From Spinacia oleracea (lineage: Eukaryota; Streptophyta; Magnoliopsida; Caryophyllales; Amaranthaceae), in NCBI RefSeq assembly GCF_020520425.1, contig NC_079490.1:5828001-5892000 (forward strand): a DNA stretch of 64,000 nt, written 5' to 3'. Below are positions 1 to 64,000 of the stretch, piece by piece. Position numbers and translations under genes: made by a program. The number at the start of each line of letters is the position of its first letter. Position 1 is the stretch's first letter. The notes below the pieces were generated by a model. It was not told where the DNA came from. It was given only the letters and a program-made list of their open reading frames with translations, and ran no database searches.

Positions 1-1604
1 AAGCAGAAAGTTTTTCCATTCTTCTTTTCAATCTGTCATGTCTAGTGCTATGGTGAAGGGGGTTTGTTACTTATGATTTATGAAGCACCAGGTCACGTCT
101 TGTAACTTTTTGGAATGCTATGGAACCACAAATAAGTATGGAGAACCTGAAAATGGTACATCATGGACTCATGGTATAAGAAATCAGGTAACCCTGACTT
201 TGACATCATATTGTTTACTTGTTTACACAAAGAAAAAGATAAATTTGCAAAAAAAAACAGTTCTAACAGCTTGTTTACAACGTTAGCATCAACATTTTCC
301 TTTTGGGAAAACCATAGACATAAGTTGTCATGTATGTATAGCAAGCTTCTTACACTACGATGTAAGTTTGACACAATGAAGTTCGAAATCATTGTATCAA
401 CTTAAAGCACACCTTAGAAAAAAGATAATTAAATGAGAAATAAAAAAGTTCAAAGGTAATGTGGAAAAAGTACACATTTTGATGCTTAAGATTGTCACTG
501 AAAGTAATGAAACTATCCAGCAGTTACAAAAAAAAAGTGACACTTACTACTTCTTTGAAATGTTATAGGTAAAATACATCTCTAAAATATACATTGTACT
601 ATTAAAGAACTCAATCTGTTCTTGGCTCCTAGCAAAAAGAACCTGTACTGCTAAACTTCTCCTTCAATGTTTCTATCAACCTCGTGTCTTCCATTGTACG
701 AAGTATTTGGTCTAAAACGGTTCTTTAACACAAGCAATGAGCACGTACATGAAACATGGCTTACAATCTTGAAGCATTTTGGCCAAACAAATCATCATTC
801 CTTGTACAAAATTATAAATCATTACTCATCCAAAGCTCCTTCATTCTCTAATCTTTCGAATGAACACATGTAAGGATTCTCAGATGTCCCTCATGTGCAT
901 TATTTCAACTTTCAATTAGCAGCTCTTGCTAAAATAGTAAAAATAAATTATATTCGAGAAAGGGAAATGAGAAACTGATAATAGACTTCCAACTTCCAAG
1001 AGAGATAAAACGCCACGACCACTCAAAATTTGCTCCGAAATCGAACTCAAGAACCAGGACCTATACTTTCTCGTCCATGTCACATATACCCAAGTTATCT
1101 TGTACATAGCTTCTTACTATTGTTCTCATCAACTTCTATGGGCCTCTTATGAGATGCTCAACTTAATAAAGGAAAAAAATATGTTCTTTATTGTTTGTTT
1201 CTTCTTTTGAAATCGCGCAAACTCTCACTTCTCATAGACAAATCAACTTAATCAAGCATACATTCTTAGCATTCCAAAAACAATTATTTTCACTTCTCCT
1301 GAAATAAAAATTATACACTGCTTAGTCCACATTACCTTCCTTCTTCACTTACTCAACCAAACCTTATTCCAATCATCCACAACTCCAACATATTCAGGAA
1401 CTTTCATATATCTCCCTAAATTTAACATGATTTTTATTCAGAATTCAGTCAGTATTAAGCATTCAACTCACCTAGAAATGATGGAAATAGCCATGAATTC
1501 AATTAACAGCAATCAAATCCCACCAAAATCAAACAATTATTATTAGAAAAACAAACCAACAAACAAAAATCCAATAGAATGTAATGCATTTTAAGTTCCA
1601 GCTT
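1..1604. other. Putative intron and unassigned sequence of the minus-strand gene starting at 1800
   Basis: AT-rich sequence without a convincing coding exon. Two blocks, about 350-600 and 1190-1612, have a clear inverted duplicate at 32109-32718 and 16617-17064. The intervening stretch, about 600-1190, has no counterpart in the duplicate, so it was either gained here or lost there. Short open frames on both strands look like chance. Confidence 0.4.
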
Positions 1605-1606
1605 AC

Positions 1607-1800
1607 CTAACAGGAGGGAGAAGAGGGTAGGGCACATTCAACCATTGACGAGAAGAAATACGGTGGCGTATACCAGAAGACGGCGGCGAGAGAGAAAGTG
1701 AAGAAGAATTACAGCGTGGAGAATAGAGAAAATGGCAGTGATGGTGAGGCTTTGAAGAGAATGGCAATAAGTGAGCAACAATAACCCCACCACCCGCCAT
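1607..1800 (-). CDS. First coding exon of an unidentified gene with a transit-peptide-like N-terminus (partial)
   Basis: Reading on the minus strand from the ATG at 1800, the exon encodes about 64 residues starting MAGGGVIVAHLLPFSSKP. It is rich in Ser, Pro, His and Arg and poor in acidic residues, which is typical of a chloroplast or mitochondrial presequence. The frame ends in PPVR at a good donor (AG|GTAAGC, donor at 1605-1606), leaving phase 2. Later exons should lie toward position 1 or beyond the window start. I did not find a convincing next exon in 1-1600; a weak candidate is the short frame MEDTRLIETLKEKFSS near 615-690, which ends in a stop. The product is not recognised. The donor and intron 1 also exist as an inverted duplicate after 16617, where the coding part of the exon is missing. 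Confidence 0.5.
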
Positions 1801-3550
1801 TGTTGTTGAACAACAACTGAAAAACCTTGTTGTTCTAGAAGATTTCCCCTTTCTTTCTTCTTCAAGTACCCTAACAAGAAATCCTCTCCCCTTAGTTGCC
1901 TAACCATGCAGCCCCCAGATTATCCAACTTCAAGCAATTCCCCCTTCACAAAAATTAACAAAAATTAAACTGAATTTGTAAAAATGGAAATTTGGGTTAT
2001 TGATTTTGTGAGGTTTAGAATAAGAAAGTAGGAATCTTTAGTGGATAATTCCAGTGAATTTGTAAATTTGGGAATTGGGTCATTGGGTTTATTTGGGAGT
2101 TTGAGTGAGAAAGTTGGAAACTTTGTTCTAAATGTGTGGATAATATTGTGGTTATGTGTTCTTAATTGCGCCTGTTTTTGTTCTTGGAAAAAATTTGTGG
2201 TTTTTGGAGAGGGAATTTGAAAAGGGGGGATAGTGGGAAGAATCAATTGGGAATTTCCTTATCTGGAAATGTAGGATAGTTGATGAAGCAAGTTCTTTCT
2301 TTGTGGAGCTTGGAGTTTGGAGTGTGGGTGGTGGTAGATTAGGTGTGACAGATGGATGATTTTGGGGGCCCACTTAAGTGCCAACTTGTTTAAGTTGCAA
2401 AACTTGCAACTGCTTGAAGAAGAGTTCAAGACAAAATGGCAACCCCTTGATAACAAATTAACAATGACTAGTGAGGTCCGTATATGCCTTCATTTTCTTT
2501 TTAGGGTTATACAGATTGGCGGGCTAAGCTAAAACATCATTTTGGATGATAGGTGAAAGGACACTATTAAAGAAGGGAAAAAAAGAAGAAAAAAACGTCG
2601 GGGGATTAGAGGGTGAATGGTTTTTATTTGTCACGAAGTCCGCCACCTGATTTGCCTCCGTGTAACATCGTTGAATACAAGTAGAGCATCTTCAAAATCA
2701 ATTTCGTATTGCAAATAATAGAGGTAATTTCCCAAGGGATCTCCCATGATTTTTTAAGAGAGTATAATCACAAGATTGTCTCATTCAACAATAATGTTTC
2801 TAACCCACACCTTCGTCGGGATACGTATCTTCACAAGTGACATACTGCAACCCTAAGGTTGAGCATAATATGGAGTAATAGTCCATAAAACTAGTAAGAA
2901 ATAAAAGTCGAAACATTCACTATACAACACAACCTACACTCAAGAAAACACGACACAACCACACGGGCACGAGACATATGTAGTACTACGTATGTAACAA
3001 GGCATTGTACTATGACATTGTTTAGCAAAACTAGCAGTACCCGATGCCTAGACACATTTACCGTTGGTAAATCACGACTCATGACAAGTAGTAGAAGATT
3101 TCGCTTGACCAAATCTACCAAAGTATAGGTACTAAAGACGAGCATTTTCACCATACAACCGGTTGTACCTTATAAAGGTGTTTTTTTTAAAAAAAAATGT
3201 CCAAAAATATAATCTTAGTTGCAACCGGTTGTAAGGAAATTGCCACCCAAAGGCAATCTTTTGGTCATAGTCTCATAGATTGTAAAAAATTAAGGGCCCA
3301 TTGACTTGTTAGACCAAAATTCACAAGCCATAACCATGGTGGTCTTCATAAACCCAAAATCACGTATAAAAGGCCCTTTACAAATGAATCAACAAGCCTA
3401 TTACACTTGCAAATCAAGAGAATAAAAAAAAAAATCTCCAACTATTTCACTCCAAATCCAAAAAATCAAGACCACTCCTCTATTAAACACTGAGTGTCAA
3501 TTAATAATCACCCTCAAGGCCAGTAAGAACTTCAATATAACCCATACAAC
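1801..3550. other. Spacer, with the presumed promoter of the minus-strand gene next to 1800
   Basis: No coding sequence recognised. Roughly 1801-2500 is the upstream region of the minus-strand exon. The frames in 1900-2460 have low-complexity Pro/Asn/Ser content and no domain. At 3154-3166 and 3221-3232 there are two copies of the self-complementary motif CAACCGGTTG about 65 bp apart, flanking a poly-T/poly-A tract. Confidence 0.4.
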
Positions 3551-4092
3551 TAGACCTGTCAAAAATCGACCCGACCCGAAAACCGACCCGAACCCGACCC
3601 GAAAATACTGGGTCCTGAACAAGATTTTGTGACCCGTAACCCGATTTTTTCCGAACCCGAGCAACCCGAAAAGTAATGGGTTAAAACCCGACCGAACCCG
3701 TTTTGGACCCGACCGATTGAAAATCATTGTATTTATACTAAAAAATGAGATTATGAGAAAATTTAAGCATAATAAGCACGTTGTTTTTACTATTGTTGTG
3801 TGTAATATGATTTTATTTATACTTATACGTCATTTTATAGTTGAATTTGACTAAATATAAACTTGTGTAGGAAAATTTGTTAATTTCTGCTAATACTTTG
3901 TATATTTATCACCTAAATTAATGAAAATATAATGCGCGTTTTAAAATCTCTCAACCCGTTGGGTCGACCCGAACCCGAAAGTTCTGGGTCTTGAACAAGC
4001 ATTTGTAAACCCGAAAATGACCGACCCGATTCAACCCGAACCCGAAAATAATTTTTTACAACCCGACCCGACCGACCCGTTTGACAGGTCTA
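3551..4092. mobile_element. Non-autonomous hAT transposon (family with TAGACCTGTCA ends)
   Basis: Terminal inverted repeats read TAGACCTGTCAAAAATCG on the left and, reverse-complemented, TAGACCTGTCAAACGGGTCG on the right. A perfect 8-bp target duplication CATACAAC lies at 3543-3550 and 4093-4100. Subterminal zones are arrays of GACCCGAACCCG-type motifs and the middle is AT-rich with no transposase frame. Relatives are at 49932-50403 and, broken, at 33815-33971. The 8-bp duplication and the TIR form are hAT hallmarks. Confidence 0.88.
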
Positions 4093-4450
4093 CATACAAC
4101 CGTAGCTTTTAGGACTGTTAAAAATTGACTTACTCGACCGATTTCTGACAAAAATCAAAGTGACCCCAAAAACAAAATTCACACATTCAATCTGCATAAG
4201 CACAACGACCCCTGTCCCCGTACAACCACATTATCCGATTATATCCCGAACCGATTTATATCCGACCCGTAAGTCCATAACCGACTGATGACCCGATTTG
4301 ACATCATTAGCCCAAATATTGCATTGCCAACCGAAGTTCCTCCCCATTCTTGTCCAACTTATTAGGCATTTAGGCGTGATAAAGTCTTCAAAGACGGGTT
4401 TAGCATCATCATCTGAAAACCCTAGCGCCACAACAACTATCACTTTAAAC

Positions 4451-4927
4451 ATGTCCACATCTCCCCCAAACCCGCAAAACCCAGATCCCAAATCTTCTGA
4501 AAATCAAAACCCTAATCCCAAAATCCCCGAATCACAATACCCAGAAATCTCCAATCAAACCGTTAACCCAGATGAAAAGGGTCGGATCAGCGGCGATGAG
4601 AGAGAAAAAGGCGGAGAAGGAGAAGAAGAGGAAGAAGGGGAATGTGGGTTCTGCTTGTTCATGAAAGAGGGAGGTTGCAAGGATGAGTTTATAGCTTGGG
4701 AAAAGTGTGTGGAAGATTCAGAGAAGAATCATGAAGATATTGTTGAGAAATGCTTTGATGTTACTGGAAATTTGAAGAAGTGTATGATTGCTCATTCGGA
4801 TTATTATGAACCCCTTTTGAATGCGGAGAAAGCTGCTGTAGAGGAGGTTAAGCAAGAAATGGAGCGCGAGCAAGATTCGAGTTCAAACACAGCTGAAGTT
4901 GAAGTTACACTGGAAATGGAGGTTTAG
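4451..4927 (+). CDS. GCK domain-containing protein
   Basis: Intronless frame of 158 codons. I start it at the ATG at 4451 (MSTSPPNPQNPDPKSS); an upstream in-frame ATG at 4298 would add 51 residues that look like leader sequence. Residues 1-45 are a Pro/Asn/Ser-rich disordered segment, followed by an acidic Glu run at about 50-62. Residues 64-125 match the plant GCK domain: CGFC, EGGCKDEF, AWEKCVED, VEKCFDVTGNLKKCM and a closing HSDYYEPLL. The paired cysteines spaced through predicted helices recall the CHCH/twin-Cys fold, but the biochemical function of GCK proteins is not known to me. The C-terminal tail is acidic. A 71-bp tandem duplication lies just after the stop, in the likely 3' UTR. 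Confidence 0.82.
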   Translation: MSTSPPNPQNPDPKSSENQNPNPKIPESQYPEISNQTVNPDEKGRISGDEREKGGEGEEEEEGECGFCLFMKEGGCKDEFIAWEKCVEDSEKNHEDIVEKCFDVTGNLKKCMIAHSDYYEPLLNAEKAAVEEVKQEMEREQDSSSNTAEVEVTLEMEV

Positions 4928-4942
4928 TTTTAGACTTTTAGG

Positions 4943-5084
4943 GGGTTTGATCATTTTTTGGGTACTGAATTGGGAAAATTTGTTTCCAATTTACTGTGAT
5001 AGAGGTAAATTAAGGGTTTGATCATTTTTTTGGTACTGAATTGGGAAATTTGTTTCTAGTTTACTGTGATAGAGGTAAATTAAG
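4943..5084. repeat. Two-copy 71-bp tandem repeat in the 3' flank of the GCK gene
   Basis: Copies start at 4943 and 5014 with GGGTTTGATCATTTTTT and end with GATAGAGGTAAATTAAG. They differ by only a few bases, indicating a recent local duplication in the probable 3' UTR. Confidence 0.85.
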
Positions 5085-5234
5085 TCCAATTTTGAGGCAT
5101 GTGACATCAAAGTTTTGTACTTGGTAGAGTTTAATTTGTTGCTGATTAATATTTTTGACCTCGGAAGAAGTAAAAAAATAAGAAGTATGATCAACGTTGT
5201 TAGGAGGATTTTTAGGGCACTTGGAGGTATTGTG

Positions 5235-5604
5235 TAGACATGGCAAAACTAACACGGATTCGAAATATTCGACTACTCGATCCAATTGGCCCGATCCGAT
5301 AACCTATTTTGACTCGAAACAACCAAATGAAGTTAACCCTATATCCAAAAAATAATCCGAACCCAAATCGAAACAGACCTGAAATTGACTTGACCCGATA
5401 TAACCAAATACTCGAATCGACCAAGACCAAGTAACCGAACTGAATCGACCCAAACTAAAATAACCCGAATCTTCCTGCCCCACATATTAGCTAGTTTACT
5501 ACATCGTGACATAATCTAACCTGACAAAACGATATACCCCGAAATGACCTGAACCGAATTGATCCGATCTGAGCCGATCAAAACGACCCCTTTGCCAGCT
5601 CTAG
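5235..5604. mobile_element. Non-autonomous hAT element (TAGA(C/G)(A/C)TGGCAAA ends)
   Basis: Left end TAGACATGGCAAAAC and right end, reverse-complemented, TAGAGCTGGCAAAGG form a TIR pair. Flanking 8-mers GTATTGTG (5227-5234) and GTCTTGTG (5605-5612) match at 7 of 8 positions. The interior has degenerate CCCGA motifs and no coding capacity. Confidence 0.75.
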
Positions 5605-5681
5605 TCTTGTGGGTTGGTGGCATTGAAGGTGTAAAGTCTTTGGGTGAAAGGTGAACAATGTGAGACTCGGGTAGAGTGTGC

Positions 5682-5983
5682 TAAAGATGGTCGTGGGCCA
5701 GGCCGGGCTTTGGGCTAAGCCCACGAACCGTGGGCCTAACCGGGCCAGGCCCACACCATGCCCATATTGTATCGTGACGGGCCGGACTGGGCCGAAAAGT
5801 TCAAAAAGGGCTCAGGCCTAGTCCAAGCCACGAGTTTTCGTGTCGGCCCGTCTTGCCTAAGGCTAATTTTACTAAATTTAGCATGATTGGTTATGTCGGA
5901 TTGAGTAGTATCGTTCCTTGCCGTGCTTTTTTCGTGCTCGTGGCGGGCCGGACTTCATACCGGTCCGGCCACAGCCATCTTTA
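5682..5983. mobile_element. Short hAT-type MITE with TAAAGATGG ends, copy 1
   Basis: The TIR is TAAAGATGG at the left and CCATCTTTA at the right. A perfect 8-bp target duplication GAGTGTGC is at 5674-5681 and 5984-5991. The 302-bp interior is GC-rich with repeated GGCCCG/GGGCC motifs. The reverse complement of the element at 32248-32590 aligns with it (shared CATTGTATCGTG core), so they are one family. Confidence 0.87.
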
Positions 5984-5991
5984 GAGTGTGC

Positions 5992-6385
5992 CCCGGAAAG
6001 GGTGACCATTTCCTCTAAGGAAAGGCCTTTTCTTTCAAAGTTCTCTTAAAGTCTTTGTAAGTTGAAAAGGGGTGCCGATAGGTTTTGTGTTGGCTCATCC
6101 TTACACGAGACTCTCCCATCACGCCAACCTAACTGTACAACGTAGTTGATCCTTCCTACCTTAAAGGCGATGTCTTGTGCTGCAAAGGCTATGATATCTG
6201 CACAAGAGACGGTTTGCAGGTCTAGTATATATCAAGGTTTTCCAAGATGAAGAAGGCCACACATTAGCAATATCATTCAACCCAAAAAATATGAAGTTTT
6301 CAAATATTCGCATTTAAGTTCCCTAATACTCTGCATTGTCAAAAAAAACATTAAAACTACAAGATGAGAGTCGCATCTTCTACAC
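5992..6385. other. Spacer downstream of the NAA38-like gene
   Basis: No gene or complete repeat recognised. This stretch should contain the 3' UTR and terminator of the minus-strand NAA38-like gene ending at 6386. Confidence 0.4.
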
Positions 6386-6754
6386 CTAAATATCCTTCAA
6401 TGAGAGCATTGACAATTCTTCTTCAACTGGGGAGTCAACCCGACAGGAGATCCGGCACGATGAAGGGATGAGAATAAGACCAAGACCACGTTGTTCCATT
6501 GGCGAAGGAGATGACCGTCTTACACTTCGAAACTCAACAGCATCTTGCAAAATTATGTTGCCTTGTTTATCCATGCAATGAAAGTTTCCCATGAAAAACC
6601 TTCCATCATTTACACCAACCAGCATTCGACGAAACAGTAGCTTCTTCACCGTGTCAATGGCATATAGGTTGCTGGAATTTGAATGACATTCTTCTGAGAT
6701 TTCTGATACACCCTCTTGAGAAAAGGATGTTCCTGATTCTCGTTCAAGTTCCAT
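6386..6754 (-). CDS. NAA38: NAA38/LSMD1-like protein, auxiliary subunit of the NatC N-terminal acetyltransferase
   Basis: 122-residue minus-strand frame in one exon. Residues 1-30 are polar (MELERESGTSFSQEG). Residues about 33-105 form an Sm-like fold: VKKLLFRRMLVGVNDGRFFMGNF (Sm1, with the conserved DGR followed by G), CMDKQGNIILQDAVEF, then RGLGLILIPSSCRISCRVD (Sm2). The arrangement and the spacer between Sm motifs are those of LSMD1/NAA38 rather than spliceosomal Sm/LSm proteins. In the known family this subunit joins NAA30 and NAA35 at ribosomes to acetylate Met-hydrophobic N-termini. The ATG at 6754 is the only good start. The transcript probably begins near 8750, with an intron whose acceptor (TTTGCAG|TGAAGGG, exon resuming at 6836) lies upstream of the start codon. 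Confidence 0.8.
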   Translation of the reverse strand: MELERESGTSFSQEGVSEISEECHSNSSNLYAIDTVKKLLFRRMLVGVNDGRFFMGNFHCMDKQGNIILQDAVEFRSVRRSSPSPMEQRGLGLILIPSSCRISCRVDSPVEEELSMLSLKDI

Positions 6755-8780
6755 ATCAAAGCAAGATCAATCACTTCAATGGAAATGGCGGACTGCAGTC
6801 TGCAAGTATTTGCGCAGCTTAACTTAACTCCCTTCACTGCAAAAAAACAGGATTGCATTAGAAAAGGCATGATTCTAGAAGATGTACAGTCAGAAAACAC
6901 ACAGAAAGCATACTACTTCATACATAGGATAACAAGGTCAGGTTTCAAGCCATTAGTATCGTATAATTGCTTTGTTATCAGAAATTCAGAAGCACGACTA
7001 TTTTCCTCATAGCATGTATGGCGACTTGGCGAGCATAATCCTTCATGCCCAGTCCTTGTTTACTAGACTACAATTAGAATTGGAAACTAAGACAGGGCAC
7101 CACTAGTGACTAAACAATTGAAGATTTCTTCAATCCTACAAAGACAGCCTTGATTTTTTTTTTTTACTTTTTGTTATCATTATTGCCACTGTGTTTCTAA
7201 ATATTACACAACCTGAGAGTTAACACCTCAAAACCCTTATTAATTAATACAATCGAGACATCGAGGTGTCCAAGACAGTACACAACTTTTTTTTAATAGT
7301 TACAAATTTACTCTATGATCAACCAAGCACTAACCTCTCATCCACAACTCTCATCAACATGCCTGTATCAATCATCACTAAGCACAACTATTACTTAAAT
7401 AACATCAAACCATTCCTTTGAATGGAGTGGACTGAGACTACTGGAGGACAGGACCAAAAAAAAAAAGGAAACATCAAAGATATTCCTCTTTGAAGCGGGG
7501 AGCAGAAACCCGTATCGTTGTATTGATCAACAAACTCCAGCCAATTGTCAACTATACTGATAACTAGACCTACCAACCTTAGAAAATTAGCTCTCTAAGC
7601 TAATGCAATTAGCTGACTCTAAAATTAGAAGGAATTCTTTTGTCACTCGCATGAGCAAATAGCGATCATCAAATCCATATAAGATTTGATTTTTTCTTCA
7701 TGCTCTATACCCTTGCTAGTTGCTAATTGTATTCATTCTTAGAAGTTAATGAGCTAAATGGCATAAGACTATTGCACAGCCTTCTGGTTAAGATTCAATC
7801 AGTTTCAATCAGCTAAAAAAAAGTGACTGCACAAAATACATAATGGATCAGTAATATCAGTTCTAATCAATTCAGGAAAAGAAAGTTTTTATCAACAACA
7901 AGCAATTCAGTTAAAAGCAGGTGAATAGAATAGGGCCTAAAGCTAACATTTCATCAACTTTTGAAAACAAGAAGATAGAATCATTACAGGAGATTTGTCT
8001 CAGTACTGAAATTCTAGCCAACAGAAAGTCAGAAACAATCAAGTTTGAAGAGAGAAATTGGCAGCAACTCAGTTCACTTCATAATCACAAATTCCCATGT
8101 AATCAAGAGAGAAACCCCATGTTCAATTGGAAACCTACCCACATAAGAAAAACTTGGAAATTCCAAAAATTGACAGCAAACCCAGTTTACTAACGTCATA
8201 ATCACAAATGCCAATGTAATCAAGAGAAAGAAACCCCTTAAAACCCCATCAATTCGAGACCTACCCACATAAGAAAAATTGAAATTTCCACAAATTGACA
8301 GCAACCGGCTCAAATCACGTCAAGATAAATAGCACTCTTCAAACTAATGGCGATAATTTCGTTGTTTTAAGATACCCAGTCAAATTCCCAAACAAAGATT
8401 CGCATTTATAACGATAACCTAATAATTGAGAATCAGCTCATACACAGAACACATCAATTCTAAGCGATGAATCAAAATTTTAAACAGATGTAAAAGAAGC
8501 AATTGAAGTACGGTGATGATGAATTACTCATCAGACAAAATTGATGAATTAACTAAAAGAAAGGGGAAAAAAAAAGCATTGAATCACAAAGAAAAGAATT
8601 ACCAACAGAAGGGCCCGCCAAATTGATCAGGATTGGCCGATGAAGAACAATAGCGACGGAGGAAATAAAAGACTAATGACGGTGGTTTCGTCGGCGTAGT
8701 CTGAAAAGATTAATTCTCCGATGAGAGTGAGAGTGTTTAGGGGAGGAGTGCCGATTACGGAATGGCTAATGTATACTCCA
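6755..8780 (-). other. 5' leader of the NAA38-like gene: leader exons and a large intron (inferred)
   Basis: On the minus strand a pyrimidine-rich leader at about 8600-8780 ends at a donor-like TTG|GTAATTC near 8598. A polypyrimidine tract and GCAG acceptor precede 6836. The ~1.76 kb between them has no coding signal and would be a leader intron. It contains the tandem duplication at 8084-8311. This is a splice prediction by eye; other leader introns are possible. Confidence 0.4.
8084..8311. repeat. Two-copy ~115-bp tandem repeat within the NAA38-like leader intron
   Basis: Both units contain CATAATCACAAAT, AATGTAATCAAGAGA, GAAACCCC, ACCTACCCACATAAGAAAAA and AAATTGACAGCAA in the same order, with moderate divergence. 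Confidence 0.75.
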
Positions 8781-8830
8781 TCTGAGTTACACATACTTTG
8801 GGGCAAAATAGGAAAAACACATCTGCTCAT

Positions 8831-9832
8831 TTTGCTTCCTACGGAGTACCATCCAACTTACTTTTGCCCTGATCGGTTCTAAATTATTAGATGTACGCCG
8901 TGTATCCGGATGCACCGTACAGTCAAGTGTATTTTTATGTTTATGGTAGTGTCTTTTACATTTTCTTCACATATAAGGGGAAAATGGGAAAGGGTGCACC
9001 TTACACCCGGCTTAGTATTTTGACTAATAAAAATTTAATGTTTGACAATTTAGCGGCTTGATTAGAAGTTCCGTTATATCAACAGTGGCTTGCGTCCGAT
9101 TTGTCCAAGTGCTTATTTGACTCCAATACAGGTCCGCTCTAGCCAAAATCTATCTGATCATCCATGAGTAGACATTGTAATGTATGGAGTAACTGTAACA
9201 TAATGAGTATTAGCTCTGATTATCGGTTAGGGTCAAATTATTAAAAAAAAATTCATTGAATTGAGTTTTACCAGACAAAGTCTTTATTTTGTGCTCATCA
9301 TTGTCACTCTCATTTCTCATTTTCCCTTACTTGTTTATTGGTCCACTTAATATCGACCTGATCTTAACCCACAAATCCACAATCCTATTTGGACTAACTC
9401 ATTTGAAACAGTTACAAGGTTATCCTTTTATGACCGACCCACTATTATCCATTGCCGATCTTGATTCGACCCGCACAATAACCGGATCCAACCATGAGAC
9501 TATAAGATTATCAAAACTCAATGTGATCCAAAATTCCCATTTCCAAAGGACAAATCTTAGTTTGTAGTATAAGTCAAACTTTTGGGCTTTGGATAATTTC
9601 TAAAACCATCAAGGCCCACAGTCAACTAATTCTAACAACTACCCACCTGCCCACCAAATTGTCCAAATAGTCAAACTGGGCCACAACCTTTTTGGTATTA
9701 CCGAAAAGACAAAATACGGATGGTAAATTAATTGATTAAAATTACAAAATACTGATTGAAGTAAAATTAATGGATAAAAAAGTCTAAATATAAATGAGTT
9801 TTTGTGTATAAAATAACAAAACTGCTAAATAT
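8831..9832. other. Spacer, nothing coding recognised
   Basis: AT-rich spacer. A stretch around 9420-9500 with GACCCGAC-type motifs looks like a decayed piece of the subterminal arrays seen in the local hAT elements, but no ends or duplication were found. Confidence 0.4.
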
Positions 9833-10030
9833 TTTTTTATGTTCTATTACGAGAAGTTTCCACCATATTTCGTGAGTAGAATAACCTGCCGTATGAGTTT
9901 ATATGGGTACCTCGGTGAGCAGCATACCTCCCAACTGAGGTTTTATCCGTACCCAAGTCTCGAACCCGATACCTTGGTTAAGGAGCAAGTGAATCTTAAC
10001 CATTCACGTCAATCCCAGTTGGTACTTTAT
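9833..10030 (-). mobile_element. tRNA-derived SINE
   Basis: Oriented on the minus strand. From the 5' end near 10030 it has an A-box-like region (GGGATTGACGTGAATGGTTAAG begins near 10018) and a good B box GGTTCGAGACT around 9950-9970. It ends in an A-rich tail at 9833-9839. A 9-bp target duplication GCTAAATAT flanks it at 9824-9832 and 10031-10039. Its ~198-bp size and structure fit a plant SINE; the family is not assigned. Confidence 0.75.
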
Positions 10031-10124
10031 GCTAAATATATGTAACAAGGAGAACATTAACGATTTTAAGTCATTGACAAGGCTAAAAGTAGAAAAAAAA
10101 AATTAGGGCAACTTTTGTATAATA

Positions 10125-10478
10125 CTCCCTCCGTTCCTAAATACATGTCCAGTTCTCATAAATAGCGTTCCCTTATAAGTGTCCAGTTTCCATTTTTGGA
10201 CATACACCTTTCCCACTTTTCCATTCACTTTTCCCACTTTTCCACACACTTTTCCCACTTCTCTAAAAATCATTATTACTTTTTCTTACACATTCTACAC
10301 TTTTACCACTTTTCAATCACCACATCCACTTTTATATATATACTTTATTAATAAACATTATCTACTTTTTCCTTTCCCCAAAAAAAACATTCCCAATCAT
10401 TACCTCTTACACACCATTCAATTTTATTAATTACCGTGTAAATGTCCAAATTGGACACATATTTAGGAACGGAGGGAG
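10125..10478. mobile_element. Stowaway MITE (Tc1/mariner type)
   Basis: TA-flanked element with ends CTCCCTCCGTTCCTAAATA and its exact complement TATTTAGGAACGGAGGGAG. The interior is pyrimidine-rich on the plus strand with repeated TTTTCCCACTT motifs. Confidence 0.9.
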
Positions 10479-11765
10479 TACATGCTTTGCTTTACTTGTT
10501 TATTGCTTTCATACCCGACATGCTAAATCAATAACATACAAAGTTCCAATCACGCTTAACAAGGATAATTCGTGGACAATATAATTGGACTAGGTTAATC
10601 ACGTACAAATTAGCAAATTCTTGGACCGGACTAGGTTAATAACGTAAAAATTAGCGAATTTGGTGTTCTAAAATGCATGTCAAACACTCAAACTCACCTA
10701 AACATAGTGTCATGATCAGGATTTTCTTGCACGAAAACGATCCTTGTTTGGAATCAACCAAACTTGACAATCTTTCTAATAAGTGCCTCGTTCTCGACCC
10801 CGAAATATATATACGGTTTCAAGTCCTATGCCTTATCCCGAGTCATGGTCTTTCCAAACCGGACCCTTAAATTTGTTTAGTGGCGACTCAATCGAAATTC
10901 AACATTCTAAGCTGTAGGGGCATTTTACGTATTTTGCATGATTGAATTTTGATGTTTCAATGTTCAAATTCGATTAACGTCATTAGTGTGAACCTAAATT
11001 TTGGCTCTCCTTGGGGGTTGAATTGACAAAAATCAAGCCAAACCTAGTGATTACACTTCTCAATAAACAATAAAAACATTCAATTTCTTTTTTCTTTTTT
11101 TCCTATTTTCTCTTTTATTGTGTATGTATTTGCAAGCATATATCCGATATGCAAATATACTTCCTCTTTTAAGACTAGCTCTTAGCATCAATAAGGGGAA
11201 CTCTTATTTTGAGAGGGCGGAGACGCCTGAGAGGCCCATCTCAGAGATATATTTAGCAAATACATTGTACCGCACAAAACGACGAAATAGGGATAAGATA
11301 AGCATTAAAACAGATACTATTTTTCAAAAATAGATGCCATTTTAAAAAAACAGATGCCATTTTTCAAAAAAATTGATTTTGTCCTTTAGTTTTTGTCTTT
11401 AGCTTATTTGTCGTTTTGTTGGCTGATATCTGACATGAAAATATACTTCCTCCTTATTTTGATGATCTTAGTCTCTCTCTCCTATGCCACGTAAGCTTGA
11501 ATTACAAATAAGAACCCCCTCTTAAAATTTGCGGAATTGCACTAACTTTTACTAGTAGCTCTTATTCTCTCTTACTCTCTTTTTTAATTTTATTTTCAAG
11601 CAAAAAATGTTGACATGACACTAGCTCTTATTTGTTGGAATTTCTGAAATTTACAAGCTAATCCTAAGCTACAATCATTGCAGATGCTCTAAGAGTCTCC
11701 CTTTATTCATTCTCTCGCCTTATTGTTGTTTTAAATAAGGTTAGTAGGTCGTAACGGGAAAGACT
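10479..11765. other. Repeat-derived spacer; possible decayed MITE at about 11174-11698
   Basis: No gene. Near 10870 the string TTTAGTGGCGACTCAATCG resembles a primer-site region of Ty3/gypsy elements, but no paired LTR was seen. Around 11174 (AGCTCTTAGCATCAATAAG) and 11698 (complement CTCTTAGAGCATCTGCAAT) there is a loosely matching inverted pair bracketing about 525 bp, suggestive of an old TIR element. Confidence 0.3.
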
Positions 11766-11918
11766 ACATGTACACCTAGTGTACAAAATTCTCATGTACA
11801 CCACCATTAATTTGTTGACAAATCATCAAACCCACTAAAAAATGAAAAAGAAAGACAATAAATATATCATTTCAACCAATAAAAAAACACGGTGTATAAG
11901 ATATCTTGTACACTAGGT

Positions 11919-12578
11919 CAGTGGCGGAATATAGGGGGGGGCCAGATTTTAACATATAACTAGTTTTTGAACCCGTTCATAGAACGAGCAGTTGTATAGT
12001 GGTTGTTCAGATGTATTTTGAAGTTTTAATTTGTGAGTACTTGTGATTTTTGGTAATATATGAATTAAATAGAGGTGTAATTTCAAGGTTGGAAAAATAT
12101 AAAAATTATATGTTGGATAAATATTGGATGTTAAAGGGGTGGAGTGGAAGAGACTAATGGGTATATTAGACAATTAATAACTTGATGTTGAATAAGAAAA
12201 ATGGAGTGGAAGAGGCATTAAAAGCTGTAAATCATAGAAACAATAAAGAAAAATTGAAAAAAAAACAAAATAAAATGATGGATGAAAGGAGAGATGCCAC
12301 ATGACTTCTAATAATGAGATGCCACATAACTTCTAATAATCTATGATGTTCCTTTTTAAATACTAAGTATAGATTTTTATAACATTGAAAATCAAAAATA
12401 AAACTAAGTATAAAATTAAGGGAGCTAAGAATTGAACCTTGTACCTCTTGCACCTCCAATTTGTAAGAAAAATAACCACTCGAGCTATACTAGACATGTG
12501 CTTTTATAGTGCATATTTGATACTAAAACACATTATGCGGGTCATGGCCCCCGCCAGCTCCTCCTAATTACGCCCCTA
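11919..12578. mobile_element. hAT-like element nested in the outer MITE
   Basis: Left end CAGTGGCGGAATATAGGGG and right end, reverse-complemented, TAGGGGCGTAATTAGGAGG are similar inverted ends. ACTAGGT is duplicated at 11912-11918 and 12579-12585 (8-mers match at 7 of 8). Most of the interior is a Helitron-like insertion at 11960-12373. Confidence 0.6.
11960..12373 (-). mobile_element. Non-autonomous Helitron, copy 1
   Basis: On the minus strand it starts TCTATACTTAGTATTTAAAA after an A. It ends with a hairpin (GCTCGTTC..GAACGGG), a short spacer and CTAG, followed by T. The TC start, subterminal hairpin, CTAG end and A/T insertion context are Helitron signatures. The copy at 33109-33496 (plus strand) has the same two ends and a homologous interior, so the boundaries support each other. 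Confidence 0.65.
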
Positions 12579-12820
12579 ACTAGGTGTACATATAGTAGAA
12601 TTCTTGTAACGGTGTAGTGTTGTAGGAGTATTAATTAGAGACGGAACGGAAATAGTAGCCCGTCCGTGTAATCAACACTATCAGAAATTCAGAATGTGAC
12701 AGTCCGTCCACGGTACTGCACTTCATTGATTACCAAAAAATAAAGCCAAACAAACAGTCACAGTCACAGTCCACTCTACTACTACACTCAAACACTTTTC
12801 ACTCTTGCCCTAAACAATTA

Positions 12821-13077
12821 CTACCTCTATTTCAAAAAGATCTTTACAGTTACTCTATTTGCACGGACTCCAATGTAATATTTAACTACTAATATATTCA
12901 ATTTCATATGTGAAAAAATTATAAAAATTTGATATTCTGAAAATATATCCCGAGACCAATCTAACAAGATCTTACATGTAACATTTTGATGTATATAATG
13001 GTGAGAATTTATGGTCAAAGTTTTTATACTTTGGACACATTTTCCAAAGCGTAATGAACTTTCTGAAACGGAGTTAG
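12821..13077. mobile_element. Stowaway MITE in the proximal upstream region of the receptor kinase gene
   Basis: TA-flanked; left end CTACCTCTATTTCAAAAAG and right end, reverse-complemented, CTAACTCCGTTTCAGAAAG. It ends 130 bp upstream of the chosen start codon, so it lies within or next to the promoter or leader of the LRR kinase gene. Confidence 0.75.
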
Positions 13078-13207
13078 TAACTATAATGAACTCCTTCATT
13101 GTTCTTCCTCCTCCTTTCCCTTCTTAAATCCAGTTATCCACCTGACCAGTTACCAGTTACCACCCCCAACATTGGTGTCCTACCTTCTTCCCACCATTTA
13201 TTTTTTT

Positions 13208-16200
13208 ATGGCAACGGCTCCTTTTCTTGTCTTTTTCACCATAGCCACCGCCGCCACTTTTACCTCCATTTTCTCCGCCACCACCGTGACGGAGATTGAC
13301 TCACTGCTTGCATTCAAGCTCAACCTCAATGATCCACTTGGTGCCTTAGATGGCTGGGATGCTTCCACTCCGTTAGCCCCCTGTGACTGGCGTGGGGTTA
13401 GCTGTTACTTTAGAAAAGTCCATGAACTCCGCCTCCCACGCCTCCAGCTTCGCGGTGTTCTTTCGCCGGAACTTGCTAATTTACGCCAGTTGGAAGGGTT
13501 AAGCCTTCACTCTAACAACTTCCATGGCTCTCTTCCTCAGTCTCTCTCCTCCCTTACTCTCCTCCGTGCTCTTTACCTCCATAATAATTCCTTTTCTGGA
13601 GATATTCCGTCGGAGATTCTCACTCTTAACAGCTTACAGGTTGTTAATCTCTCCGGTAACTACCTAACGGGAAGAATTTCGGCCGGAATTTCTCCTAACA
13701 TTCGAGTGTTTGACATTTCTCACAATAATTTTTCCGGTGGATTACCGACGAATTTTTCCAGAAGTTTACAGCTGAGACTAATTAATCTCTCTTCCAATAA
13801 ATTCTCCGGCGAGATTCCGGCGAGCATTGGTGCGCTTCAGTCGCTGCAGTACTTATCGCTCGACTCGAATCTCCTCGTTGGAACTATTCCTTCTGCGATC
13901 CTGAGTTGTACTTCACTCGTTCATTTCTCGGCCGACAATAACTTCATCTCCGGCAACGTTCCGGCGACGATTGGAGCATTGCCGTTGCTGGAGGTACTTT
14001 CTCTCTCCTCCAACAACCTCTCTGGTATGGTCCCTGCCTCTGTATTTTGTAATGTATCAAACCCTAGGTCACTTCGAAGCGTTTTCTTGGGTAATAATGC
14101 ATTAACAGGAATGGCAAAGCTGCCAATCGATTGTACATTTAGAAGTGGTTTGGAGGTTTTAGATGTTCATCGGAATAGCATTGTTAGTGAGTTTCCGAAT
14201 TGGGTGGCGGATATTCCTACGTTGAGGGTTCTAGATCTTTCTGGCAACCTCTTCACAGGGTCCCTCTCGAATTTCGGAAATTTGACGAGATTAGAGGAGT
14301 TTAGGGTGGCTAATAATTCTTTAAATGGACAAATTCCTGTTGAAATAGCACAATGTAAATTATTGAGTGTTCTTGATCTTGAAGGGAATCAATTTTCTGG
14401 GGAAATCCCAGGGATTTTTGAAAATTTGAAAAAAATGAGAGTTTTGTCATTAGCAAGGAACAGATTTGTGGGTTCCATTGACATTGATGTGAGTAGCATT
14501 CAGAGTTTGGAAGTATTGAATTTGAGTGAAAATGAGTTGACTGGAGTGGTCCCAAACGAGGTGCTTCAACTCACTAATTTAACCACTTTGAACCTCAGCT
14601 TCAACAATTTTTCTGGGCAGGTTCCTGTAGAAATTGGTGGTTTGAAGAGTTTGAGTGTGTTGAATTTGAGTAACTGTGGCTTTTCGGGTTCGATTCCGAC
14701 TAGCATTGGGAGTATGATGAGGCTAAGAGTTGTAGATTTGAGCAAACAGAATTTATCTGGGAATCTTCCTGTTGAGTTATTTGGGTTACCCAATTTGGAG
14801 GTTGTTGCATTACAGGAGAACAATTTACAAGGGGATACCTCTGTTGTTGAAGGGTTTAGTAGCTTACTTGGGTTGAAATACTTAAATCTTAGCTCCAATT
14901 CGCTATCTGGTAATATTCCGGTAACTTTTGGCTTCCTCCGGTCCTTGAACGTCCTCTCTCTATCTGATAATCGAATCTCCGGTAAAATTCCACCAGAGCT
15001 TGGCAATTGTTCAGAGTTACAAGTAGTTGAAGTTGCGAGGAACCGTTTGGAAGGCAATATTCCGAATTCTTTATCAAGGCTGTCTCATTTGAAAGAGCTT
15101 GATTTAGGTCACAATAATTTGGATGGTGATATTCCAGACAACATTTCCAAATGCTTAAATTTGCAGTATTTGGTTTTGGATTCCAACAATTTATCAGGGT
15201 CAATACCAGGCTCATTGTCACAATTATCAACCTTGCAAAATCTTAATTTGTCATCGAATCATTTGGAAGGAGAAATCCCGAAAACAATAGGGTCTCGCTT
15301 CAGCGATCCTTCGTTGTTTACAAACAACAGAAACCTATGTGGGTATCCATTGAAGAAAGAGTGCTCGTATGTGAAGAAGAAAAGGAGGAAGTTGATGTTG
15401 TTAATTAGTGTTGCAGTTGCAGGGCTTGTTTTCCTAATACTATGTTGTTGTGGCTACATCATAAGCCTCCTGCGTTGGCGTAAAAAGCTGATGACAGGAA
15501 AGAAGAAACCCAGCACACCGAGAAAAAGCTCTGGAACAACAGAAAGAAGTAGAAGAAGCAGTGAAAATGGTACTCCAAAGCTTGTCATGTTCAATAACAA
15601 GATAACCTTAGCAGAAGCCATAGAAGCAACAAGGCAATTTGACGAAGAAAATGTCCTTAGCAGAGGGAAATATGGGATGGTATTCAAGGCATTATTTGCT
15701 GATGGAATGGTCTTAGCAATCAGAAGATTACAAGACGGATTTCTCGATGATCGTGGCTTCAAGAAGGAGGCGGAGATGCTCGGGAAAGTGAAACACAGGA
15801 ATCTAACAGTTTTAAGGGGGTATTATGCCGGTCCACCCGATATAACAAGACTGCTAGTATATGACTACATGCCGAATGGAAACTTGGGTACTCTTCTTCA
15901 AGAAGCGTCTCACCATGACGGGCATGTTCTAAACTGGCCAATGAGGCACTTAATTGCACTCGGTATCGCTCGAGGAATCACGTATTTGCACTCCTTAGAT
16001 ATGGTTCATGGTGATATCAAACCTCAAAATGTGTTGTTTGATGCTGATTTTGAACCACATTTATCAGAATTTGGTCTAGACAGGTTGACAATAGAAGCTT
16101 CAACATCAACACCACAAATCGGAACACTTGGGTATGTAGCCCCGGAAATGGGGTTAACGGGTCATGTGTCGAGAGAAGGGGATATCTATAGTTTTGGGAT

Positions 16201-16507
16201 CGTTTTGTTGGAGATATTGACAGGGAAAAGACCCATTATGTTTGAGCAAGATGATGAAGATATTGTTAAATGGGTCAAGAAACAACTGCAAACAGGTCAA
16301 ATATCCGAGTTACTTGACCCAGGTTTGCTCGAGCTTGACCCGGAATCATCTGAGTGGGAAGAGTTTTTACTTGGGATCAAAGTTGGCCTTCTTTGCACAG
16401 CACTAGACCCGAGTGACAGACCGTCCATGGGCGATATCGTCTTTATGCTTGAAGGTTGTCGGGTAGGACCCGATATACCTTCCGACCTCCCTTCCCCAGC
16501 TGGGTGA
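13208..16507 (+). CDS. LRR receptor-like kinase of the At4g36180/MUSTACHES group, with an atypical kinase domain
   Basis: Intronless frame. I start at the ATG at 13208 (1,099 residues) because MATAPFLVFFTIATAATF makes a clean signal peptide; an in-frame ATG at 13172 would add 12 residues. Order: signal peptide (1-30), LRR N-cap with CDWRGVSC (about 35-80), some twenty leucine-rich repeats, membrane helix LMLLISVAVAGLVFLILCCC (about 727-750), a basic stop-transfer segment, and a kinase-like domain (about 805-1085). The C-terminal EGCRVGPDIPSDLPSPAG closely resembles what I remember of At4g36180. Kinase motifs are altered: the glycine loop reads SRGKYG, VAIK reads LAIRRL, HRD reads HGD and DFG reads SEFG, while APEM is kept. 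HGD and SEFG are, as I recall, normal for this subfamily, so weak or absent catalysis is likely a family trait. MUSTACHES is known to act in stomatal guard-cell wall symmetry; the role here is inference. Confidence 0.92.
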   Translation: MATAPFLVFFTIATAATFTSIFSATTVTEIDSLLAFKLNLNDPLGALDGWDASTPLAPCDWRGVSCYFRKVHELRLPRLQLRGVLSPELANLRQLEGLSLHSNNFHGSLPQSLSSLTLLRALYLHNNSFSGDIPSEILTLNSLQVVNLSGNYLTGRISAGISPNIRVFDISHNNFSGGLPTNFSRSLQLRLINLSSNKFSGEIPASIGALQSLQYLSLDSNLLVGTIPSAILSCTSLVHFSADNNFISGNVPATIGALPLLEVLSLSSNNLSGMVPASVFCNVSNPRSLRSVFLGNNALTGMAKLPIDCTFRSGLEVLDVHRNSIVSEFPNWVADIPTLRVLDLSGNLFTGSLSNFGNLTRLEEFRVANNSLNGQIPVEIAQCKLLSVLDLEGNQFSGEIPGIFENLKKMRVLSLARNRFVGSIDIDVSSIQSLEVLNLSENELTGVVPNEVLQLTNLTTLNLSFNNFSGQVPVEIGGLKSLSVLNLSNCGFSGSIPTSIGSMMRLRVVDLSKQNLSGNLPVELFGLPNLEVVALQENNLQGDTSVVEGFSSLLGLKYLNLSSNSLSGNIPVTFGFLRSLNVLSLSDNRISGKIPPELGNCSELQVVEVARNRLEGNIPNSLSRLSHLKELDLGHNNLDGDIPDNISKCLNLQYLVLDSNNLSGSIPGSLSQLSTLQNLNLSSNHLEGEIPKTIGSRFSDPSLFTNNRNLCGYPLKKECSYVKKKRRKLMLLISVAVAGLVFLILCCCGYIISLLRWRKKLMTGKKKPSTPRKSSGTTERSRRSSENGTPKLVMFNNKITLAEAIEATRQFDEENVLSRGKYGMVFKALFADGMVLAIRRLQDGFLDDRGFKKEAEMLGKVKHRNLTVLRGYYAGPPDITRLLVYDYMPNGNLGTLLQEASHHDGHVLNWPMRHLIALGIARGITYLHSLDMVHGDIKPQNVLFDADFEPHLSEFGLDRLTIEASTSTPQIGTLGYVAPEMGLTGHVSREGDIYSFGIVLLEILTGKRPIMFEQDDEDIVKWVKKQLQTGQISELLDPGLLELDPESSEWEEFLLGIKVGLLCTALDPSDRPSMGDIVFMLEGCRVGPDIPSDLPSPAG

Positions 16508-16616
16508 CCCATGAAGAAAAAGTTGACTACCCAACCAACTTTGTGATTCAGATTTTCTGATTTTGTTTCAATTTTAACAAATTGCATTAGTGATTTCTGA
16601 TGTGTGTAAAATTCCT

Positions 16617-17064
16617 ACCTTCCTGTAACCTGTTAGGTAAGCTTGAACTTAAATTTAGCTGTTTTAGTTGTTCTATCAAATGCATTACATTCTATTGGAT
16701 TTTGTTTGTTGGGTTGTTTTTCTAATAATAATTGTTTGATTTTGGTGGGATTTTATTGCTATTAATTGAATTCATAGCTATTTCCATAATTTCTGGGTGA
16801 GTTGAATACTTAATACTGACTGAATTCTGAATAAAAATTATGCTAAATTTAAGAGACATATGAAATTTCCTGAATATGTTGGAGTGACGTTGTGGATGAT
16901 TGGAAAAAAGGTTGGTTGGTTAAGTGAAGAAAGGAAGGTAATGTGGATTAAGCCATGTATAATTTTTGATTTCAGGAGAAGTTTATGCTTGATTGAGTTG
17001 ATTACCTTATTTAGTCATTTGTGTTTAAGAGTTGCAACATTTGCTGAAATTTGGTTTTTGCAGT
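16617..17064 (-). repeat. Inverted duplicate of the 1190-1612 region, left part (interrupted by the LTR retrotransposon)
   Basis: The reverse complement of 1190-1612 aligns with this stretch. Shared markers in order are CCTGTTAGGTAAGCT (the exon-1 donor), TGCATTACATTCTATTGG, CTTAATACTGACTGAATTCT, CCTGAATATGTTGGAGT, GAAGGAAGGTAATGTGGA and TTTCAGGAGAAGT. It begins about 110 bp after the receptor kinase stop codon. The copy has small indels, including an extra TTAGCTGTTTTAGTTG, so it is not very recent. The counterpart continues after the retrotransposon at 32109. Confidence 0.85.
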
Positions 17065-17858
17065 TGTAGACACTAAAAATTTATAATGTATTACAATTTA
17101 AATAAATTAATTATTTTGGACCGATATCATAATATTAATCCATCTTAATTAATTTAGCCCACCCAAATTAAATATCTGAATTACTCAAATACGATTTGGA
17201 TCATATATTTTTGGGCTAGGTCATATTGTTAACCCGAAATAAACAAACCAAGTGGACCAGGTTAAAGACTCTCAAGTCACAAAATGGGCCCGAGCCTAAA
17301 CCTATCAAGTCCAGTAAAGAAGTTTTCATCTCCTATAAATACTTCTCGTCTACTTCAGTGGCGGGGGATCGGAAATTCATTATTCTCAAGAGTCCATAAA
17401 TTCTCTGGGAATTCTCTCTGAAAGTAGTCAATAAACACATCAAATTTGTGTCGACTGCTTAACCAAACTCAAACTTAGGTTGACATCATCAGACGATTGT
17501 CACCCTAAACTCAAACTCAGGTTGACGTCATCAGACGACTGTCACCCTAAACTCAAACTCAGGTTGACGTCATCAGACGACTGTCACCCTAAACTCAAAC
17601 TCAGGTTGACGTCATCAGACGACTGTCACCCTAAACTCAAACTCAGGTTGACGTCATCAGACGACTGTCACCCTAAAACCAAATTCAGGTGTCATACACG
17701 TGTCACCATCAGCTGCGGAACAAAATCAGAGGACTTAGTTTATTTTCTTGTAAACTGTCAATTACAGAGATTGTACCCAAACATTCAAATATCAATAAAA
17801 ATATTTTGTTACATTATTTTCTATCTTATTTTCCTAGACTAGAAAATTTGTGTAAACA
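17065..17858 (+). repeat. 5' LTR of the Tat element
   Basis: 794 bp, TG...CA. A TATA box (CTATAAATA) lies at about 17333-17341, so transcription should start near 17365. Downstream of it, in the transcribed leader, is a five-copy 42-bp array. Confidence 0.93.
17462..17685 (+). repeat. Five-copy 42-bp tandem array with TGACGTCA cores inside the LTR
   Basis: The unit is 42 bp (ACTCAAACTCAGGTTGACGT begins it). Four copies contain the palindrome TGACGTCA, the classic bZIP/TGA-factor core; the first has TGACATCA. The same array is at 31707-31930 in the 3' LTR. It lies downstream of the TATA box, so it is transcribed in the leader. Confidence 0.85.
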
Positions 17859-17863
17859 AATTT

Positions 17864-17881
17864 TGGCACGCTCGGTGGGAC
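17864..17881 (+). promoter_or_regulatory. Primer-binding-site region of the Tat element
   Basis: Immediately after the 5' LTR, TGGCACGCTCGGTGGGAC starts with the TGG expected to pair with a tRNA CCA end. I did not assign the tRNA. Confidence 0.6.
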
Positions 17882-17907
17882 ATTCTCTGCCTCTCATCTC
17901 TGTTTCC

Positions 17908-20900
17908 ATGGATCCAAAGAAAATTGGCTCTCAACCCGCTGGCGCGACATCTGTCACGGTTCAGGAGCGAGCTGCAGCATTGGCTGCAATGTTCCAGAAC
18001 ACTGGTATCATTACGAGAGGAATGCGGAAGAAGAATACTGCCTCTGCTGTAGCAGATCTGCAAACTGCATGCGTTCCTACCAAGGCGCGCAAACACCATG
18101 CTTTTCCCTCAGTTCCTAAGGTGTTTGTCACACCTTCCTCTCAAAGTTCACATGAAGTCCGTGTATTCGGTTCATTTCCAGCTGAACTGGAACAACATCC
18201 TGTTGCTTCTCTTAAACTGAAGCAAAACTTTCTTGGAGCTTATGACAAGATGGTCATCCACAATAGCCCACTCTTCGAATTTTATGACGGAGAGAACAAC
18301 TCTGAAACTGGTAGTGTTTCTCCAACTGCGACATTCGAAGAGGTACCTGGTTCCGAAGACCCCTTTGAGTTCTCACATGCAGATACTGCGTCTGTAATGG
18401 TGATTAATGCGAAAACTGTGGAGGAGCAACTTGCTGAGATGAGGGTTCTTCTCGAACGGCTAAAGGCGGATGGAGAAGAAAAAGATGCTAAAATCAAGCA
18501 TCTAACTAAGAAGCTTAACAAACGTCCTACAAACACCCCTTCAAGTCACGGGAGTTCTGAGAGTGATGGTGATAGCTCTGACTCTAGTAGTCATTCAGGT
18601 GGCTCTGTCAAAGTCAATGCCAAAAAAATACAAGACATGGTAGCCAAAGCTATCAAAAGTGAACTGGGAGGAGGCTCTCACGGCAATCAGCGTTACGTCA
18701 AACCTTATACGAAGAGAATTGACAAGCTGCGGATGCCAACAGGTTACCATCCACCAAAATTCAACCAATTTGATGGGAAGGGTAATCCCAAGCAGCATGT
18801 CGCACACTTCATAGAGACATGTAACAATGGCGGTACAACAGACGATTTGCTCATTAAGCAATTTGTCCGTTCTCTCAAAGGGACTGCCTTTGATTGGTAC
18901 ACTGGTCTGCCCGCGCAATCCATTGATAGTTGGGATCAAATGGAGACGGAGTTTTACAAAAGGTTCTTTAGCACTCAACGCGTAGTTAGCATGACAGAGC
19001 TAACGCAAACTGAACAATGGAAGGATGAGCCGGTCCTTGAGTACATCAACCGTTGGCGCGCGTTGAGTTTGGAATGCAAAGATCGTCTGACTGAAACTTC
19101 TGCTGTAGAAATGTGCATCAATGGAATGGACTGGGATCTTCTTTATATCTTACAGGGTATAAGGCCGAGATCATTTCAAGAGCTGGCAACGAGGGCTCAT
19201 GATATGGAGATCTCCCTGAAAAACAAGAAAAAGGGGACTTCTTCGGAAGCAAAGAAAGAGAAGAAGGAATACACTAAGGTTGAGAAACCTTTCAAGAGTC
19301 TGACTAAGGAGACCATGTCAGTAACTACTAGTTCAGCGCCTATCAAGATTTCAGGAAAGGCAAAGGAGGAATACAAAGCCTCATCTTCCAGATTTGTCAA
19401 GAGTGACAAGCCTACCTTGAAAGAGTTGCAGGCTAAGAAGTACCCCTTCCCAGACTCCGACTTGCCTGGCATGTTGGATGACTTGCTTAAAAATAAAGTC
19501 ATAGAACTTCCCGAGTCCAAGCGACCTGAACAAATGGGAAGAACTTCCGATCCTAAATACTGCCCATATCATAGGCTGGTGAGTCATCCTATCGAAAAAT
19601 GCATAACTCTTAAGGAGAAGATTATGCAACTTGCTAAAGATGGGAAGATTGTACTTGATCTTGATGAGGCGGTTACAACTAATCACGCTTCAGTAGTTTG
19701 TGAATCACTTCTGCAGGCTCAAACCCTACAATTTGGAAGTTTAGAGCCAGTAATTGTCTACGTGATCAGACCAGCAGTTCAACATGATGATGTGTTGCCA
19801 GTTGAACACGAGGAGGATGACGGAGGGTGGACGGTTGTCACAAGTAAAAGGCCGAGAAAACAAGTACACAGGCCACAACCGCAACCCCCTCGTCACAAGA
19901 AGAAACCACAAAAGAAAAAGAGCGACAAGCGCTCGAAAGAAAAAAAGAAGTTTAGGGGTGCTAACAAACAGACTGTGCTCCCTATCGATATTCTTGAACA
20001 GGAGCCTTTGGATCCTGTAACTTTGGAAGAATTTTTTCCAGAAGATTACTTTACTGCAGTGACTGTCAATACAGTCTCATTCATTGAGGGTGAGGAGGAA
20101 CTAGTCGGTGAAGAAGCGACGTCCATAAAATTGACCTCACCACATTCTGAACCAGTGGTAGATTCAAAAGTTGCCGCTATCTTAGAAGCGTTGCCATCAC
20201 GTATGGGCTGGAAGCAAATTTTCCATTTGCCTAAGGAAATGTGTCAACAGGTGGCCCTTGCCCTCCAACACCCGGAATTATATGTTGACAAGGTAAAGGA
20301 TGCTGGGGATCCTGCGGAAAATTCGGCCAAATGTTTGTCCTGTAATACAGCTTTAGCCTTTACAGATGATGATTTGCTCATGGGGTCAAAGCCCCACAAT
20401 CGACCTTTGTTTGTGTCTGGCTATATTCGTGAACAAAAAGTTGGTCGTATCTTGGTCGACGGTGGATCCGCTGTCAACATCATGCCAAAATCCACAATGA
20501 TTGATTTGGGGATAAAAACAAATGAATTGTCAACCAGTCGGATCGTCATTCAAGGATTTAACCTTGACAGCCAGAGGGCAATAGGCATAATACGCCTCGA
20601 ACTCACCATGGGGGAGTTGACATCATCTACCCTTTTCCACGTGATTGACACAAAAACGTCTTACAAGATGTTACTTGGACGCCCTTGGCTTCATGAAAAT
20701 GGTGTCGTCGCTTCGACCCTCCACCAATGTCTCAAATACTATCGTGGAGGTGAAAAGAAAATCAATGGGGATGTCAAACCTTTCGCCAAGGCCGATTCCT
20801 ACTTCGCTGACGCAAAATTTTTTGAAGATGAAGGGGCGTCAAGTGAGATACTGCCATCTCAAATCCTCTCTACAGGCAAGAAGGATGATAAGAAGAAAGT

Positions 20901-23900
20901 TGATTCATCCTTAATCCCTAAGGAGCCGCCGATTCAGAGGAAAGAAATTCAGAAGGAAAAGGTGACTAAAGAGGTTGTCACTCAACCCACCCAAAAGGCA
21001 AAAGCGTCGTCGACCGCCCCTATCCTGCGGTACATCCCAAAGTCGCAACGCAAAGAAGGAGAATCACCATTTGAGGAATGCCAGGACCCTAAAATTGAGG
21101 GAAAGGTGGAGAAGAAAGTTGATGAAGTCGCTCTCCAAGACTTGAAGAGTAAAACAATCTTTCCCCTAGCTAAGGGTAAAAAGAATCGAATCATCAAGTC
21201 GCCTACAGTTGAAGAACCTTCAGGAGTCAAGGAGCTAAACAAAGAAAAGTTTGACCCGAATGCATATAAGCTCCTGGCGAAGTCGGGATATGATTTTGAA
21301 AACCCAACACCTATGGGTAAAGTCATTGATGCTAAACCTCATGGTCTCAATGACACACAAAAGAAACTTCTGGAGTACGGTGACGGGTTTCAAGAATCCA
21401 AGACGGGGATAGGATTTAAACGCCCTACACCAGTCAAAATCTCGATATGGCGAAAAGTGAATACCTCATCTTCACAGTATATAACTGCAGAAGAGGTTGA
21501 AGAAAATAAAGTTGAAAGTGATGGTCGGCCAGAAAAGACTTCTGTTTTTGATCGACTGTGTCCACCTGCAACTAAGAACCAGGCATCTGTGTTTGACAGG
21601 CTTGGTGAACATGATAGTATGAGGAAGATATCATCAAGTCCTCAGACAAAGAGGAAAGGATCCGTCTTTAGTCGTGTCGGCGTGTCATCCATGCCTGACG
21701 ACCAACCAAGACGTTCGGCACTTAGTCGCATCAGGAAGAGAAATGATGATGCAAGAAAAAATGACGACGCAAAGGAAAGTGATGACGCAAGAAGTGTGGT
21801 TCCCTCCCGCATGAAACGTACTCAAGACATAGACATCACCGAACAACAACCTCTTAAAGCAAGGGTTCGTACTGTGGTGTTTACCAATCAGGAGAAGTCA
21901 TCTGATAATTTTGCGGAGGACGACCGAGAGTTTGTTTCCTCTAATCATGTGACAGCGCAAGAAGTCTCAAATTCTGATGAAGAAATAGAGACCGAGGTGG
22001 CTCCCAAAATACTTGAAGATGGGGGGCAGACGACTGTGGACGAACTAAAAGAGTTAAACCTTGGAACTCTTGAAGAACCACGTCCTGTGTATGTTAGCTC
22101 TCTTCTCACTCAAGAGGAAGAACATGAGTATGCTGAATTACTCTCAGAGTTTAAAGACGTCTTTGCTTGGAGCTATAAAGAAATGCCTGGTCTCGACCCG
22201 AGAATTGCTGTCCATCGCTTGGCGATAAAAAAGGGTGTTAGTCCAAAGAAACAATCTCAAAGACGTTTTAGACCGGAGTTGATCCCTGAAATTGAATCCG
22301 AGGTAAACAAACTTATTGGTGCAGACTTTATTCGTGAAGTCAAATACCCCACATGGATAGCAAATGTAGTCCCCGTGAGAAAGAAAAATGGACAATTACG
22401 GGTTTGTGTGGACTTTCGTGACTTGAACGAAGCATGCCCGAAAGACGATTTCCCGCTACCAGTCACGGAAATAATGATAGATGCTACGACTGGTCATGAA
22501 GCATTGTCTTTCATGGACTGTACAGCCGGATACAATCAAATCCGCATGGCTCCCGAAGATCAAGAAGCGACAGCGTTCCGCACACCGAAAGGGATATTTT
22601 GCTATAAAGTCATGCCCTTTGGATTGAAGAACGCAGGAGCCACGTATCAACGTGCGATGCAGAAAATTTTTGAAGACATGATGCACAAGATAGTGGAATG
22701 CTACGTTGATGACTTAGTAGTCAAGTCCAAAAAGAGGGAGAGTCATTTATCTGATCTCCGCAAAGTCTTTGAAAGATTACGAAAATGTCAACTAAAAATG
22801 AATCCCCTTAAATGCGCATTCGGTGTCACATCTGGAAAATTTCTAGGTTTCATTGTCAGGCATAGGGGTATCGAAATTGATCAGACAAAGATTAAGGCAA
22901 TCCAAGAGATGCCCGAACCTCGAAACCTTAAAGAACTTCGTGGTCTTCAGGGGCGTTTGGCATACATTCGAAGGTTCATCTCCAACCTTGCTGGGAGATG
23001 TCACCCATTCAACCATCTCATGAAAAAAGATACTTCGTTTGACTGGGATGACTCGTGTCGAAAGGCATTCGAAAGCATAAAAAAGTATTTGTCTTCTCCA
23101 CCAGTGTTGGGGGCACCAGTCAAAGGAAAACCTCTTATCCTTTACATTGCTGCACAAGAGCGGTCGTTGGGGGCAATGTGCGCTCAAGAAATAGAGGATC
23201 GCAAAGAGACGGCTCTTTACTACCTGAGTCGGACTTTGGTGGGTGCTGAATTGAACTACTCACCCATTGAAAAAATTTGTCTTGCTTTGGTTTTTGCCAT
23301 CCAAAAGTTAAAGCATTACATGCAGGCTCATACAGTCCATGTCATCTCAAAAGCTGACCCAATCAAGTATATCCTTTCAAGACCAGTTCTCTCAGGACGA
23401 CTTGCTAAATGGGTTGTACTCATAAAACAATATGACATTGTGTACGTGCCGCAAAAATCGGTCAAAGGTCAAGCAATAGCAGATTTCTTTGCAGATCATC
23501 CAGTGCCACCTGAATGGGAGCTTTCTGTTGATTTGCCTGGGGAGGATGTGTTCTATATTGACGTACTCCCACCTTGGGAAATGTATTTTGACGGGGCTGC
23601 TCGTCAAGATGGCGCGGGAGCTGGGGTTGTCTTTTTGTCTCCAGAAAAGCATGTTCTGACTTACTCGTTTGTGTTAACTCAGTTATGCTCAAATAATATG
23701 GCCGAATACCAAGCCCTCATTCTAGGCCTCCAAATGGCTGTGGGACTAGGATTAAAGGACTTGGATATTTACGGAGACTCACAGCTAGTGATTAGCCAAC
23801 TCTTAGGAGAATATGAAGTCAAGAAAGAGGATTTAATTCCTCATCACAGACATGCAACAAAATTGCTTGAGAAGCTTGACACTGTTAAGTTAAATCATGT

Positions 23901-25338
23901 CCCAAGGAGTGCCAACAAAATGGCTGACGCACTTGCAGGGCTTGCAGCCACTTTGGCACTGGGGGCAGAAGAAACCATGTCAGTACCGGTTTGTAACCGT
24001 TGGGTCGTTGCGTCAGACATAGACGAAATTGAAGATGAGGAATATGAGGAAGTCGACATGATCACTGTTCATCAAATTGACCAAGAAGATTGGCGTCAAC
24101 CAATTGTTGACTATCTAAGTCATCAAAAATTGCCTAGTGACCCAAGGCATAGAATGGAGATTCGTCGTCGAGCCCCTCGATTTATACTTTTTAATGGAAC
24201 TTTGTTTCGACGATCTTTCAACCACTCATGGTCGAGATGCATCGGAGACGAGGAAACAATGAAAGCCATGGAAGAGGCTCACGCTGGAATTTGTGGTGCA
24301 CATCAATCAGGTCCTAAATTGTATGATTGCCTTAAAACAATGGGCTATTATTGGCCAACAATGGTGCAAGATAGCATGGACTACGCGAAGAAATGTGAAG
24401 CTTGTCAGTTTCATGCTAATTTCATCCACCAGCCTCCAGAACCATTGCACCCTACGGTCTCATCTTGGCCTTTTGAAGCATGGGGACTTGACGTGGTTGG
24501 TCCAATTACACCAAAGTCGTCTGCGGGTCAAGCATATATCTTAGCAGCAACTGATTATTTCTCTAAGTGGGCGGAGGCCATTCCTCTTCGCGAGGTCAAG
24601 AAAGAAAATGTCGTCGAATTCATTCGTACCCACATCATTTACAGGTACGGTATACCTCGACGGATCATCACTGACAATGGGAAGCCATTCTTCAACACAT
24701 TGATGACAAGTCTTTGTGAGAAGTTTAAATTCACGCAGCATAAATCGTCCATGTACAACGCTCCTGCAAATGGCCTAGCGGAAGCCTTCAATAAAACACT
24801 TTGTAAATTGTTGAGCAAAGTTGTTTCAAAATCAAAACGCGACTGGCATGAAAGTATAGGGGAAGCTCTTTGGGCTTACAGGACGTCATACAAAACAGCA
24901 ACACAATCAACCCCATACGCTTTGGTGTATGGTGTCGAATCTATTTTGCCTTTGGAACTTCAAATTCCATCATTGCGAGTAGCTATTCAAGAAGGGTTGA
25001 CTAAGGATGATAATGACAAACTTCGTCTAGCAGAGTTAGAGGCACTTGACGAGAAAAGACTGCAGGCACAACAGAAATCGGAATGCTATCAGGCTCGTCT
25101 GTCACGCGCATTCAACAAGAAAGTTCGACCTCGCTCTTTTCAAGTGGGGGACATAGTTCTAGCAGTGAGACGACCTATCATTACTTCACGTAAGACTGGA
25201 AGTAAATTCACTTCAAAATGGGATGGTCCGTATGTTGTGCAAGAGGTATACACTAATGGGGCTTACAAAATCGTTGACGCAGAAGGACTACGCGTGGGGC
25301 CTATCAACGGCAAGTTTATAAAGCGGTACTACTCATGA
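17908..25338 (+). CDS. gag-pol polyprotein of the Tat-lineage retrotransposon
   Basis: One open frame of 2,476 residues from the ATG at 17908 (MDPKKIGSQPAG); the frame extends further upstream into the LTR, but this ATG sits just after the primer site. Regions in order: N-terminal gag; the Retrotrans_gag core around 18690-19000 (PPKFNQFDGKGNPKQHVAHF, FDWYTGLP); a basic segment; aspartic protease near 20450 (LVDGGSAVNIMPK); a linker with repeated SVFDRL-like motifs (21540-21720); reverse transcriptase about 22190-22870 with YVDD near 22702; native RNase H about 23120-23330; a second, archaeal-type RNase H from about 23580 (MYFDGAARQDGAGAG, YGDSQLVI); and integrase from about 24280 with the HHCC zinc region, catalytic core (LDVVGPI, ITDNGKP) and C-terminal part. 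Protease, RT, RNase H and integrase are all recognisable; the frame looks whole. Confidence 0.93.
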   Translation: MDPKKIGSQPAGATSVTVQERAAALAAMFQNTGIITRGMRKKNTASAVADLQTACVPTKARKHHAFPSVPKVFVTPSSQSSHEVRVFGSFPAELEQHPVASLKLKQNFLGAYDKMVIHNSPLFEFYDGENNSETGSVSPTATFEEVPGSEDPFEFSHADTASVMVINAKTVEEQLAEMRVLLERLKADGEEKDAKIKHLTKKLNKRPTNTPSSHGSSESDGDSSDSSSHSGGSVKVNAKKIQDMVAKAIKSELGGGSHGNQRYVKPYTKRIDKLRMPTGYHPPKFNQFDGKGNPKQHVAHFIETCNNGGTTDDLLIKQFVRSLKGTAFDWYTGLPAQSIDSWDQMETEFYKRFFSTQRVVSMTELTQTEQWKDEPVLEYINRWRALSLECKDRLTETSAVEMCINGMDWDLLYILQGIRPRSFQELATRAHDMEISLKNKKKGTSSEAKKEKKEYTKVEKPFKSLTKETMSVTTSSAPIKISGKAKEEYKASSSRFVKSDKPTLKELQAKKYPFPDSDLPGMLDDLLKNKVIELPESKRPEQMGRTSDPKYCPYHRLVSHPIEKCITLKEKIMQLAKDGKIVLDLDEAVTTNHASVVCESLLQAQTLQFGSLEPVIVYVIRPAVQHDDVLPVEHEEDDGGWTVVTSKRPRKQVHRPQPQPPRHKKKPQKKKSDKRSKEKKKFRGANKQTVLPIDILEQEPLDPVTLEEFFPEDYFTAVTVNTVSFIEGEEELVGEEATSIKLTSPHSEPVVDSKVAAILEALPSRMGWKQIFHLPKEMCQQVALALQHPELYVDKVKDAGDPAENSAKCLSCNTALAFTDDDLLMGSKPHNRPLFVSGYIREQKVGRILVDGGSAVNIMPKSTMIDLGIKTNELSTSRIVIQGFNLDSQRAIGIIRLELTMGELTSSTLFHVIDTKTSYKMLLGRPWLHENGVVASTLHQCLKYYRGGEKKINGDVKPFAKADSYFADAKFFEDEGASSEILPSQILSTGKKDDKKKVDSSLIPKEPPIQRKEIQKEKVTKEVVTQPTQKAKASSTAPILRYIPKSQRKEGESPFEECQDPKIEGKVEKKVDEVALQDLKSKTIFPLAKGKKNRIIKSPTVEEPSGVKELNKEKFDPNAYKLLAKSGYDFENPTPMGKVIDAKPHGLNDTQKKLLEYGDGFQESKTGIGFKRPTPVKISIWRKVNTSSSQYITAEEVEENKVESDGRPEKTSVFDRLCPPATKNQASVFDRLGEHDSMRKISSSPQTKRKGSVFSRVGVSSMPDDQPRRSALSRIRKRNDDARKNDDAKESDDARSVVPSRMKRTQDIDITEQQPLKARVRTVVFTNQEKSSDNFAEDDREFVSSNHVTAQEVSNSDEEIETEVAPKILEDGGQTTVDELKELNLGTLEEPRPVYVSSLLTQEEEHEYAELLSEFKDVFAWSYKEMPGLDPRIAVHRLAIKKGVSPKKQSQRRFRPELIPEIESEVNKLIGADFIREVKYPTWIANVVPVRKKNGQLRVCVDFRDLNEACPKDDFPLPVTEIMIDATTGHEALSFMDCTAGYNQIRMAPEDQEATAFRTPKGIFCYKVMPFGLKNAGATYQRAMQKIFEDMMHKIVECYVDDLVVKSKKRESHLSDLRKVFERLRKCQLKMNPLKCAFGVTSGKFLGFIVRHRGIEIDQTKIKAIQEMPEPRNLKELRGLQGRLAYIRRFISNLAGRCHPFNHLMKKDTSFDWDDSCRKAFESIKKYLSSPPVLGAPVKGKPLILYIAAQERSLGAMCAQEIEDRKETALYYLSRTLVGAELNYSPIEKICLALVFAIQKLKHYMQAHTVHVISKADPIKYILSRPVLSGRLAKWVVLIKQYDIVYVPQKSVKGQAIADFFADHPVPPEWELSVDLPGEDVFYIDVLPPWEMYFDGAARQDGAGAGVVFLSPEKHVLTYSFVLTQLCSNNMAEYQALILGLQMAVGLGLKDLDIYGDSQLVISQLLGEYEVKKEDLIPHHRHATKLLEKLDTVKLNHVPRSANKMADALAGLAATLALGAEETMSVPVCNRWVVASDIDEIEDEEYEEVDMITVHQIDQEDWRQPIVDYLSHQKLPSDPRHRMEIRRRAPRFILFNGTLFRRSFNHSWSRCIGDEETMKAMEEAHAGICGAHQSGPKLYDCLKTMGYYWPTMVQDSMDYAKKCEACQFHANFIHQPPEPLHPTVSSWPFEAWGLDVVGPITPKSSAGQAYILAATDYFSKWAEAIPLREVKKENVVEFIRTHIIYRYGIPRRIITDNGKPFFNTLMTSLCEKFKFTQHKSSMYNAPANGLAEAFNKTLCKLLSKVVSKSKRDWHESIGEALWAYRTSYKTATQSTPYALVYGVESILPLELQIPSLRVAIQEGLTKDDNDKLRLAELEALDEKRLQAQQKSECYQARLSRAFNKKVRPRSFQVGDIVLAVRRPIITSRKTGSKFTSKWDGPYVVQEVYTNGAYKIVDAEGLRVGPINGKFIKRYYS

Positions 25339-25552
25339 AAAGTGGAATCTTTGTAAACTCCTAAGTAAGAGGATAAACTGCTCGCCCAAAAGAAACAAAA
25401 AAAAAAAGAAAAAAAAAGAGATGGGTGTTGAACTACGTTGGCTTGATCTTGTAAAGTAAATCATCAATTATTTTGCAAGTACGTAGGCAGCTTGAGTAAC
25501 AAAAAAAAAAAACTATTCAAGTGCAGCCACACCAAAAAAAAAAAATCACAAA

Positions 25553-25665
25553 CATTACTACACTCCTGGCCCGCAAGAGTCTAAACTGTGAACGGCAAAA
25601 TAATTATTCATTACTACACTCCTGGCCCGCAAGAGTCTAAACTGTGAACGGCAAAATAATAAACA
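25553..25665. repeat. Two-copy ~60-bp tandem repeat between gag-pol and the antisense gene
   Basis: ATTACTACACTCCTGGCCCG through ACTGTGAACGGCAAAATAAT occurs twice, essentially identical. It lies in the gap between the two convergent coding regions, where their 3' ends and terminators should be. Confidence 0.85.
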
Positions 25666-25761
25666 AAATATGTTCATGTGATAAGTATGAGTAATGACAA
25701 GTATTTAGACAATACATCAGACAAAAAAGAAAGGAAAGCAAATAAAAAAAAAGATACGCCT

Positions 25762-28700
25762 TCACTCCATCCACTCATAGGGCTTAATCATGGATTGAAG
25801 CTCTTGTAGGTGCGTCTTCTGTTCTTCGAGTTGAGAGATCTCTTCGGCACTCACAAAAGGCGTTGATTCCAATTCGTCAAGACTTTGCTTCGCAACCTTT
25901 ACTTGATCCTCAAGAGATGCCAAAGATGTACCACTAGTCGCCAAGTCACCTACCAAGTAACTCTTGATCTCACGAGCTTCCTTCAATTCAACTTCAAGAC
26001 TGTTTATCTTCTTCGTGATCGCGACATCCTGTTCCTCCAGCTGTTTCTGCCTTTCCCGTGCCTCGGCAAAGTCAGACTCGACTTGTCTAATCACCTCAGC
26101 TTGGGCGTGTATCTCACGCTCCACCTGGTCAGATCTCTGTCGCTTCGCTGCAGCCTCTTCCAACGCAAGATAAGACTTGACAGACCAAACATAGGAGTCT
26201 ACCTTGCGTTTCAACAAACTTGGATCACCTCTAAGTTGTTGGATTCCCTTATACACCATGGAAGCTTCTTCGTATCTTTGGGTAACCTCGAGAAAGGGTG
26301 TGCTCTGCAATAGGCGTAAATATTCTGCACCTATCAGTTTTACTGCATTATTGAAGATAGTAGAAGAATTTGGACCCGGACGAAAAGAACTAACAGACAT
26401 GGCATGGGTATGAACAGTCTTCGATACATGATTAGAGACATTCACGGGAGAAGGTCGAACGCCCAAAGCCTTAGAAGCAACTTCAAGAGAGTTAGGGCCG
26501 TCGACTGATTGTTGACTTTTGGGGGAAGATGATAAGTTGACATTCGAATTCATCTGCGCCGAGCCTAGGGGAGCCAAGTCCTTTATGACAGTCAACCCTT
26601 TCCCTTTTCCAGGAGTTGATCTAGGGAGAAACGGGTCGTCACCCTGTGCAAACAGATAGTCAGTCGCAGTATTCCCTATATCAACTTCCAAGTCGAGATC
26701 ACCGTCCTGCAAGTTAAAAATAAATAAATTGAGGGACGATTATTTTGTTTGGTTGATAGGGTGTTACTTTCTTTACAAGATATGCTAGACAGAAATGTTA
26801 AGGAAAAATCTGACAGTAAGTAAATAAGAAGTACTCACTATTTCAAGGTTGGATGGTACAACGGATGATTCGGGAACGTCCAAGAAAAACCTATCAGCGC
26901 CCAAGTAGTCGACGTCCATACTTAAGTCATCAGAGTTTTGTCTTACCCTTCGTCTGTGTTTGAAGTCGACATCAGACTCGGCATCGCTAGCAGTCTTATC
27001 ATTGTTGTCAAGTCCAATCAACGGGCGTTGAGCACTGTCTATTCTGGAAGAACGTCGTTTACGACTGTCGTCAGTCCCCTCCGGATGCATGACATCACTT
27101 CTTTGACGAAGTACCCCTTTCTCGTTACCTTGACATTGTTTAGGCTTGGACGTGTCAGACACTGCACCCGAACAAAGAACATCAACACCTTTTCTCAAAT
27201 CGCCTATACTTATTGTAGGCCACACCTTTTTGAACTCAGGTGTCACCAATTCCTTCCAATTGAGAGACTGACTTGGGGTGAATACTCGAGATCGACTGTC
27301 TTTGAAGAGTATGATTGACCAATACCTCAATGCCTCATAGTAAGTTACACTTCGCTCGTCCACACCACGACGAAGTACACCTGTGATCTCTTGACAAAAA
27401 CCGAATTGTCTACCAAATCGATGAGGGGAATATGGTTCAACATAAAAATGACCATCATGAGATTCACGGCGCAAAACAAGATAACTTGAGCGAAGAGCCA
27501 TCATGTAACTAAACTTCACTTTATCTAAGTTACCATCGTCAAACAAACGCTCATTCCTATTTTTGTTCAACATCATGCAACCCACATTCATTTTCGCCCC
27601 ACCATGTATAAGAGTGCGTGCATCACCGTCATTGAAATATTTTGACCCCTGCGCCCCTGAATATATGACCATTAAAGGCCCGAATGGAACAGGATCAGCA
27701 TCGTGATGAGTGTTGAAATAATATGCAAGCCAAGCATAGAGATAATGAGCTGGGAAGAAAGTCTTGGAATAGGAGGGCTTCGAATTGCTTGAAATGCTAT
27801 TTAAACCACGGTAAATGCTGGTAAGCACAGGCACCGCAAGACTAAACGTCTCACCTCGCGCCATCAGAGTAGCAGTCTCAAAGGTTCCCGGTCTAATCAG
27901 CCTGTCCTCAGACTGAGGAAGCACAAATGTACACAACCAGCACGATAAAAAGGCTCCAACATAAGTGATTGCTCTCCTGTTAGCGCCAACAACTCCAAGA
28001 GATTCAAACAAGTCATTTTCTTCTTGTGACCAAGATATTGGTTGAGCTTCAATGTTCACATCAGGGTTGTTAGTAACCTTCGGGCGACTCTCGGTATACC
28101 TTCGTCTTTTAAGAGGGACTTTGTGAATCCTTTCCCTTTTGCACCAAAAGTCAATCCATAACTGAGCGGTAACCCCTTTCTTTGACTTAGGATCCTTTGC
28201 AAGTCGATGATAGACTGTAAAGAGAATTACGCAAGCTTGAGATATTTGTCGATTACCATTCTCATCTCGCGCTCCAAGCATATGATAATCAGGGATCGTC
28301 TCATCATATATTCCTCCAAGAATGGGCAACCCCCCAAGCTTATAAACATCCCATAGAGAAACGGACCATTCCCCAGTCATGATATGGAGTGTGTTTGTAG
28401 TGGGGCTCCAGCTCTCACAAAAAGCACGGATAATGTTGGGGTCTTTATCGTATAAACAAAGAGAAGCCTGAACTGCCTTGTACACTGAGCAAACACGAAG
28501 AATGTCTCCAAAGCGGGATAATACATCTTCTGTCCACTCCCACCAGCCAGGAAGAAAAGATGCCTCGCCAGAGACCCTTAAATTTTTGGACTTCCAGCCC
28601 ACTGAACCCGAAAGAATACGACGACCAAGCATTGGAGACAAGGCATCTAGTTGATACCTATCAGGGAGAGTGCTTTTGAGAACATAAAAAGGGGGATCAC

Positions 28701-28901
28701 TAGAAGTTCCTGGAGTCACTTGGATCGCCATCTCACTGCGAAAGATTGACTGATCAAGAGATGCTCTCATGCTGCCAGTAGGGCGCCGAAGTGACCTTTG
28801 AATGATAAAATGGGTTCCAGTTTTTGGATCATCTTCCTCAGCGTCTCTAATCGAAAGATGAATGTCATCACCTTTCTTGAACTCTGAAAGATATACCATT
28901 C
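25762..28901 (-). CDS. Antisense gene of the retrotransposon encoding a plant mobile domain (PMD) protein
   Basis: Opposite in direction to gag-pol and convergent with it. The upstream part, from the ATG at 28899 (MVYLSEFKKGDDIHLS), has a PMD-type region about 28560-27650: PGWWEWTEDVLSRFG, IIRAFCESWSPTTNTLH, GEWSVSLWDVYKLGGLPILG, then the long helical region typical of MAIN/MAIL and retroelement PMD proteins. It is followed by basic patches (SRKRRSSRID, KHRRRVRQN). A canonical GT-AG intron appears at 26707-26838 (donor ATA|GTGAGT, acceptor TTGCAG|GACGG). The downstream exon (26706-25762) encodes an acidic start and a long coiled coil, ending KPYEWME. An acceptor-like TTGCAG just above 28901 suggests a further 5' exon I could not place. 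Antisense extra genes are known in Tat-lineage elements; their role is unsettled. Frames look open. Confidence 0.8.
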
Positions 28902-28984
28902 CTGCAATGACAACAAGAAAGGATGAGAAAGAATCAAACGGGATTGACAAACAAAAAAACTTGGTTGCTAATGACATTAGGCGG

Positions 28985-29349
28985 TCTTCAAACGGATCAT
29001 CTGAGGATGACAGGTTCACTGTGCAAACACGATGACCTGACACCCCTGATGGGTTCACTGAGCAAACACGATGACCCATCACGATAAATCCTCCTTCAAA
29101 AGCATCCAGGTCTTCAAACGGATCATCTGAGGATGACAGGTTCACTGTGCAAACACGATGACCTGACACCCCTGATGGGTTCACTGAGCAAACACGATGA
29201 CCCATCACGATAAATCCTCCTTCAAAAGCATCCAGGTCTTCAAACGGATCATCTGAGGATGACAGGTTCATTGTGCAAACACGATGACCCGACATCCCTG
29301 ATGGGTTCACTGAGCAAACACGATGACCCATCACGATAAATCCTCCTTC
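28985..29349. repeat. Three-copy 126-bp tandem array upstream of the antisense gene
   Basis: Units start at 28985, 29111 and 29237 (TCTTCAAACGGATCATCTGA). The period is exactly 42 codons, and on the minus strand all copies stay open, encoding GHRVC(T/S)VN twice per unit plus SSDDPFEDLDAFEGGF. Each unit also contains an internal half-repeat (CAAACACGATGACC). It could be a 5' exon of the antisense gene or an untranslated array. Confidence 0.85.
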
Positions 29350-31291
29350 TTTCCATTTGAGCCTCCACTAAGTTGCAAAAAGAAAAATACGCATATACAA
29401 AAAAAAAAAGTGCAAAAAAAAAAAAGAGTCTAAAAGGGTGTACAACAATCACCTTACTTAGTCTATATCCCTGACTGTGTCTCAAGTACGAGGCGGTGAA
29501 ACAATAAGTCTGTCAGAATTGAAGACCTACACACACAAAATTCAAACGTATTAAGGATACACCCCTTCCCACCTCAATAAGAATATATACGGAGTAATAA
29601 TGCCAAAATTTGAATTAATATATACTTCGTATCAAACTATTGGTATAGTTATTTGAGGTTCTTTCGACAAACGGCACGCGAGTATCTCTAATTACACATT
29701 GGCAAATAAACGCGAACAACAACATACAAATGAGACAACATTGCCGAACAAGAGTCGATGTCGATATTTTTCTTGAAAATTTACAGGATGATGATATTGG
29801 GTATGCAGAAAAGTCGATAAAATGCTATTGTAAATAAAGATATAGAAAGTTCGACTTAGTACGCTAAAAAAAATAATGACCCTGATTATTTGACTTTAGA
29901 TCCTGCGGATGAGATAAATAAAAGGGGCCTCATTATTACTAATCAAGGATGTTGCAGATGGTATGGATGCATGTCAAATGTCCAAGTTCAACAACTACGT
30001 CAATCAAAGGATAAAGGATAATTACTCTTTTGATTTAATTAATTACTTATGATGATGATGACTACGATGCCGACACATTTATCAAATGCAATGCAATGCA
30101 AACGGATACAATACACATATCTAATTAAGTCCACTGTCATGAGATTTCAGTTTGGCGGTTTAAAAAAGAAAATTCATAAAATCAGATAAACGCCTAAATT
30201 GTCATAAGAGGGCAGCATGTATCAAATATTTAAGTTGAGATATATTACTGGGCATTACAGGTCGTATCAAAGAAGTAAAATGCTTACCGGTTCCGAGTCG
30301 AACGATTGATATTTCGTGTAGAAACTCTACTTCCGGTTGATATCAGGAAAGGGTGTACAAACACCTGCTACAAAACAGAAGAAAAGGAAGATTATAATCA
30401 CTTAGTGGCTTAGTTGTTGATCTTTCAATTAAAAATGAAGAGAGAATCGCTATTCACAAAGTTAGATGCTTGCTTGGGGTTTACTTTGCATATTATGAAA
30501 AATATATCATGCGTTCAGTGTGCAAATTCGAGGTTAAAAAAAAAAAGGGAATCACAAACCATAGCAATTGCAGTGGCCATAGAAATACCAAGTACGGAGT
30601 ACACGGCAATGGCATTACCAAAATAAGCCCTAACTATAAAGACGATAATTCTTTGAGAATGAAAGAAATTGATATATTGATAATCAATGTTTTAAGGGTG
30701 GAGGGTGACTCTCACCGGGAAACACAAAGCATATTGTTTAATGTGTCAAAACATATCATGTCTTATACATCATCAAAAAAAATACAAGAGGGGATGAAGT
30801 GATATTAATTACCTCTGATGAAGCACTACTGTCGACCGAGAGCGAAGATTTATAGATTATTGGGCTTTCGTGTGTGCTACTACACTCCCTGTATTGTAGT
30901 TGTGGGAAAGGGATGAGTCCTCTTGTTTTTATAAGTTGTGGGGGATCTCTAAGTGCAAAGTACAAAACCTAGTACAACTCTAATTTACAGATGACAAGGA
31001 TTTTGTTTGACGTGTTATATACTCCGTATTCTATAAGTTGAACATAAACAGGAAACATGGTTTTGGATGCAAGATGGGTGCAAGCTAAAAAAAATAATTA
31101 AAAAAAAAAAAATCCTATTACGATTAGGATTCTTGGATGTCCAGGCTCTTGTATACTGCCGGATAGAAATCAAGTGAGATATAAACAGGAGATTGTCAGA
31201 CTGTCAAGTCAAGCTTAAGCTGAGAGACTGTCAAGTCATGATGGTTCGAGACCACGTCACGCTCAAACACTTCAAGTTGTATGTGTGACAT
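29350..31291. other. Noncoding 3' region of the Tat element; presumed promoter region of the antisense gene
   Basis: AT-rich with short frames only and no domain recognised. By position it should carry the minus-strand promoter and leader of the antisense gene, but I could not point to a specific TATA box with confidence. Confidence 0.4.
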
Positions 31292-31309
31292 AGTCTCGAG
31301 GGGGCAATT
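31292..31309 (+). promoter_or_regulatory. Polypurine tract of the Tat element
   Basis: CTCGAGGGGGCAATT directly precedes the 3' LTR; the purine run GAGGGGG is the expected plus-strand primer. Confidence 0.75.
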
Positions 31310-32103
31310 TGTAGACACTAAAAATTTATAATGTATTACAATTTAAATAAATTAATTATTTTGGACCGATATCATAATATTAATCCATCTTAATTAATTT
31401 AGCCCACCCAAATTAAATATCTGAATTACTCAAATACGATTTGGATCATATATTTTTGGGCTAGGTCATATTGTTAACCCGAAATAAACAAACCAAGTGG
31501 ACCAGGTTAAAGACTCTCAAGTCACAAAATGGGCCCGAGCCTAAACCTATCAAGTCCAGTAAAGAAGTTTTCATCTCCTATAAATACTTCTCGTCTACTT
31601 CAGTGGCGGGGGATCGGAAATTCATTATTCTCAAGAGTCCATAAATTCTCTGGGAATTCTCTCTGAAAGTAGTCAATAAACACATCAAATTTGTGTCGAC
31701 TGCTTAACCAAACTCAAACTTAGGTTGACATCATCAGACGATTGTCACCCTAAACTCAAACTCAGGTTGACGTCATCAGACGACTGTCACCCTAAACTCA
31801 AACTCAGGTTGACGTCATCAGACGACTGTCACCCTAAACTCAAACTCAGGTTGACGTCATCAGACGACTGTCACCCTAAACTCAAACTCAGGTTGACGTC
31901 ATCAGACGACTGTCACCCTAAAACCAAATTCAGGTGTCATACACGTGTCACCATCAGCTGCGGAACAAAATCAGAGGACTTAGTTTATTTTCTTGTAAAC
32001 TGTCAATTACAGAGATTGTACCCAAACATTCAAATATCAATAAAAATATTTTGTTACATTATTTTCTATCTTATTTTCCTAGACTAGAAAATTTGTGTAA
32101 ACA
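31310..32103 (+). repeat. 3' LTR of the Tat element
   Basis: 794 bp, same length as the 5' LTR. I saw no base difference on side-by-side reading. It includes the same five-copy 42-bp array. Confidence 0.93.
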
Positions 32104-32108
32104 GCAGT

Positions 32109-32718
32109 ATTATGTCCTTTAGAGATGGATTTTACCTATAACATTCTTTGAAGTAGTAAGTGCCACTTTTTTTTGATAGCTGGTGGATAGTTTCATTACT
32201 TGCAGACTGATTGATAATCTCAAGCATCAAATTTGTTTACCTTTTATTAAAGATGGATGTGGGTCGAGTCGGCCTGAAGTCTGGCCCGACCCGGGCACGA
32301 AAAAGCATGGTTGGCACGGGCACGAAGTCTTGGGCTTTAATTTTTTGAAAAAGCACGACAAGGCACGGTACGACAAAACACGTTAAATTTAGTAAAATTA
32401 GCCTTAGGCACGATGGTCCGACCCGACACGAAAGCATGTGGGCATGGGCCGGGTCTGGGCCATGTTTTGAACTTTTCAGCCCGGCACGATACAATGTGAG
32501 TCTGGCGTGGCCCGGCTCGGTTATGCCACGACATGTGGGCTCAGCCCGAAGCCCGACCCGGTCTGACCCATAAGGCCATAACCATCTTTACCTTTTACAC
32601 ATTACCTTTTAATTATTGTTTTTTATTTAGTTAGTTTATCTTATTTCTAAAGCGTGCTTTAAGTTGATACAAAGATTTTGAACTTCATTGTGTCAAACTT
32701 ACATTGTATTGTATGTTA
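32109..32718 (-). repeat. Inverted duplicate of the 350-600 region, right part
   Basis: The reverse complement of about 350-600 aligns: TTTAGAGATGGATTTTACCT, GAAGTAGTAAGTG, CTGGATAGTTTCATTACTT, ATAATCTCAAGCATCAAA, GTGCTTTAAGTTGATACAAA and GAACTTCATTGTGTCAAACT. The block is interrupted by the hAT MITE at 32248-32590 and abuts a Stowaway at 32719. The ~600 bp present at 600-1190 in the other copy is absent here. Confidence 0.85.
32248..32590. mobile_element. hAT-type MITE with TAAAGATGG ends, copy 2
   Basis: TIR TAAAGATGG...CCATCTTTA; flanking 8-mers CCTTTTAT (32240-32247) and CCTTTTAC (32591-32598) match at 7 of 8. It is inserted in the duplicated block. The other copy of that block (about 470-490) lacks it and shows the unoccupied site, confirming the boundaries. 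Confidence 0.87.
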
Positions 32719-33052
32719 CTCCGATCCCTTGTATTTATTTAAATGATACACTTGTCTTTTTCGTCCGTATTTATTTATAAGATACACTTGCTATTTTTAA
32801 TAATTTATCAATTCCACCATCTAATTAAATAATCTATTTAATATATTCTATGTCCCACCACCCTATTAAACAAATAATTTCATAACTATGCTCCACCCCA
32901 TCCCCTATAATGACCTGGTCCCAACTTGTTTTACTTATTAAAATATATATCTAACCCCACTTGTTTTATTACTCTGTAGTTTATTACACTCAATTCTATT
33001 TCTTAATACTTGTGTCCAACCAAGTATATCTATCAAATAAATACGAAAGGAG
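32719..33052. mobile_element. Stowaway MITE
   Basis: TA-flanked; left end CTCCGATCCCTTGTATTTAT and right end, reverse-complemented, CTCCTTTCGTATTTATTTGA are inverted repeats that continue into ATACACTTG. Confidence 0.75.
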
Positions 33053-33108
33053 TAAAAGATAACGGTATTGTTGTTTTATGTTCCATCATGGTTCCTGAAA
33101 TGTGAGAA

Positions 33109-33496
33109 TCTATACCTAGTATTTAAAAAGGAAAACCATAGGTTATTAGAAGTCATGTGGCCTCTCTCTTTTCATCCATCAATTTTTTTTTTCAATTTTT
33201 ATTTATTGTTTCTATGTTTTACAACTTCTAATGCCTCTTCCAGTCTATTTTCCTTATTCAACATGAAGTTATTAATAGTCTACTATACTTATTACTATTA
33301 TTCTCTTCCACTCCACCTCTTTAACATCTAATATTTAATCGTCATTATAATTTTTATATTTTTCCAATCTTTAAATTACATCTCTATTTAATTCATATAT
33401 TACCAAAAATCACAAGTATTCACTAATTAAAACTTCAAAAGACATTTGAACAACCAATATACAACCGCTCGTTCTTTAAACGGGCTCAAAAGCTAG
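33109..33496 (+). mobile_element. Non-autonomous Helitron, copy 2
   Basis: Starts TCTATACCTAGTATTTAAAA after an A and ends with a hairpin (GCTCGTT..AACGGGC) and CTAG before T. The interior is homologous to the minus-strand copy at 11960-12373 (for example CCACTCCACCTCTTTAACAT). Confidence 0.65.
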
Positions 33497-33814
33497 TTTC
33501 ATTAATATCAGTCAAAAAATTAAACCAGGGAATTCAGCAAAAGATCAAATCCGGAAAGTTTGTTGGGAGTAAACAATATTAATTCCCGCCAAAACTGGAA
33601 ATGACACGTGGATCGCGAAAGAAAAATAGCCGTTAATGCACTACGGAGTACTTTTATGCTTCTGATCAGTTTTATAGGGAAAGAGACAAAATTGGTGGGT
33701 ACTCGTGAGAACGTCCTGACATATATTCATATAAAATGCTTCAAAATATGACAAAGAACGGGTCCAAGTTTTTTTTTCCTCATTCTCTTTATATCAATCT
33801 GTATATTTATATGG

Positions 33815-33971
33815 GTTGATCCGTCAAAAATCGACCTAATCTGAAAATATTGAGTTTTGAATAAGATGTTTGTGATTCATAATCCGATTTTATCAGAACT
33901 TGAGCAATCTAAAAAGTAATGGGTCATCGTTTTTTACCCGACCGATTAATAGCCATTGTATTTATAGTAAT
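33815..33971. mobile_element. Fragment of a TAGACCTGTCA-family hAT element, cut by the adjacent LTR element
   Basis: CCGTCAAAAATCGACC, TAATGGGTCA and ACCGATTAATAGCCATTGTA follow the order of the complete relatives at 3551 and 49932. The sequence breaks at the GTAAT target site of the LTR element and resumes for a few bases at 36688 before a Helitron-like end. The other half was not found. Confidence 0.65.
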
Positions 33972-36682
33972 GGTTAGATTTCGTGATTTAAGGTGGAAGA
34001 AAATCATGAAGAAAAAGTAGGGAAGCCATTGAAGGAAGCTTTACTACGTGAAGAAGAAGAAAGAGAGCTAAATAAAATGTTTTTGTTTTATTATTTTCAA
34101 CTAACTAATGAATGGAAAGAGAGTAATGTATATATACAAGATACTAACAAGTATAACAAACTTGACTTGTATTCAGGAAACTATAGAACAAACTAGTCAA
34201 TTATTTGACTTGCATCTCCATATGCAAGAGGGCAATCTCCAACACCCCCCCTCAAACTGGAAATGGTTGAAAAACATTTCCAGGTTGGACTAAAGCTGTG
34301 AAATGGCACCTTTGCGACTTGCATCTCCATATGCAAGAGGGCAATCTCCAACAAAAGTTGTGAAATGGCACCTTTGCAAACTGCAGTGCACCTATCCTTG
34401 TGAGCATCCATGGACTGGAGTTGAATCTGCACTGCTCCAGCTATTAACCTTTGGACACAATCTGACTTCAACAAGAACAGCAACACAATCATCAGCATCA
34501 ACTTCCATCTTGGCATGAACCTCTTGAATATGATTCCTGATGCGACAATACTGATCTTGAACTTCAGTGAAGAAAACTTCCTTGGAGAGGGATCACTTGG
34601 TACAGTTAACAAAGCAAAGTTCCCTGATGGCTAGATGTTTTGTTTAGAATGACTAGGGATGGTATGAAAAGAATTTTGGAATGTGTTTAAAATTTTAAGG
34701 GATCATAAGAGGATATTAGAAAAGGTTCAGAGAACCAGTTTAGTGAAATAGTTCAGAGCAAAAAGAAGTTCAGAGAAATAGTTCAGAACAATATAGTTGA
34801 TTGAGAAATGGTCAAATCAACTTCAGAGAAACAATTCAGAGAAACAATTCAGAAAAACTTGGTTCAGAGAAACGATCAGAAAGAGAATCAATCTAACTGA
34901 TTTAGGTTTAGAACAAGAAATAGGGGTTTAGAGAAACAACTCAGAACAAAAACAAGGTTCAGAGAAATAGTTCAGAACAAAAGGACCTCAACCTCTGTTG
35001 GGCCAAAACAGACCAGACCTGATTTCACAGGTTCTATACACAATCTCCACATCTATTTCTAGGACAAATCCTGACCTCAATCACCAATTCAACAAGCCAT
35101 CATCCAGTAACATCAAACTGACTACCAACCAATTCAGTGACATCAACATATGAGAAACCAACCTTCATCATCATCCAATCAAAACAACACCCATTATCCA
35201 ATCTCCAGAAAACATCCAAGCAATCTCCAACACTTAAAACCATTACTCCAATTGGAAATGTCGAACAATTTCAAACAGATGAACTCAACATTGAAAACCA
35301 ATAAAAAACACTTATCAATTGCAAGCAGTCCCCAGCCAAAAAACAGAATTACCCAGATCCAAGATTAGCCAGAATCTCAAACTACAACAAGATCTTAGAA
35401 AAACATCCAAGAATTACGCACAAACACCAGAAGAATCAAATCTGATAACGCAAATGCTGCCTGGGATATAGCATTGGAGGCATGTTTACACGAAGTCCTA
35501 ACTGGATAACAAACTCTGAGGATGGGTTTTATGGTAAAGCATCTCCAAAAGATTTCAACTCCTAATTACATTCCAGAAAAGAAAGTGAACTCAATCTCAC
35601 GAATCCATCCAAAGATCGAAACAATTTTAAGCAGAACTCACTCCAGTTCTCACAAAAGAACCAACAACAACAAAATGCAATTTGAGCAAACGAAATTGGG
35701 AATTAAACCCTGGAATTTCGTCAAGAACGACGCTAAAATTGAGAAAATCACCCTCAAATTCACCAACATTCATCAAGAAACAAATTGTAATCAAATGAAT
35801 TAATCAACAAGATCAAGAAATCAAACCAAGAACTCTCCAGACAACGTGCGAATTCAAGAATCGCAATCCTCCAAGAGTTTCTTCAATGGCGGCGACGATC
35901 TTGATGATGATTATGCGCTGCTGTTTGTGAAAACGCTGTTGCGGGTAGCAGTGGAGGCGGCGGTGATGATCCATCTTCCTCCGGTTATCGTCAGCGAGGA
36001 ATATGTGATGACACGTTTTCGGTTAATTTCAGGAGTACCCAGATTCTTGAAGTAGGAGAAGCAGACGTCGAAGAAGACGACGACAAAAAAAAACTGTCAT
36101 TAAATCCAAAGCAATCGAAAACCCAGCAAAATTAAATTGGGGAAAATCGCTCAATTCTGCGATTTGGTATGAACCCTAGAAATTGGGGAAAACTCAAGAA
36201 TCAAAAATCGTTTGATTCAATGATGGAGAAGATTTGTGACGAATTTAGAAGATATTAGGGTGAATTAAATCCCTAATTCGTCGAATTTAGACCCAATTCG
36301 AGCAAAATTTCGGAGCAGGAAATTTTTGGGAAAAAGAAATTGATGAGTTGATTTGAACGAAAATATCATGCGGAATCGAAGAGCCGGGATCATTCCCGCT
36401 CTGATACCATGTTAGATTTCGTGATTTAAGGTGGAAGAAAATCATGAAGAAAAAGTAGGGAAGCCATTGAAGGAAGCTTCACTACGTGAAGAAGAAGAAA
36501 GAGAGCTAAATAAAATGTTTTTGTTTTATTATTTTCAACTAACTAATGAATGGAAAGAGAGTAATGTATATATACAAGCTACTAACAAGTATAACAAACT
36601 TGACTTGTATTCAGGAAACTATAGAACAAACTAGTCAATTATTTGACTTGCATCTCCATATGCAAGAGGGCAATCTCCAACA
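33972..36682 (-). mobile_element. Small non-autonomous LTR retrotransposon (2.7 kb), probably Copia-derived
   Basis: Two 273-bp direct repeats (33972-34244 and 36410-36682) with TGTTGGAG...CTAACA ends on the minus strand, flanked by the 5-bp target duplication GTAAT (33967-33971 and 36683-36687). On the minus strand a textbook initiator-Met primer site TGGTATCAGAGC lies right inside the 36410 LTR (36398-36409), and a polypurine run (TTTGAGGGGGGG) precedes the other LTR. The interior lacks gag and pol and is made of unrelated sequence, including a host kinase scrap at 34557-34634. LTRs differ at about three positions, suggesting an age of a few hundred thousand years (inference). It relies on other elements for movement. 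Confidence 0.85.
34557..34634 (+). pseudogene. Captured fragment of a receptor-like kinase gene (P-loop region)
   Basis: The plus-strand frame reads LNFSEENFLGEGSLGTVNKA followed by KFPDG and a stop. This matches the glycine-rich loop of plant receptor kinases, most like the STRUBBELIG-receptor family (FS-EN-IGEGSLG-VY-A-FPDG). Only about 25 residues are recognisable, with no subdomain II lysine after it, so it is a scrap carried inside the non-autonomous LTR element in the opposite direction to that element. The STRUBBELIG assignment rests on memory of the motif. Confidence 0.55.
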
Positions 36683-36695
36683 GTAATAAATAAAA

Positions 36696-36725
36696 CTAGC
36701 GTTAAATTCGTGCGATGCACGGGTG
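36696..36725 (-). mobile_element. Helitron-like 3' terminus, third example
   Basis: On the minus strand CCGTGCATCGCACGA forms a hairpin followed by ATTTAACG and CTAG, then T. The 5' end would lie to the right (beyond about 36.9 kb); I could not fix it. Confidence 0.4.
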
Positions 36726-37948
36726 AATGACAAAGTATTTTATACAACTATTTTTTGTGTGTGTCAATACTCATATATTATGTTCCATAACATCCTATCA
36801 AATTTGCTGAAAAGAAAAATCTGTCCATAAATCCGTAACTTATTTTTGTCTACAACAACAATCAATTTTTTTGTACGATATATTGTACTCCATTATATGC
36901 TATCAAATTTGTTGAAATGAAAAATCGATCCATAAATCCGTAACTTATTTTTGTTTTCGACAACCATCGATTTTAAGGGTAGCTTATAGGAGTATTACAT
37001 AATATTTTTGCACTCATAAAACAAACATGTATGTACTCATTGTTAAGCATAAAGTGAAAAGATAAGATGAAAATAATTTTAGAATGTTCTTTTTGGCTGA
37101 ATTAGAGTTTGTTGTGTAATTTGTTGGAGTATAACTTGTCTTCTCAAAGTGTTTTGCGACTAATGCTTTGTTTGACGTTTTTTATCGCAATGACATAAAG
37201 ATGTCAACGTAATTTATTAAATATAAACTCAAACATACGCTCAACAATATGATAATATTTATAGTTATGCAATTTTACAATTTATGTTCTCTTTTATATT
37301 TGGAGACGGTGGAGAATAAGAAATAATTATAGTCAACACTATGATCTTATGTATACAAGACTATCAAACAAAGACTTCCTATCTTTCAACAATTACCATG
37401 AAAATAATTTAACAAAAAAAATAATTGAGCAAAAGTTATCCAAATACCAAGCAAGTCATCATCAATTTCTCTTACCCATAGAAATACAAATCGATTATCC
37501 CAAGACCTGAAACTGTAGATGATAATCTCGTTGGAGAGATGGAGAATCCTCGGATCTCAATGAATAGAAGAAGAATAGTGGACCGACAATTTTAAGATAC
37601 GTTTTATTTTATGGATAATTAGTCCAGCCTTGTAATGATGTTGTTGTGTATGCTGCTCCTCTATATTCAGTCTGTCCAACAGTTGTTTCTCCCATTTTTT
37701 TTTAAGGTCTCAATTTCCTAGAAAATTTATACCTTAGAACTTTATTCCATTACAAAAAAGATCTGTTTTGACAAATTTTCCATAAAATTATACCTTAGAA
37801 CTTTATTTCATTACCATAGAAGATTGAAAACCCTAAATTCGAAGATATATTCTCCAAATAATACTAAATTTTAAATGCGATATTTTTCCTTGACACGCAT
37901 TTTAAAGAAGGAATTAAATAAGATAAATAGACAAATTAAATTAAGTAA
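36726..37948. other. AT-rich spacer downstream of pectinesterase A
   Basis: No gene recognised. A loosely repeated segment (TATCAAATTTG.TGAAA.GAAAAATC and ATAAATCCGTAACTTATTTTTGT) occurs twice at about 36800-36860 and 36900-36955, probably inside the Helitron-like element ending at 36696. Confidence 0.4.
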
Positions 37949-40651
37949 TCAAATTGGTTGTTTAGCAATCCACCCATCTTGGTCGATAAATGCTTGTGTA
38001 GTGTAATGTTGAAGGTCAGAGCCTTGCAACTTCTTCATCCATGGAACTCGTTTAGATGTATCTGCCCCTGGACCCGTGCAATTAACTTCTGCGTATGTAA
38101 CATCATTTCTGCAACACATTTAACACATGACAACAATTAGTTTTACAACATTATATTTGACAACAATTAGTTTTACAACATTATATTTCCCACGTACGGT
38201 ATACGTACGTGGTACATAGATATTACGGAGTATCATTAGGGGTGAGCATAACAGGTATCCTGTCAAAATTTCAAGAACTAGAATCAGAGTCCGGAGACTG
38301 TTGCAACAGGTTCCTAAAAATCGGAATTGAAACTGGAACCTATTGCAACATGTTCCTAAAAATGAGAACTGGGATATGTTGCAACATTTTTCCAAAGTGA
38401 GATTTGAATTGTTTTATATTTTGGGCATATGAATCATTTTTATTTGGTCCCGGTTACTGATTTTGGATACTCCATATTAGAATGGGTGTGTATAGGATCA
38501 CCAACTGGGTACCCATTGCAAAAATTTGAGAACCAGAACATATTCCCAATTTTGTTACTTGAAACTGAAACCTGAACAACAGGTTCCCATTCCGGAACCA
38601 CAGATTCTAACAGATTACGGTTCTAATTCAGGATAACTTGACTTTTTGCTCACCCCTAACTAGTTATAATTAATAAAGATCGAAATGAAACTAACTCGTG
38701 TCCGTGTTGTCTCCATATGTTCCATCCTCCCGGGTCTACAACATTGCTTAACTTGGAGTCGATGAATATAACCCTTGAAAATGAACCATAAGCTCGTCCT
38801 AAATCTCCATGCCCTGTTCCTGAAACCTCACATCCTCTGAACACATAACCACTCGGATCATTCGCCAATTCTCGATTTTGTGCAGTGATGAATCCTCCTC
38901 CCGTTACATTAAGGGCACATTGCTGCACCAATGACATAAACAACATTATACATAGAAAAGTCATTAATTAATATAAAGTCATACGACATATGTTATGTTC
39001 AATATTTGGTATACAATATGTGATGTGTTGATGATTTTACCTCGTATACTGATTGGCCATTGCCAAATATAAAATCCACTGCTCCTTCAATATAGCAAGA
39101 TTTGAAGTAATGACGACCTTTTTGGTCCCACAATGTATCTTGATATCCTTCGAAGCCACATGAATAAAATGCATGCTTGTCACCAAAAGATCCAAAAGCA
39201 ACACATGGGATTGGATCTGGATTCGCTACTGGTTCTTGATTCGCTACTAGTGCTCGATTATAAGAATTCTGTAACCATACATAGATATAATTTTGTTAAT
39301 GAGATCTTAATTAATACGAAGTACTTCATAATACAAAGTACGTAACCCTAGTAGTGACAAAAGAAAAAAGATGGTATCTATCATCTATGGTTCAAAATGG
39401 TAACAAAAAAAAAAAAGTTTGGTCATTTTTTACCGAACATATTAAGTTAACATGTGTCCAATTTAGGTGAAAAGAACACACGAGATATCTGATAATAATT
39501 AATTAAATGATATTTACCTTGAAGGTTATACCCTTAGCTAAAAAGTTGTCGACAGTCACAAAAAATGTAATGCTGCCCATTGTTGAATTATGAGCATCAA
39601 AGGTTATTGTTGTTGTGGATCTATCGCTTCCTTCAAGAAATATGCATTCTTTCTCGTTTATAAGAATTTTCTCTCTGCATTATTCATACAAAAAAATGTC
39701 AAAATTTATGGACTATAATTTCTCCGTTTCTTTACAGTTGTAACACTTTGCTTTTTATACTATTCGCATATTCTACTTTATTTATTTTTAATATCTTTAC
39801 GGAAGAAAAAACATACTCATATGGGATTCTGTTAGATTGTTTTAATTAATACAAAGTGTATTTTTTTTTTAATATCATTTAAAAAATAATAATACATCGA
39901 CTACTTAATGAATGATCTAAGACATATTTTGAGATGGTGAGTTCTAGGCCCAAAAAATTGCGGTTTCTTATAATCTGGATTGGATCCAAGTTTACTAAAT
40001 TCAAAAGTGCATTAAATTTTGTAGATTTTCAAGACCAAAATTTATTTCAAAACCATATTGAATTAGGCCCAAATCCAAACAAAACACAAGATATATGTGA
40101 ACATATAATGATAAATTAAGCATATTTGACTTAGGGAGTAGTTAATTACTCCCTCCGTGGCTCCGTCCCTTAATACTCGCACCATTTTGACTGGACGCGC
40201 TTGTCAATGCACAATTTTGACCACCGATATCTTTTACTACATATTATAAAACTTATAAAAATATTAATATTTTAAAAATATATATTAAGGTAAAGCCAAC
40301 AATATATTATGTACTAACATTTGTTTTCATATACCAGAAATATAATAGGGTCAAATTATATTATGTGAATAGTGCAAAAAGTCAAAACGGTGCGAGTATT
40401 AAGGCACAGAGGGAGTACTTGTAAGTTCCTGGCTTCAGTAGTATTTTGATCCACCGGTCATTCCCTGAAGGAATGTAATTTAGAGCATCTGTTACGGTGG
40501 TAAAATTTGCATCGCCAGATTGAGAAACCGTGATAGTATAAGCCACCTTTGATGGATCCGAGCTAGTTTTACATTCTACAGCATTCGACACCAAGAAACA
40601 AGTAGTTTGCAAAATGAAGCATAACACTAAAAAATGCAATAGAATTTGCAT
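37949..40651 (-). CDS. Pectin methylesterase A (five exons)
   Basis: Exons on the minus strand: 40651-40419, 39674-39518, 39268-39041, 38922-38696, 38108-37949; all junctions GT-AG and in phase, giving 334 residues. A signal peptide ([20 protein letters not shown]) is followed directly by the esterase domain with no PMEI pro-region. Family marks: [22 protein letters not shown] (catalytic Asp), [15 protein letters not shown] (second Asp), [13 protein letters not shown] (catalytic Arg), closing [12 protein letters not shown] and [10 protein letters not shown]. At the usual QAVAL position the sequence is IPCVAF, so the oxyanion-hole Gln seems replaced. The enzyme should de-esterify cell-wall homogalacturonan; it resembles chenopod pollen allergen-type PMEs (inference). 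A Stowaway MITE sits in the first donor (AA|GTA then the MITE). Intron 4 holds a TIR element. A TATA-like TATAAATATA lies about 100 bp upstream. Confidence 0.88.
38237..38658. mobile_element. hAT-like element in intron 4 of pectinesterase A
   Basis: Perfect 12-bp TIR TAGGGGTGAGCA...TGCTCACCCCTA. Subterminal GTTGCAAC/GGTTCC motifs repeat inside. No clean 8-bp duplication is visible, so the superfamily call rests on the TIR. Confidence 0.65.
40149..40415. mobile_element. Stowaway MITE inserted in the exon 1 splice donor of pectinesterase A
   Basis: TA-flanked; ends CTCCCTCCGTGGCTCCGTCC and, at the right, GGCACAGAGGGAG. The interior has the complementary pair CGCACCATTTTGAC and GTCAAAACGGTGCG. 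Its target TA is bases +2/+3 of the intron, so the donor now reads GTACTCCC instead of the GTAAGT seen in the paralogue. Confidence 0.88.
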
Positions 40652-42057
40652 ATTTTTTAGATAAAATTTGAGGGTAAATGAAAGACAAAAGGGTGAAACT
40701 TAATTGACTTTAAAAGGTGTATTTGTTTACATTAATTAGAAGCTAATTTTCATGTATATTTATACAATACGAAGTATTATTTTGACTGTATGTGAACTCG
40801 TGAAGATATAAATCATGTGTGATGCTATGTAGTGCGGAATATTTTTAAAACTTCAAGCCTAATAAGAAGTAGTAGTAGAATTTTGTTTATACACTTCCAT
40901 TTTAGTGTAATTTGACTTATTTTAGAGAATATGATCAACCTCGATCATAAAACAAATGTTGATACATTTCTGAATCGAGAAATGTAGATGATAGTAGAAT
41001 GAGATCAAGATTATTTTGTTCTATAAATTTTAACTTTTTTTAAAATAAATAAATAAACACTACAAGAAATTGTACTATTAACGATGGGAAATCCCGTCGC
41101 TAAAGGTCAATAATTGTTGATTAACGACGGGATTTTCCGTCGCGAACCCGTCATAAAAGGGGGCCGTCGTTAATGAAAAATCTCGTCGTTAACCCGTCGT
41201 AAAAGATATTTGCGACGGTTGTTCCCGTCTTTGTTAGGTTGTTATTCACGTCGTAAAAGCCCTTTTGCGATGGGATTTCTACCCGTCGTTATTAGGTTGT
41301 CATAAAAGATACAAATTTTTGTAGTGAAAAAAGGGAAACTAGTCCCATAGCTCATGTCATTGTTCTTTTCGATCAAATAATGAAACACAATTCCAATAAA
41401 ATGAGATATGATTCATATTACACAATGATAATGAGCTCTTTAAAAATTGCATTTTATTCACCTGATCTGAACTTAACTGAATTTATTAAAAGCCATTTTT
41501 TCCTGTTAAGTGTAAATAAGGTGAATAAAATGAAGCCTAATTGATAGATGTATAGTTAATGAAAATGTTGTAAATAGTTATATGCTGATTCATTGACTAT
41601 ACATCCATTCGCACCCAAAAAAAATATATATAATAAAAACAAATCTATCAATTACTACATGCAACACAAAGTAATAAAATCATAATTTCCAACATTAACA
41701 ATATTGAGAAGAAGTAAACACGAAATTAACCATTGGACGTTTTAATTAACGAATCATTAACTCAATTTAACAATAATTAATCAAGAAAGTAGAAAGAATT
41801 GAAGTTCAATTCATGGCTCTTAATTCAATTCTTTGACTATATTATTTCCTAACATTTGTTTAAGAATAAAAAAATTTAATCAATGATCATAGAGATTATT
41901 TCAACTTTCTTAATTAATTAATTAAGAAAGTTGAAAGAATTAATCCAATCGATAGCTCTTAAATTAACATGAAATTAGTCAATTCTTTGAATTTCTTTTT
42001 TCCTAACATTTAATTGTGTAAAAAATACTCCTAATTTTTTAATTAATTAGTCAATGA
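40652..42057. other. Spacer between pectinesterases A and B
   Basis: AT-rich. Holds the promoter of gene A (next to 40652), a CACTA MITE at 41058-41326, and a duplicated copy of the gene B 3' end at about 41783-41905. Nothing else recognised. Confidence 0.6.
41058..41326. mobile_element. CACTA (En/Spm-type) MITE, copy 1
   Basis: CACTACAAGAAA...TTTTTGTAGTG ends and an AAA flank on both sides. The interior repeats ACGACGGG/CCCGTCGT motifs. It has the same 269-bp length as the copy at 47964-48232. Confidence 0.88.
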
Positions 42058-42070
42058 TCATAGGGGTTGT
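41783..42070. repeat. Tandem duplication of the 3' end of pectinesterase B, with a perfect 38-bp palindrome at the junction
   Basis: About 41783-41905 and 41919-42070 share AAGAAAGT.GAAAGAATT, ATAGCTCTTAA-like text, TTTCCTAACATTT and TCAATGATCATAG in the same order; the second copy contains the real stop codon of gene B. Between them, 41899-41936 is a perfect palindrome centred on the TTAATTAATTAATTAA run with TTTCAACTTTC arms. Confidence 0.7.
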
Positions 42071-45012
42071 TTAGCAATCCACCCATCATGGTCAACAAAA
42101 GCTTGTGTAGTATATTGTTCAACTTGAGAGGCATCCAACTTCTTTTCCCATGGAACACGATTTGATGTATTAGCCCCTGGACCTTTGCAATTAACTTCTG
42201 CGTATGTGATATCCTTTCTGCATTTCAAATACAACATTACATATTTACATTTGCTTTCATAAAATTGACATGCGAAAATTCTACCTAAAGTGAGAGTCTG
42301 TCCTAAAACCACACGACAATAAGAGGATACAACCGAGTCATCTTAATTTGGTGGCTCAGTTTGTTTGTGAGTTTATGCTCAAAAGTTCATTTAAACCACA
42401 TCGTGATTATACTGTCCTTCTGTCTTTTTTTTCGTCTTTTAAGTTCCATAGATTCGATCACTAGGTGAAAAGGGTTATTCTTAATTCTTATTGTCCAAGC
42501 CACAACAACCCAAATCATATCGTAATTTTACTGTCCTTCTGTACAAGAAGCATGGCGACAACAATCAAAGCCCAACAAACAAGGCAGCTACTATTTCCGT
42601 AGTGTATTTTGTTATTTGCATGTGGTGTGTAATAGCTAGCTAGTAGAGCTCATATAAGTAGTTTTGGATGTGCATGGTTCTTCAATGCATGGCCCACAAA
42701 ACCTATTTGGTGAATTTGTGTTGTAATTTATAAACTCTTTTGTTTATTGTAAGTTTATCCGACCTTTATATATGAGTGTATGTTGTAGCTAAATAACGTT
42801 GTGTAAAAAAAAAAAAACCTTACTCATGCCCTGCTTGATGCCAAATGAACCAGCCTTCAGGGTTTATAACATTATCGAATTTCGATTCTATGAAAATAAC
42901 CCTTGCAAAAGAACGATAAGCTCGTCCTAACACGACCTTTCCTGTTCCTGAAACGTTACATCCTCTAAATACATAACCACTTGTATCGTTGGCTGATTCT
43001 CGACCGTGTGCAGTGATGTATCCTTCTCCCGTCACATTTATTTCACAATCCTGCATTAGAGGAATGATTTTTTTTGTGAGAATAAGCCAAAAGGTAATAA
43101 AAAAGGAAAATATATTAACACATTTTTTTACTTTCACGATAATATACGTAATATATGTTGATAATTTACCTCGTATACAGATTGACCGTTTCCCCATATG
43201 AAATCAACAGCCCCTTCAATATAGCAAGACTTGAAATAATGACGACCTATATCATCCCATATTGTATCTTGAAATCCCACGAAACCACAAGAATAAAATG
43301 CATGCTTGTCGCCATAAGATTTATAGGCGACGGCTGGAATTACACCCGGAAGGGTGTCTTTTTTTATTATATTGTAAGAGTTCTATCCCAAGAAAAAAAA
43401 AAAGTACAATTCTGTTAGAATTACTACAAAAAATAATTTTTTACTAGTACAAAAAAATTAATCCGTAATGATCAATTGCATAATTCTATATGAGTATTAA
43501 GGATCGGTTTGGCAACACTAACTGAAATATATAGAAGTGAAATTGATAAGTTAGTTGGAAAAATTAAAGTGGTAGCTAGATGAAACTGATAAGGTGTTGA
43601 AAGTCTGAAACTGATAAGGTGTTGAAAGTCTGAAACTGATAAGGTGTTGAAAGTCTGAAACTAATAAGGTGTTGAAAGTGTTAAAATGTTAATCTAGAAA
43701 AATCTAATTCTAGAATGTACTATATACAAACAAAAGATCTTGCATGCACAAGATGTACAATAAACACCAACATAATCTTTACCCAATTTTTTCTAACTTT
43801 TACCAAATTTTCTATAACTTTTATATTATTAAAAAAAAAGTTGATATATAAACATTTTAAAAGGTTAAATGATTATTATTAGTAATTTTGAAGAAATCCT
43901 CTTTATTAAAATGAAAATTTTTATCACTAAAAAATAGATAACTTAAAAATAGATAACTTTTACATATGTAAGGGTAACTTTTAAGCATTTTACGTTAACT
44001 TTAACTTTGGTGTACAATATTTATCGTACAACACATGTAAATAAGAATTTGTGATATACAAATCTAGTAGTCAAAACAATCACTAGAATTTAGCCAAAAC
44101 AATGTCGGTAGAAATTTCTAGAGAAATAAGATGACCTAGTAGTAACAAGTGAGCAAATACTGTTGTCCACTTATTAATGTAATTATTAATGTAATCAAGG
44201 ATAAAAGTGCAACTTTGTTCTATTGATACTTGATTTACTTGATTAGATGAATTGTTTGGTAGAATAAAGAGTGAAATTAGCTGAATTTTTTTAAGTAATT
44301 GTTCAAACGATAAATTAAAGGTAAAGTACATAAGTGTTCAAAGTAGCATATCAATGTAAGAGATCTTATATATATGATTATATTCTATTTAAGATGCCTC
44401 TCAAACACGCTATTATATAATCTAAGTGCATTATCATTTAAGATGTCTGAAATATATTATGGTAGTTATGATCAAACCATTCAGTTATATTATCATCAAT
44501 CAATATTTAAATTTCTTATATAAAAAAATAAAAATTACCTCAAAGGTGACTCTTTTAGCTACAAAGTTGTCCATTAACACAGAAAAAGTAACGCTTTCAA
44601 ATGTGTTAGAATGAGCATCATAGGTTATTTTTGTTGTATTACGATCTTCTCCTTCAAGAACTATACATCCTTTATCTTGCTGAATTTCAATTTTCTCCCT
44701 ACACAAATAAAACATCGGGTTAAATGATCTTAATTTGTACATGTAAATGAAAATTATCCATCGATCGAACGACCAATTTCATGAGAAACTTTTTACTTAC
44801 TTGTAAGTCCCGGGTTTAAGCAATATTTTGACCCATTGATTATTCCCCGACGGAATGAACTTGAGAGCATCTGCAATGGTGGTGAAATTTGCATTGCCAG
44901 ATTGCGAAACAGTGATAGTATAAGCCACCTTGGATGAACTACATTCTAAAGCTCTAGACACCAAAGTTTGGAAACTGAAACATAAAACAAGTACTAGCAA
45001 TTCGAGTTTCAT
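42058..45012 (-). CDS. Pectin methylesterase B (five exons)
   Basis: Exons: 45012-44801, 44698-44539, 43382-43170, 43050-42824, 42217-42058; all GT-AG, phases matching gene A, 323 residues. Signal peptide [20 protein letters not shown], then [20 protein letters not shown] nearly identical to gene A. Marks: [64 protein letters not shown], closing [11 protein letters not shown]. As in gene A, the QAVAL region reads IPAVAY, so Pro replaces the conserved Gln. First donor AA|GTAAGT is intact. It is the closest relative of gene A, from a tandem duplication. Intron 2 contains a 25-bp tandem repeat and a dispersed repeat; the first downstream bases of intron 4 next to exon 4 are a poly-T run (poly-A on plus), possibly the tail of a retroposon. 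Confidence 0.88.
43582..43681. repeat. Four-copy 25-bp tandem repeat in intron 2 of pectinesterase B
   Basis: Unit GAAACTGATAAGGTGTTGAA plus AGTCT, starting at 43582, 43607, 43632 and 43657, nearly identical. Confidence 0.85.
43759..44040. repeat. Dispersed AT-rich repeat with GTACAATA ends, copy 1
   Basis: Shares order and sequence with 56159-56475: GTACAATAAA near the start, AAAAAGTTGAT.TATAAA, TTTTAAAAGGTTAA, ATTAAAATGAAAA, AAAAATAGATAACTT, and GTGTACAATATTTAT at the end. The ends are inverted (GTACAATA / TATTGTAC), so it is probably a MITE; the target duplication was not resolved. Confidence 0.6.
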
Positions 45013-46292
45013 TGTTGAAGGGGAGGTGATAATTATATTAAGGTGTTAGCTAATCAAATTATACTAAGATTTACAATATCATAGCATATGTATATACTAC
45101 GTACAAAGTATTTTATATACACTCAAACACTCCGTATTAATTATAATCCTGTAACAATTCCCCTTGTTTTTAATGAAAACTAATGTTTGCATATACTACC
45201 TACGTTTCGAAGAAATAAGTCATGATATATTTTTATCTTGTTTTTTTTTTTTGTGGGAAATTTATTAATCTTGTTTTATTAGTTATTATTTACTTAATAT
45301 ACTTCTATTTATTTATGTTTAAAAATCTACTAGCCGTATAAAACGAAAGTTCATTAAAGATTCTTTTTAAAAAGGAAAAAACTAACAATACTTAATTACT
45401 TATGAAATTTTACCTAATATATCAGGTTTGCAAGATATGTTTCCTTTTAATGCATAAAGCTAAAATTGAAACTAAATCTTACAATATTTTGTATAAATCA
45501 TGGTGTACACGATATGTGGAAACATTTCCAAACTATAGCTTATTAATTCATCTGCAATAATTATGTTCCCTCAATTACAAAAATATTTTAACAATTTACA
45601 TTATATTTCGTATATCTTACTTAATGGTATTAAATATATTACTCGTGGGGTTTTGGATCCTCTAGAGTTCTAAAATAACTCTACAAGGTAGGGTTTGAAC
45701 AATATCAACCATTGAATAGAAAATCAACGGCTCATATATTATCTTTCCAAAACCCCCCATGTATTTTTCCATCTATATCCACCCACTGATTTTCCCTTCC
45801 CACTAACATGAGCCATTGATTTTAAAATGTATAGTTTACCTACAACTCTACCTTGTAGTGTTTTATTAAAACTCTGGGGATCTAGACTTGTTACGTGAAC
45901 ATCAAAGTCTTTAAGAGTTATTTGATATAATAGATATAATTAAATTAGTTTTTTTCACAAAACCCCCCAACTTTAAAAGGTAGTTTCCTAATAAAAATTC
46001 TATTTAATTATTAAAGACTTATAATAATTAAAGTCATCTTTTAGGTTAAGACTAATAACCGAAAAAGGCAAAAAAAAGAAACGTAACCTATGTTAATCTA
46101 ATAACATAAATTAATAAGTCCATAAACTAGACGGATCATAAATTAGTTGTTTATATGAATATATTTTCATTATATAAAGGTTACATTTTACGGACACGAA
46201 CTATATCTAACAAAATAAGTATCACGATCAAAACTCTAATTTTTTTTCATTGCAATAAATAAAAAGAAAGTTTAAACAATTAATTACTCCGA
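45013..46292. other. Spacer between pectinesterases B and C
   Basis: AT-rich. Besides the MITE at 45654-45892 I see no gene. The promoter of gene B should lie next to 45013. Confidence 0.5.
45654..45892. mobile_element. MITE with ~40-bp inverted ends, family unassigned
   Basis: Left GGATCCTCTAGAGTTCTAAA and right, reverse-complemented, AGATCCCCAGAGTTTTAATA; both ends continue into CTACAAGGTAG. No coding sequence. Confidence 0.6.
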
Positions 46293-46308
46293 ATTACAAG
46301 TATTTAAT

Positions 46309-46524
46309 GAGGATATAGCTAAGTGGACAATGTCTTTTGAGTCTTTTTACTGTAATCATGTACGTAGGGTTGGTAATACGGTGGCTCATCTTGTTGCGAG
46401 ATGGAAAACTGATGATCGTGAGTTTGTTTGTGTTGAGAACTTCCCCAAAGTCTAACGACCTTGGCGAATATTGATTTATTACTATAATATATCGGCCTAA
46501 CGATTCCCTCAAAAGAAAAAAAAA
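46309..46524 (+). mobile_element. 5'-truncated LINE: C-terminal RNase H tail plus poly-A
   Basis: A perfect 16-bp target duplication ATTACAAGTATTTAAT is at 46293-46308 and 46525-46540. The insert ends in a poly-A run. The plus frame reads FYCNHVRRVGNTVAHLVARW before a stop; VGN.VAHLVAR is the last helix of the RNase H-like (RVT_3) domain found at the C-terminus of plant L1-type LINEs. It lies about 100 bp beyond the stop codon of pectinesterase C. Confidence 0.85.
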
Positions 46525-46623
46525 ATTACAAGTATTTAATCAATCCATAATCCGTAACAATAAATTAACTACTTCTGCACAATTGGGCGTCTATTTAGGG
46601 AACTTAAGTAGCTGCTTAATTGA

Positions 46624-49600
46624 TTAGCCCCTTCGAGGATGGACGAAAGGGAATGAGCGCGACAATGGAGTTCGTCGTTGTCGGAATTCCGGCATGGTGG
46701 TGGATCTGGTGGTTGTTTTTGATGTCAAAAACTTATGTAGAGCCCTTCTTTTAGTTGGGGGAGGCTGATTCTCAATCCAATGATCTTGGTTGATAAATGT
46801 GTTAGGGTTTAAAAGACTGTTTAATTCGTCAGTATTTAGGTTTCTCCCCCATTTTACTCGTTGAGATTTGTCTGAACCAGGTCCCACACAATCCACTTCC
46901 TCATGTGCTGCTGAACCTCTGCACCCCCAAACAAAATCACCAAATTTAAGATGTGAGAATTTGCGACTAATTAAGATTTTGTTTGGTTCAACTAAAATTG
47001 ACTGAATTTTATTTTATTCTTTTGGAAAAAAATTGACTGACCTTAATTTATGTGAATTTATCTCAATTAGTCAACTTATTTGAATTATCTAAAGTTAATT
47101 GAACTTATCATAACTTATTTTTTGTTGCAAAAAACTTATTCATATTTGTAAATTGGTTGAAAAAAACTTATTTTTGTTAAACTTATCTGAACTTTTATAT
47201 ACTACATCGGCTTCTAAATAGTTGCACCATTTTGACTTTTGACACTATTCACTTATCTTACTCTGACCGATTTTTCTACTATTAAATAAAAACAAATATT
47301 ATTATGTAAAATGTTATAGGAGTTGTCTCAATGCATATCTTAAATATATAATTTTCTATAATTTTTACTTAATCCATAATTATAATTATTAATGATCAAA
47401 GTTATGCTTTTACAAATGTAAAAGTCAAAATTATAAAACTATTTTGAAACGGATAAAGTATTAGTTTATCTGAACTTATTTTTGCTAAAATAAGTCAAAA
47501 TAAGTTGAGACAGACAGACCCTAAAACTACATGTTGACATGTTGTGTACTAATAAACCCGCCCCGTTGTATAAAAATTTGTGTGTTGCGTTGTATAAAAA
47601 TTTGTGTGTTACGTATGAAATTTATTGAAGATGAAAGGCGTAGAGGAAATAATCGTACCTATGGCCGAAAATGAAGGCGGGATTCCAACCTTGAGGAACA
47701 ACGATATCAGAGAGGTAGTTTTTGTAAAAAACGACTCTAGAATACGTTTGATATGGTCTCCCTAGATATGCATAGGAATTTCCTACCACCTTACAATATT
47801 TGAACACGAACCCATTTGTGTCTTCTATACTTTCCCTTCCTTGTGCTGTTATGTAACCAGCCCCGTATATTCTATCATTGTACGGTCCACTCGTCACATT
47901 TATCGTGCAACCCTACACAAATTAAAATTTAGAGATCGATATTACTTAACCATTTACGTCTGATACTACAACAAATTGTACCATTAATGACAGGACATTC
48001 CATCGCTAAAGGACAATAATCGTTGATTAATGACGGGATTTTCTGTCGGGAATCCGTCATAAAAGGGGACCGTCGTTAATGAAAAACCCCGTCGTTAACC
48101 TGTCGTAAAAGACATTTGCGACGATTGTTCCCGTATTTGTTTGGTTGCTAGCACCGTCGCAAAAGGCGTTTACGCTGGGATTTTTGACCCGTCGTAATTA
48201 GGTTGCCATTAAAAATACAAATTCTTGTAGTGTGATATGGGTTGTTAGTTTAAAGCAATAGACACACTGAACATAGACCTGATCAACATGAGCTATCTCG
48301 GCCCGAAAATTAGCGGGTTGGGGCATAGTTTTTTGGCTAGTTTCCAGGCCCAACCAGATTTTATAAGTTTGGGATGCGTTTTGGGCAATTCAAATAGTAT
48401 TTTTAGTTATAAAATTGGCCAAATCCAAAAAACCCGCTATTTTAGGGAGGAAAAAATATGCCCGAAGTTTGGCCCAACCTAATGGGAAGATTTTTTTTCA
48501 ATCGTGGCCCGGCCCAAATCCGAACCGACCCACCTTTTGATCTGGTTTAATTGGACATGATAAAAAAACACGTGTGTCAGGTTTGGGCTGGGTCGCGACC
48601 AGAAAATCAACCCGTCATGTCAGAGCAGATCAAAGTTCGAGCCGATTTTTTGTGCCAAAATCTGCTACTTCAGACAAAAAATAACAAGATTTTCAGGTCA
48701 ATCTATTAACTAGTACTGAGGTTTTAAATTATCTAAAATCTGCCCCTTTTTTTTTCTAAATGAGGACCGGCCCGAAAAACAGGTTAAAAGTTTACCCAAA
48801 ACCATTTTTATTTTTTTGCATAGTCGGGTCAGATTAGAGGACAAAATTCAAAATGATCCGGTCTAACACACATATTTGAACAAGAAGGGAAGAGGATAAA
48901 TGAAGTGAACTTACATGATATATAGACTGACCATATCCCCAAATGAAATCAATATAACCTTCGATGTAACACCCATCGAACAAGTGACGTCCCAAGAAAT
49001 CGGTCAATGTGTCTTGTACACCAATAAACCCACAATCGTAAAATGCAACTTTATCTCCAAATATTGAAGCTGCCGGAGCTTGGGAAATGGTAACCGGATG
49101 AAACGAGTTCTAAAAAAAAAAATGGTGATTGTTTGTTAAGGATATCTTTTTTTCCTCAAAAATTGGACAACTCGATAACGTGTAATTTTAAGGTGTAAAC
49201 GAGACGTTAGTTGAACAAGAATTATAATACCTTGAAAGTAATGTGTCTTGCAACGAAGTTGTCTGCATACACTGAAAATGTTGCGTACTCCGGTGTAGCA
49301 CTGCCTCCTCCGTCCCACCATTGTATCACGGTGGTGTCTCTGTCGTCCCCGACTAGGCTTATGTAAGGCTTGTTAGACGGGATTTCTACCTTTTCACTAC
49401 ACATACATGAAATTGTCACGTCTTTGTTTTAGACGACACACAAAAAACAATGCACAAACTTAATTACATGGAGTAATAATTAGAAATGACCACTCGGTCG
49501 GGTCTGGCACAACCCGTGGTGAGTTACGTGTTTTTTGATCCACTTATAACTCATGACACAACCCGTCAAACTTGGATATTTTTTGATGTGTTAATTAAGT

Positions 49601-50944
49601 TTGTCAACAGAACACATTTTGACCCACCCACCCATCACGGCGCACCTAGCTGACTCACGAAAACAACCCATCCGACATCTCAACCCACTTGACCTTGTGA
49701 CCCACCCAACCAACTATCCTATTATTTTAAACTATTTATAGATTTAAAATGCTAATGTTTAAATTTACATTAACTACATTTATATGAGTATGTCAATTTT
49801 GTGATAAAAGAAATGTACTCCGTAATTAATTTAAATTCGTACTCCATACTAATTTTGTAATTTTTTTTTTTGCGCTTAAGTAATCGTCCAAATCCATATG
49901 ACACAGTGCAAACGCACCTGATGCGCACAACTAGACCTGTCAAAAATCGACCTGACTCGACATTACTGGGTATTGAACAAGATTTTGTACAGTAACCCGA
50001 TTTTATCTGAACCAAAGCAACCCGAAAAGTAATGGGTCAAAACACGACCGAACCCGTTTTTGACCCTACCGATTAATAAGCATTGTATTTATAATAATAA
50101 ATGGAATTATGAGAAATTTTAAGCATAGTAAACACATTGTTGTTACTATTGCTGGGTGTAATATGATTTCAATTTGAATTATACGTCATTTTATGGTTGA
50201 ATTTTACTGAATATAAACTTGTGTAAGAAAGTTTGTTAATTTGTGCCTATATATTGTATATTTATTACTTATATTAATGAAAATATAATAGGCGTTTTAA
50301 AATATCTCAACCCGTTGGGTCAACCCAAACCCGAAAGTTCTGGATCTTAAATAAGCATTTGTAAACCCGAACCCGGAAATGATCGACCCGTTTGGCAGGT
50401 CTACGACTCTATGCACAACCCACATCATCCCCCAATATGATACCTTCAAAGTTCAAACCCATCCAACCAACCCAATCCAGCCCCCATCAGCCCCTAAAAC
50501 TCATCTAAATCCAGCAAACCTACTCAACCTGCAAAATCCACCACGACTCACGACCAACGTAACCCACAACCCATCACATATCGTGTCCATCTTCTCAACT
50601 ATCTGATTAATTAACATAAGTTGGGATTATTGAACACAAACTTCTAACAATGAATAAATCAATGAAGAAAAACCATAAAAAAAAGGTATATATTACTACA
50701 TAGTACTAGTAGTAGTTATTTACCGGTAAACACCCGCTCTAACTTGAATTTCAATCCACTTGTAATTGTGTTCTGGAACTGAATCGATCGCATGTTGTAA
50801 TTTACTAAAGTGTCCATGGCCCGATTGATCGACGACGATGACGGTGCGCGGTTTTACGTCTCCGGCGAACACTGTGAGTCGTGGTGGAATGTAAATCAAA
50901 TGAAATATGGTAAGGTAAAGGAAGATGGACCAAGGAATTTGCAT
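46624..50944 (-). CDS. Pectin methylesterase C (five exons)
   Basis: Exons: 50944-50724, 49396-49231, 49109-48915, 47912-47659, 46918-46624; phases consistent, 376 residues. Signal peptide [18 protein letters not shown], no PMEI pro-region. Marks: [21 protein letters not shown] (the Gln missing in A and B is present), [50 protein letters not shown], then [16 protein letters not shown] and [10 protein letters not shown]. It has a basic 35-residue C-terminal extension ending [14 protein letters not shown], absent from A and B. Exon positions match A and B, so all three descend from one ancestor, with C more distant. Introns are large because of insertions: hAT-like DNA in intron 1, CACTA and hAT in intron 3, MITEs in intron 4. 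Enzyme activity on wall pectin is inferred from the family. Confidence 0.87.
46975..47530. mobile_element. MITE-like element with AATAAGTT/AACTTATT repeats, carrying a nested Stowaway
   Basis: TTTTGTTTGGTTCAACTAAA at the left and AAATAAGTTGAGACAGACAG at the right bracket many AACTTATTT/AAATAAGTT segments; the same vocabulary occurs at 53975-54330. The exact ends are uncertain. Located in intron 4 of pectinesterase C. Confidence 0.45.
47202..47458. mobile_element. Stowaway MITE nested in the repeat of intron 4 of pectinesterase C
   Basis: TA-flanked; left CTACATCGGCTTCTAAATAG and right, reverse-complemented, CTTTATCCGTTTCAAAATAG. The interior shares ACCATTTTGAC with the element at 40149. Confidence 0.65.
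47964..48232. mobile_element. CACTA (En/Spm-type) MITE, copy 2
   Basis: TACTACAACAAATTG...TTCTTGTAGTG ends with a TGA duplication at 47961-47963 and 48233-48235. It is homologous end to end with the 269-bp copy at 41058 (for example AATGACGGGATTTTCTGTCG). In intron 3 of pectinesterase C. Confidence 0.87.
48274..48865. mobile_element. hAT-like element with TAGACC.GATCA ends in intron 3 of pectinesterase C
   Basis: Left TAGACCTGATCAACAT and right, reverse-complemented, TAGACCGGATCATTTT. The interior has GGCCCG/CCCGAA motifs as in the other local hAT MITEs. No clean 8-bp duplication. Confidence 0.6.
49481..50597. mobile_element. Decayed hAT-like element in intron 1 of pectinesterase C, split by another hAT
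   Basis: Starts TAGAAATGACCACTCGGTCG and continues with ACCCACC-rich text that resembles the reverse complement of the element at 51299-51974 (AACTCATCTAAATCCAGC near 50500 versus GGTTT.CATGAGTTTTAGGAA near 51520). The right end is approximate. It is interrupted by the element at 49932-50403. Confidence 0.45.
49932..50403. mobile_element. hAT element of the TAGACCTGTCA family, second copy
   Basis: TAGACCTGTCAAAAATCG at the left and GGCAGGTCTA at the right. The AT-rich core aligns with that of 3551-4092 (AAGCATA.TAA.CAC.TTGTT, ATACGTCATTTTAT). An exact target duplication is not evident. Confidence 0.8.
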
Positions 50945-51298
50945 TATTTTTTTTTTGAGATTTTAGCAAAATTTTCATGATGTACACAAAACATGTGAAT
51001 AACCTACAAAATGTAAATATAAGGTAATTTCTTATAAAATAATTGCAAATATGTAACATTTATGTTTGGTGAATATATTATATAGTGATACCTTTCTATA
51101 TTTCATACTACGTATTAACTACGGGTACGGAGTAGTTTATTTAAAATGTTCGGCTATTGAATTAATTTTTGCCGAATAAAAAAACATAAAAGCTAGTTTT
51201 GGTAGATTTTGCAAAATTCTATGGAGTACTAGATTACTAGTATACACTTAGCCCACTGAGTACTTTACGAGAACGTGGGTAGGGAGTTGTCAAGGCAT

Positions 51299-51974
51299 TA
51301 GAGATGGCCAACGTAGCGGGTTGGGTGGGTCGTGGATGGGTTTGGTGGGTCGTGGGTCGGGATAATTGACACACGACCCGCCTGGCCGCCTCAGTTAAAT
51401 TAGGGTGGGTCGAGTCGTGGGTTGTGTCAGAAAAAATGGACATAGTACATGATGGGTCGTGGGTTATGTGGGTCGTGGGTCGAGGTGGGTTGTGCAGGTA
51501 GGGTGGGTCTGATGGGTTTGGTGGGTTTACATGAGTTTTAGGAACTGATTTGGATCAGGTGGGTTTGGAAGATTAATCAAGCGATAAAAAGTTATAAAAT
51601 TTGTATGAACTTAAATTAATTAATTTTATGTTATTTATTTACTCACATAAATGTGGTTAATGTATATTTACACAATAAAATTAGAATTTATTAGCATTTT
51701 AAACCTACAAAATTGTTTAAATTAGGATGAGTTACGCGGGTTGAGTTCGTGTGTTGGGTTGGGTGGATCAGGTGTGCCGTGGCGGGTTGTGTCGGGTCCG
51801 ATTGGATGGGTCGAAATGGGGTGTGTTGATGAAAAAATCTGACCATAACACATCAACAAAATATTCGGGTTGGGTTGGATTGTGTCATGGGTCATAAGTA
51901 TGTCCGACCCATATAACCCACTATGGATTGTGTCAGGGTGGGTTGGGTCAAACCCGACCCACTGGCCATCTCTA
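51299..51974. mobile_element. Non-autonomous hAT element (TAGAGATGGCCA ends)
   Basis: Perfect TIR TAGAGATGGCCA...TGGCCATCTCTA and a perfect 8-bp target duplication CAAGGCAT at 51291-51298 and 51975-51982. The subterminal zones are GGGTCGTGGGTTG/CAACCCGACCC arrays around an AT-rich core. Confidence 0.9.
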
Positions 51975-51982
51975 CAAGGCAT

Positions 51983-53548
51983 ATAATAGTCGATGATGTA
52001 ATTGTTTCAAATTTTTGTTTAAACACTAATAAAAGTTAGAGACCAAGACCGTTTCCATTAAAAATACAAAATTAAAAGTTAGAGGGTTCTGATTTAGTCA
52101 AATTACTAAAAATTATTCCAAAAAGTTATTGTCAAACACGTTCAACACCCATAATAACTTGCCAAAGGCGTTTTAGTTTTTACTAAGTGATAATTTGAAA
52201 TTTTACACAACAAAACTTCTATACAAATTACAAATGGGGAATGGGCATTCGAATATGTGTCCTATCAAACACAGACCTCATCACCTCAATAGTGTCACAA
52301 GCAATACTTTTAACTTATTAAGTCTTCTTAAATTATACGTACTTCCGTACCGTGTTAGTTATTTATCATTTCCGTTTATGTGAAGTGTACTGAAGTAAGT
52401 TTATCCTAAACATATACTATGTGACATAAATTTGATTTATTAATTGGGCGTTGTCTCCAAATTGGGTTGGTACAACTTCTCCATACCAGAATTAAGTGAT
52501 TATGACTCCATCTTAGTTACGATCTTCATTAACTTAATGGTAACGATCGACAATGGTATCATACATTGTACTCATAATGGCGTTACAAATTAACTATTTT
52601 ATACAGGCCCTCGATCTTTAATATTAGACTAAGATATTATTGATTTTCTTGTTAAATTAGCAAAACATATCTTTTGGTCAATATTAGCAAAGATATCTTT
52701 TGGGCTATACGAAGTACTACATTAGCTCCTGTTAAAAATAAAAAGTACTACAATAGGAAACATTTGATTTATTATTTCAAGAAATGAATCACCAAATTGT
52801 GTTTTCTTCAAATATCCAAATATTTTCTTGAAGTGACATGAATCACCAACAATCGATCTGCTTCCATGAAGTAAATCACCAAATTAGCCAAAAATGAATT
52901 GACAATTTCTTTAAATATTCATATCAGCGAAAACCCTTTTCCAACTACTTTTAGAGTTTTAGTCGATAAATTTTTTTGCGACCAAAAACGCTATTTTACT
53001 GACTACTTTTGACGATCGAAAATTCGTCGTTTTTTTATAGTGTTAGCCAAATAAGAAAGATCATTCTCGACATAAACTAATTTTGACACTCTTTGTGAGA
53101 GCACAGTAAACCGGCTATCTCTCAACCCATAAAGTGAAGTGTGAAAATTATTACTTTTGATTTGTTTATTGTAATGCACTAGATGAAAATTAGATAAAAT
53201 GTATATCCAATTTGTATAGCACTTGCATTCGATTAATATTCAATTTTCTAAAATGTCATTAAAAACCCACAAAGAATTACAGTTTACTTTACGAATTTCA
53301 TTTAAGGTGTCCTGAAATATTCTTTATATTTCCTTTTATATTATCGCATAAATGTTTTCCATTAAGACATTAAAAAAATTCAAAATTTTCAATGTCATAC
53401 TTTTTATAAAAATGAAAACATAATAAATAAACGCAATTTGTCTTTATTTGAATAAAAATAAAAAAATCTCAATACACATTAATTAGTCGTTAAATCACGT
53501 ACAAAATATCAAACATAAAAAATATTTTGGGACGGAGGGAGTACTTAC
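51983..53548. other. AT-rich spacer
   Basis: No gene recognised. Contains an isolated CACTA-type end at 52920-53042, and at 53530-53540 the right end of a Stowaway (GACGGAGGGAG before TA) whose left end is decayed or lost. Confidence 0.5.
52920..53042. mobile_element. Isolated end of a CACTA element
   Basis: Reading the minus strand from 53042: CACTATAAAAAAACGACGAA followed by GACGATCG/GGTCGC motifs of CACTA subterminal repeats. The opposite end was not found, so this is a remnant. Confidence 0.45.
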
Positions 53549-53732
53549 TTGGAAATCCTGTTCTTGATCTTCTTGAGAAATGTGAAGTAGTATCTTGTAA
53601 AGGAACGCCGTAGAGAGATTGATGAGAATTGAAGAAGGTTGCATCATTTTGAACATCTATTGTTGTTGCTAGGGCACCCAAAGTAAGCCATGCAAAAACG
53701 AATAACCACATGCTTAAGAATTGAGACATCAT
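53549..53732 (-). CDS. Orphan exon with a signal peptide, product not recognised (partial)
   Basis: From the ATG at 53732 the frame reads MMSQFLSMWLFVFAWLTLGA followed by LATTIDVQNDATFFNSHQSL and ends near SRTGFPS at a strong donor (CCAA|GTAAGTAC). I prefer this start over the ATG at 53762 because a TATATATATAA box at about 53778-53790 would place transcription start between them. The N-terminus is a clear secretory signal. No following exon is recognised before the pectinesterase C start, so it may be a broken gene. A Stowaway end abuts the donor. Confidence 0.35.
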
Positions 53733-53974
53733 GGTGTGAGTGGGGGTTGTGAATTGAGTCATGGCTTTTGTTGGTGGGTTATATATATATGGGAAATTTT
53801 AAATATTTATATTAATTATTATTATTTTTATATGCGGGGAAGTTATATTTTATTGGGAGAGTATCATATGAAATCAAATCATTGTTGATTTTATCTTCAA
53901 TTTTGCTAGAGTTGCATTCAATTATGGAAAACAATGATTTCCGTTTGTATCCCCTTTCTCTATATTAAAGTTGT

Positions 53975-54330
53975 GTTATGTTCGGCTTATTTTGACTTAT
54001 TTCAGGAAAAATAAGTTCAAAAAAAATAAGGGTTGACCAATTACAATTTATAACTAAAAATAAGTTTTAATAAGTTCAAATAAGTTTAGATAAATTCAAA
54101 TAAGATAAGTTCATGAAAAATAAGTGAAAATCAGGTGAATAAACGCATCCTAAGGCTATGTTCTGTTCGACTTACTTTGATTTAATTCGAACAAAATAAG
54201 TTCATTTAAGTTTAGATAAGTTCAGAAAATTTATTTTTTTTCCCATAAATTTTCACACACAAATAATTTTATTTCATACAACTTTTTTTTATTTAGATAA
54301 AATAAGCCAAAGGTGTAGAATCATCATCAA
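53975..54330. repeat. Repeat region rich in AAATAAGTTC, two related units
   Basis: Two units begin TATGTTCGGCTTATTTTGAC (about 53976) and TATGTTCTGTTCGACTTACT (about 54158); both contain several AATAAGTTCA motifs. Same vocabulary as 46975-47530. Ends not defined. Confidence 0.45.
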
Positions 54331-54399
54331 TGCAACACAAGCGTGTGTAGATGTTCATGCTTCCCAGTTAGAACAAAACAATAGTAACAGACTAACAGC

Positions 54400-56016
54400 T
54401 AGAGCTGGCAAAAGCTGACCCAAACCACCAACCCGACCCGAACCCAACCCGTTATTAAAGGATTGTGTCAAGATTTTTCAACCTGTTTAGTTAAACAGGT
54501 CGACCCAACCCAACCCGTTTATTAAATGGGTTGGGCAGGTTGAAAACCTCAACCCGAAAACAACCGGCCTAACCCGTTTAATTATTGGGTCATATGTCAA
54601 CGTACCCGCCAACTCGCTACCCCGCTTAACCCAACCCACAACCCATTTAAAAGTTTTTTTAAAAAATTACTGAACATCTTAAATTGTTTTTGGGATTTAT
54701 TTGTTTAGGCTTTAGACTTTAGGTAGTTTCATATATAAAGAAAAACCTAAAAATTCACTCTCAGTCTCTCATAATTCTCCTCTTAGTATCTTACTCTCTC
54801 ACTCAGTCACCGGCCACCGCTCTGCTCGTCGGTCTCCATTCAAGTATATCTTTTTAAAACTTCTACTTGATTTGTAGAGTAATAACTTACAGGGATTTTT
54901 GCTTAGTTATATTAGTGAAATTTGAATTTGTTTTCAACTTATGTTATACAAAACTCATGTGATTTAGAAAAAGGGGTAATTCATTTGTTATTCTGATTTT
55001 TTTTTACACAAATTATCATGAAAATGATGCCTTTCAATTTGGTAAAGAATTTGAAAGTGAGAGTGAGTTTATATTAATCTGTGCTTCTTTTAGGTCGTAC
55101 TAGATTGTTTTTGTTTTTACAATATTGTGCGTTTTGTTTAAAGTTAAGGCTAGATATTACAATATTGTGCGATTTTTTTTAAAAACTTTAGAGAACAAAG
55201 AGGACGGTTTTTTATAAAGTTAAAGCTAGATTTTTACGGGGTAGTTGGCCTATTTTTTTTAATTTTTTTTTGGAGTTTTTCCAATTCTCTTTAGTCTAAT
55301 GGAGTTTCAAATGGAGAGATATTTGAAATTGATAGGATTTAAAATATTGTTTTGTGTTTCTCGTGATCTATCGCCAATTTAAACTAAAATGTTGTAAATA
55401 AGAGTTTCTTACTTATGTTTGGTTTAATTTTACAGTAATGGAAGACTTTCAGAACTTTGTTGATTGTTCTGACGATGAAGTTCTAGAACTTTGTCGATTG
55501 TCATGGAGTTGAAGGTGGAAGAACAAGTTAATGCGGTTGTGAATATGGATGATACTCCACCCTCACCCATAACTCAAGATTCCAACCAAATTTGATGCTT
55601 AGATAGCATATTCAACTAGCTGAACAATTATTATTGTGTTGTGACGTATTTGAATTTAGTTTTATGTCGGATTTGGTTTGGTTATGTGTTAATTTAAACT
55701 TTAATTTCAGATTTGGTGATGTATAATATTAAGCCTTGTGACTTATGACAGGGCACTAATTAATGGCAAATATTTCCACTTTGCCAGTTTGAGATTTATT
55801 AAGCATATTGTCTTAAAATATTAGCAGGTTGTCTTAAAAAAATAGTAAATGGGTCAACATGTTGAAATCAGGTTGACCAGTTTATTTCCAGGTTGGGTTG
55901 GGTTGAAATTTTCAACCTGTTTACCTAAAAATGTTGGGTTCAGGTTGGAGAAATTTCAACCCGTTTATAAACAGGTCGACCTGATTTCGACCCAACCCGA
56001 CCCATTGCCAGCCCTA
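54400..56016. mobile_element. 1.6-kb hAT deletion derivative carrying relics of an internal gene
   Basis: Left TAGAGCTGGCAAAAGCTGA and right, reverse-complemented, TAGGGCTGGCAATGGGTCG. Flanking 8-mers CTAACAGC and CTAAGAAC match at 6 of 8. The subterminal zones are ACCCGACCCGA arrays. Inside is a promoter-like and leader-like stretch (ATATATAAAG near 54733, CT-rich leader to 54840), an intron-like region, and short frames such as MEDFQNFVDCSDDEVLELCR near 55438 that end quickly. This is what remains of an autonomous ancestor after loss of most of its transposase gene (inference); no conserved hAT domain is left. Confidence 0.7.
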
Positions 56017-56158
56017 CTAAGAACAATGCCAGACAACTTCAACTTTTTAGCAGTAAAGGTGATGAAACTGGGATAACACTTAAAAACTTGAATTAGTGAC
56101 ATGTGATATTTGAAAAACAATATTTTAGCTATTTTTTTAAAAAGGTTTTGCACGTCCA

Positions 56159-56475
56159 CGGTGTACAATAAAGTTATTGTACACCGGAATAACTTTTAAC
56201 CATTTTTTTGTATTTTGTCACTTTTATCCAGTTTTTTGTAACTTTTAATATATTTTTATTAACTTTTATTATGAAAAAAAGTTGATGGATAAATATTTTA
56301 AAAGGTTAATATAGTTACCTTTATACATTTTTAGTGATTTTGAATTTTCTTCTATTAAAATGAAAAAAAATTATCTCTGAAAAATAGATAACTTTGCATA
56401 TTGTTGGTGTACCTTTTAATTATTTTGAGTTAAGTTTTACTCCGGTATACAATATTTATATTAAATCACTTGTAA
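56159..56475. repeat. Dispersed AT-rich repeat with GTACAATA ends, copy 2
   Basis: Homologous to 43759-44040: GTGTACAATAAAG at the start, AAAAAAAGTTGATGGATAAA, TTTTAAAAGGTTAA, AAAAATAGATAACTTTGCAT, and GTATACAATATTTATA at the end. Confidence 0.6.
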
Positions 56476-56488
56476 CTAATATTTTGTA

Positions 56489-56774
56489 CTCCCTCTGTCC
56501 CATATTAGTTGTTACACTTTCTTTTTTCATCCGTCCTAGATTAGTTGTTACACTTCTAAATTAGGAATGACCCCACAATTATTATATTGTTTCTCTCTTC
56601 CCACTAAATTTTGTTTTGTCCCCACACCCTCTCTCATTCAATTAAAAAAAATACCCCACTAACTCCTATCACATCTACTTTTTCAATAAAATAACAATTG
56701 ATAACCAAACAACCACTTATCACCTAAAACTTTGTGCAAAGGTAAGTGTAACAACTAATCTGGGACGGAGGGAG
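56489..56774. mobile_element. Stowaway MITE
   Basis: TA-flanked; CTCCCTCTGTCCCATATTAG and its near complement CTAATCTGGGACGGAGGGAG. The pair AGTTGTTACACTT / AAGTGTAACAACT continues the TIR. Confidence 0.9.
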
Positions 56775-57400
56775 TATTTTTTTTGGTGAACTTTGGCAAG
56801 AATAGACAAAAGAAAGAAGGGAAAAAACGTCGATAATTCACGGAGCAAGTTTGATTTCGGATCAGAGAACTAGTGTGTGGCCCGGGCGATGTCCTGGTTG
56901 CTACTTTGAATAATTAAAATTCAAAATTCTTCTCCAGCTTAATATTTGACCAAAATACATTTATTCCATAAAAGTAAAAATATTCACTAATTAAGTTCAT
57001 AAACTACACACGTACACTACGCATTTATCATGCCAATTTTTTTTTTTCAATTAGATTATTTTACAATTTGTTTAATTTATTTTCTAATAGAACTAAGTGC
57101 TTCAAATTAGTAAACACCAAATTAGATATATGTAGGACATTTCTGTAATTTATGCTTATGAGACTTATAATATCATATTTAATTCATGGTTTTGCTAATG
57201 CTTTAATTGTTATTTTTATTCCAATATAATCCATAAAAATAGTAAAAGGTAACATAAAATTTAGTTATTTAGAATTCATATTATCATGTATCTATAAATT
57301 AATATGCATAGATAACTAATAATTAATGATTGATTAAGATTGTAATAAGAGGTCTTGATTGGCAAAATTTCTTCTTTCATGTCCCAAATTCCCAACTCAT
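56775..57400. other. AT-rich spacer upstream of a LINE insertion
   Basis: No gene or complete element recognised. Confidence 0.5.
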
Positions 57401-57415
57401 CAAAGGCAAAATAAA

Positions 57416-58083
57416 AAAATAAAAAAAATTTAGGCGGAGACATGGAATTTTGCAAAATAAAATAAAAAAATTCTTTCATTAAGCAAGGACTAGACCAACA
57501 TGGAATTTTGCAACAACAACGTATGCCTTTCTTAAGGGTTCTCCATCCTCCTGAAATGGATCCTGTCTTTCCTCCAGGGTTTTTCAGGGTAATCTTAGCA
57601 GGGGACGAAAACCAAGGACCGACTACCATAATTGTGATTGATGGATCTTGGCACAAGAGTACTAGGAATACATGTATGAGTTGGTTTTTGGATAACCAAC
57701 TTTTTCCGAGTCAAACAATTTTAGGCGGAGCAATGGCATGCTCTGCGGATTCAGCCCTTCACACAGAGGTTAGGGCCTGTCTTCTTAGCTTGCGATGGGC
57801 GTCACAGGCAGGGTTTGGAAGAATCACAATTCTTTCAGACTCCCAGCAACTGGTCGAATTGCTGAGATCGGCTAATGTGACTGACATTCAACTCATTTGG
57901 ACGCTGGACGAAATTAGGAGGATTGGCAAGACCTTTAACTGGTGTTGCATCAACAAGGTGGACCAAGAGCGTATTCAACGCGCGCACGAGCTGGCAAAGG
58001 CGGCATCTACTTTACTTTTGTCTTTTAGTAATTTTCCTTAGTTTGTTCCTATAAACTTATGTCAAAAAAAAAAAAAAAAAAGG
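57416..58083 (+). mobile_element. 5'-truncated LINE with RNase H (RVT_3) domain and poly-A tail
   Basis: A 15-bp target duplication CAAAGGCAAAATAAA is at 57401-57415 and 58084-58098, with an A18-class tail just before the right copy. The plus frame 57508-58041 encodes an RNase H-like domain with its acidic residues in IVIDGSWH, HTEVRACLLSL and ILSDSQQLVE, and the last helix IQRAHELAKAAS. This is the C-terminal part of a plant L1-type LINE ORF2; endonuclease and RT are absent. The insertion ends about 140 bp upstream of the SOQ1-like start codon, so it sits in that gene's promoter. Confidence 0.85.
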
Positions 58084-58224
58084 CAAAGGCAAAATAAATA
58101 TAAAAAAAAAAATAAAGGGCAATTTCGACCACAAAAAATCGATAAATTCTCAATTTTATCTTTTAATAATAAAATAAAAACCCACCTCCCCGCCACTCAA
58201 CCCACTATCACTAGAGGAAAGAGA

Positions 58225-61200
58225 ATGGCGCTGCAACTCACTTCACCTTCCTTCTCCCTCCCTTCCTCCTCATCCCTTTCTTCAACACCCAAATTCTCTC
58301 TTCTCCGATCAGTCTCCGCCGTCCGATTGCAGTCGAGAAGCGTCGGATTGTTCTCCCGGAAGATGACCAAAACGACACCGTTTGCCATGAAGGCGGAAGG
58401 AGGGGAAACGAAGGTTCTAGAAGAGGAAACAGGGAAAGAATGGGGGAAAGTTTCAGCGGTGTTGTTTGATATGGATGGTGTACTTTGCAATAGTGAAGAA
58501 CCTTCTAGAAGAGCTGGCGTCGATGTTTTTGCTGAAATGGGCGTTGATGTTACAGTCGATGATTTTGTCCCTTTTATGGGAACTGGTAATTTTATTACTC
58601 CTTATTCAATTGATTGTTTTAATGATTCATTTTGACTGATTTTTAATTGAATTTGATAATGTGGCTAGAATGGATGAAATTTTATTGGGTTGTTTTAATG
58701 TAATTTTCTGTAGTTTTGTTGTTTTTGGAGTTGCTAGCAGATTTGATGATCAATGATTCTTTTCAAGTTTTAGTGATCGAGTTTGATGAATTAAAAATTA
58801 ATATTCATGATTCCTTTCTCAAATATGCTGAATTTGATAATGTGGCTAGGGTAGTTCTTTGTTAATGAGATGAGAAAGAGTCAAAACTTGCTAACTTTGA
58901 CAATTAGTTTTTCAAATGATGTGTGGTGCAGACATACAGTACTGATTTATCAACACACTTTTGTTAGCTTAGCCGACAAATACACCCCCGTTCTGAAAAT
59001 ATGTCGGTTTTAAGGAGTGTCTTGCCAAGAGAAATTTAGGAGGAAGAGTATTTCCAAGAGAATTTGAACAATTACGAAGTATTGGAATCGATGCACTTAA
59101 GTTCTTAGTTAATGATTTTAGTTATAAGAGTAAGAAAACACCTCATCACCCTCCTACCTAAAATGTTGTGCAGATGCTAAAGTGACAGTTATTTAGGAAC
59201 GGGAGGAGTAGTCATGTATACTATCTCAAGATGACCGGAAAGTATTTTATATTTTCTATACTAGTAAAGTAGTAATGGTTTATGATGGGATATTATATTT
59301 TAGGGTACTGAATGTAAAGGCGTGCCTGAGGCGATTGGAGCTGACGCCTTTTTTGCTTTCGGCGAGGCGATTTCAAGGAGGCGCACCTTAAGGCGCACTA
59401 AGATGTACCCCCTGAGACGCAAGTCACGCAAACCAGTTTTCACAATTATTTTTGCTTGTTTATTAGGTGTGCCTCAGTGCCTCACTTCAATGAGGCGCAC
59501 CGAGGCGCAAGGAATCACATATCGCCTAGGTGCACCTTGAGCCTTTTTATGCACTGGTACTGATATATACGGAGTTGATGAACATTTAATACATTTCCTA
59601 ATTTGGAATTAATTTAGGAATTTACGACAAAATCACTCGTTGATCGATATAATTGATGTTTGATTTAGCTTAATATTTCATTTTCAACTCCTTATTTATA
59701 TCCCCTTAGGATTGTATATATCAATTCCCTATATTATACTCTTACTTAAATTAAGTGATAGGGAAATGATAGAATAACACCACTATTTGTGATTATCGTC
59801 ATCATCATACAATTCATATCCTTAATGATGAGAGCTTGCAAGTTGAGACAATATAACAACTAATTCCGGACAGAGTATTGCATTAGCATAATGTTGCATT
59901 TAGTTGAAGAAAACTTGTGGTAACATCAGTGTTTGGTCTGTCTAAAGATTTGGTTTTTCTAATCCTGAGATATACTATGTATGTCTTAAGTCTCCAACTT
60001 CTGGTTTTGGTTTGCAGAACTTTCCTTCATATTCTTTTTTGCAGGTCAAGTTAGATTAATATGTTCTGATATCTTTAGTCTTGTTTTCAGAAATAATGTC
60101 GTGAAATTTATCCTAGTTGCAACATATTGCTTCTTCTGTAAAGTGCGTGCTGTATATTTCATTTCTATTCTGTATTTGACCTGGATGTGTAAATCAGGGG
60201 AAGCAAACTTCTTGGGAGGTGTTGCATCAGTTAAAGGTGTTAAGGGATTTGATACCAATGCTGCCAAAAAAAGGTTCTTTGAAATTTATCTTGAAAAGGT
60301 GATCAAACTTCTGGTTTACTCGTTAATATCTGCATCTTAGAAGTTGGGCAGTTTGCTGCTATTTTTAGTCTTCTCAAAGCTGTCAAGACTTGTCACTAGA
60401 TCTTAACACATCCTATCTTTTTTAGTACGCAAAGCCAAATTCTGGAATTGGATTCCCAGGGGCTCTCGAACTCATTACTCAGGTCCGGTTCTCTTATAAT
60501 ACATGAAACAAAAAATCTTCATAGATTTACTGCAGATTGCTAAAAAATTCTATGAAACAGTGCAAAGCTAAGGGCCTCAAAGTTGCTGTTGCATCCAGTG
60601 CTGATCGCATCAAAGTGGATGCAAATCTAGCTGCTGCAGGGTTGCCACTTGAACTGTAAGATGAATGAATTTCTGAAGTACTTTTATGCTTTGTTTTTCA
60701 TTTGTTGCTGATGCTGAAAAGATCGAAATGAATTTTCGTATTCGGTTCTTATGAATAATATTTTATTTTTTTATGTACTTAGCTCACTAGGTATCTCAAA
60801 GAATTCCATTCAATTTTTTTTTTTTTTGGATATACCGCAAAATAGGTTGTAAGGCTTTGCTAAGAAGGTGAATTTTTTGGAGTCGGGGAAGTGAATTTTC
60901 TCTAGGAAGGTTTGAAATATTTGATAGTGATGTTAAAGCAATTCTACATTTGACTAGAATTTGATCAAACTTTTTAAATGAACTTGGTCCTTCTTCACAG
61001 GGTACTCATGTAGTCATGTGTATTATATGTTCTATATCAGGTTTGATGCTATTGTGTCAGCAGATGCGTTTGAGAATCTGAAGCCTGCTCCTGATATTTT
61101 TTTATCTGCATCAAACATACTTAATGTGATACCAAGCGAGGTATTCAATTCTTCTAATTTGTTTCTGCTTTGATTCCGAAAAATTTACCTTTGCTATTCT

Positions 61201-64000
61201 AGGAAGGGACTGGTATCAGGGAAAAAAATATATATTCTATGTTCTCTACTGATAAGTGTTTCTGATCTATGCTTAATTACATTTCATCCGTATGAAACTA
61301 TGAAAGATGTATTCAATAATTTGATTTCCATTGATCATACCAAAAGAAAATGAAAGGAAGTTATTATTGATTGTCCTTTGCGGCTTTGCTATTGTTTCCC
61401 TGTTCCCTTTGTCTCTGTAATTAGGTGGTCTCTTGAATTTGTCATTTGATATTTTGGTCCACCTTATTTTTTTCTGGACGGTCGAGTGAATATTTAGCAA
61501 AGGGGATTTTTTGAAGTTTCGGAGTTTTTAGCCTTGTCCCAAATTTCTGGTTGTTCAATCATGTCATGCGTGGCCTAATCTGTTTATGGTTTCCATGTCT
61601 GTTTGTAGTGCATTGTAATTGAAGATGCACTTGCGGGATTACAAGCTGCGAACGCTGCCAAAATGAGGTTAGTATATATGTTTTGGTTTTATACTTTCTT
61701 ATTCTGGAAATGTCTTGTATTCAGGTTGGTTTGTGATTAGAATCTTGGGTATTATAAGTTGAGCAATGATATTCTTCATTATGAACTTAACTCCATCTCT
61801 CACTTCAATTTCAATTTACTCTTGTAATTTCTTTTGTCTCAATATTCCTCTGTTTTGATGGGATACCTTGACAATTGCAGATGTATAGTTGTGACCACTA
61901 CATTGTCTGAAGAAGCACTTGCAACTGAAGCTCCATCACTTATCAGGAAGGATATTGGGAACATTACTCTTGATGATATTATCAGTGGTGGATCTAGCCT
62001 CCGCAGTATGTAGGTCCAGGAGTGATTTAGTGTGCTGTTAAGTGTAGACATTTGAAGCTGAATTTCATTTGTCATCCATTTGGTGGTCTCATCTGTCAAT
62101 GGGTTAAGCCATGACCGCTTGAAATAATTTAGTAGTTTTATAGATTTTACATGGAAACCTTCATGTTTCAACTTTCAACATTAAATGGAGTTTAGTAGAG
62201 AAGTCTATTGTTAAGAAGTGACTATATATTCCATGTAAGCTTTTTCCAATATTGATTGGATAATTTTTCTCGAAAATATCTGATGAACACATCACATTGC
62301 AGATGAGAGGTTGCAGGCATCTCAATCTGAGGGAGAAGTGGGGAATTCCTTCTCATCTGGAGGGTAAGAGAGGTCTTGGTCTCAGATACTTCAAATAAAA
62401 TTATTCCTTTTTCGTGTTATTCATATACAATATCTCACGATAGGGAAGTGGATCCAGTGGTTGAGGCCTTGAGTAGGGCGGGGTTGGGGCTCTTGAGTAG
62501 TTGGCGTTTTTCTTATGAAACAAGGGTTGTGCCTCCACTTAGGGCTTAATATTTATAACTCCCTCTATCCTAAAATTAAATTTTCTTCCTATTACGGGGT
62601 GGCTCGAAATTTGTCGACTGAAGTTACTGATAAACTGTACACACTCCTTAAGTTGTACTTTGGTAATAAATGAGTTCTCTTTTGATAAATAAAATCCTGG
62701 TCAGCTACATTTAATTGGAACTCATCTATAGTAAGGCAGACATTTGGAAGCTAATTCCATGTGAATTGATTTATTTATGTCTCTCTTTAAAAGTTTGTTT
62801 TATCCAAAAGGTATCGAAGTGTTTTTCGGATGGAGCCAGTATTATTTTCCTTTAGTAGTTTTACATTGCAATCCGGATTTTGGAACTTGGACATCTTATA
62901 CTGCTTTCTCCAACCTATTCTTGTGCATACCCTACTGTTTCATGAGAAGCTTCAGATAAATCGAAATATTTGTTTTATGGCACCACATCTGCTTATTCCC
63001 CTCATCGTTTAGGTCCTCTTATTTTGTTCTTCCCTAAAGGATATTGGAAAGAGAATCAATGGGAGGGGGTCTTTGTTTCATTACAAATTTGTTAATGACT
63101 GACTAATTTTTTTTAATTTTTTTTTTTAATGTATTGAATTGATGTCTTAAAATTTTTCTCAGGGTTCATGGATAAAAAATTAAAAAAAAGGGGAAGAAAG
63201 CTCTTCATTATGATGTCATATTTAGTGTTGGAGGGGGGAAATTTAACGTGACAAAATTGTTTATGGTAAAATACCGCAAATGTAATTGAACTAAATCTTT
63301 GTAGATTGTGAAACTAATTTATGGACAGGTTGCAGGCTTCAAGGAGAAATATTCTCAGATATGGGAGTTTAGGGATTTCTGTATCTTGCCTCATATTTGC
63401 CATCTCAAACTGGAAGGTACAGTCTTGACGTGAAAGAGCTAAAAAACTGATATCTTGAGGTTGATGTGTTGGTTGAATCTTGCTGTGAATTGATTGTCCA
63501 AATTTTGTACATGTTGGGTAAACTTTTATCCGTTGTCATCGTTACTTTATTCTAATTTGTATGTCTATGGAAGCTGTTGTGATCTTGCAGGCAATGCAAT
63601 ATACATCACCAAAAGCTCTTTGGAATCTAGCATTTGGATTGAACAACCCCAGTCTTGGATCCAATGAAGGTGATACTTCTCAGTTAAATTTGCTTTCTTA
63701 TTAATAGTGACCCCCTTCAGGCATTTGCTGTGTTTTTGTCTCTTAAAACAAGGTGTCTTTTGCCTAATTAAAAAGGAATACTAGGCTCACAAATGGTAAA
63801 TTGAAGCTCAAACTAAGTAACTAAACAATGAGAAAGTTGGGAACAGGGCCCACTAATCCCACTACTCTAACTGAAATGTGATTGACAAGTAACTAGAGTA
63901 GTTGCTAGTTTTCTGCTCCTATAAATAAATTAGTCACTAAAAACCTAAACTAATCCCACTAACAGAATAAACAAATCCCATTAACATCATAGAGACATAA
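58225..64000 (+). CDS. SOQ1: SOQ1-like (SUPPRESSOR OF QUENCHING 1) chloroplast protein, 5' half
   Basis: Ten exons are visible: 58225-58585, 60198-60298, 60426-60482, 60561-60655, 61041-61140, 61609-61667, 61881-62005, 62303-62363, 63329-63416, 63591-63669; all GT-AG and in phase, 375 residues so far, continuing past the window. Residues 1-55 are a Ser/Arg-rich chloroplast transit peptide. The HAD phosphatase-like domain follows: motif I LFDMDGVLCNSEE, motif II VAVASSAD, motif III Lys in FENLKPAPDIF, motif IV VIEDALAGLQAA. RYGSLGISVSCLIFAISNWK is the thylakoid-membrane helix, followed by MQYTSPKALWNLAFG as in Arabidopsis SOQ1 (from memory). In the known protein the HAD part is stromal, and lumenal thioredoxin-like and NHL propeller domains prevent a slowly reversible antenna quenching (qH). 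Those domains should follow beyond 64000. Intron 1 (1.6 kb) holds a Stowaway and another repeat. Confidence 0.9.
58983..59208. mobile_element. Diverged Stowaway MITE in intron 1 of the SOQ1-like gene
   Basis: TA-flanked; left CACCCCCGTTCTGAAAATAT and right, reverse-complemented, CTCCTCCCGTTCCTAAATAA. Confidence 0.6.
59311..59551. repeat. GGCGCACC-rich TIR-like repeat in intron 1 of the SOQ1-like gene
   Basis: Starts TAAAGGCGTGCCTGAGGCG and ends with GGTGCACCTTGAGCC before TTTTTA. The interior alternates GAGGCGCACC and GTGCCTC motifs that can fold on each other. Flanking duplication not evident; probably a hAT-type MITE. Confidence 0.4.

Follow-up and report, generated by a model that had tools for sequence, protein, structure and literature searches.

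The window (the whole stretch of 64,000 nucleotides of Spinacia oleracea DNA analysed here) contains at positions 17065-32103 a complete Ty3/gypsy LTR retrotransposon of the Tat type. Its 5' LTR (17065-17858; 794 bp, bounded by TG...CA and containing 42-bp tandem repeats) is identical over 794 bp to its 3' LTR (31310-32103), and a 5-bp target-site duplication read from the sequence, GCAGT, flanks the element at 17060-17064 and 32104-32108 (all plus strand). Given the identical LTRs and the presence of GCAGT at both sides, the insertion is young, as the original prediction had stated. Gag-pol occupies a single open frame on the plus strand (17677-25338; 2553 codons), in which the first methionine past the LTR, counted on the translation, lies at 17908 (gag-pol, 17908-25338). 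Profile matches place gag, reverse transcriptase, RNase H, a second RNase H-like stretch and integrase in this order, while a protease match was weak and below the cut-off. An additional RNase H is the hallmark of Tat elements and lies between RNase H and integrase in angiosperm Ogre and Retand elements (PMC6317226). Two RNase H-like stretches likewise precede the integrase in the pol of the window element (window:20377-25335; RNase H-like, residues 890-1019; RVT_3/RNase_H, 1068-1190; integrase from 1292), which agrees with the predicted Tat assignment. The 15-base complement of its primer binding site-like sequence occurs at 119 places in the genome, and no tRNA gene was found in the 4 places inspected; the type described for Ogre is tRNA-Arg (PMC9289625).

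Structure of the antisense gene

Four stop-to-stop frames of at least 220 codons were found in the window: gag-pol, a neighbouring frame of 1146 codons, and two minus-strand frames at 25762-26739 (325 codons) and 26785-29367 (860 codons). The latter two lie past gag-pol and convergent with it, between pol and the 3' LTR, as had been predicted. Splicing at a predicted GT-AG intron of 132 bp (26707-26838, minus strand, from 26838 to 26707) would join them in phase 0 into a protein of 1001 amino acids starting at the ATG at 28899. Coding exon 1 (26839-28899, minus strand) comprises 687 amino acids and coding exon 2 (25762-26706, minus strand) 314 amino acids plus the stop codon; exon 2 is stop-free in 16 of 18 full-length (1-314) genome matches.

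A search of each exon with the Pfam plant mobile domain (PMD) model PF10536 bore out the proposed PMD: exon 1 matched at 27352-28485 (minus strand; residues 295-672 of the 860-codon frame, model positions 2-306 of 347) with E = 8.9e-27 and 94.6 bits, above the Pfam gathering cut-off of 34.9. The C-terminal coiled coil was upheld in so far as exon 2 is coiled-coil-like in character; its matches were weak, generic coiled-coil matches, all under their cut-offs. Neither antisense exon matched PF04195 (TRP28), a family with at least 150 matches elsewhere in the genome (150 of 2698 candidates scored). Exon 1 found no match among PDB chains at E up to 1, a single-sequence AlphaFold2 model of the PMD core reached a pLDDT of 30.6, and none of 149 pattern stretches in viral contigs was confirmed as a relative by tblastn.

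The reading frame upstream of exon 1 crosses 2.9 copies of a 126-bp tandem repeat (28983-29349, minus strand), and is open there because 126 is divisible by 3. A predicted 3' splice acceptor, CAG (28902-28904, minus strand), lies just ahead of the ATG at 28899 in the context CAG/GA ATG (a slash marks the splice boundary). This start is common to the window gene and to a copy of a second, distant family described below (L073), where an AG is likewise followed by the ATG (TAG/GAACAAAGAGTCACC ATG); in L037 the open frame starts 12 codons ahead of the homologous methionine. Because of the acceptor followed by ATG, its recurrence in L073 and the frame start in L037, the repeats probably belong to the 5' UTR despite being in frame. 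Alternatively, an ATG within the repeats may serve as start and add an N-terminal extension. Such an extension is absent from L073, and in L023 and L024, which have largely lost the repeats, it is down to about 15 codons (open frames of 719 and 718 codons against the 704-residue query). Of the gene extent first proposed (25762-29349), the end at 25762 was thus retained, while its final ~450 bp precede the probable start.

A predicted non-coding 5'-UTR exon (30288-30367, minus strand) with acceptor TAG/CAG and donor CCG/GTAAGC was located further upstream. Both of its splice sites are kept in L012, a copy with a different promoter type (type B), as TTGCAG/CAG and CAACCG/GTAAGT, although the surrounding sequence has diverged. 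A predicted TATA box, TATAAAA, lies at 30927-30933 (minus strand). TATAAAA in similar surroundings was present in 6 of 15 LTR-side loci scanned (L060, L063, L064, L068-L070) and was not found in L023 or L024; in 4 copies that have the same promoter type as the window, the compared stretch ends short of the box position. In a third promoter type (type C; L011, followed with L082), CAACTTATAAA is collinear with the TATA box of the window. Altogether the box was found in four promoter versions. These conserved signals suggest that the antisense gene is transcribed from a TATA promoter of its own, situated roughly 0.4 kb from the 3' LTR, and that its 5' UTR is spliced. To this extent the promoter postulated in the original prediction is backed by predicted signs, with UTR splice sites kept in one version other than that of the window.

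Copies in the genome and selection on the antisense gene

The genome was searched with exon 1, yielding at least 67 matches (63 of 196 candidates scored, so that all counts are lower bounds), and with exon 2, yielding 36 matches, which were paired with the exon 1 copies by their coordinates. At least 16 copies of exon 1, window included, were near-full and 96-100% identical (L009-L024). Both exons were complete and open in 11 of these 16, the failing copies being L012, L020, L021, L022 and L023.

Relative to the window, exon 1 showed dN/dS of 0.30-0.33 in L023, L024, L027, L031 and L035 (dS 0.06-0.22; Fisher p from 7e-5 to 7e-14), and of 0.12-0.13 in L028, L033, L034 and L037, members of a subfamily of 51-54% identity for which dS is about 2 and thus saturated. 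Four control frames in the same alignments, two of them shifted on the coding strand and two read from the opposite strand, gave dN/dS of 0.63-1.64. The fifth control frame, on the opposite strand, gave 0.31-0.48 but contained 31-48 stops, and we read its low values as mirroring the third codon positions. Low values were also obtained for exon 2 in four of five copies tested (L027, 0.34; L035, 0.30; L034, 0.16; L033, 0.20). No selection signal was seen for exon 1 of L021 (0.54), L022 (0.85), L026 (0.55) and L030 (0.51), nor for exon 2 of L021 (0.62), L022 (0.48), L023 (1.33), L024 (0.76; p = 0.60), L026 (0.67), L030 (0.92), L031 (0.69), L032 (0.53) and L038 (1.63); several of these exon 2 matches are partial or short, and L032 and L035 are one copy, as are L030 and L038. 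For the youngest copies, each single dN/dS value is based on very few changes, and the values scatter widely. When the young copies L009-L019 were pooled, 6 synonymous and 12 non-synonymous changes were counted in exon 1, and 7 of each, with one stop, in exon 2. Changes among these young copies look neutral. These comparisons indicate that the antisense gene has been under purifying selection across the history of the element, frame-specifically in exon 1, in line with the expectation that the frame is maintained among related copies.

For pol, dN/dS was obtained in 7 of 15 copies: 0.24 in L024, 0.34 in L022, 0.26 in L013 and 0.65 in L019, and, from very few changes, 0.57 in L011, 0.99 in L015 and an undefined value in L010. 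In the two best-compared copies, L024 (exon 1 0.33, pol 0.24) and L022 (exon 1 0.85, pol 0.34), the antisense gene is constrained somewhat less than pol. We are highly confident that the antisense unit is a genuine protein-coding gene of the element.

Exchange of control regions between copies

Fifteen copies were set against the window. Their pol, exon 1 and exon 2 sequences, where present, were 97-100% identical to it (pol was not found in L021 and L023 and was covered to 4% in L012; exon 2 was not found in L020). The promoter and 5'-UTR region of the antisense gene (29403-31309) behaved differently, with breakpoints near 29403 and 29596. Four copies (L010, L014, L018, L019) carry a block of the window type, 99-100% identical at 29.6-30.4 kb. 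The upstream block of six others (L012, L015, L016, L020, L021, L022) is 77-79% identical over 25-42% of its length, and that of L023 and L024 is 75.5-75.7% identical over 33-51%. In L011, L013 and L017 the block has no match to the window at all, yet these three are mutually 99.9-100% identical over 1 kb. Mixed arrangements also occur: L014 combines the window block at 29.6-30.4 kb with a type B-like end and LTR (87.0% and 89.2%), and L018 combines it with an LTR of 86.9% identity, the LTR identities covering part of the LTR for some copies. The same breakpoints recur on different chromosomes.

A mere lack of constraint upstream of the gene was considered as the cause of this divergence and rejected. 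Of 15 copies, 11 have a block that either aligns in part, at 75-79% identity, or does not align at all. The intron, by contrast, has 0-3 differences from the window in 14 of the 16 copies compared (in the exceptions, L020 and L025, exon 2 is out of place), and the pol-side flank has 0-17 differences in 12 of them (exceptions L020, L021, L023 and L025). Since intron and pol-side flank are near-identical among the copies, low constraint does not account for the divergence, and the swaps were likely produced by template switching during reverse transcription.

A second element family and the relationship to host PMD proteins

At least 20 further places in the genome, and one short fragment not counted among them, match exon 1 at 34-40% identity. 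In 12 of the 20 the frame is uninterrupted over 674-703 codons. The layout of this second family was read in one copy, L073, whose left end resembles the 3' end of pol (74% over 838 bp). Its minus strand, antisense to the adjoining pol, carries a PMD frame of 687 codons, a GT/AG intron and a coiled-coil-like frame of 269 codons. Exon order as well as place and phase (0) of the intron equal those of the window gene, which lends support to the intron first predicted from the window. Homology of exon 2 between the families was not significant by BLAST (E = 0.039), so that the case for a common exon 2 is built on its position, its phase and its coiled-coil-like nature. Window and L073 differ by 345 synonymous changes at 430 sites and 756 non-synonymous changes at 1508 sites; synonymous sites are thus changed at the higher rate, and they are saturated.

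An unrooted tree built from 19 PMDs found in this genome unites the three PMDs carried by retrotransposons in a single clade (support 100/100), which sits on a long stem of 2.69 changes per column. This clade is nearer to a group (L001-L008) that is presumably PMD-B-like by its motifs, and stands apart from a group (L074-L081) that is presumably MAIN/MAIL-like (PMD-C) by the same kind of motifs.

Discussion

The kind of element described here, a gypsy element bearing a PMD, and the leading idea on its function are already published, as the literature on PMD-A, Ogre, Retand and Grande attests. Throughout the angiosperms, PMD-A1 and PMD-A2 are exclusive to gypsy elements, which encode them (Ikeda et al. 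2017, PMC5418596), and the two families found here may be these two. That study, in the parts drawn on, gives no account of the exon structure, orientation, promoter and selection presented here. The original prediction held that Tat elements sometimes carry antisense genes, which understates the published picture: antisense ORFs occur in all young Retand clusters studied, 97% of them with TRP28 (PF04195) (Vicient 2025, PMC11963269), and a PMD occurs in 57% of Ogre elements, while 23% of Retand elements have Transposase_28 (Neumann et al. 2019, PMC6317226). Like Ogre, the window element is a long Tat element with a PMD in its extra ORF, but its gag-pol is uninterrupted, whereas a putative intron separates Gag and Pol in Ogre (PMC9289625). 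With Retand it shares an antisense ORF between pol and 3' LTR and tandem repeats in that region; it has a PMD where Retand has TRP28, and its matches to the Mitotic checkpoint protein family PF05557, which also matches Retand antisense ORFs, are below the cut-off (PMC11963269). Maize Grande is described as having an antisense promoter of its own and an antisense-encoded protein located in the nucleus (PMC7264820). The parts of this literature covered, which leave aside Steinbauerova et al. 2011, hold no account of the exon-intron layout, of a selection test or of promoter swapping.

How might such a gene serve the element? We picture a young Tat-type Ty3/gypsy retrotransposon equipped with a second transcription unit of its own. 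As the introns of that unit are antisense to the genomic RNA, they would escape removal during retrotransposition, so that the gene persists as a spliced gene. Its protein would enter the nucleus, where the coiled coil would let it oligomerise, and would raise expression of the element by interfering with host silencing or transcription complexes, possible targets being the complexes of the host PMD proteins MAIN and MAIL1 with PP7L. The host proteins, which like PP7L act in transposon silencing (PMC7156037), share the PMD with the element protein but are mostly encoded by standalone genes, whereas the element gene is mobile, has a coiled-coil-like exon behind its PMD exon and carries a PMD that belongs to a separate clade. 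A counter-silencing role for element PMDs has been proposed before (PMC8616336). We tentatively favour a nuclear regulator or anti-silencing factor over a part in particle assembly or integration, at a confidence that falls somewhat short of even; no feature of the sequence favours anti-silencing over another role.

Rather unlikely, in our estimate, is an accessory structural or integration factor, i.e. a PMD-coiled-coil protein that acts in the particle, in nuclear import or in the choice of integration sites and leaves silencing untouched. The gene does stay with gag-pol in most copies examined, and an analogy to retroviral accessory proteins has been drawn (PMC7264820). However, a promoter of its own, and control regions that are swapped independently of the coding sequence, would suit a regulator better than a protein needed in step with gag, and the related PMD proteins of the host function in transcription and silencing (PMC7156037, PMC5418596). 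We consider it improbable that the antisense RNA is the working product, pairing with the genomic RNA and setting copy number through small RNAs while the protein is incidental: such a role has been discussed (PMC7264820) and the layout of the unit makes it complementary to the 3' portion of the genomic RNA, but selection specific to the antisense coding frame is unexpected for a non-coding role.

The prediction that the gene is a diverted copy of a host silencing gene did not hold as regards a recent capture. Transduction of a MAIN/MAIL-like gene into the element would fit the PMD common to host proteins, and the intron would argue against entry as a spliced mRNA copy in the present orientation. 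Such a recent capture is nevertheless very improbable, because the element PMDs form a deep clade of their own on a long stem, the two element families are just 37-38% identical, and element-only PMD-A clades span the angiosperms (PMC5418596). An ancient capture of a host PMD gene is possible. That the gene is a functionless selfish passenger or decaying leftover, as the absence of selection among young copies and the stops in some copies might suggest, is scarcely credible against frame-specific dN/dS of 0.12-0.33 in nine diverged copies and reading frames that are open across the two exons in 11 of the 16 near-full copies.

Returning to the nuclear regulator, the exchange of control regions allows a further and more speculative reading, which we regard as doubtful. 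Near-constant gag-pol and PMD-coiled-coil modules would be combined, through recombination, with changing versions of the antisense promoter/5'-UTR block and of the LTR; the swaps would evade homology-based silencing of promoters, and the PMD protein would at the same time weaken silencing in trans. The element would then be a retrotransposon counterpart to the arms race of VANDAL transposons and their VANC proteins (PMC10398659, PMC5735166). The proposed logic is alike, with element-encoded counter-silencing and non-coding regions engaged in an arms race, but element type and protein differ, and anti-silencing by the window element is a proposal.

PMD proteins connect transposons with host silencing. 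Whether transposon or host was the first to possess the domain is fully open according to Ikeda et al., who lean towards domestication from an element (PMC5418596). To this the window element adds the layout of the antisense gene and the way in which its control region gets swapped among copies. With a young family that has open frames and a predicted promoter, splice sites and start, next to a distant second family, the counter-silencing role (PMC8616336) becomes testable within one plant, and the swapped control regions on constant coding regions constitute a natural experiment on which promoter versions escape silencing.

A further version of the predicted antisense promoter

Three near-full genomic copies of exon 1 of the predicted antisense gene (L011, L013 and L017), located on two chromosomes (C6 and C5), have in common a 1-kb region 5' of the gene. 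Comparison of this region with the corresponding region of the window by blastn yielded zero matches. Despite the absent blastn match, its TATA box is collinear with that of the window, and the region also contains an acceptor-like CAG followed by exon bases similar to those of the window. Judged by its sequence, the shared region is an additional version of the predicted antisense promoter.

Gag-pol losses and repeats in the element and its copies

Exon 1 of the antisense gene, which encodes the plant mobile domain (PMD), is open in each of three copies with gaps in gag-pol: L016 (locus L049) lacks approximately 1.0 kb of gag-pol sequence, L017 (locus L050) lacks approximately 2.9 kb, and for L012 (locus L045) the stretch fetched contains only 190 bp of pol.

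A repeat search of the element revealed 42-bp tandem repeats (5.4 copies), one set per LTR (17465-17690 and 31710-31935), and a perfect 56-bp duplication (25553-25660) in the spacer that separates the pol end from the antisense stop codon. By a rough count over 15 LTR-side loci, several of which hold a partial LTR, 3 to 8 of the 42-bp units were present in 13 and none in the other two (L071 and L072). Approximately 560 bp separate the 5' LTR from the end of an uninterrupted open frame of 1146 codons (13067-16507, plus strand), which, by eye, reads like a leucine-rich-repeat receptor kinase.

Another PMD group in the genome

A separate PMD group comprises nine places (G000, C5:16448825 and similar) matching positions 12-296 of the domain model, each with 4-6 in-frame stops. 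This group looks amplified.
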